Both the position numbers and the translations under genes were made by a program. A DNA stretch of 26,668 bases from a virus: positions 1 through 26,668 of IMG/VR virus record IMGVR_UViG_3300042981_000128. One strand, written 5' to 3'. Shown here one piece after another: positions 1-26,668 of this stretch (within the stretch, counting starts at the first letter, position 1; each line of letters starts with the position of its first letter). The notes under the pieces were generated by a model. The model saw nothing but the letters and a program-made list of their open reading frames with translations. It did not search any database and was not told where the DNA came from.

Positions 1-84
1 AGAAAGCTGACGCCCACCTCGCCGGTCAGGGTGAGCATCCGTCTGATCCGCGCCGCAATCATCCAGCTCGAAAAACAAGCTTGA
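1..84 (+). CDS. C-terminal end of an unidentified protein (partial)
   Basis: Frame 1 is open from the first base of the window to a TGA at 82-84 and encodes 27 residues with an ordinary phage-like composition, ending in IIQLEKQA. The start lies off the left edge. Too little is visible to assign a family. The reading is supported only by the open frame, normal codon use and the tight placement before a small hairpin. It could be a chance open frame. Confidence 0.45.
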   Translation, partial: RKLTPTSPVRVSIRLIRAAIIQLEKQA

Positions 85-115
85 CTCTCCCCGCTCCAGA
101 GCTATCCTGATTGTG

Positions 116-129
116 AGGGCTGCGGCCCT
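116..129 (+). terminator. Possible weak terminator after the left-edge gene
   Basis: AGGGC (116-120) and GCCCT (125-129) form a 5-bp stem with a 4-nt loop, followed by a moderately T-rich stretch (gttctcttctcc). It lies about 30 nt after the stop of the left-edge gene and before the tRNA cluster. The stem is short and the T tract is broken, so this is a weak candidate. Confidence 0.25.
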
Positions 130-206
130 GTTCTCTTCTCCAGGCCGAGGTCTCGGGCGAACCTCGAAAAAAACCCGACACAATTCAGCGGCCCGGAACG
201 TGGGTC

Positions 207-225
207 TCCCGCCACACAGGCGGGA
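207..225 (+). other. Perfect 7-bp hairpin upstream of the first tRNA
   Basis: TCCCGCC (207-213) and GGCGGGA (219-225) pair perfectly around the 5-nt loop ACACA, ending 15 nt before the first tRNA. There is no T tract. It could act in processing of the tRNA precursor or simply be intergenic structure. The rest of 85-239 shows no convincing gene. Confidence 0.3.
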
Positions 226-239
226 TCGTCAACAATCAT

Positions 240-329
240 TGCGGGATACGGGCTCGGTTAGGAAGCCCGCTGGGCTCATACCCCAGTGCCCACAGGGCTT
301 GGACGGTGCAACCCCGTCTCCCGCATCCA
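240..329 (+). tRNA. tRNA with CAT anticodon, long variable arm, initiator-like anticodon stem
   Basis: A cloverleaf can be drawn: acceptor TGCGGGA (240-246) with TCCCGCA (319-325), discriminator T326 and encoded CCA 327-329. T247 and A248 follow, then a D stem around 249-269. The anticodon stem CTGGG/CCCAG (270-274, 282-286) closes the loop CTCATAC with anticodon CAT at 277-279. T stem GACGG/CCGTC closes the loop TGCAACC. The variable region (287-301) is 15 nt and folds as GCCC-ACA-GGGC, a class II arm not expected in tRNA-Met or tRNA-Ile2. The three G-C pairs below the loop and the CTCAT loop match bacterial initiator tRNA, and A72 is shared, though here it faces U1. The T loop has G instead of U at position 55. 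Amino acid identity is uncertain: initiator Met, Met, Ile2 or a recoded class II tRNA. Confidence 0.7.
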
Positions 330-445
330 ACGAACGCGCCCGGCTCCGTGGCGCAGAAGCTTTCTAAGTTACGGGCAAAGATCACTAGGCCGTCTCGTCC
401 ACACTGTGCCCACGGGCTACAAGGGCGAAGGCGGCCACGACTTTT
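330..445 (+). other. Gap in tRNA cluster with a possible degraded tRNA-Arg(TCT)
   Basis: This 116-nt gap lies between two tRNAs and has no gene. It holds tRNA-like pieces: CGCCC (337-341) could pair with GGGCG (423-427), and the loop TTTCTAA (361-367) has T33, anticodon TCT and A37-A38, flanked by an imperfect stem (356-360 with 368-372, one mismatch). No D stem, T stem or TTCRA loop can be placed. It may be a decayed tRNA, or an unrelated spacer. Confidence 0.2.
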
Positions 446-520
446 TCGTCCCTCGTCCAACTGGCAGGATACCGCGCTCTGAACGCGACGATCACCGTTC
501 GAATCGGTGGGGACGAACCA
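446..520 (+). tRNA. tRNA-Gln(CTG)
   Basis: Full cloverleaf: acceptor TCGTCCC (446-452) with GGGACGA (510-516), discriminator A517 and encoded CCA 518-520. D stem GTCC/GGAT (455-458, 467-470). Anticodon arm 472-488 with one C-A mismatch at its top, loop CTCTGAA and anticodon CTG at 479-481. T stem CACCG/CGGTG with the consensus loop TTCGAAT (498-504). The U1-A72 pair is typical of bacterial tRNA-Gln. It decodes CAG, the Gln codon favoured in this GC-rich genome, so it probably supplements host supply. It ends one base before the next tRNA, so the two are probably cut from one precursor. Confidence 0.9.
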
Positions 521-521
521 A

Positions 522-596
522 CAGGGTGTAACTCAGCGGTAGAGGTCCTGGCCTGGAACCAGGAAGTCGGAGGTTCGATCCCTTCCACCCTGACCA
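522..596 (+). tRNA. tRNA-Pro(TGG) with unusual C33
   Basis: Acceptor CAGGGTG (522-528) pairs with CACCCTG (586-592); discriminator A593 and CCA 594-596 are encoded. Anticodon stem CCTGG/CCAGG (547-551, 559-563) closes the loop CCTGGAA, so the anticodon is TGG (554-556). T stem GGAGG/CCTTC has the loop TTCGATC. The C1-G72 pair and A73 are proline identity features, and the variable and T arms resemble alphaproteobacterial tRNA-Pro. Two oddities: position 33 is C where U is almost universal, and position 37 is A where tRNA-Pro normally has G (methylated to m1G to keep frame). Confidence 0.8.
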
Positions 597-601
597 ACGT
601 A

Positions 602-659
602 GGCCGCACGCACGACAAGAGCCCGAAAGGGAACGCTCCAGGTCTATCGGCGTGCGGCC
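602..659 (+). ncRNA. Structured RNA: 10-bp stem enclosing a GAAA-capped hairpin
   Basis: GGCCGCACGC (602-611) and GCGTGCGGCC (650-659) are perfectly complementary. Inside, GAGC (619-622) pairs with GCTC (635-638), extended by CC/GG around a GAAA tetraloop (625-628), leaving an internal bulge. It starts 5 nt after the CCA of tRNA-Pro, so it may be co-transcribed with the tRNAs. No coding frame is credible here. The family is unknown. Phage tRNA clusters often neighbour ornate RNAs such as GOLLD, but this is far smaller and I do not claim membership. Confidence 0.45.
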
Positions 660-692
660 ACCTTCTCCAGCTGTGGGTCACCAGCCGCAGCC

Positions 693-819
693 CCACACGC
701 TCCCGGATGAACAGCTAGGCGCGACGGTCCGTCATGTCGACGTGACGGGAGGCAGCCGGAGCACGGGACGCCAAGCCCGAAAACCTTTCCGAGGCCCGGG
801 AGCGTGTGGATTAGTTTTT
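693..819 (+). ncRNA. Structured RNA with 14-bp long-range stem and terminal T tract
   Basis: CCACACGCTCCCGG (693-706) is perfectly complementary to 796-809. The 89 nt between hold a second strong hairpin: 729-736 with 741-748, 8 pairs (one G-T) around a TCGA loop. The 3' arm is followed by attagttttt (810-819), so the element could end transcription of the tRNA and RNA unit as a rho-independent terminator, or act as a leader or attenuator for the gene at 832, whose ribosome site (AGGAG, about 821) comes right after it. Seen: the pairings and the T tract. Inferred: the role. Confidence 0.4.
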
Positions 820-831
820 CAGGAGCACGAC

Positions 832-1074
832 ATGGCCGGACTACTCAGCTCTCCAACCACTTTCCTTGAAAGCCTCGTGGCCAGCCGCTACCCGCACGCG
901 CGGGTTGAGATGCTGCCCTATGGCTCAACAGCCCATTCTGCCAACCGATATCGGGTGAGCTTCGAGGTCGACGTGTCGCAGATCAGCCGCGAGGAACGCG
1001 CTCGAAAGATTCTCAGCATGTGTGAGCCGCAGCGCCGGAGAAAGTGCCGGCTTCACTGGGGCCGGAAGCACTGA
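832..1074 (+). CDS. Small protein of unknown function, 80 aa
   Basis: Starts at ATG 832 with a good AGGAG ribosome site about 7 nt upstream, which favours this start over an in-frame upstream extension through the structured RNA. The 80-residue product has no signal peptide or membrane segment. It is mixed alpha/beta in character, with a central YRVSFEVDV strand-like segment and a strongly basic C-terminus (QRRRKCRLHWGRKH). Its stop overlaps the next start as TGATG at 1072-1076, so the two are translationally coupled. No family is recognised. It is the first gene after the structured RNA and may be regulated by it. Confidence 0.6.
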   Translation: MAGLLSSPTTFLESLVASRYPHARVEMLPYGSTAHSANRYRVSFEVDVSQISREERARKILSMCEPQRRRKCRLHWGRKH

Positions 1075-1205
1075 TGTTCTGGTGTCTCCGCTACCAAGGC
1101 CTCGGCCGCTGGGAGCTCGTGGCGATCGTGGGCGACTCCACCATGGCTTTCGACTGGCTCAACAGCCCATTCTCCCAGGAGCGCCGGCGTGTCGTTCGAG
1201 TGTGA
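1074..1205 (+). CDS. Very small protein of unknown function, 43 aa
   Basis: The start ATG at 1074 shares its A with the TGA of the preceding gene, a classic coupled start. The product begins MFWCLRYQGLGRWELVAIVG, rich in Trp and Tyr early, and ends with the basic QERRRVVRV. The sequence looks protein-like (aromatic and aliphatic pattern, WELVAIV strand). It ends at TGA 1203-1205, 17 nt inside the next gene. No family is recognised. The alternative is a chance frame, but overlaps at both ends argue for a real gene. Confidence 0.55.
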   Translation: MFWCLRYQGLGRWELVAIVGDSTMAFDWLNSPFSQERRRVVRV

Positions 1206-1578
1206 CGAGCTGGAGGACGAGCTCCCCACTCAATGGGAGCTCTACGCGAACCCAGACCTTGACGGGTCGTGGGAGCTCTACGCGGCCAGCCTGGACTGGA
1301 GCGACCGAGCGAACGCCTGGAGCCCGATTGCGCTGCGCTGGCTCACCGAGCGCTACGCTACTGCTTCTGATACCATCGACCGAATCGCGAGTCGAGATAG
1401 CCCGTTGATGGTGCGGGTCCGGGCGGAGTCGGAGTGGCTGGACCTGGCTCGGGTGGCTTTTTGGCCCGAGCGGCAGCCCGTCTGGACTCCGACAAGCGTT
1501 TCCCTTGGTCGGCTACACGCTTCCGCAGAGCCTCGATGCTCTTGCGCTGACGAGCGATTGCGGCCTCCGATGCAATGA
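1189..1578 (+). CDS. Acidic Trp-rich protein of unknown function, up to 129 aa
   Basis: GTG start at 1189, preceded by AGGAG about 8 nt upstream, overlapping the previous gene by 17 nt. The first ~60 residues look like a real protein: acidic, with two copies of WELYA ten residues apart, then SLDWSDRANAWSPIALRWL. From about residue 57 it overlaps, on the opposite strand, the 3' end of the coiled-coil gene at 1358-1663, and its last ~40 residues look less protein-like. Either both genes are real and converge with a 221-bp overlap, or this frame is only partly meaningful. Function unknown. Confidence 0.5.
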   Translation: MSFECDELEDELPTQWELYANPDLDGSWELYAASLDWSDRANAWSPIALRWLTERYATASDTIDRIASRDSPLMVRVRAESEWLDLARVAFWPERQPVWTPTSVSLGRLHASAEPRCSCADERLRPPMQ

Positions 1579-1663
1579 GGCGCTTGCGCATGGCCTCCAG
1601 CTTGGTGATCGTTTCTCCCAGCTCCCGCTGGACGTCGTTGACGAGGAACGCTTTGGGCATCAT
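1358..1663 (-). CDS. Coiled-coil protein with proline-rich tail, 101 aa
   Basis: Starts at ATG 1663 (a second in-frame ATG follows at once), overlapping the TGA of the upstream DNA-binding gene as ATGA, so the pair is one coupled leftward operon. Residues ~8-65 form a predicted coiled coil rich in Glu, Lys, Arg and Ala. Residues ~66-87 are a Pro/Ala-rich linker. The last dozen residues (GYLDSRFGRWYQKQ) are aromatic and look like a conserved tail or peptide-docking motif. No enzymatic motif. Coupling suggests it may act with the winged-helix protein, for example as an oligomerisation partner. Function unknown. Confidence 0.6.
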   Translation of the reverse strand: MMPKAFLVNDVQRELGETITKLEAMRKRLIASEAAIARQRKSIEALRKRVADQGKRLSESRRAAARAKKPPEPGPATPTPPGPAPSTGYLDSRFGRWYQKQ

Positions 1664-2073
1664 GCGGCGATCCTGTAGTTGACGATCATGCGGAGCTCGT
1701 TCCACACTCGGAAGCGCAGCCCGCCCGACTCCAGGCAGGGCTCCAGGATCATGACCAGCTGACTCGTCGCGGCCATCTTTTTGACGTGGTACAGGCAGAG
1801 CTGACGCGACATCCCGAGCTCTACGGCCAGCTCGCGAACCGTGAAGCCCTCGTCCGCATGACTCAAGATCGCACGGATGCGCGCCTGGAGCGTGATCGTC
1901 TTGGGTGTGGACGCGCTGCGCCAGTTGGGGCGCGGGAGCCGCTGACGCTTGCTCTTGTGCTTGCCTCGCTTGACCGTCTTGGTGCGGCGGCGCTGCTTGG
2001 CCGGTTCGCGGCACGCAGGAGCAAAGCCGGAGACGCTGTGGACGGGTTCGTGGGGGGTGGTATCAAACATCAT
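1660..2073 (-). CDS. Winged-helix DNA-binding protein, probable phage regulator, 137 aa
   Basis: Residues ~24-46 are a strongly basic arm (KQRRR, KRGKHKSKR). Residues ~62-125 read as a winged helix-turn-helix: AILSHADEGFTVRELAVELGM, then a recognition helix SRQLCLYHVKKM and a wing-like ESGGLRFRVW. This is the general layout of MarR/ArsR-like or primase-associated wHTH modules, but no specific family is identified. ATG 2073 is preferred because AAGGGG lies 5 nt upstream; a GTG two codons earlier overlaps that site. It heads a two-gene minus-strand operon and faces the divergent gene at 2230, so autoregulation or control of the 2074-2229 intergenic region is plausible but inferred. Confidence 0.65.
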   Translation of the reverse strand: MMFDTTPHEPVHSVSGFAPACREPAKQRRRTKTVKRGKHKSKRQRLPRPNWRSASTPKTITLQARIRAILSHADEGFTVRELAVELGMSRQLCLYHVKKMAATSQLVMILEPCLESGGLRFRVWNELRMIVNYRIAA

Positions 2074-2081
2074 GTCCACCC

Positions 2082-2110
2082 CTTAAGCACACCACGCGCC
2101 GACAGCACAA
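2082..2110 (-). promoter_or_regulatory. Weak promoter candidate for the leftward regulator operon
   Basis: On the minus strand TTGTGC (2110-2105) is separated by 17 nt from CTTAAG (2087-2082), which lies just upstream of the ATG at 2073. Both hexamers are poor matches. Support comes mainly from position in the divergent intergenic region, which also holds an inverted pair AGCGCAA (2115-2121) and TTGCGCT (2154-2160) that could be an operator. Confidence 0.25.
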
Positions 2111-2194
2111 CCCCAGCGCAACCTTCCGAATACACACGACTGCTCAAACCTGATTGCGCTTTGCGCCGAGGCAGCGCGTCACGACGATCGCAGA

Positions 2195-2223
2195 TTGACA
2201 CGGCAAGACTGCCGCCATAGGGT
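2195..2223 (+). promoter_or_regulatory. Promoter with consensus -35 placing the transcript start on the ATG
   Basis: TTGACA (2195-2200) is a perfect sigma70 -35 box. After 17 nt comes TAGGGT (2218-2223), matching the TA...T core of a -10 box. Six nt later is the ATG at 2230, so the predicted +1 falls on or next to the A of the start codon. The spacer carries a dyad, CGGCA (2201-2205) and TGCCG (2210-2214), a likely operator. No ribosome site of normal strength precedes this gene, consistent with a leaderless mRNA. Confidence 0.5.
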
Positions 2224-2229
2224 GCTCCG

Positions 2230-2523
2230 ATGCTGACTCCAATTCTCTGCGCCGTGATTGGCGCGCTGATCCTACTCCTGGCCTTTCAGCAGTGGATGCA
2301 CGAACGGGTGATGATCCGCGCGGAGGCGCGCTGGGCCGCCGTGCCGCCGCTGGACTACCTGCTCCCCGAGCCCGAGCCTATCCCGCTCACCGAGCGCCTG
2401 AACAGCGGCTGGGGGGAGCTCCGGGAGCTGGCGCCCACGCGCCGCCTCGACGTGCCGATCCACCCACGCTTCGAGAGCTACGGGGTGGATGTGAGTGTGG
2501 CCCCGACAATTGGGATCCGCTGA
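2230..2523 (+). CDS. Small membrane-anchored protein of unknown function, 97 aa
   Basis: Residues ~3-20 (TPILCAVIGALILLLAF) form one N-terminal membrane segment, followed by a basic, helical stretch and a Pro/Glu-rich soluble tail (LLPEPEPIPLTERL) that would face one side of the inner membrane. There is no lipobox and no clear cleavage site, so a signal anchor is more likely than a secreted protein. The start lacks a strong ribosome site, but a promoter with a perfect -35 places +1 at the ATG. Divergent to the regulator operon. Single-pass early phage proteins of this type may act in superinfection exclusion or host membrane takeover, but nothing here proves it. Confidence 0.6.
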   Translation: MLTPILCAVIGALILLLAFQQWMHERVMIRAEARWAAVPPLDYLLPEPEPIPLTERLNSGWGELRELAPTRRLDVPIHPRFESYGVDVSVAPTIGIR

Positions 2524-2534
2524 TCGCTTTTTTC

Positions 2535-2564
2535 TTGACCAGGTCCAGCCTCTCGTGGCACTAC
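2535..2564 (+). promoter_or_regulatory. Weak promoter candidate just upstream of the 75-aa gene
   Basis: TTGACC (2535-2540), the same -35 as the promoter of the antisense gene at 21128, is followed after 18 nt by CACTAC (2559-2564), which ends 6 nt before the ATG at 2571. The -10 is a weak match, and TACTAG (21-nt spacing) overlaps it. Listed because the geometry repeats that of three better candidates in the window. Confidence 0.25.
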
Positions 2565-2570
2565 TAGGAC

Positions 2571-2798
2571 ATGACCAAGACGCAAGCCAACCAGAACCGA
2601 GCCGCCATGAACAACGCGCTGGATCAAGCGCTCGACTGCGAATCCCTCGGGATCGCGGCCGTCCGTTGCTGCCTGGAGACCGCGCTGGCCCACGCCGGAG
2701 CCCTGGCCAAGGGCGAGGCCCTGGAGCAGCGCTACGAGTGGCGCGTGAACGAGACCCGCCTGGCCCTCCACGCGCAGGGCTTCAACGTCGGGCTCTGA
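2571..2798 (+). CDS. Small helical protein of unknown function, 75 aa
   Basis: The product is Ala/Glu-rich and probably all helical (residues ~10-60: MNNALDQALDCESLG and CLETALAHAGALAKGEALEQ), ending RLALHAQGFNVGL. It has three cysteines and no signal or membrane segment. The start ATG is preceded by AGGAC too close for a normal ribosome site. A GC-rich hairpin follows the stop. No family recognised; it belongs to the group of small genes between the tRNA cluster and the late block. Confidence 0.6.
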   Translation: MTKTQANQNRAAMNNALDQALDCESLGIAAVRCCLETALAHAGALAKGEALEQRYEWRVNETRLALHAQGFNVGL

Positions 2799-2807
2799 AA
2801 GACGTAT

Positions 2808-2841
2808 CCCCGGGCCGGTTCAATGCGGCGCCGGCCCGGGG
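2808..2841 (+). terminator. Strong GC hairpin, 11-bp stem, possible terminator
   Basis: CCCCGGGCCGG (2808-2818) is perfectly complementary to CCGGCCCGGGG (2831-2841) around a 12-nt loop. It starts 9 nt after the stop of the 75-aa gene and ends 17 nt before the next ATG. There is no T tract, so it may be a pausing or mRNA-stabilising hairpin rather than a full terminator. Confidence 0.4.
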
Positions 2842-2858
2842 GAAGCATCGGAGGAACC

Positions 2859-3041
2859 ATGAGCCGGAGACTGAAACGATACGCCGACCGGAGGGCCTGG
2901 AAGCCCTACCGGTCTTTGCCGCGTCCGCCCGAGAACGACGATCCAGGGCCGCGCGGGGAGCTCTGGATCGTGGACGGCGCGCTGGGTGAGATCGAGCGCG
3001 TGGACGAAAAAACTGTTGACGAGGAGTCGTCAGACCGCTAA
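2859..3041 (+). CDS. Small basic/acidic protein of unknown function, 60 aa
   Basis: ATG 2859 has an excellent GGAGG ribosome site 4-5 nt upstream, so it is preferred to an in-frame ATG at 2823 inside the upstream hairpin. The N-terminal third is basic (SRRLKRYADRRAWKPYR), the middle Pro-rich, the C-terminal part acidic (EIERVDEKTVDEESSDR) with a short GELWIVDGAL strand. The split charge suggests nucleic-acid or protein binding, but no family is recognised. The late promoter lies inside its last 26 bp; the -10 begins on its stop codon. Confidence 0.6.
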   Translation: MSRRLKRYADRRAWKPYRSLPRPPENDDPGPRGELWIVDGALGEIERVDEKTVDEESSDR

Positions 3042-3044
3042 CAT
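3016..3044 (+). promoter_or_regulatory. Probable late promoter upstream of the capsid gene
   Basis: TTGACG (3016-3021), 17-nt spacer, TAACAT (3039-3044), directly followed by an AT-rich stretch (aataagtgtag), rare in this GC-rich sequence. An alternative -10 is CATAAT (3042-3047) with a 20-nt spacer. It would produce a ~145-nt leader ahead of the capsid gene, containing the structured element at 3103-3182, and would drive the long rightward block. Confidence 0.5.
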
Positions 3045-3102
3045 AATAAGTGTAGAGTGCTTGATCGCTCTGTGGCCCGCCTACAGCCACCCTGAAAAGA
3101 CG

Positions 3103-3182
3103 ATCTTGAGGGTTTCGGTGACCTTTTCCAGCCGCCTGGGAAAACCGAGACAGTGCACGGCTGTCCCGTGTTCCCTCAAGAT
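3103..3182 (+). promoter_or_regulatory. Structured 5' leader of the capsid gene
   Basis: A perfect 10-bp closing stem pairs ATCTTGAGGG (3103-3112) with CCCTCAAGAT (3173-3182). Inside are two hairpins: TTTTCC/GGAAAA (3124-3129, 3139-3144) and GACAG/CTGTC (3149-3153, 3161-3165), the latter able to switch to CACGG/CCGTG (3156-3160, 3166-3170). CGGT (3116-3119) can extend the first hairpin by pairing with ACCG (3144-3147). The element ends 14 nt before the ATG of the most highly expressed virion gene, whose own ribosome site (CAGG) is weak. It could stabilise the mRNA, boost translation or bind a regulator. There is no T tract, so it is unlikely to be a terminator. Confidence 0.45.
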
Positions 3183-3196
3183 TCTTTCAGGTTCAC

Positions 3197-4483
3197 ATGG
3201 CTGTTTCGCCTACCTCATTCGCAATCAACTGGCTGAACCGCTGGTACATGAAGCTGGACCGGGTCCACGCGGCCTCGATCAAGGGCTCCCCGTGGCTGAA
3301 GCGCGTCCGCTACGAAAACACCGGCGGTGAGGCTGTCGCTCAGCCGTTCGTGCTCTACGGGCACCGCGGCGAATCCGGAGACCTCGCGACCGCGCAGGGG
3401 ATCTCCGCCAACCAGAAGAGCTCTCGGAAGCTCCGCTGGCTCGTCCCCTACGGCTCCTACGAGGGCTCGATCCGCGTGCCCCACCGCGACATCGCGCTGT
3501 CCCGAAAGGACAAGGACGCTGCGGCCAAGGCCATGCAGTTTGACGTTGACCTGGCGCTGAAGCAGCGCGGGGCCAACATGGTCCGGCTCTGGTTCGCGAA
3601 CCCGGGCTACTCGCTGGTTGGCGCCGTGCGCGCGCACGCGGCGGGCGTGATCTCCGGCCTGACGGCGCAGGAAGCATCGAACTTCATCCCGGGCGATCAG
3701 ATCGTCCCGGCCACCACGAGCGGAAACAGCGCCTCGGACGTCCTCGTCCCCGGCTCTGGTGTCGGCTACGTCGTGAGCCGCGACCTGCGCGCGGGCACCG
3801 TCTCCGTCTCGGCCACGCCGGGCGGCACGGTCGGCGCTCCCGCGAACTGGGCCGCGACGAACTACTTCTACTTCCGCCAGGGTGAGTTCCTCCCGGCGTC
3901 GGGCGGCGCGATCGACATGATCACGCCTCTCCAGGCGTATCTCCCGCCCGCGCCCGTGACGAGCGTCCTCCACAACGTGGACCGGTCGATCGACTCGATC
4001 CTGTCGGGCTTCAACCCGCCGGATTCGAGCCTCACGGGCAAGTCGATCAGCGCCCGCGTGAAGCGCACGGTCAACGAGCACCGGGAACAGCTCGGCTACA
4101 TGGCCGAGGACTCGGAGCTGGACTGCGCCTACCTGAACCCGCTCGACTGGGGCAAGTGTGAGGAAGAGCTCACCACGCACCTTTCGCGCTCCCCGGCGCA
4201 GACGGCCGAGGACGGATACCAGTTCATCGAGCTCCAGACGGCCAACGGCAAGCTGAAGCTGATCAGCGAGCCCCAGGTTCCTCGCGGCGTGATCTTCCTG
4301 CTCAGCCAGAACGACATCGCCTGGCACACGCCCTCGGGCACCGTCGCAGAGATGGTGGACGAGGACGGCTCGATCGTCAGCCGCATGGCGAACAGCAACG
4401 ATCTGGAGCTCCGCCCGGTCTCCTACATCGCGGCCAAGATGTCCGCTCCCTACAAGCACTGCCGCCTTTCGGCCACGGTGTAA
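3197..4483 (+). CDS. Major capsid protein, HK97-fold candidate, 428 aa
   Basis: Probably the shell subunit of the procapsid. Length and pattern fit an HK97-fold coat: an N-terminal arm (residues 1-40), a basic segment, ISANQKSSRKLRWLVPYG and EGSIRVPHRDIALSRKDKD (an E-loop/P-domain-like region), a long helix ~112-135 (AAAKAMQFDVDLALKQRGANM), a beta-rich insertion with many Gly/Ser/Thr residues (~150-225), and a C-terminal A-domain-like part. There is no obvious prohead protease or delta-domain coiled coil, in keeping with a separate scaffold gene at 21176. It is the first gene after the late promoter and structured leader and is followed by a hairpin, typical of a very strongly expressed gene. 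The portal and scaffold lie 15 kb downstream, which is unusual. The assignment rests on pattern and context, not on a database match. Confidence 0.75.
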   Translation: MAVSPTSFAINWLNRWYMKLDRVHAASIKGSPWLKRVRYENTGGEAVAQPFVLYGHRGESGDLATAQGISANQKSSRKLRWLVPYGSYEGSIRVPHRDIALSRKDKDAAAKAMQFDVDLALKQRGANMVRLWFANPGYSLVGAVRAHAAGVISGLTAQEASNFIPGDQIVPATTSGNSASDVLVPGSGVGYVVSRDLRAGTVSVSATPGGTVGAPANWAATNYFYFRQGEFLPASGGAIDMITPLQAYLPPAPVTSVLHNVDRSIDSILSGFNPPDSSLTGKSISARVKRTVNEHREQLGYMAEDSELDCAYLNPLDWGKCEEELTTHLSRSPAQTAEDGYQFIELQTANGKLKLISEPQVPRGVIFLLSQNDIAWHTPSGTVAEMVDEDGSIVSRMANSNDLELRPVSYIAAKMSAPYKHCRLSATV

Positions 4484-4489
4484 TCCGCA

Positions 4490-4549
4490 GAGGACGCGGG
4501 TCCGGTATCCAAACCCGGCGCTCGCACGCTCATAACGCCCCGCGTCCTC
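4490..4549 (+). terminator. Hairpin element after the capsid gene
   Basis: GAGGACGCGGG (4490-4500) pairs perfectly with CCCGCGTCCTC (4539-4549). The enclosed 38 nt can form a smaller hairpin (GGGT...ACCC near 4498-4515). It starts 6 nt after the capsid stop and ends 22 nt before the next ATG. Without a T tract it may be a partial terminator or mRNA-stabilising element that lets capsid expression exceed that of downstream genes. Confidence 0.4.
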
Positions 4550-4571
4550 GGCTTCTACTTCAGGAGATCCC

Positions 4572-4910
4572 ATGGCTCTGATCGACACTGCTCCAAACCT
4601 CTACGGCCCCAAGTTCTTCGGGGACCTCTCGCTGTGCTTCATCGTGATCGAGAACACGGCGCGAGTCGCCGCGGAGAGCTCCGCCGAGACTGGCGTTACC
4701 AGCGCCGGGTCCGGTGTATACAACCTCACGTTCCCGAAGGCAACCCTTGGTTGGGTTCTCGGCCCTCCGACGCTGATTGGCGTGGCCGGCGCGACAGCGG
4801 CCGAGGTGATCGCGTTCGATGCGGACGCGGGCACCATGCAGATTGACACGGGTTCGGACCTGTCGGGTGGCGATCGCTGCCACGTGGTTCTGATTCTCGG
4901 AGCCCCGTAA
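4572..4910 (+). CDS. Probable capsid decoration or head-associated protein, 112 aa
   Basis: ATG 4572 has a strong AGGAGA ribosome site. The protein is beta-rich with short strands and Gly turns (LCFIVIENTARVA, GVYNLTFPKATLGWVLG, AEVIAFDADAGTMQIDTGSD, CHVVLILGAP), no signal peptide and no membrane segment. Size, composition and place directly after the major capsid gene suggest a decoration or head-stabilising protein; this is inferred from context and no family is recognised. Confidence 0.65.
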   Translation: MALIDTAPNLYGPKFFGDLSLCFIVIENTARVAAESSAETGVTSAGSGVYNLTFPKATLGWVLGPPTLIGVAGATAAEVIAFDADAGTMQIDTGSDLSGGDRCHVVLILGAP

Positions 4911-4938
4911 ACCTCTCGTTTTTTCAAAGGATACCCGA

Positions 4939-5493
4939 ATGTCTCTCACCAACTCCACCTCCACCTCGTTCGTCCAGATCCTCTACCCGACCCAGAGCTC
5001 TGGCGGCGCGAACGGCACGGACGCAATCCCCGGGAACAGCGTCACCGACCTGACCGGCCTTTTCAGGGCCGCGAGCGACGGTGATCGTCAGGCCCTCATG
5101 AAGATCTGCGGCGGGCTCGGTGGCCCGGACTACATCTTCACCGGCAATACGGCCGGCGCGGAGACAGTGAACTTCAGCGTCTCGTTCGCGAACCTCCTGA
5201 AGCTCTACGCCGCGCAGGTCTCGGGCGTCACCCGCCTGGCGATCACCGCGCGCGTGCACTGCCGCTCGGCAGCGGTCGCGACGTCGGGCTACTGGCAGGT
5301 CACCCAGGTGTTCGACGATATCTCGGGCACCATGACGGCGCTCGGCACCCAGGCCGTGGACGAATGGATCGAAGGCGCGGCCACGACGGACCCGGCGCTG
5401 ACGAACAGCGGCAGCAACACGCTCCAGGTCGCTGTCACCTCGCTGGCGGCCGCGGCTGTTCGCGTCGAGCTGTTCGTCGACCACGTGGCGTAA
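4939..5493 (+). CDS. Virion structural protein candidate, head-associated, 184 aa
   Basis: AAAGGA lies 9 nt before ATG 4939. The product is Ser/Thr/Ala-rich, with a disordered N-terminus (SLTNSTSTSFVQILYPTQSS), a helical stretch and several beta strands (FSVSFANLLKLYAAQVS, RLAITARVHC, VRVELFVDHVA). It looks like a secreted-free, beta-rich virion protein such as a second decoration or head fibre subunit. It lies between the 112-aa capsid neighbour and the lysis cassette. A small hairpin follows. Function inferred only from position and composition. Confidence 0.6.
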   Translation: MSLTNSTSTSFVQILYPTQSSGGANGTDAIPGNSVTDLTGLFRAASDGDRQALMKICGGLGGPDYIFTGNTAGAETVNFSVSFANLLKLYAAQVSGVTRLAITARVHCRSAAVATSGYWQVTQVFDDISGTMTALGTQAVDEWIEGAATTDPALTNSGSNTLQVAVTSLAAAAVRVELFVDHVA

Positions 5494-5495
5494 CA

Positions 5496-5511
5496 CCCCG
5501 CGCGTGCGGGG
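5496..5511 (+). other. Hairpin covering the ribosome site of the 49-aa gene
   Basis: CCCCGC (5496-5501) and GCGGGG (5506-5511) pair around the loop GCGT. The 3' arm GCGGGG is part of the GGGGAG ribosome site of the next gene, so the hairpin could hide it until ribosomes terminating at 5493 open the structure. It could also act as a weak terminator; there is no T tract. Confidence 0.35.
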
Positions 5512-5519
5512 AGAAAGCG

Positions 5520-5669
5520 TTGCACCGCATGTTCCTGTACGATGAAGCTGGGGAGCTCTGGGAGGTCCCCGAGGAAGACGTGGAGCTGGAGCCGGACGGC
5601 TCGGGCTTCTGGCTTCTGGCCGCAGAAGACGAGGACTCGGAAGAGTTCTACGCCTTCGAGGCCGAGTAA
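5520..5669 (+). CDS. Small very acidic protein, 49 aa
   Basis: TTG at 5520 sits 6 nt after GGAG, while the in-frame ATG at 5529 is 15 nt away, so the TTG start is preferred; starting at ATG gives 46 residues. The product is extremely acidic (about a third Asp/Glu) with aromatic residues between: MFLYDEAGELWEVPEEDVEL and DEDSEEFYAFEAE. No family recognised. Its charge suggests a DNA mimic or a binder of a basic partner, which is speculation. It sits between head genes and the lysis cassette. Confidence 0.55.
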   Translation: MHRMFLYDEAGELWEVPEEDVELEPDGSGFWLLAAEDEDSEEFYAFEAE

Positions 5670-5748
5670 CCCCGTCGAGGCTCCCAGCCGAGACACCCGC
5701 GCGTGCCCCCGCGGATCGCATAAGTAGGGGCGCCCCAAAGGTTTTTTC

Positions 5749-6009
5749 ATGCCCAACATTCTCAAGAACAAGCAGGTTCAGGCCGCGTTCGTGGCCCTGA
5801 TTCTCGCAGTCCTCGCGGCCCTCGGCCTCCAGGGCTGCAAGACGCTCCAGCCCGCGGAGCTCCCCGCCTACAACCGGTGCCTGACCGAGGCCGAGGCCGA
5901 CGCGCAGGCCAAGGTCAACGCTGAGTGTCCGGCCGGCGTCGAGGCGTGCCCCGCGTTCGACCGCATCGTGGCAGAGCTCGAAGCCGCGCAGAAAGGGTGC
6001 CGCCCATGA
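5749..6009 (+). CDS. Putative lipoprotein or membrane-anchored protein in the lysis cassette, 86 aa
   Basis: A short basic N-terminus (NILKNKQ) is followed by a hydrophobic stretch (~10-27) and LQGC at 27-30, close to a lipobox although Gln at -2 is unusual. The rest is soluble, Ala/Glu-rich, with several more cysteines (CLTEAEADAQ, AECPAGVEACPAFDR). The position just upstream of an endolysin suggests a spanin-like or other lysis role, but the length and cysteine content are not diagnostic. Its stop overlaps the next start as ATGA. A run of six T residues precedes the ATG, with AAAGG before it. Confidence 0.5.
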   Translation: MPNILKNKQVQAAFVALILAVLAALGLQGCKTLQPAELPAYNRCLTEAEADAQAKVNAECPAGVEACPAFDRIVAELEAAQKGCRP

Positions 6010-6170
6010 GCTACCTCACCCTCGCACGGTTGCTGCTCTCCCTCGCCCCGAGCCTGCGCACGGCTCTGGTGGCGCTGATCAAGGCCCTCCAGTCCGGTGA
6101 CGAGGCGAAGGCGTTCGAGGCCTACGAGGCCGCACGCCGGGTCGCGTTCATCGCGAGGCAGAAGCGCTGA
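6006..6170 (+). CDS. Small hydrophobic/amphipathic protein in the lysis cassette, 54 aa
   Basis: ATG 6006 overlaps the previous stop (ATGA) and its own TGA overlaps the next ATG (TGATG at 6168-6172), so it is coupled on both sides. Residues ~3-30 (YLTLARLLLSLAPSLRTALVALIKALQ) are hydrophobic with a few basic residues, enough for one amphipathic or membrane helix, then an acidic hinge and a basic end (ARRVAFIARQKR). A small holin or pinholin-type role is possible because of the neighbouring endolysin, but the helix is interrupted by Pro and Arg. Confidence 0.5.
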   Translation: MSYLTLARLLLSLAPSLRTALVALIKALQSGDEAKAFEAYEAARRVAFIARQKR

Positions 6171-6376
6171 TGGCTGCGCCGCTCCCGCCGCTCCCCATGG
6201 GGGACGAGCTCGAAGGCGCGCCGGTCGAAGGTCCCGAAGATCTGGACGCGCCGCTGGCCGGGCTCGAAGATCTCGACCCTCAGTTCGCGGCCGACGTCTC
6301 GGAGGCGTTGCCCGACCTCTCGGACGAACAGATCGCCGCGCTCCAGCGCGCAGTCCTCGGCTTGCTCGGACGGTGA
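6170..6376 (+). CDS. Small acidic Pro/Leu-rich protein, 68 aa
   Basis: Starts with a TGATG overlap and ends 3 nt before the endolysin ATG, so it belongs to the lysis operon. Acidic with repeats of LEDLD and EDLDAP type (EGPEDLDAPLAGLEDLDPQ), then a helical C-terminus (LSDEQIAALQRAVLGLLGR). No signal or membrane segment and no known family. It could be an endolysin partner or regulator, inferred only from its position. Confidence 0.5.
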   Translation: MAAPLPPLPMGDELEGAPVEGPEDLDAPLAGLEDLDPQFAADVSEALPDLSDEQIAALQRAVLGLLGR

Positions 6377-6379
6377 ACC

Positions 6380-6763
6380 ATGCCGCTCGGGAAGGCCTCG
6401 AAGCTGAAGCTGGCGACGTGCCACCCTGACCTCCGGAGGCTGATCGAAGCTGTCGCGGCCGGGGTGGACCAGGGCGATCTGACCTACGCCGGGATCACCG
6501 ATATCACGGTGCTCTGTGGCTACCGCGGCCAGGCCGAGCAGGATCAGGCCGTCGCAGACGGCGCGTCCGAGACTCCGTGGCCCCGCAGCAAGCACAATCG
6601 CGTCCCGGCTGACGCCGTGGACGTCTCCCCCTATCCCGTGGACTGGGATGTCCGCCGGCTGGAGATCCTCCACGCCTACATCGCGGGCGTCGCCCATGCG
6701 CTCGGGATCGACCTGTTCGATATCTCGTGGGATCGGCCCCACATCCAGAGGAACGTTCCCTAA
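6380..6763 (+). CDS. Endolysin: M15-type zinc peptidase (L-Ala-D-Glu peptidase-like), 127 aa
   Basis: Cleaves the peptide stems of peptidoglycan at the end of infection. The sequence follows the peptidase M15_4 pattern: GITDITVLCGYR and EQDQAVADGASE (~38-63), then SKH with zinc ligand His72, AVDVSPYP with Asp81, Trp89, a helix (HAYIAGVAHALGID), and DRPHIQ with the third ligand His121. T5-type endolysin has this architecture at a similar length. Two residues appear to be inserted between the His and Asp ligands compared with the common SxHxxGxAxD spacing. There is no signal peptide, so export needs a holin. Stop and the next start overlap as TAATG (6761-6765). Confidence 0.85.
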   Translation: MPLGKASKLKLATCHPDLRRLIEAVAAGVDQGDLTYAGITDITVLCGYRGQAEQDQAVADGASETPWPRSKHNRVPADAVDVSPYPVDWDVRRLEILHAYIAGVAHALGIDLFDISWDRPHIQRNVP

Positions 6764-7560
6764 TGTTCACCCAGACCCTCGGCACGACCACGACCGGCTT
6801 CGAAGGCGAGTTCCGCTATCTGTCGGACACGGAGGGCCTGGGTACGTCCGTCGGGCGCCACCCGAGCGCCAACCTGCTCCCGGTGTTCAATTCGAGCTAC
6901 CGGCGGCTCCGGGAGTTCGTGGTCAGCCTCGGGTACACCCAGTTTTGCCGGCCCGGCACGACCACGGCGCTCCCGACAAGCGCGGTGGAGACGGGCGAGA
7001 CGTACGCCGTGATCGACGTGGGCACGGACGGGAGCGCCACGGGCGTCTCCAACATCGAACAGATCAAGATGTTCGACGTCAAGGGGACTAACGGCCAGTG
7101 GCGCACGCTCCCCGAGGTGACGATCCTCCAGCTCCGGGACTACGCCAGCACCGTCTCCGGGCCGCCCCGCGCGTGGTGCTGGCTGAACGGGCCCGCCTTC
7201 GGGGCGCTGGCTTCCCAGTCCAAGGGCTCGATCGCCGTGACGCCCGTCCCGAACGGCGGAAGCTACAAGCTGTGGACCATGGCCGAGGCGATCCCGGTCA
7301 GCGGCACGTCCGACTTTTTCATCTACCACACCGAGGACTGGCGCATGTGGCACATGTACGATGCCATGAGCCAGATCGTGGGCGCTCGCGACAAGGACAC
7401 GGCCAAAAAGCTGGACTATATCGTGAACAACCGGCTGAACGTCAACGTCCCCGGGAGCCCGGCCTACAACATCTCGACCCAGCGCCCGACCGCGGCCGGC
7501 CCTCGCACGTGGACGCGGTCTAGCGCCTACCGCGGCGCCATGCCGCGCTGGGGGCGGTAA
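6763..7560 (+). CDS. Head-tail adaptor candidate (P22 gp4-like), 265 aa
   Basis: ATG 6763 overlaps the endolysin stop (TAATG). Residues ~36-60 (NLLPVFNSSYRRLREFVVSLGY) match the N-terminal helix pattern of podovirus adaptor proteins that bind the portal (an Asn-Ser-Ser-Tyr helix followed by a beta-rich part). Further on comes a beta-rich middle (QWRTLPEVTILQLRDYAST, PPRAWCWLNGP) and an aromatic helix (FFIYHTEDWRMWHMYDAMSQ). Larger than the ~166-aa P22 gp4. It joins the tail fibre gene by another TAATG overlap. The function is inferred from this pattern and from the tail gene context; a tail accessory factor is the alternative. Confidence 0.5.
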   Translation: MFTQTLGTTTTGFEGEFRYLSDTEGLGTSVGRHPSANLLPVFNSSYRRLREFVVSLGYTQFCRPGTTTALPTSAVETGETYAVIDVGTDGSATGVSNIEQIKMFDVKGTNGQWRTLPEVTILQLRDYASTVSGPPRAWCWLNGPAFGALASQSKGSIAVTPVPNGGSYKLWTMAEAIPVSGTSDFFIYHTEDWRMWHMYDAMSQIVGARDKDTAKKLDYIVNNRLNVNVPGSPAYNISTQRPTAAGPRTWTRSSAYRGAMPRWGR

Positions 7561-9302
7561 TGCCGGTCCGTCGCTTTCAGCCGCCGGGCGCCGGGGAGCT
7601 CCCGCGCGCCTCGTTCGATCGCGTCTCCCAGGTGATCGACGAGCTGGCGCCGCTGGAGCAGTTCCCGCTCCGCGCGGAAGCGCAGCTGAACGTTGCGGCC
7701 GGTTCGTTCACACGCCTGGCGCCGCGCTCGGCCGGACAGAACGTAATGATCCCGCGCGCCTCGGCCGCAAACTTCGGCCAGACCATTACGCTGTTCGTCA
7801 AGAGCTCTGCGGGAGCGCTGCGGGTGCGAGCTGTCGACGGAACGATCAACGGAGAGACCTCGGTCAGTTTCGGGGCCAGGATCACGGCCGTGATCGTGCT
7901 CGTGTCCGACGGAGACGCCGGCTGGGCTTGCGCTACCGCGCTCGACACTTTGCCGGCGATCCCGGCCGGAACTGTGCTGGGCAACCCAGCAGGTGGCACG
8001 GACCCGGACGTTGTTCAGCCGATCGACGCGCTCGACGCTTTGCCAGCGATCCCGGCTGGAACTGTGCTGGGCAACCCAGCGGGCGGCACGGACCCGGACA
8101 CGGCGCAAGCGCTAACCGGTGTGCAGGTCGGCGAGATCATGCGCTGGAGCACGGTCCAAACGATTAGCCTTTCGCCTGGCGGGACGTTCGCCAATGTGAC
8201 TATTGATGAGAACGCCAATATTGTGCGTTTCACCAACGGCGGCGCGACCGCGATCGTTGAAAGCATCGCGGCTCCCGCTCGCGCCGGGCAGGTGTTCTTT
8301 GCGACGATGGCCACCGGGGGTGGTGATGAAACGATCTTCCTCCCGGAAGTGTCGACCGCTACGGACAACAACCGAATCGAAACGCCCGGTGACATTCCGT
8401 TTCGGATCGCCGATCATCTCTACGCGCTTTTCGCGTACGTCGACACAGGCGCGCGCGCGCGATGGGTAATTATCGGCCCGCCCTCCGGCACCTACGCGCG
8501 AACCGAACAGAGCATCTCGGCCGCCGGAGCCGTTACGACGCTAGAGCCCGCGGCGACGGCCGTCAGCTTCAGCAACACTCGCGCCGTGATCGACAGCATC
8601 AACGGCGGAACGGACACGGGTCGGCTCCTTTACTGCCGTTTTGTCGGCACGGGCCCACACACCGTCAAGCACAACGGTGCGGGCGGGGGAACTGAAGCAG
8701 ACATCATCTGTCCGGGCAACACAAACAAGTTGTTCAACACCCGGGGCTCATTCTTGCTGCGCGCGATCGGATCATCCGGCTGGACAATGCTTTACGGCAC
8801 GAGCGATCCCGTCGTCGGGACGAGCAACCTCGGCGTCTCGACGGGATCGGCGACCGACCAGCGCATTGCTCAGATCACGATCGGAGGCGGCACCGTATAT
8901 GAAGGCATGATCTGGGAGTTTTTCGGCGCCATGCGGGTTAGCCGCGGCGCGACGAACACAGCCATGAACAACATGATCCGCTTCGAGTGTCCTCTTGGAA
9001 CGGCACAACTAAACTCGGGCAACATTGTCCTGAACACGACCAACGGCTTCACCGGCGCGGTGCAGATCCGCGGAACGATCACATTCGGCGCGCCCGGCGC
9101 GACCTGTCCGATCTACGTCGCGGGTGAGATCATCCAGACGGCTACGGCCGCGGCGCCGGCTATCATTCTGCCAACCCCCAGCCTCGTGGCAACGGTGGAC
9201 ACCACGGCTGACTTCGGAATGGCGATCGAGGGCGACTCAAGCGCAGGCGTGGCGGGCACCGCGAGGGTGCCGGTCGCTGGGTATATCAGGCAGGTGTTCT
9301 AA
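7560..9302 (+). CDS. Tail fibre or receptor-binding protein candidate, 580 aa
   Basis: Rich in Gly, Ala, Thr and Asn with long beta-strand-forming segments, few charged residues and no enzyme motif. N-terminal ~1-60 may attach to the virion. Residues ~127-180 hold two copies of LPAIPAGTVLGNPAGGTDPD at a 30-residue period, a motif type often seen at collar or shaft regions of tail fibres. The C-terminal part (~280-580) is a long beta-rich region as in trimeric fibres or spikes. The start is coupled (TAATG at 7558-7562) to the adaptor gene and the stop to the holin-like gene. No intramolecular chaperone motif or polysaccharide lyase motif could be recognised by eye. Host receptor unknown. Confidence 0.65.
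   Translation: MPVRRFQPPGAGELPRASFDRVSQVIDELAPLEQFPLRAEAQLNVAAGSFTRLAPRSAGQNVMIPRASAANFGQTITLFVKSSAGALRVRAVDGTINGETSVSFGARITAVIVLVSDGDAGWACATALDTLPAIPAGTVLGNPAGGTDPDVVQPIDALDALPAIPAGTVLGNPAGGTDPDTAQALTGVQVGEIMRWSTVQTISLSPGGTFANVTIDENANIVRFTNGGATAIVESIAAPARAGQVFFATMATGGGDETIFLPEVSTATDNNRIETPGDIPFRIADHLYALFAYVDTGARARWVIIGPPSGTYARTEQSISAAGAVTTLEPAATAVSFSNTRAVIDSINGGTDTGRLLYCRFVGTGPHTVKHNGAGGGTEADIICPGNTNKLFNTRGSFLLRAIGSSGWTMLYGTSDPVVGTSNLGVSTGSATDQRIAQITIGGGTVYEGMIWEFFGAMRVSRGATNTAMNNMIRFECPLGTAQLNSGNIVLNTTNGFTGAVQIRGTITFGAPGATCPIYVAGEIIQTATAAAPAIILPTPSLVATVDTTADFGMAIEGDSSAGVAGTARVPVAGYIRQVF
7938..8099 (+). repeat. Two direct 72-bp repeats in the tail fibre gene, period 90 bp
   Basis: 7938-8009 and 8028-8099 are nearly identical (start gcgctcgac, end gacccggac), differing at a handful of mostly silent positions. 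They encode the ALDxLPAIPAGTVLGNPAGG segment twice, joined by 6 residues (VVQPID). The 90-bp period keeps frame, so units can be gained or lost by recombination, changing the fibre shaft length. Confidence 0.85.
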
Positions 9303-9478
9303 TGGTGAAAAACAGCGGTGTACGGCTTGACGCGAAAACGATTGCGGCGATCGCGGCTCTGGTGGCGGCCATCTCGGGGGGCGTGGAGATGCGCGTTCAG
9401 ATCGGGCTCTTGACTCAGAAGGTCGACCGAATCGAGGCTCGGCTAGACAACATCGACCGCGTGGCGCACCGGGAGTAA
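9302..9478 (+). CDS. Holin-like small membrane protein with coiled coil, 58 aa
   Basis: ATG 9302 overlaps the fibre stop (TAATG). Residues ~14-28 (TIAAIAALVAAISGG) form a short membrane segment and ~29-57 a coiled coil (VEMRVQIGLLTQKVDRIEARLDNIDRVAHRE). This one-helix plus coiled-coil layout resembles small XhlA/holin-type or membrane-anchored accessory proteins. It ends 3 nt before the ATG of the nozzle-like gene, so it is embedded between two tail genes and lies 2.5 kb from the endolysin. It could be the holin or a virion membrane anchor. Confidence 0.6.
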   Translation: MVKNSGVRLDAKTIAAIAALVAAISGGVEMRVQIGLLTQKVDRIEARLDNIDRVAHRE

Positions 9479-9481
9479 GGC

Positions 9482-12400
9482 ATGGCACGAGTTTTTGATG
9501 TTCTGTTCAACACGGGCCAGGATGAGGGGGCAGATCGAATTGCGCTCCCCGAGGGAAGCTTTCGCCTCATGCAGAACGCGCGGCTAACTCGCGACGGGCG
9601 CGTTGAGGTCCGCCCACAGTACGTCGCGCTGAACAACGACGTTTACACGGCGTGTGGCGGCGAGATGCGTGCGTTCGACTTGACGATCTATGACGACAAG
9701 CTAATCGCCTTCGGGGCCGGCTCCAGCATCAGCTCCACGCCCGGATATGCAAAGGACGTCTACACCTACCTCGGGAGCGGCGCGCCCGCCACGTGGAAGG
9801 GGTTGTTTGACGACACGATCAGCTACCCGGCGCTCCCCGTCGTCTCCGACCTGGAGATCGCCTGGCAAGCGCCGGCGGGCTTCTACGCTGACAGCCACGA
9901 CGTGGCATATACGAACGGCCATGCGTGCGTCTGCATGTGCGACGTGTCCGCCACGACCGGGCGCGCGTTCGTGCTCCGAGACGGCGTGCTGCTCCAGACC
10001 AAGGTGTTCTCCAGCGTCCGATCCATGCGGGTCGTGGCCGTGGGGAACAGCTTCGTTCTCATGTCTCGCACCACGTCTGACACGGTCCAGGCTTCGACGT
10101 TCGACACGACCTCTGTTTCGAGCTGGACGGCCATGGCCGACATGAACGGGCTCACGGGCGGGGCAATCAGCGGAACTACCGGCTGGGATGCTTGCTCGAT
10201 CCCGGGCTCCACCACGGACTGGCTCGTGGCCGTGCCGCGGCCGGGCTCGACGCGCGTGGAGGTTCGCCGCTACCGGATCACCACGTTCACCAGCTCCACG
10301 GTATGGTCCAACATCGATAATAACTTCGTGGGAGATCCCGGGCTCGCGACGGACGGGACGAACACGATCCTGGCCGTGCGCAACAGCTCCACGAACAACG
10401 TTGTTCTCCGGACGATCAGCAACGCGGGGGCCACCACGGCCGGCCCAACCAACGTGATTGGCGCGGGCACGGGCCACGACAATCCGATCGGCGCGCCGGC
10501 ACTCTCGGTCGTCACCACGAATCGCGTTTGCATCCAGAGCCAGGTGGGGCTTACGGGCCAGGACAGCGTCTATTCCGTTCGGGACATTGACGATCACGGG
10601 CTGGTGGCCTCGGGGGTGTATGAGCAGACGCGGGTCTACTCCAAGCTGTTCAACGTGGAGCGCACGACCACGCTGGACGAGGCCTTCGGTCTGGGCACGG
10701 TGCGAACCGGCACGATCGGCGGAGTCGGCGCTCTGTACGGCACGACGATCCAGGGGACCGTTCTGGGATACCTGCTGGAGGCCCGGTTCAATTACAACGT
10801 GGCCGACTTCATGGCCCAGACGATCGTCACCAACTACCACGGCTGGCCCAGCGTGGCCGAGGACGGGGAAGGGAACTTCTGGGGGGTTGCTTCGATCTCC
10901 GACGAGTCGGGCCTTGGAATCTCGAACACCCAGCCTGGCACGCCGCAGCTGGTCAAGTTCAAGGCCGGCTCTCCCGCGCGCAAGCAGACGGCCGAGATGC
11001 AGGGCGCTCTCTACATCGCCGGCGGGTTCGTCGGCTATTACGACGGCGTCTGGCTCGTGGAGTCGGGCTTCCTGGACATTCCGCAGATCAGCTCCGTCGT
11101 GCAAGGCACGACCGGCAGCCTGACGCAGCTGGCCACCTACAAGTATTGCGCGATCTGGGAGTGGACTGACGCGCTCGGCCGCGTGCACCGCTCGGAGCCC
11201 AGCCTCATCACAGACGTCGCGCTGACCGGCTCGAACGACTCCGTGACGCTGGAGCTCCGCAGCGCCCACAGCGTGCGAAACATCGACCTCCAGGGCGCCG
11301 GCTCGCTGGTCCAGAGCGTCGTCTACCGCATCGTTCCGGACGATTCGGTGTTCTACCGCGTGGGCCAGGTTGCCCAGCTGACGGGTGAAGCCGGCTACTG
11401 CGATCCCGTCGACTTCGAGGATACCACGGCGGACGCTGACCTGGAGATCCGCCCGGTCGCCTACTTCCAGGCGCAGAAGCCCACGGTCAACGTCGCGCTG
11501 CCGTCGTGCCGGTTCATCTCCGCCGGGCGCGACCGGCTGATCCTTGGAGGCCTCCCGGATCCCTACCTCGTGGTGTTCTCCCAGCTCCCGTTCCCCGGCG
11601 AGCCGATCGAAGGGGCGGACTACTCCACCGAGCTGGCTTACCAGGCGCGGCTCCCCGAGCGCGTGACGGCCGTTTCCGGGTTCGGGGACACCTACCTGGC
11701 TTTCACGGCCTCTGCTGTCTACGAGATCCCGGGCGCCGGCCCCCAGCGCAACGGCACGGGCGAGTTTTTCGCGCCGCGGGCGATCTACTCGGACGGCGGC
11801 TGCATCGACTGGCGCTCTGTGGTCGACACGGCCAACGGGATCTTTTTCCAGCTCGCCTCGAACAAGATCTACCGCGTGACGCCGGCGGGCGCGGTGGAGT
11901 TCGTGGGGGAGCGGGTTCAAGACACGCTGACGAGCTTCCCCGTCGTGCGCGCGGCCGCGCTCTGCACCGAAAGCCAGCGGGTCGTGTTCGCGGTCGTGGA
12001 CGACGACGACGATCCCACAGACGGAGGGCTGCTGGTCTACGACCTGATCCACGACGCTTGGAGCTTCGATACCATCGGCGTGACGGCCAGCCTCGTGGAG
12101 TATGAGGGCCGGATTGCCTACGTCCAGGACGGCCTGGTCTACCTGGAGGAAGCTTCCGCCGGCGTGGGCTCGGGCGCGCTGCCTACCCTCAGCCTTCGAA
12201 CGGGGAGCTTCCGCCTGTTCCCCGCCTCCGGCCAGGGCACGGTGTGCAAGATCGTCCTCCAGGGAACCTACCTCGGGGACAGCACCCTGGAGGCGTTCAT
12301 CTCCTACGACGACGGCAAGACCTGGACCAGCATGGGGACGGACGCGCTGACGGCGGCGAACAAGGTTAATCCGGTCAGCGGGTCGGCTGTCGTCTCCGGA

Positions 12401-12571
12401 GACCCAATCACGTCCGTGTTTTGCCCGCGCCGGCGGGAGGTCGACAGGTTCGCCCTGCGCTTCGACCTGACGAACGGATCCAACACTGGTGGAACCCGCT
12501 TGCATATGCTATCATTGGAAGTAGAGGCAAACGAGTTCATCACCCGCCAACCCGCAAGGAACCAGCGCTAA
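9482..12571 (+). CDS. Tail nozzle or tubular protein candidate (podovirus gp10/gp12-like), 1029 aa
   Basis: A very large beta-rich protein. It starts MARVFDVLFNTGQDEGADRIALPEGSFRLM with NAR soon after, resembling the start of podovirus nozzle or DNA-stabilisation proteins (a QNxRLTRDGRVEVRP segment). Repeated short strands with Asp/Gly turns suggest a beta-propeller, and near residues 849-862 the motif GGLLVYDLIHDAWSF is of the type seen in these hub proteins. It would form the distal tube closing the podovirus tail. The TAATG overlap with the next gene (12569-12573) ties it to the ejection proteins. Other nozzle proteins are 450-800 aa, so this one is long and probably carries extra domains. 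Assigned by pattern and neighbours; a tail hub is an alternative. Confidence 0.55.
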   Translation: MARVFDVLFNTGQDEGADRIALPEGSFRLMQNARLTRDGRVEVRPQYVALNNDVYTACGGEMRAFDLTIYDDKLIAFGAGSSISSTPGYAKDVYTYLGSGAPATWKGLFDDTISYPALPVVSDLEIAWQAPAGFYADSHDVAYTNGHACVCMCDVSATTGRAFVLRDGVLLQTKVFSSVRSMRVVAVGNSFVLMSRTTSDTVQASTFDTTSVSSWTAMADMNGLTGGAISGTTGWDACSIPGSTTDWLVAVPRPGSTRVEVRRYRITTFTSSTVWSNIDNNFVGDPGLATDGTNTILAVRNSSTNNVVLRTISNAGATTAGPTNVIGAGTGHDNPIGAPALSVVTTNRVCIQSQVGLTGQDSVYSVRDIDDHGLVASGVYEQTRVYSKLFNVERTTTLDEAFGLGTVRTGTIGGVGALYGTTIQGTVLGYLLEARFNYNVADFMAQTIVTNYHGWPSVAEDGEGNFWGVASISDESGLGISNTQPGTPQLVKFKAGSPARKQTAEMQGALYIAGGFVGYYDGVWLVESGFLDIPQISSVVQGTTGSLTQLATYKYCAIWEWTDALGRVHRSEPSLITDVALTGSNDSVTLELRSAHSVRNIDLQGAGSLVQSVVYRIVPDDSVFYRVGQVAQLTGEAGYCDPVDFEDTTADADLEIRPVAYFQAQKPTVNVALPSCRFISAGRDRLILGGLPDPYLVVFSQLPFPGEPIEGADYSTELAYQARLPERVTAVSGFGDTYLAFTASAVYEIPGAGPQRNGTGEFFAPRAIYSDGGCIDWRSVVDTANGIFFQLASNKIYRVTPAGAVEFVGERVQDTLTSFPVVRAAALCTESQRVVFAVVDDDDDPTDGGLLVYDLIHDAWSFDTIGVTASLVEYEGRIAYVQDGLVYLEEASAGVGSGALPTLSLRTGSFRLFPASGQGTVCKIVLQGTYLGDSTLEAFISYDDGKTWTSMGTDALTAANKVNPVSGSAVVSGDPITSVFCPRRREVDRFALRFDLTNGSNTGGTRLHMLSLEVEANEFITRQPARNQR

Positions 12572-13974
12572 TGGCAGGCCGACAGACCCAAACCGTAAAC
12601 CAGGGCGCCAGCACGCGCGCCCGCGGGAACACCCAGCGCGCGCCGGCGGCTGCTCCCGCGTCGAACCTTCCGCCGGGCACCGTCGCAGATCCAAACTACC
12701 CGGCCGGCTTCCGGATCGTCGACCAAGCGGCCTATTCCGCTTGGCACGCCGGGAGCATCGCCAGCCAGAAGGGCGGCACGGCCGCGCAGGCCGGCGGGAT
12801 CACGAACGCCACCACGGCCGGGTCCAACGACCTCCAGGCGGACATCGCCCGGCGCCAGGCCGCGGGGGAGACCCTTCGAGCTCCGACGCCCACGGGCCAA
12901 TTCGACTCGGGCCGCCAGGTCGTCACCACGGACCCAGCGGCGAACCTGCGCGCGGCGCAGGCAGCCGGAGTGGGCGGGTTCAGCTCCCCGCTCACGGGCG
13001 CGCTGTCCACGGTCCAGCGCCCGGCGATCACGTCCACCGTCAAGACTCCTGCTGCTTTCACGAACATGGATCTAGGCCCGACAAGCCGGGTTGTCAACCC
13101 GTCGAAGGCGGAGCAGGGCGCAGACCAGGCGCGCGCCGCGCTCGGGCCCGCTCCCCAGATCGACATGGGGCTAGCCGACCGGCAGCAGGGCACCGTTGAC
13201 GCAGCCCTGGGGCTTTCCCGCCAGGCCGTGGACGCCGCGCTCCAGCCGGTGGATCAGACCCGCCTGGATGCCTCCGTGGCGGACGCCCGGAAGCTCTTGG
13301 ACGAGATGCTGAACGGGCCGAACACCGCGGCGCGGATCGGCTCCCAGACCCTCCGCTCCCAGCTGGCGCTGGCTCGCTCGGCAGCGGGCGGCCCTGGCGC
13401 CGTCGCGGGAGCCTTCCGAAACGCTCAGATGGGAGCGCCCGAGCTCCAGGCGCAGGCTACCCAGGCAGCCACGGCGGAGACGCTCCAGCGTCAGCAGGCG
13501 GCCGGGAACCTGGTGAACCAGATCCAGACGACCGAAACGAACCGGCAAACGAACGAGACCCAGCGCTTGAACGCCGCGAGCGCGGCCGCGTCCGGGTTCG
13601 CACAGGGAGCGCTGGGGGCGCGCGGCCAGGACATCCAGGTGGCGCAGGCGAACCAGCAAGCCGCGTCCAACCTCCTGAACAACGTTGCCCAGCTCACCGG
13701 AACCCAGCTGGAGCTGGACCAGCGGAACCAGGAACTGATCGGCCAGCTCGCGCGGGACGCCGCGGCCATGAACTTCAATTGGGGCCAGCTCTCGGTCCAG
13801 CAGCAAGAGGCCGAGTTCGAACGCTGGGTCAAGGTCTACGGGATCGATCAGGCTGCGGCGGCTCAGATCAAGGCCGCAGCGGCCGCGAACAAGAAAACCC
13901 CATGGGATTACATCATTCCGCTTGTCGGTGCGGCTGCGTCTGGGGGCGCGGCGGCCGCGAGAAAGCCGGGTTAA
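12571..13974 (+). CDS. Ejection or internal virion protein candidate, 467 aa
   Basis: ATG 12571 overlaps the previous stop. The protein is Ala/Gln/Thr-rich: a disordered N-terminus (AGRQTQTVNQGASTRARG), then helical low-complexity repeats with many Gln, Asn and Ala (residues ~190-430), and a hydrophobic C-terminal segment (WDYIIPLVGAAASGGAA, ~447-462) that could insert in a membrane. Podovirus ejection proteins, which leave the virion with the DNA and build a channel across the cell envelope, have this helical, Ala/Gln-rich make-up and often lie next to tail genes. First of three such genes in a row. Confidence 0.5.
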   Translation: MAGRQTQTVNQGASTRARGNTQRAPAAAPASNLPPGTVADPNYPAGFRIVDQAAYSAWHAGSIASQKGGTAAQAGGITNATTAGSNDLQADIARRQAAGETLRAPTPTGQFDSGRQVVTTDPAANLRAAQAAGVGGFSSPLTGALSTVQRPAITSTVKTPAAFTNMDLGPTSRVVNPSKAEQGADQARAALGPAPQIDMGLADRQQGTVDAALGLSRQAVDAALQPVDQTRLDASVADARKLLDEMLNGPNTAARIGSQTLRSQLALARSAAGGPGAVAGAFRNAQMGAPELQAQATQAATAETLQRQQAAGNLVNQIQTTETNRQTNETQRLNAASAAASGFAQGALGARGQDIQVAQANQQAASNLLNNVAQLTGTQLELDQRNQELIGQLARDAAAMNFNWGQLSVQQQEAEFERWVKVYGIDQAAAAQIKAAAAANKKTPWDYIIPLVGAAASGGAAAARKPG

Positions 13975-13975
13975 T

Positions 13976-15511
13976 ATGGCGCAGTGGGTTGCAAAGCCGG
14001 ACCTCTACGGGGCCGGCGGGGGAGAGTTCATCGACGATACCGGGACGGTGTGGCCGGATCCATGGGGGACGCTCGCTCCCGAGCTGGCTCCGCCCCAGGT
14101 CCAGCAAACGGGAGAGATGCCCGCGAGCGCCGCGACGGTGCAAGACTTCCTCCAGTCCACCGCGCCCGAGCCCGCGCCGCCGGCGGCCCCCCACGAGGCT
14201 CCCGCCGCAGCTCCCCCGCTAGGCTCGCCCGAAGGCATGGCGGCCGCGCTGGAGGCTCCCATGGCTCCCACGCCCACGCCAGGCTTTGCCGAGCAGAACG
14301 CGGCCGCGGGTGGCGGCGCAGCGCCCGAGCCCCAGCCTGGGTTCGCGAACGTCAAGGAAGGCACCACGAGCTCCCGCACGTCGGAGACCGGGTCCACGGG
14401 CTTGTCCGACGAGGCACAGGCGCGCCAGGGCGCGAATATCACCCAGGTCGTGGAGGCCAAGGCCGGCGAACGAGACGCGGCCGCAGCGGTCGGCACGCTG
14501 GAGGCAGACCAGGCCGCGGCTCGCTCCAAGCAGATCATGACCGAGGCAGCACAAGGCCTCGAAAAGACGGCGGCACAGATCGCCCTGAACGATCACGTCC
14601 AGAGCCAGGTGGACGCCAAGATGAAAGCCGGCGCTGAGTGGCGCCCGGACCGGACCGAGCTCTTTCACGGGGATCGCGGCGCGGCCTTCGGGATCATGGC
14701 GGCGATCGCGGCAATGGCCGGCGCGTGGATGCAGGGCCGAGGGCTCACCCAGCAAAACCCCTACCTGCCTACGATCTTGAAGATCATTGACGATAACGCG
14801 AACGATCAGGTCCGGCGCAATTCCACCACCATGCAATTCCTCCGGGAGCAGAAGGGCGACCTTCGCGCCGCGGCTCTGGAGCTGAAGCAGCGTCAGGCAG
14901 GGTTCGCGAAACAGCGGCTCGAAGGCCTCGCCCTGAAAGACCAGTCCGACCTGATGCGCGCCGGCGTGGCCAAGACGATCGCGGCCCTCGACGCTCAGAA
15001 CGCGGTCTGGGAGCAGGAGAAGCGCCAGAGCTTGGAGCGCACCGAGACGAACAAGATCGTCAAGACGTTTTCCCAGACGCAGGCCACGGGCGCAGGCCCC
15101 GCCGGCGGGGAGCGCACGCCGGACCAGGCCAAAGCACAGGGCACGTTCGACGCGATCGGGAACTTCGGCCAGAAAGCTGGGCTTATTCGGGGCCCGGATG
15201 GGAAGTGGCGCGTCGGAGGCGGCGCGTTCCCGCCCGCCGCGCTGGAGCGGATCAACCCGTTCTCTGACGACTCGATCATGGCCGCTGGCGAAGCCGCGGT
15301 GGAGGCCTACGGCCGCCTCCAGTCGGGTGGCGTGATCGGCTCGGAGGAACGCCCGGCGTTCCGGGATCAGCTCGGTCTGAACACCCTCACCAGGGCCCAG
15401 CTCGCGGCGCGGCTGAACGCGGCGGAGACGGCCCTACGCTCCCGGCTCAAGTCGACGGACGAGGCGGCACAGCGGCGGGAAACCACTGTGCCGGCCGGGT
15501 GGAAAAAGTGA
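13976..15511 (+). CDS. Ejection or internal virion protein candidate with one membrane segment, 511 aa
   Basis: ATG 13976, one base after the previous TAA. Residues ~35-125 are Pro/Ala-rich and disordered. Residues ~150-225 are helical (AKAGERDAAAAVGTLEADQAA). A hydrophobic helix follows at ~232-252 (AAFGIMAAIAAMAGAWMQG), then long coiled-coil-like helices (~285-350). The C-terminal half contains a compact domain around NPFSDDSIMAAGEAAVEA. The membrane helix and long helices fit a protein that crosses the envelope during DNA ejection. The stop directly abuts the stop of the antisense gene at 15512. No transglycosylase motif was seen. Confidence 0.5.
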   Translation: MAQWVAKPDLYGAGGGEFIDDTGTVWPDPWGTLAPELAPPQVQQTGEMPASAATVQDFLQSTAPEPAPPAAPHEAPAAAPPLGSPEGMAAALEAPMAPTPTPGFAEQNAAAGGGAAPEPQPGFANVKEGTTSSRTSETGSTGLSDEAQARQGANITQVVEAKAGERDAAAAVGTLEADQAAARSKQIMTEAAQGLEKTAAQIALNDHVQSQVDAKMKAGAEWRPDRTELFHGDRGAAFGIMAAIAAMAGAWMQGRGLTQQNPYLPTILKIIDDNANDQVRRNSTTMQFLREQKGDLRAAALELKQRQAGFAKQRLEGLALKDQSDLMRAGVAKTIAALDAQNAVWEQEKRQSLERTETNKIVKTFSQTQATGAGPAGGERTPDQAKAQGTFDAIGNFGQKAGLIRGPDGKWRVGGGAFPPAALERINPFSDDSIMAAGEAAVEAYGRLQSGGVIGSEERPAFRDQLGLNTLTRAQLAARLNAAETALRSRLKSTDEAAQRRETTVPAGWKK

Positions 15512-15700
15512 TTACCAGTCCGCGTCTAGGTCGAACATGTGACCTTTGGGGCAGTCCTCGAAGGTGAGCTCGAAAGACTGCTCCACGTCGTTGGACTCCG
15601 CCGCGTGGTAGCCGGGGATCCGGTTCTGGCAGTGGACGTGAAAGCTCCCCGTGTAGTTGTTCAGAATCGCCTCGTTCGCGCTCAGCAGTTGGTGCGTCAT
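15512..15700 (-). CDS. Antisense small protein of unknown function, 62 aa
   Basis: Minus-strand gene filling the gap between two ejection genes, stop to stop with the upstream one. The product is well composed: MTHQLLSANEAILNNYTG, with His and Cys residues (HVHCQNRIPGYHAAESN), FELTFEDCPKGHMFDLDADW, no membrane segment, acidic end. The two Cys and several His residues could bind a metal, but no zinc-finger pattern is clear. No family recognised. Its own promoter (-10 TACTAT) ends 6 nt before the ATG and no ribosome site is seen, so a leaderless mRNA is predicted. Organised like an independently expressed insert (moron). Confidence 0.65.
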   Translation of the reverse strand: MTHQLLSANEAILNNYTGSFHVHCQNRIPGYHAAESNDVEQSFELTFEDCPKGHMFDLDADW

Positions 15701-15706
15701 ACCCAG

Positions 15707-15734
15707 ATAGTATCAGAACCCGAAAAGCACGCAA
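15707..15734 (-). promoter_or_regulatory. Promoter for the antisense 62-aa gene, predicted leaderless
   Basis: On the minus strand TTGCGT (15734-15729), 16-nt spacer, then TACTAT (15712-15707), with TGA immediately before the -10 giving an extended TGnTA-like element. Six nt (ctgggt) separate the -10 from the ATG at 15700-15698. The -35 overlaps the leader of the plus-strand gene at 15746. Confidence 0.5.
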
Positions 15735-15745
15735 GGAAAAACAAC

Positions 15746-18457
15746 ATGCCTGTGATGGTAGACCCCAAGACTGGGGAAGTGTTCAACAATGTCCCGGACG
15801 ATGAGGTCCAGCGCGCCACGGACCAGTTCGGGCTGGTGTCGGCCGACCATTACGCCATGCTCCAGAAGTATGGCGGGATCGCAGACCAGGCCGCGGCCGC
15901 GGGCAAGACGGCGGCCAACGTCGCGACTTTCGGGCTCGCGGGCTTCGACTCGGCCGAGGACAAGCAGCAGATCCAGACCTTCAAGGAAAGCTCCCCGACC
16001 CTGGCGGCTCTGTCCGAGATCGCCGGCGCGGCCGCGCCCGGAGCTCTGGGTGGCGGCGCAGCGGGGCTCGTCATGCGTGGGCTGGGGGCCAGCGCGCGCG
16101 CGGCGCAGATCGGCGGAGTCGTGGCCGAGGAAGTGGCCCAGAGCGCGGCGATCGAGGCGGAGCACGCGCGGGAGGAAGGCCGGGGGATCGAGCTCGGGAG
16201 CGTGGTCATGGGGCTTCCGCTCGCCATGGGCGTCTCTGCCGCGGGACGGCTGGCGCGCGGCGCAGCGCGGCGGGTGCGGGGAATCCCCGAGGGTGGCCCG
16301 GCGAGCCTGCTGGACGCGGCCGAGGCGGAAGGGAACGCGCTGGCACAGGGCCGGCGAACGTCTGAGGCGCGCCGGTCGGTGGGGGCCGCGGGCTCGGGCC
16401 CGGACGGGCGTCCGCCGCTGACGGAAGACGAGGTCCGGAGCTACGCGCGCGGGCGCGACGAGATCCACGCGCAGGTCGAGCGCTTCGGGGGAGACGCGAT
16501 CGAGGACGCGGCCGCGGGCACTGCGCCGGCGTTTGACGAGGTCCACAACATCAGCCTGAAAAAGAGCGACCTGGCCGGCAAGATGAACGATGCGGACCCG
16601 GAGCTGATGGCCGAGTTTGCAGACGGCCACGGAGAGGCTGTGGAAAGCCTGGCGAGCAAGCTGGAGGCCGGTGGGCACAAGGCCGCGGCGGCCCAGCTCC
16701 GGGCACACCTGGCCGAGGTTGCCCGCTACGTGGACGAGCCCGCGGATCTCAACATCTCGTGGGATCGCACCAAGCGCACGCTCGATCGCCTCCGGAGCCG
16801 GTATGGGGCGCTCGCCCGCAAGGACATCCGGGCCGAGGCCGTGGTGGACGACATTGACGAGGTCCTGGAGCCGATCCGGCAAGGCCTGGAGGACGCTGAC
16901 ACGTGGGGCACGTTCGCGGCCGAGAAGCAGGCCGGAGAGAACAAGCTCTGGAGCGGGGACGATGGGATCATTCGCTCGGGTGCCGTATGGCAACACGAGT
17001 TCCTGGAGCGACTCCCGGGCGCGGCGGGCCGGATGCGGCGCGGGCTCCAGGACGTGCCGGTGTTCAAGGTCCGGGGAGACGTCGTGGGCCACGCGCTCGC
17101 GATGAAACCCCGAGACTTCGCGCTGGTCATGAACGCGATGGGGAAGTGGATTGACAACGTGGAGGCCATGAGCTTGCTCAAAACGGAGCTCGGGGCCCAG
17201 AGCGTCGGCACCACGCCGATTGTGCGGCTCCAGCAAGGCTTGGAGGATATGAAGACCCTCCGAGACGAGCTGATCACGCTCCGGGAAGCGGAGAAGCGCG
17301 GGAGCGCCGTGATCGCGAAAGAGGCAGCCAAGGACAGCGCGCGCGGCACGGCGGAGATCCTGTTCGAGGCGGCCGAGGAAGTTCCCGGCCTCGGAGGCCC
17401 GTTGAAGGGCGGCCGGCGGCTGGTGGAAAAAGCCACGGGCCGGCCCCTGTTCGACGCGCCGGTCAAGCCGCCGGAACCGGAGCTGACGCGGGAGGCCGCG
17501 GGCCAGCTGATCCGCGACCGGCGGAGCCGGCTGGGCAAGCTCTCCCCGCGCGCCAAGAAACCCCGCCCTGGCGGCGCTGCGCCGGCCGCTGTGGCTCCGC
17601 TCACCTCTCTTGCGGACCAGCTGTCGGACCTCGGGGACGCGGGCTCCAGAGCGGCGCGGGGAGCCTCTGCGGCGGGCCGCGAGCCCTCGCCCGTAACTGA
17701 CTCGCTGGCCGAGATCTCGGACAACAGCCGGGCGATCCAGGAGCGGGCCGCGCTCGGGCTCGTCAGCAAGGAATCCCGGCCTCCCAAGCTCCCGCCGCTG
17801 GCCGAGCGGTTCAAGGAAGGCGCCAAAGACATCGGCCAGGCGTTCCAAAACAAGATCGAGCACCTGAAGAAAGCGAACGAAGACCCCCAGGCGTTCGTGG
17901 ACGGCATGGTGGACACCTTCGGGCCCATGGCTGAGGGCGGCCATGAAGACCTGTACGCCAAGGTGGTGGCCCGTGTTCAGATCGGGGTGCAATACCTGCT
18001 CGCGAACGCGCCGCCTTCGGTCGGGATCAGCATGGTGCGCCCGGACGGGATTCCGCCGGATAGCCTCGCGGTCATGAAGTGGGCCGCCATGTGGGATGGG
18101 GTGTTCAACCCGGGGAACGTCGTCTACGACGTCGCGACCGGGGACGCCACGCCCACGCAGATCCGCGCGCTGCGTGAGGTCCACCCGGACATATACGGCT
18201 CGCTCCGGGCCGAGGTCCTGAAGCAGGTCGGCCAGGCTGGCCAAAAGATTCCGTTCGAGACCCTTAGAGGCCTCGACAATCTGTTCGACATCCCAGGCGT
18301 GGCCGGACCCTCGTTCTCCCCCGGCATGACTTCGACCATGGCGCAGGCCTACGCGGCCGGCCAGAAGGTTCCGCAGCAGAGTCTTGGCGGGGAGTCGGTG
18401 CTGGCCGCGCCCGCGAGCGCCACCACCAAGTTCTCCGGCCTAGCCGGTCTTGCATAA
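15746..18457 (+). CDS. Large ejection or internal virion protein candidate, 903 aa
   Basis: ATG 15746 has AAGGA 9 nt upstream. An N-terminal domain (VDPKTGEVFNNVPDDEVQRA) precedes a long Gly/Ala-rich hydrophobic stretch (~75-170, AGAAAPGALGGGAAGLVMRG and VVMGLPLAMGVSAAGRLARG) that could cross or dock to membranes. Then come a helical region with many Arg/Glu repeats (~240-500), a Pro/Arg-rich linker (~570-660) and a C-terminal globular part (VDGMVDTFGPMAEGGHEDL, WAAMWDGVFNPGNVVYDVATGD). This is the largest of three adjacent genes of the type expected for podovirus ejectosome proteins. No lytic transglycosylase motif recognised. The gene stop overlaps the promoter candidate at 18450. Confidence 0.5.
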   Translation: MPVMVDPKTGEVFNNVPDDEVQRATDQFGLVSADHYAMLQKYGGIADQAAAAGKTAANVATFGLAGFDSAEDKQQIQTFKESSPTLAALSEIAGAAAPGALGGGAAGLVMRGLGASARAAQIGGVVAEEVAQSAAIEAEHAREEGRGIELGSVVMGLPLAMGVSAAGRLARGAARRVRGIPEGGPASLLDAAEAEGNALAQGRRTSEARRSVGAAGSGPDGRPPLTEDEVRSYARGRDEIHAQVERFGGDAIEDAAAGTAPAFDEVHNISLKKSDLAGKMNDADPELMAEFADGHGEAVESLASKLEAGGHKAAAAQLRAHLAEVARYVDEPADLNISWDRTKRTLDRLRSRYGALARKDIRAEAVVDDIDEVLEPIRQGLEDADTWGTFAAEKQAGENKLWSGDDGIIRSGAVWQHEFLERLPGAAGRMRRGLQDVPVFKVRGDVVGHALAMKPRDFALVMNAMGKWIDNVEAMSLLKTELGAQSVGTTPIVRLQQGLEDMKTLRDELITLREAEKRGSAVIAKEAAKDSARGTAEILFEAAEEVPGLGGPLKGGRRLVEKATGRPLFDAPVKPPEPELTREAAGQLIRDRRSRLGKLSPRAKKPRPGGAAPAAVAPLTSLADQLSDLGDAGSRAARGASAAGREPSPVTDSLAEISDNSRAIQERAALGLVSKESRPPKLPPLAERFKEGAKDIGQAFQNKIEHLKKANEDPQAFVDGMVDTFGPMAEGGHEDLYAKVVARVQIGVQYLLANAPPSVGISMVRPDGIPPDSLAVMKWAAMWDGVFNPGNVVYDVATGDATPTQIRALREVHPDIYGSLRAEVLKQVGQAGQKIPFETLRGLDNLFDIPGVAGPSFSPGMTSTMAQAYAAGQKVPQQSLGGESVLAAPASATTKFSGLAGLA

Positions 18458-18478
18458 TCACCCCAACCCTGCTACCAT
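18450..18478 (+). promoter_or_regulatory. Promoter candidate upstream of the pre-portal genes
   Basis: TTGCAT (18450-18455), 17-nt spacer, TACCAT (18473-18478), in an AT-rich 45-nt stretch that continues as ataggtatatcaacgt to the ATG at 18495. The -35 overlaps the stop of the 903-aa gene. It could restart transcription for the portal-scaffold-terminase block. Confidence 0.4.
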
Positions 18479-18494
18479 ATAGGTATATCAACGT

Positions 18495-18833
18495 ATGGCA
18501 ATCCGATCCCCTAGAATCGATCTTCACCCACCCTGCATCTCCAGGACGTTCAACGACTTCGCCAGCCCGATCGTGCTCGCCGATCAGGCGGAGCCTACAC
18601 TGGCCGCCAGCCCCAACGGCGCGCCGGCGGAAGATATCAATCATCTCCCGTCCTCGATCTTCGTGGTGTGCACCACGAGCGGGACGATCACGTGGACTGA
18701 CGCGCTGGGCAATTCTAATACCACGGCGGCGCTGCCAACCGGCGCGTATCCGCTCCCGTTCACCATGCGAACGATCGAGTCCGTCTCTTCGTTCGTCGGC
18801 TCAATCACCGTTTCTTGGCACCCGGAGGCCTAA
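18495..18833 (+). CDS. Small beta-rich virion protein candidate, 112 aa
   Basis: The product begins MAIRSPRIDLHPPCISRTF and is mainly beta strands: SSIFVVCTTSGTITWTDALG, NTTAALPTGAYPLPFTMRTI, SSFVGSITVSWHPEA. No signal or membrane segment. Stop and next start overlap as TAATG. Two small beta-sandwich-like proteins next to the portal suggest head- or tail-completion or spike proteins; no family is recognised. Confidence 0.55.
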   Translation: MAIRSPRIDLHPPCISRTFNDFASPIVLADQAEPTLAASPNGAPAEDINHLPSSIFVVCTTSGTITWTDALGNSNTTAALPTGAYPLPFTMRTIESVSSFVGSITVSWHPEA

Positions 18834-19069
18834 TGACAGACTCGCAAGTTACCGTAACAACGTCCCCTACTGCGCTGTTCACGGGCCCCGGCAAGTTCAG
18901 GCTGTGGATCAACACCGGAACCGTTCGCCTTGGAGGCGCAACCGTTGCCTATGCGACCGGGGTTGCGCCGTCCGGCGCGTTTCTCGACTTCGAGTTGGCT
19001 GCGGCCGATACCCTCTACGCAATCACGTCTGCGGGCACTGCCGACATTCGTGTTTTGAGCTGGTACTGA
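18833..19069 (+). CDS. Small beta-rich virion protein candidate, 78 aa
   Basis: Starts with TAATG coupling at 18833. The sequence is a beta-sandwich-like series of strands (SQVTVTTSPTALFTGPGKF, RLWINTGTVRLGGATVAYAT, DTLYAITSAGTADIRVLSWY) without charged patches. It resembles in size and composition the preceding protein, so the pair may be duplicated or form one complex. It ends 3 nt before the portal ATG. Function unknown; a virion role is inferred from location. Confidence 0.55.
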   Translation: MTDSQVTVTTSPTALFTGPGKFRLWINTGTVRLGGATVAYATGVAPSGAFLDFELAAADTLYAITSAGTADIRVLSWY

Positions 19070-19072
19070 TTC

Positions 19073-20986
19073 ATGGTCCAGCGCAGCGCGCGCCTGTGCG
19101 CGGAACAGTGGTACAGGCTGAAAGGCGAGGACGCGGCACAGGCTCTGCTGTCGGAGTGTGCGCGTGCGATCCAGCTGAATAGCTCGCGGCGCGGGGAGGC
19201 GCTGCTTTTCGCCTCGTTGTTCGAGGGTGTCAATCTGCTGTCGTTCGACGAAAGCGGATATGAACACGACAACGACGAGGTTTTCGAGGAACTGGAGACG
19301 CCCGTGGTTCGCAACACGTGCCGCTCGATCGTCTCCACGGCCGTCTCCAAGATCACGGCGCAGGACAGCCCGCTCCCGCAGTTCATGAGCAACGGCGGGG
19401 ACTGGACGACCCGCACCAAGGCTGTCAGGCTCGACCGGCTCGTCTGCGCCGAATACGAGCAGCCCCAGGGCTGTTTCGCGAACCTCCACGAGCTCTTTCG
19501 GCACGGCGCCACGCTGGCCATGGCCGCGACCGGGAGCTTTGCCGTCTTCTACTTCTCGGGCCCGGACGGGCTGATCGCGGAGCTGGACGACACGCTGACG
19601 CTCGGGGTGGAGCGCTCGGGCCGCTGGGGCCGCGTGATCGGCACGGTACGCACCACATGGTACAACGCGGAGGAAGCAATCAGTCGGTGGCCCGACTTCG
19701 AGGACGAGATCCTGAAGAACGAGCAGAAGATGCCCGACGGGATCCGCGACCTGGAGGGAGACCTCACCCCGGAACGGGGCGTGCGCGTGTGCCAGGGCTG
19801 GCGTTCGGCCCTCGGCAAGAAACACTTTGGCCGGGAGATGTTCGTCCTGAAAGACGGGACGATCTTGAAAGACAACCGGAAGTATGACCGGCGCTCGCCA
19901 CCCATGGTGATCTGGGATTGGGAGCGGAGCCTGTATGGCCACTGGGGTGTTTCGCTCACGAGGACGATCTACAATCAGTGCGTCCGCATCAATCAGATCA
20001 TCGCTGATGTGGACTACGCGGAACACAACAGCCCCCAGGGCCTCGTCCTCCACAAGAAAGGCGCGACGGGCCCTGGCGACACGGACAAGGTCCGAGGCTG
20101 GCAGTTCGTGGAGATCACCGGCACGGCTGACATGGCCAGCGCGTTTCAGGTGGTCATGCCCCCGAAGTATAACGAGCAATCCGTGGAGCTCTTGCTTTTC
20201 CACGAGTCGGGCGCCCACGACATCTCCGGCGTGTCGGACCAGCACACCAGCGCCAAGCGCGCCGTGGGCACCACCAGCGGCAAGCACGAAAACATGGTGG
20301 CCGCGCTGTTCACGGAGCGTTTTGCCGACAATGAACGGCGGCTGATCGACTGCCGCACCACGAGCTCCGCGCGCGTGATCGTGTGGTGCCTCCAGGATCA
20401 GCTGAAGGAAGACCCGGAATACACGCGGATCTATGCGAAAGGCGATTATGTCGAGGAAGTCAAGCTGGCGGATCTGGACCTGGATCTTGATCGTTACACT
20501 GTTTCGATCGCCCCAGTGTCCGAGGACAAGCAGAGCCCGAAGGCGCGCCTGGAGCGCATGGATCAGGCCTTCGACGCTGGGCTGATTACCGGCTCGGAGC
20601 TTTTGAGCTTCCAGCAAGACTTCGACGCCAAGAGCCGCTCCAGTCTGGCCGTAGCACAAGACAACTGGCTGGAGCGTCAGATCGATAAGTGGATGCACGC
20701 CGATTCGATCGAGTATCAGGGACCGGTTCAGTGGATGGATCTCCAGAGCGCGGCGCGCATGGTCGCACAGGCGATGCTGATCGCCCGCACCAAGGGCCTA
20801 CCAGACGAGCGGCTGGGGTTCTTCACCCGCTTTCTTGACGAGGTCCAGAGTTTCATCGAAAGCACAGGGGCCAAGACCTCCGCACAGGGCGCAGTGGGCG
20901 CCGGCGCCGGGCCGAGCCCGGACGAGGCGCTGGCGGTCGCCGGCGTGCCTACTGCTGGAGCTCCGCCGACTGCCCCGATCGCTTGA
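19073..20986 (+). CDS. Portal protein, 637 aa
   Basis: Forms the dodecameric portal ring through which DNA enters and leaves the head. Features seen: N-terminal helical region, a core with strands around residues ~100-310 (FAVFYFSGPDGLIAELDD; TTWYNAEEAISRWPDFEDE; FVLKDGTILKDNRKYDRR), the segment PPMVIWDWERSLYGHWGVSLTRTIYNQCVRINQIIAD (~278-315) typical of podovirus portals where a wing/clip leads to a long helix, a long helix with Ala/Gln, and a disordered Ala/Gly/Pro-rich tail (~605-637). Length agrees with podovirus portals (500-750 aa). The neighbours (scaffold and terminase genes downstream) support the call. No strong ribosome site precedes the ATG; it is probably coupled to the gene ending 3 nt before. 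Confidence 0.8.
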   Translation: MVQRSARLCAEQWYRLKGEDAAQALLSECARAIQLNSSRRGEALLFASLFEGVNLLSFDESGYEHDNDEVFEELETPVVRNTCRSIVSTAVSKITAQDSPLPQFMSNGGDWTTRTKAVRLDRLVCAEYEQPQGCFANLHELFRHGATLAMAATGSFAVFYFSGPDGLIAELDDTLTLGVERSGRWGRVIGTVRTTWYNAEEAISRWPDFEDEILKNEQKMPDGIRDLEGDLTPERGVRVCQGWRSALGKKHFGREMFVLKDGTILKDNRKYDRRSPPMVIWDWERSLYGHWGVSLTRTIYNQCVRINQIIADVDYAEHNSPQGLVLHKKGATGPGDTDKVRGWQFVEITGTADMASAFQVVMPPKYNEQSVELLLFHESGAHDISGVSDQHTSAKRAVGTTSGKHENMVAALFTERFADNERRLIDCRTTSSARVIVWCLQDQLKEDPEYTRIYAKGDYVEEVKLADLDLDLDRYTVSIAPVSEDKQSPKARLERMDQAFDAGLITGSELLSFQQDFDAKSRSSLAVAQDNWLERQIDKWMHADSIEYQGPVQWMDLQSAARMVAQAMLIARTKGLPDERLGFFTRFLDEVQSFIESTGAKTSAQGAVGAGAGPSPDEALAVAGVPTAGAPPTAPIA

Positions 20987-21128
20987 TCTCGCGAACCATG
21001 TAGCGATGCCCCAGCTCGAACCGAGCGGCGAAGATCTCTTCCGAGAATGGCCGCTGGGGGTGTTCTTGCGCGATCTCTGACGCGAGAATGTTCAGGTTCA
21101 TGTCGATTCGCTTAAAAAGCTTGCTCAT
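20949..21128 (-). CDS. Antisense small protein between portal and scaffold, 59 aa
   Basis: A minus-strand frame from ATG 21128 to TAG 20949-20951, overlapping the last 38 bp of the portal gene on the other strand. The product is composed like a real protein: MSKLFKRIDMNLNILASEIA, then HPQRPFSEEIFAARFELGHR, YMVREIKR and a polar end, with good helix potential and a basic N-terminus. No membrane segment. No family recognised; it could be a small DNA- or protein-binding factor. A promoter with TTGACC and TAGATC, 17-nt spacer, ends 6 nt before the ATG, again predicting a leaderless mRNA. Confidence 0.6.
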   Translation of the reverse strand: MSKLFKRIDMNLNILASEIAQEHPQRPFSEEIFAARFELGHRYMVREIKRSGQSAELQQ

Positions 21129-21134
21129 ACGCTT

Positions 21135-21163
21135 GATCTAATCCGGCGGCTTCCGCCGGTCAA
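21135..21163 (-). promoter_or_regulatory. Promoter for the antisense 59-aa gene, predicted leaderless
   Basis: Minus strand TTGACC (21163-21158), 17-nt spacer, TAGATC (21140-21135), then 6 nt (aagcgt) to ATG 21128. A perfect 7-bp dyad (21143-21159) fills the spacer and touches the -35, placed like a repressor operator. Confidence 0.5.
21143..21159. promoter_or_regulatory. 7-bp perfect dyad inside the promoter spacer, operator candidate
   Basis: CCGGCGG (21143-21149) and CCGCCGG (21153-21159) form a perfect inverted repeat around CTT. It sits between the -35 and -10 of the antisense promoter and 4 nt upstream of the GGGAG ribosome site of the scaffold gene. As RNA on the plus strand it is a strong hairpin, so it might also serve the scaffold mRNA. 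Confidence 0.4.
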
Positions 21164-21175
21164 GGGAGAAAACAC

Positions 21176-22270
21176 ATGGCAGTGAAAGTAGACGCGGCAG
21201 CCGAGGCCGCAGAGTTCGCGGCGCTGGTTGCAGAGCTCGAAGCCCCCGAGGTCGACGAGGACTCGGACGACGATGGGGCCGCTCCGGAAGGTGATACGTC
21301 CACCGACCCGGAAGACGAGGACGAGGAAGAGCCCGAAGGCGACGAGGACGAGCCCGAAGGCGACGAGGAAGAGCCCGACGAGGACGACGAGCTGGAGGAC
21401 GAGGACGAGGACGAGGGCGAAGAGCTCACGGCGGACGAGGCGGCCGCCAAAAAGCTATTCGAGGCCGGGGACATCAAAGGCGCATGCAAGCGGCTCGGAG
21501 TCGACCCCAAGATCTTCAAGATCAACGCTCGCCAGTTCACGGCCATGCGCAAGGGCTTGGCGGACGCCACCAAACTCAGCCGGGAGGGAACGGCGGCCAA
21601 GACCCAGGCGGACAACCTGTGCCAGGCCGCGGAACAGACGTACGGGCCGATCGTCGCGGGCTTCCGGGCCTACAAGGACGGGAACCCGATGAACCTCCGT
21701 GCGGCGATCGAGCTGATGTGCGAGGACACCTTCGAAAACTTCGTGGCGACCGTGGCGCGCGCGGCCAAGGGCCTATCCCCCGAACAGGTCGAGATCGTGA
21801 AGCTCCGAAAGGAGATCCAGGATCGCGAGAACAAGGCCAAGGAAGACCAGACCAAGGCACAGGCCGAGGCCCAGAAGACGACCGAGGTTGCCCGCGTCTC
21901 CAAGCTCTTGAAAACCACCCCGCTGGCCAAGATCGACGGCGCGGCGGAAGAGATCTACGACCTGGTGGCCGCCAGCTTCGACGGCACGGGCTACGGCCTG
22001 ACCGTAAAGCAGGCGTACGCGCAGGTGAAGGCCAAGCACGCCAAGATCGCCGCGGCGTTCGGCGGCAAGCTCCCGGCGGCCGGCAAGGCTGGCAAGACGG
22101 GGAAGGCCGGCAAGCGCGAAGAGCTGGCGCCCGTGCGCAAGCCCGCGGCCCCGAAGACGGCGGCCGAGCGGGAGGCGGCCGAGGCGGCCGAGTTCGCAGA
22201 GGTCCTGAAACAGGCCAAGGAAGCAACCCGCGCCGGTGAGCGGCGCAACCGTCGGAAGGGAGGCCGCTAA
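21176..22270 (+). CDS. Probable scaffolding protein, 364 aa
   Basis: Guides coat assembly into a procapsid. The N-terminal ~85 residues are extremely acidic (residues 22-84, with the near-repeats EPEGDED and EPEGDEE), the middle is mixed helical with Lys/Glu/Gln (residues ~190-240, typical coiled-coil composition: KLRKEIQDRENKAKEDQTKA), and the end is basic (EATRAGERRNRRKGGR). Acidic helical body plus basic coat-binding C-terminus is the known design of P22-type scaffolds. Good ribosome site GGGAG 7 nt before ATG. Location between portal and the GroES-like gene fits. A head-maturation protein is the alternative. TAATG overlap with the next gene. Confidence 0.7.
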   Translation: MAVKVDAAAEAAEFAALVAELEAPEVDEDSDDDGAAPEGDTSTDPEDEDEEEPEGDEDEPEGDEEEPDEDDELEDEDEDEGEELTADEAAAKKLFEAGDIKGACKRLGVDPKIFKINARQFTAMRKGLADATKLSREGTAAKTQADNLCQAAEQTYGPIVAGFRAYKDGNPMNLRAAIELMCEDTFENFVATVARAAKGLSPEQVEIVKLRKEIQDRENKAKEDQTKAQAEAQKTTEVARVSKLLKTTPLAKIDGAAEEIYDLVAASFDGTGYGLTVKQAYAQVKAKHAKIAAAFGGKLPAAGKAGKTGKAGKREELAPVRKPAAPKTAAEREAAEAAEFAEVLKQAKEATRAGERRNRRKGGR

Positions 22271-22974
22271 TGGGCCAGGTGTGCGCGTATGAAGACATGG
22301 TCTATCTCCGCCCGCGGGAGGACCTGGATCGAAAGTGGGCCTCGGACACGATCTTTGCGCCCGACTCCGCGCTGACAAGCTCCGACAGTATGAACCTGTC
22401 GGACAAGAGCGCAACGGCCGTGTGTGAGGTGATCTCGATCGGGCCCGGCTCCGAGTCGTGCCCCGACCTGAAAGGCGTCTCCGTGGGGGACGTCGTGGCG
22501 CTGCCGCTGTGGAGCGCCAGCAAGGTGATCGTGCTGGACAAGGAGATCGGCCTCATGATCAAGTTCAGCGGCTTGGCCGGCGTCGTCCGAGACCTCGGCA
22601 AGCCCACGGAGTCGATCGAGGCGATCAACGATTACGTGCTGACGCGCCAGGACCGAGACGCCTTCGAAAAGCACATGCACGGCGGGCTCCCCATGCCGGA
22701 ACAGTATCTCTCGGAGGGCTTCCCCGTCGACAGCGGCACGGACGGGATCGTCCGGGTCTGCCTGGAGCGTGTCATGCACGCGGGTGGCGGCCACTGGGAG
22801 ACGGACAAGCACGGGCGCGTGAAGCTGAACCCGCGGCTTTGGAAGCCTCGCCAGAAGCGCGGGGAGCTCGTGGGCTTCAACCCGCTCGCCTCTTGCCGCT
22901 TCCGGCGCCATGGCCAGTTTTTCCGGCTCGTGCCGTTCGAGGACATCCAGTTCGGCTTCGACCCGGAGGCCTAA
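22270..22974 (+). CDS. Tandem GroES-like co-chaperonin candidate, 234 aa
   Basis: The sequence reads as two GroES folds head to tail. Domain 1 (~8-106): MVYLRPREDLDRK (like the start of GroES), a Ser/Asp-rich mobile-loop region with SDTIFAP, then VCEVISIGPG and GVSVGDVVALP, ending IVLDKEIGLMIKF. Domain 2 (~118-232): NDYVLTRQDRD, a loop with GGLPMPEQ, GIVRVCLERV, then GELVGFNPLASCRFRRHG and FRLVPFEDIQF, which follows the GroES C-terminal pattern. GroES is ~97 aa, and two copies plus linker fit 234. It would cap a chaperonin during coat folding, as T4 gp31 or RB49 CocO do for the capsid protein. Its place between scaffold and terminase supports a head-assembly role. Coupled start (TAATG, GGAGG upstream). 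Confidence 0.65.
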   Translation: MGQVCAYEDMVYLRPREDLDRKWASDTIFAPDSALTSSDSMNLSDKSATAVCEVISIGPGSESCPDLKGVSVGDVVALPLWSASKVIVLDKEIGLMIKFSGLAGVVRDLGKPTESIEAINDYVLTRQDRDAFEKHMHGGLPMPEQYLSEGFPVDSGTDGIVRVCLERVMHAGGGHWETDKHGRVKLNPRLWKPRQKRGELVGFNPLASCRFRRHGQFFRLVPFEDIQFGFDPEA

Positions 22975-23607
22975 GTGGCGATCCAGAAGTTCGCAAACGG
23001 CGGGCTTCGGAAAAACGCGGGAGACCTCACCCCAGAGCTGGCCAAGCGGATCGTGGCCGCCGTGCGCAAGACGCCTCTCAGTCTGAACGCGGCGGCCAAG
23101 GCCGTGGCCATTCACCCGTCCGAGCTCCGTTACATTGTAAAGCGTGGATCGTTGCCCGGGGCTGACCCGCTCTGGGTGGACACGTCCGTCCGCATTCGGG
23201 AGCTGATCGCCGCAGCCGAGGCGCGGAACTTCCGCCGGCTCGAACGCGCGGCCACGGGCGGGGTGGTCGCAGAACGGGTGCTCCGCCCCGATCCGGACGT
23301 CCCCGGCGCAGAGCCGCGCCTGGTGGAGATCAAGGAAAAGGTAGTGCCGGCCAACGTATCAGCGCAGAGCGAGATCCAGCGCATGATCGAGGCCGACCCG
23401 TGGAAGGTGGACCCTGGAGCCGAGGACGCGCCGATCGTCTACATGGATCTCTTTTCGAGGCCGAACGAGCTCCCGCCGGAGATCTTGGAGGCCCTTCTAG
23501 CGAACGGCTGGACGCATGCTTCACTCAGCAATCAACAGCTCGGTCTCCAGGCAGGCGGGGAGCAGCAACCCGCGCTTGCTGATGCGGGCAAGCCAGCTCC
23601 AGCGTAA
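22975..23607 (+). CDS. Small terminase subunit candidate, 210 aa
   Basis: Would recognise the packaging site and recruit the large subunit. Residues ~33-60 (PLSLNAAAKAVAIHPSELRYIVKRG) look like a helix-turn-helix, preceded by a helix starting DLTPELAKRIVAAVRK, then helical oligomerisation stretches (VRIRELIAAAEARNFRRLE) and a flexible Gln/Ala/Pro-rich tail. This layout (N-terminal HTH, coiled oligomerisation core, disordered tail) fits TerS proteins. GTG at 22975 follows the previous TAA with no gap; no ATG nearby is better. The adjacent large terminase overlaps its 3' end by 26 bp. Assigned from HTH plus position, not from a strong family motif. Confidence 0.6.
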   Translation: MAIQKFANGGLRKNAGDLTPELAKRIVAAVRKTPLSLNAAAKAVAIHPSELRYIVKRGSLPGADPLWVDTSVRIRELIAAAEARNFRRLERAATGGVVAERVLRPDPDVPGAEPRLVEIKEKVVPANVSAQSEIQRMIEADPWKVDPGAEDAPIVYMDLFSRPNELPPEILEALLANGWTHASLSNQQLGLQAGGEQQPALADAGKPAPA

Positions 23608-24997
23608 CTACATTCGCGACCGGTCGGCGCTGATCACGTATCTCGCCGGCCGGCGTCACGGCAAAACCGAGGCCGTGGCTACTCGGATGGTGGAGAACGC
23701 GCGGCCGGGGACCATGCAGGCGTATGTTGCGCCCACGATCACCCGCGCCGGGGAGATCCTGCTCCCCATCCTGCGCCAGCTCCAGCGCGACTGCGGGCTC
23801 CAGTTCCGGCACGTCGGGGACACGGTCACATTCCCCAGCGGCGGCTCCGTGCGCCTCATGGGCATGAGCAACACGGCCGAGATCCAGAAGCTCCGCGGCG
23901 AAGACCTCCTGGCCGCCTACTTTGATGAGTGCGGCGTGCCTAAGTCGGCCCTCCTGAAAGAGGCCGTAATCTCGTGCGCGTGGGAGGCCCTACGGAGGCA
24001 TCGCGGCGAGCCGGGCTCGGGCGTCAGCTTGTCGGGCACACCCGGCCCTGTGCCAGGGAACAACGCTGAATCGGAGCCTGACTTCTGGTGGCAGTGCACG
24101 ACCCAGGCCGGAGCCGACGGGCGGCCCATGTATGGCGCCAGTCGTCACTTCGGGCTGATCTATGATAACCCGATCTTCCAGACGCCCGTCCTCTACAAGG
24201 GCCAGCGCATGACTAAGGCCGAGGCCTCGATCCTAGAGGACCTCGAAAACAAGCTCTACATCTCGCGCGAGGACAGCCGTTTCCGCCGCGAGGTCTTGGC
24301 GCAATGGTGCCTCCCGTCCGAGCTCCGTTGCTACTCCAGCTTCGGCAAGATCATTCTCCCGCAGAGCTCCGCGCCGTGGGGCGGCCGCTGTGTCATGGCC
24401 GTTGACTTCGGCTGGCACGACCACACCGCGATCGTGATCCTGCGGCTTGTGCCGTTCGAGGAACGATATCCCCAGCCGGACGGCTCGGTCAACGTCCTGA
24501 AAGGCGAGCGGGTCCACGTCGTCTACGCCACCAAGCGCCAGCACTGGCCGCTAGACAAGCTGGCGGAGAAGATCCGGGAGCTCCAGGTCCTCTACAGCAT
24601 CGGGACGATCGTGGGCGACTCCGGAGGCGGCGCGTCGCTCCAGGTGGTGGAGAGCTTTGCCGGCTCGTTCGGCGTCCCCATGCTGCCGGCGCAGAAGTCG
24701 GGAATGGGCGTCAAGCGCGCCCGCATTCACACAATCAACGACCTGTTCGCGATCGGGCATATCTTCGTCTACGAGGACGCGGCGTGCCTCGGGGAAGAGC
24801 TGGGCTACCTCGTGTGGAACGAGGACCGAGACGATCACGACGATCGCCAGGCAGACCACTGCGCCGATGCTTTCGGCTATGGCATAATCGAGACGTACAT
24901 TCCGGTCACCCAGGAACGAATCGCCAGCCAGGCCGAGCGCGAAAAAGAAGCCGCGGCCCAGCGCAAACGAGATGCTCTGAACCGCGGCCGACGTTGA
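23582..24997 (+). CDS. terL: Large terminase subunit, 471 aa
   Basis: ATP-driven DNA packaging motor and headful nuclease. ATPase: Walker A AGRRHGKT (22-29, Lys28), Walker B with AAYFDE (Asp115, Glu116) and motif III SGT (151-153). Nuclease: VMAVDFGWHD (Asp275), IVGDSGGG (Asp346), and the Asp-rich DDHDDRQADHCADA (Asp425 or Asp429), as in RNase-H-like terminase nucleases. ATG 23582 is chosen because it puts Walker A about 22 residues from the start, as is common; an ATG at 23516 would add 22 residues of unlikely sequence. No strong ribosome site, so it is probably coupled to the overlapping TerS gene. The basic C-terminus (REKEAAAQRKRDALNRGRR) suits portal or DNA binding. Confidence 0.9.
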   Translation: MRASQLQRNYIRDRSALITYLAGRRHGKTEAVATRMVENARPGTMQAYVAPTITRAGEILLPILRQLQRDCGLQFRHVGDTVTFPSGGSVRLMGMSNTAEIQKLRGEDLLAAYFDECGVPKSALLKEAVISCAWEALRRHRGEPGSGVSLSGTPGPVPGNNAESEPDFWWQCTTQAGADGRPMYGASRHFGLIYDNPIFQTPVLYKGQRMTKAEASILEDLENKLYISREDSRFRREVLAQWCLPSELRCYSSFGKIILPQSSAPWGGRCVMAVDFGWHDHTAIVILRLVPFEERYPQPDGSVNVLKGERVHVVYATKRQHWPLDKLAEKIRELQVLYSIGTIVGDSGGGASLQVVESFAGSFGVPMLPAQKSGMGVKRARIHTINDLFAIGHIFVYEDAACLGEELGYLVWNEDRDDHDDRQADHCADAFGYGIIETYIPVTQERIASQAEREKEAAAQRKRDALNRGRR

Positions 24998-25091
24998 CGC
25001 GCACAGGTCGGGGACTCCCCGCGTGTTCCCGCTGACACGGGCCGGGGAACGGGTTGTCAGGCCCGGAGAGGACACCCCGACCTGTGCGCGT
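24997..25091. terminator. 17-bp inverted repeat with structured interior, terminator or ncRNA
   Basis: Arms 24997-25013 (starting acgcgcaca) and 25075-25091 are perfect complements. The first base is the A of the large terminase TGA. The 61 nt between allow several alternative foldings: GTTCCC/GGGAAC (25025-25030, 25045-25050), CTGACA/TGTCAG (25032-25037, 25055-25060), CGGGCC/GGCCCG (25038-25043, 25060-25065). The first two pairs interleave, as in an H-type pseudoknot. It lies where rightward and leftward transcription converge. No T tract follows in either direction, so it may be a structural terminator, an RNA element, or a DNA site. Nature undecided. Confidence 0.5.
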
Positions 25092-25296
25092 TAGCGCCGC
25101 CCGGCTTGACGCACCGTGCGAGAGGGTCTCTTGACGCTGCCCCAGACCAGCGGCCGCCGGTCAGGCTCTGTTGTAGACCCAGCGTCGACGAATCTCAGTC
25201 ACCCGCGCAAGCGCTGGCGTTCTGCCGACTGATATCCGCTAGGTCGGTATCTTGATCATCGTGTGTTCTCCGTTTTCGGGTTTGGCCCCGAGTCGA
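25092..25296. other. Convergent intergenic region with an 18-bp dyad
   Basis: No credible gene. GACCAGCGGCCGCCGGTC (25145-25162) is an 18-bp dyad with 8 of 9 pairs. It could be a protein-binding site, but nothing else points to a function. Two TTGACG hexamers (25105 and 25133 regions) have no acceptable -10 partner. On the minus strand ATGATCAAG at about 25261 would give only a 6-residue peptide. Confidence 0.3.
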
Positions 25297-26190
25297 TCAG
25301 TAACCTAACACACGCAGCAAAGGACGCAAGCCAGATCGTCCGTCTGCGAAAACTGGAATGTTTAGGTGGGTGAAGCGGCCGTCCGACTCCACGAACTCGA
25401 ACGCGAATCCGTGACTCCAGCTGGTGGGGCTGGTGTGCCGGTAGAGCGGCTGGAGCTTGGCCAGGGTTCCTGGACACCACGCGCCCTGTGCGGAGCTCGT
25501 GGCTGTTCTGCTGACGGTGCTCTGGGCTCGGTGCGTGTGGCCGTGGACCACGTTGTCCCCGACCCGTTCGAGATGGGTCGCGGCCGCGTTTTTCGAGTGG
25601 GCGAACCCATGGGTGAAGAACACCCGCCCGAGCTTGATTGTCCCGGGGACCGTCAGCCCCATGTGGAGCTGGCTGGCGCGGTAGTAGCGAATGTCCAGCT
25701 CGTCCAGCTTCAGCACGTTCCGTGGCCCGATCAGATCCAACAGAAACTCCGCATCTCGAAAGCTCGAAAAACTCCGAGCCAAGAAACGCTCCACGTGCGC
25801 CTCGTGGTTCCCCTCCAGGTAGTGGTGGGCCGCGCACGGGGTGCGCTCCCGGATCATCCGGATCAGGCGGCCCGCCGCGGCCACGTCCGCCGCGTAGCTC
25901 TCGGTGAGCTCGTGTGTGTAGTTCCGCTGGTGGGCGTTGAACGTGCCGCCACAGTCCAGGTGGTCCCCGAGCCAAACGACTTCCTTGATCTCGGGGGAGA
26001 GCTTTTCCACGTCTCGGACCATGGCGTTCGCGGCTTGCCAATCGATGTGCTCCCCGTGGGTGTCGGGGACGATCAGCCTAACGAACGCGCCGGCGGGGTG
26101 GAGGGCTGCCTCCACCGGCACGTCCACCGGCGTACGACCGACGGAAGGCCGAGCGTGGAGCTGGCGGACAATAGCTTCAAGCGTTTGCAA
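25297..26190 (-). CDS. Calcineurin-like metallophosphoesterase, 297 aa
   Basis: All motifs of the two-metal phosphoesterase fold are visible: PDTHG (Asp43, His45), WLGDHLD (Asp76, Asp79), EGNHE (Asn128, His129), FFTHG (His194) and HGHTH (His218, His220). Substrate is unknown; family members act on phosphodiesters in nucleic acids, nucleotides or proteins. TTG 26190 is preferred as start because GGAGGG lies 7 nt upstream; a GTG at 26205 would add 5 residues with no ribosome site. It overlaps the resolvase gene by 14 bp, forming a leftward operon. Phage metallophosphoesterases near recombination genes may process DNA ends or RNA, which is only an inference. Confidence 0.85.
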   Translation of the reverse strand: MQTLEAIVRQLHARPSVGRTPVDVPVEAALHPAGAFVRLIVPDTHGEHIDWQAANAMVRDVEKLSPEIKEVVWLGDHLDCGGTFNAHQRNYTHELTESYAADVAAAGRLIRMIRERTPCAAHHYLEGNHEAHVERFLARSFSSFRDAEFLLDLIGPRNVLKLDELDIRYYRASQLHMGLTVPGTIKLGRVFFTHGFAHSKNAAATHLERVGDNVVHGHTHRAQSTVSRTATSSAQGAWCPGTLAKLQPLYRHTSPTSWSHGFAFEFVESDGRFTHLNIPVFADGRSGLRPLLRVLGY

Positions 26191-26668
26191 AGCAGAGCCC
26201 TCCACGATCGGCCATCATCGAGTTGAGAATGCACATAGCGTCTGTGACGTCGAGGGAGAGACCCTCAGGCGCGCCGGCGGCCACCAGCGCGCGTTTGACG
26301 GCCTTTTTCGCCTCGTCGCCCTTCCGGGGGACCTTGCCGAGCAAGAGCTTTCGGGCGGAGCTCTGGTTCACCGTCTCCACCACCTTGGCGTAGTCCAGCA
26401 GGCGGAGCTTCAGCGCGCCCACGAGCTCCACCACGTGCGTGTCGGGGTTGGCGGAAAAGCCGTAGCTCTCGAAGCCAACCACGTCCGGGTTCACCTCGCA
26501 GATCGCGCCGTCCACGAGCCGGAACAGCCGGCGCAGCCGGTACAGCGCGCCTTCCGCATCGCCCTTGGAGACCTGGCCGCCGTCGAATCGTCCAGTGACG
26601 ACCTTGGACCAGTCCCCGCCCCAGAACGTGGGGGCCGCCGCATAGGCGAAACCCCGCACGCTCTGATC
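26177..26668 (-). CDS. RuvC-like Holliday-junction resolvase (partial, runs off right edge)
   Basis: The frame stays open to the right edge; its first visible codons give DQSVRGFAYA, like the GIDQSLxxTGFA start of RuvC-like nucleases, so Asp at the edge is probably the first catalytic residue and the true start lies outside. A GTG at 26659 is therefore not the start. Counting from that Asp: Glu67 in VVGFESYG, the helix VNQSSARKLLLGKVPRKGDE, KKAVKRAL, then LSLDVTDAMCILNSMM with Asp140/Asp143, the usual RuvC D-x-x-D ending. Such enzymes resolve branched DNA so that it can be packaged. It overlaps the phosphoesterase gene downstream. Confidence 0.75.
   Translation of the reverse strand, partial: DQSVRGFAYAAAPTFWGGDWSKVVTGRFDGGQVSKGDAEGALYRLRRLFRLVDGAICEVNPDVVGFESYGFSANPDTHVVELVGALKLRLLDYAKVVETVNQSSARKLLLGKVPRKGDEAKKAVKRALVAAGAPEGLSLDVTDAMCILNSMMADRGGLCFANA

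Follow-up and report, generated by a model that had tools for sequence, protein, structure and literature searches.

The window analysed here, a virus record of 26,668 bases that is probably a fragment, carries on its forward strand at 22270..22974 a gene whose product of 234 amino acids reads, by profile and homologue comparison, as two GroES domains joined head to tail. We consider it likely, with a probability of about 0.7, that this protein is a tandem GroES co-chaperonin of GroEL which is produced with the head and packaging proteins and acts on head proteins. The open reading frame extends from an ATG at 22270 to a TAA at 22972-22974 and is supported by a Pfam Cpn10 match, the family alignment, profile comparisons and a dN/dS of 0.11. 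Domain 1 (residues 1-110; 22270..22599, +), assigned by hhalign to GroES and by PDB entry 8wuw, has a shortened roof hairpin. Domain 2 (residues 111-234; 22600..22971, +), assigned by hhalign with a shuffle null and by the model of a homologue, has an enlarged roof at about residues 173-195. A preliminary description had proposed two GroES folds head to tail for this reading frame, and the profiles of both halves bear this out. The GroES motifs quoted there are all present in the protein. The first half contains TIFAPDSA (residues 27-34), EVISIGPG (53-60) and SVGDVVALP (71-79), and the second half contains GGLPMPE (138-144), LERVMHAGGG (165-174), RGELVGFNP (197-205) and FEDIQF (223-228). The FEDI-like end that had been described for both halves is found in the second, whereas the first half ends in FSGLAGVV.

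The position of the gene between scaffold and terminase genes, also part of that description, was recovered in our analysis. Directly upstream lies the gene for a scaffold-like acidic protein (21176..22270, +), which was assigned from its acidic composition and from a weak homologue in L043 that sits between portal and capsid-like genes. Its stop codon overlaps the start of the tandem GroES gene in a TAATG junction, which is also present in L001, L005, L006, L018 and L019. Downstream, a TAAGTG junction places the stop of the tandem GroES gene next to the start of the gene for the probable small terminase subunit (22975..23607, +; phrog_4102, terminase small subunit, E 0.005), and the large terminase subunit follows (23516..24997, +; Pfam Terminase_6N, E 1.9e-7; phrog_2, E 2.7e-20). 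A portal-like protein (19073..20986, +) was assigned from its position, size and conservation; Pfam and PHROGs give no confident family match for either this protein or the scaffold-like one. In comparison to the 91% identical relative in L001, the tandem GroES gene has a dN/dS of 0.109 (0.157 for the N half and 0.076 for the C half), and the same pair gives 0.120 for the portal-like gene and 0.086 for the large terminase; the tandem GroES gene is under purifying selection. Elsewhere in the window, a probable major capsid protein (3197-4483; phrog_14242, E 1.9e-4) is encoded some 15 kb away from the gene for the portal-like protein, and a metallophosphoesterase (25297-26205, -) and a RuvC-like resolvase (26177-26668, -) are present beyond the terminase. 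Searching 50,697 phage records by tblastn with the large terminase and portal-like proteins gave zero matches, suggesting that the phage group of the window has no close isolate among those records.

Relatives of the protein fall into three groups. Group A comprises the window, L001 and L005/L006 (about 50% identity to the window protein), group B comprises L007/L008, L018, L019 and L039 (25-28%), and group C comprises L044, L045 and L055 (20-24% for L044 and L045). Since L005/L006 and L007/L008 are near-identical record pairs, these amount to ten non-redundant contigs including the window. In the complete neighbourhoods the gene order is portal-like, scaffold-like, tandem GroES, small terminase and large terminase; group C has an additional stretch between the tandem GroES and the small terminase, and homology gave no identification of a scaffold in this group. 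A probable, more distant member of the family is encoded at L048:1899-2627 (-). The E-values are 9.6e-7 for its C half against the C domain of the family and 7e-4 for its N half against GroES, and domain 1 shows an evident SGLFLP loop. This gene immediately precedes a small-terminase-like gene on the strand of the portal; the large terminase is encoded on the complementary strand. No match was found by tblastn in the phages collection with the window, L018 and L045 proteins, or in plasmids with the L018 protein. Pattern scans with two alignments over 84,980 GTDB genomes found no relative, but such scans detect only short conserved peptides and bacterial or prophage copies may therefore exist.

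The first half belongs to the family PF00166. Pfam Cpn10 gives 21.9 bits on the whole protein, covering residues 45-102, against a cut-off of 21.1, and 18.0 bits on the N half alone. Cpn10 is matched by all seven of the family members found first (best E 6e-7), and a Cpn10 profile search with L055 and with L048 alone gave no match. In the NCBIfam search, the window protein has no match while other members match GroES models. In profile comparisons, the N half aligns by hhalign with an alignment of eight GroES sequences at E 3.3e-13 (probability 97.9), and residues 1-106 of the family profile find the PDB GroES 8wuw with an E-value of 1.8e-5.

The second half alone has no family match in Pfam, PHROGs or NCBIfam. 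Such a result is what would be expected if only the first half were GroES and the second half were an unrelated domain resembling it by chance, an explanation we regard as very improbable. The profiles built without group C agree with it to the extent that they reach only E 0.002-0.013 against GroES; the one from seven close members gives E 0.0021, in register, with GGLPMPE on GGI-L-P. On addition of L039, L044 and L045, the C-half profile matches GroES over its full length at E 3.6e-7 (probability 92.9), with positions 3-98 aligned in register on 4-130, and it matches the N half at E 2e-7. The separate comparison of the two halves with GroES, as the preliminary description had recommended, thus gives a match for each. 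Because the hhalign E-values cover one pairwise comparison each, both for half against GroES and for half against half, shuffle controls were run. The real scores were 43.6 (GroES) and 44.9 (N half), compared to 16.4 and 19.4 for the best of 100 column shuffles each and 10.7 and 13.2 for reversed profiles, while control families gave E 0.71 (small terminase) and E 0.44 (scaffold-like). The enlarged profile together with its shuffle control argues against a chance resemblance. With an HMM of the window-type C half, the L045 protein is matched in the C half at E 6e-5. The C halves of group C in turn align by hhalign with the window-type C halves at E 4.3e-6, and they match domain 1 of groups A and B (E 4.5e-6) as well as GroES (E 3.6e-6). 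At the level of profiles, the window-type second half is thus tied to the distant members independently of the first half. One other candidate, ADP-dependent glucokinase, was matched by a C-half profile at E 0.03 and fell to E 0.37 with more sequences, as GroES rose to E 8e-4.

Structure prediction for the window protein itself from 7 sequences reached a pLDDT of 42.4 and the AlphaFold model was set aside. The prediction for the L045 protein, from eleven sequences with L045 first, reached a pLDDT of 70.5 and a pTM of 0.68, and consists of two barrels with two disordered loops. Confidence is low at residues 38-53 (pLDDT<50), 71-74 and 147-169, and the stretches 38-53 and 147-169 are the positions of the two mobile loops. 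Foldseek of this model against the PDB ranks chains Q and R of 7ekq best (E 1e-7 and 5e-7; 257 and 245 columns aligned), followed by Cpn10/GroES entries and T4 gp31. Chain P of the same entry is named Chaperonin 11, and the Chlamydomonas ClpPR structure bears a CPN11/CPN20/CPN23 heterotetramer (PMC8889267); judging from these and the chain lengths, CPN20 and CPN23 are the most likely identities of chains Q and R. Superposition of the model on 7ekq_R by VIA-align 2 gives a Z of 11.5 for 176 residues within model residues 15-254, with an rmsd of 4.8 across both domains, so that the orientation of the domains is not settled. The second domain (residues 122-253) superposes on 8wuw_a with a Z of 7.8 over 89 residues at 30% identity which, together with the 257-column match to a two-domain co-chaperonin, is further at odds with a chance resemblance of the second half. 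Domain 1 compares with gp31 (1g31) at Z 8.3. Alcohol dehydrogenase-type proteins, which also have a GroES-like fold, matched the model more poorly (Z up to 5.9). The modelled protein and that of the window share 20-24% identity, and the fold of the latter is inferred by homology. Domain 2 is likewise placed in PF00166 by the family profile and the homologue model, where Pfam searches with single sequences miss it. Host takeover genes are usually found elsewhere in phage genomes, and the structural position of this gene therefore counts against the quite improbable idea of a decoy or regulator lid that blocks the host GroEL-GroES or a sevenfold machine such as ClpP. Such a lid would suit the best structural match, a chloroplast co-chaperonin cap solved on a ClpP core (PMC8889267).

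The mobile-loop-like motif of domain 1, TIFAPDSA (22348..22371, +), was located from the sequence and alignments and compares with SGIIIPDTA in GroES 8wuw. That of domain 2, GGLPMPE (22681..22701, +), falls by hhalign onto the GGI-hydrophobic motif of GroES (compare GGIVL). The window protein has a proline inside the tripeptide of loop 2 (LPM), and L005 has GGLLLPE in this place. In group B, loops of the LVLPD/IILPQ type occur in domain 2 and the PD motif has been lost from domain 1; in group C, domain 1 carries GIKLD, and the loop of domain 2 is degraded and has lost the hydrophobic tripeptide. In the alignments, one loop per subunit thus seems to be consistently GroES-like and which one varies. 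Since the mobile loops vary between the subgroups, not every domain need bind GroEL. The roof region is short in domain 1 and long in domain 2. The domain 2 roof insertion of group B carries a CxxC (CARC, CACC, CAKC) in L007, L018, L019 and L039, which may be a metal site. The weak match of Pfam Gin at this region (E 0.03 at best) and that of PHROG 931 (head morphogenesis, E 0.41) were judged to be due to chance or to an effect of the CxxC.

The main rival explanation, which we regard as unlikely, is that the tandem GroES fold now serves as a ring in head assembly (portal- or scaffold-associated, or for head completion) that acts independently of GroEL. Six tandem subunits would provide twelve domains, in agreement with the symmetry of the portal. 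Such a ring would also be in keeping with the slot that the gene occupies between the portal/scaffold-like genes and those of the terminase, which is constant in the complete neighbourhoods, with its overlap with the scaffold-like gene, with the altered roof regions and with the loop motifs that are not kept in all domains. It fits less well with the retention of the hydrophobic mobile-loop motif in at least one domain of every subgroup. The reading that we find best supported is that of a co-chaperonin which would work with the GroEL of the host on at least one head protein, in analogy to gp31 (PMC3012670) and Pf-cpn20 (PMC3542282). As such a co-chaperonin, the subunits would form rings with six to eight GroES domains each, and these would sit on the host GroEL via their mobile loops and replace the host GroES. 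The changed roof may then adapt the chamber, or its choice of substrate, to at least one phage head protein such as capsid, portal or scaffold. Cpn60 was not found in ten of these phage records, none of which is known to be complete; as the records are fragments, its absence is weak evidence.

It is possible, though we hold this rather tentatively, that the family belongs to a widespread and unrecognised class of phage double lids, separate from plastid Cpn20, with unequal domains of which one keeps a GroEL-binding loop and the other is modified, and which would act as an even-numbered lid on the sevenfold GroEL or as a GroEL-free ring in head assembly. For the plastid tandem co-chaperonins, it is under debate how an even number of lid domains fits the sevenfold ring of GroEL (PMC5780408). 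The phage family has the same layout within a head-assembly block and would offer a bacterial system in which the mismatch could be studied with E. coli GroEL, and in which the reason for phage-borne lids could also be addressed. The present case also indicates that profile annotation can overlook half of a tandem GroES protein.

Chloroplasts and apicoplasts are known to have tandem co-chaperonins, and the size of the plastid ring is debated, either as a tetramer with eight domains or as hetero-oligomers with seven (PMC5780408, PMC3542282). The likeness to Cpn20 (Cpn21, Chlamydomonas CPN20/CPN23) claimed in the preliminary description holds: two GroES-like domains lie head to tail in one chain, as judged from the structure of the L045 homologue, whose best PDB match over both domains is 7ekq. 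In contrast to Cpn20, the phage gene is present in a head and packaging block, identity is only about 15-18%, and the roof is short in domain 1 and long in domain 2. In a related phage, a single-domain GroES that scores 41 bits with Pfam (L042:1047-1475) lies upstream of a related large terminase (29%), which is possibly the state before duplication. The tandem gene would then have arisen by duplication of a resident GroES gene, and the presence of the single-domain form in a related phage suggests that this happened independently of plastid Cpn20.

With T4 gp31 and RB49 CocO the protein shares the GroES fold and the role proposed here, but these are single-domain proteins in a different genome context. 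Both gp31 and CocO replace GroES, and folding of gp23 needs gp31 (PMC3012670); Pf-cpn20 substitutes for GroES in E. coli (PMC3542282). The claim that phage co-chaperonins are single-domain is contradicted by at least ten non-redundant contigs, the window included, and by gp096 of Cellulophaga phage phi18:3, which also looks tandem. This protein (cpn10, 200 aa, PHROG 13932; L063:41458-42060) is one of four viral proteins of 183-304 aa matched by the L045 model in Foldseek over 235-257 columns, and its gene stands one gene away from that of the large terminase, after which comes the portal. Pfam Cpn10 matches its second half; the first half has a GroES-like sequence (ESGLEL, KIGDTLFID) but is weak by profile. 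It is annotated simply as co-chaperonin GroES, with the two domains unmentioned, and a literature search short of most subscription papers brought up no account of a phage co-chaperonin in tandem form. We consider gp096 and its kin in isolated Cellulophaga phages as probable tandem GroES proteins close to large terminase and portal, so the tandem arrangement is neither unique in phages nor new to databases. Profile comparison of gp096 with the window family gave no convincing sequence match. Moreover, phi18:3 has a separate single-domain GroES, gp080 (L063:31108-31362). The annotation of gp096 cites similarity alone, whereas for gp085-087 and the portal detection by MS/MS proteomics is recorded, which weakly argues against a part of the virion and hence against the head-assembly ring. 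Pseudoalteromonas phage B8b and Shewanella phage 1/44 resemble the window in having a GroES gene among structural genes, in late operons; their GroES differs in being single-domain, and that of Shewanella phage 1/44 adjoins tail genes.
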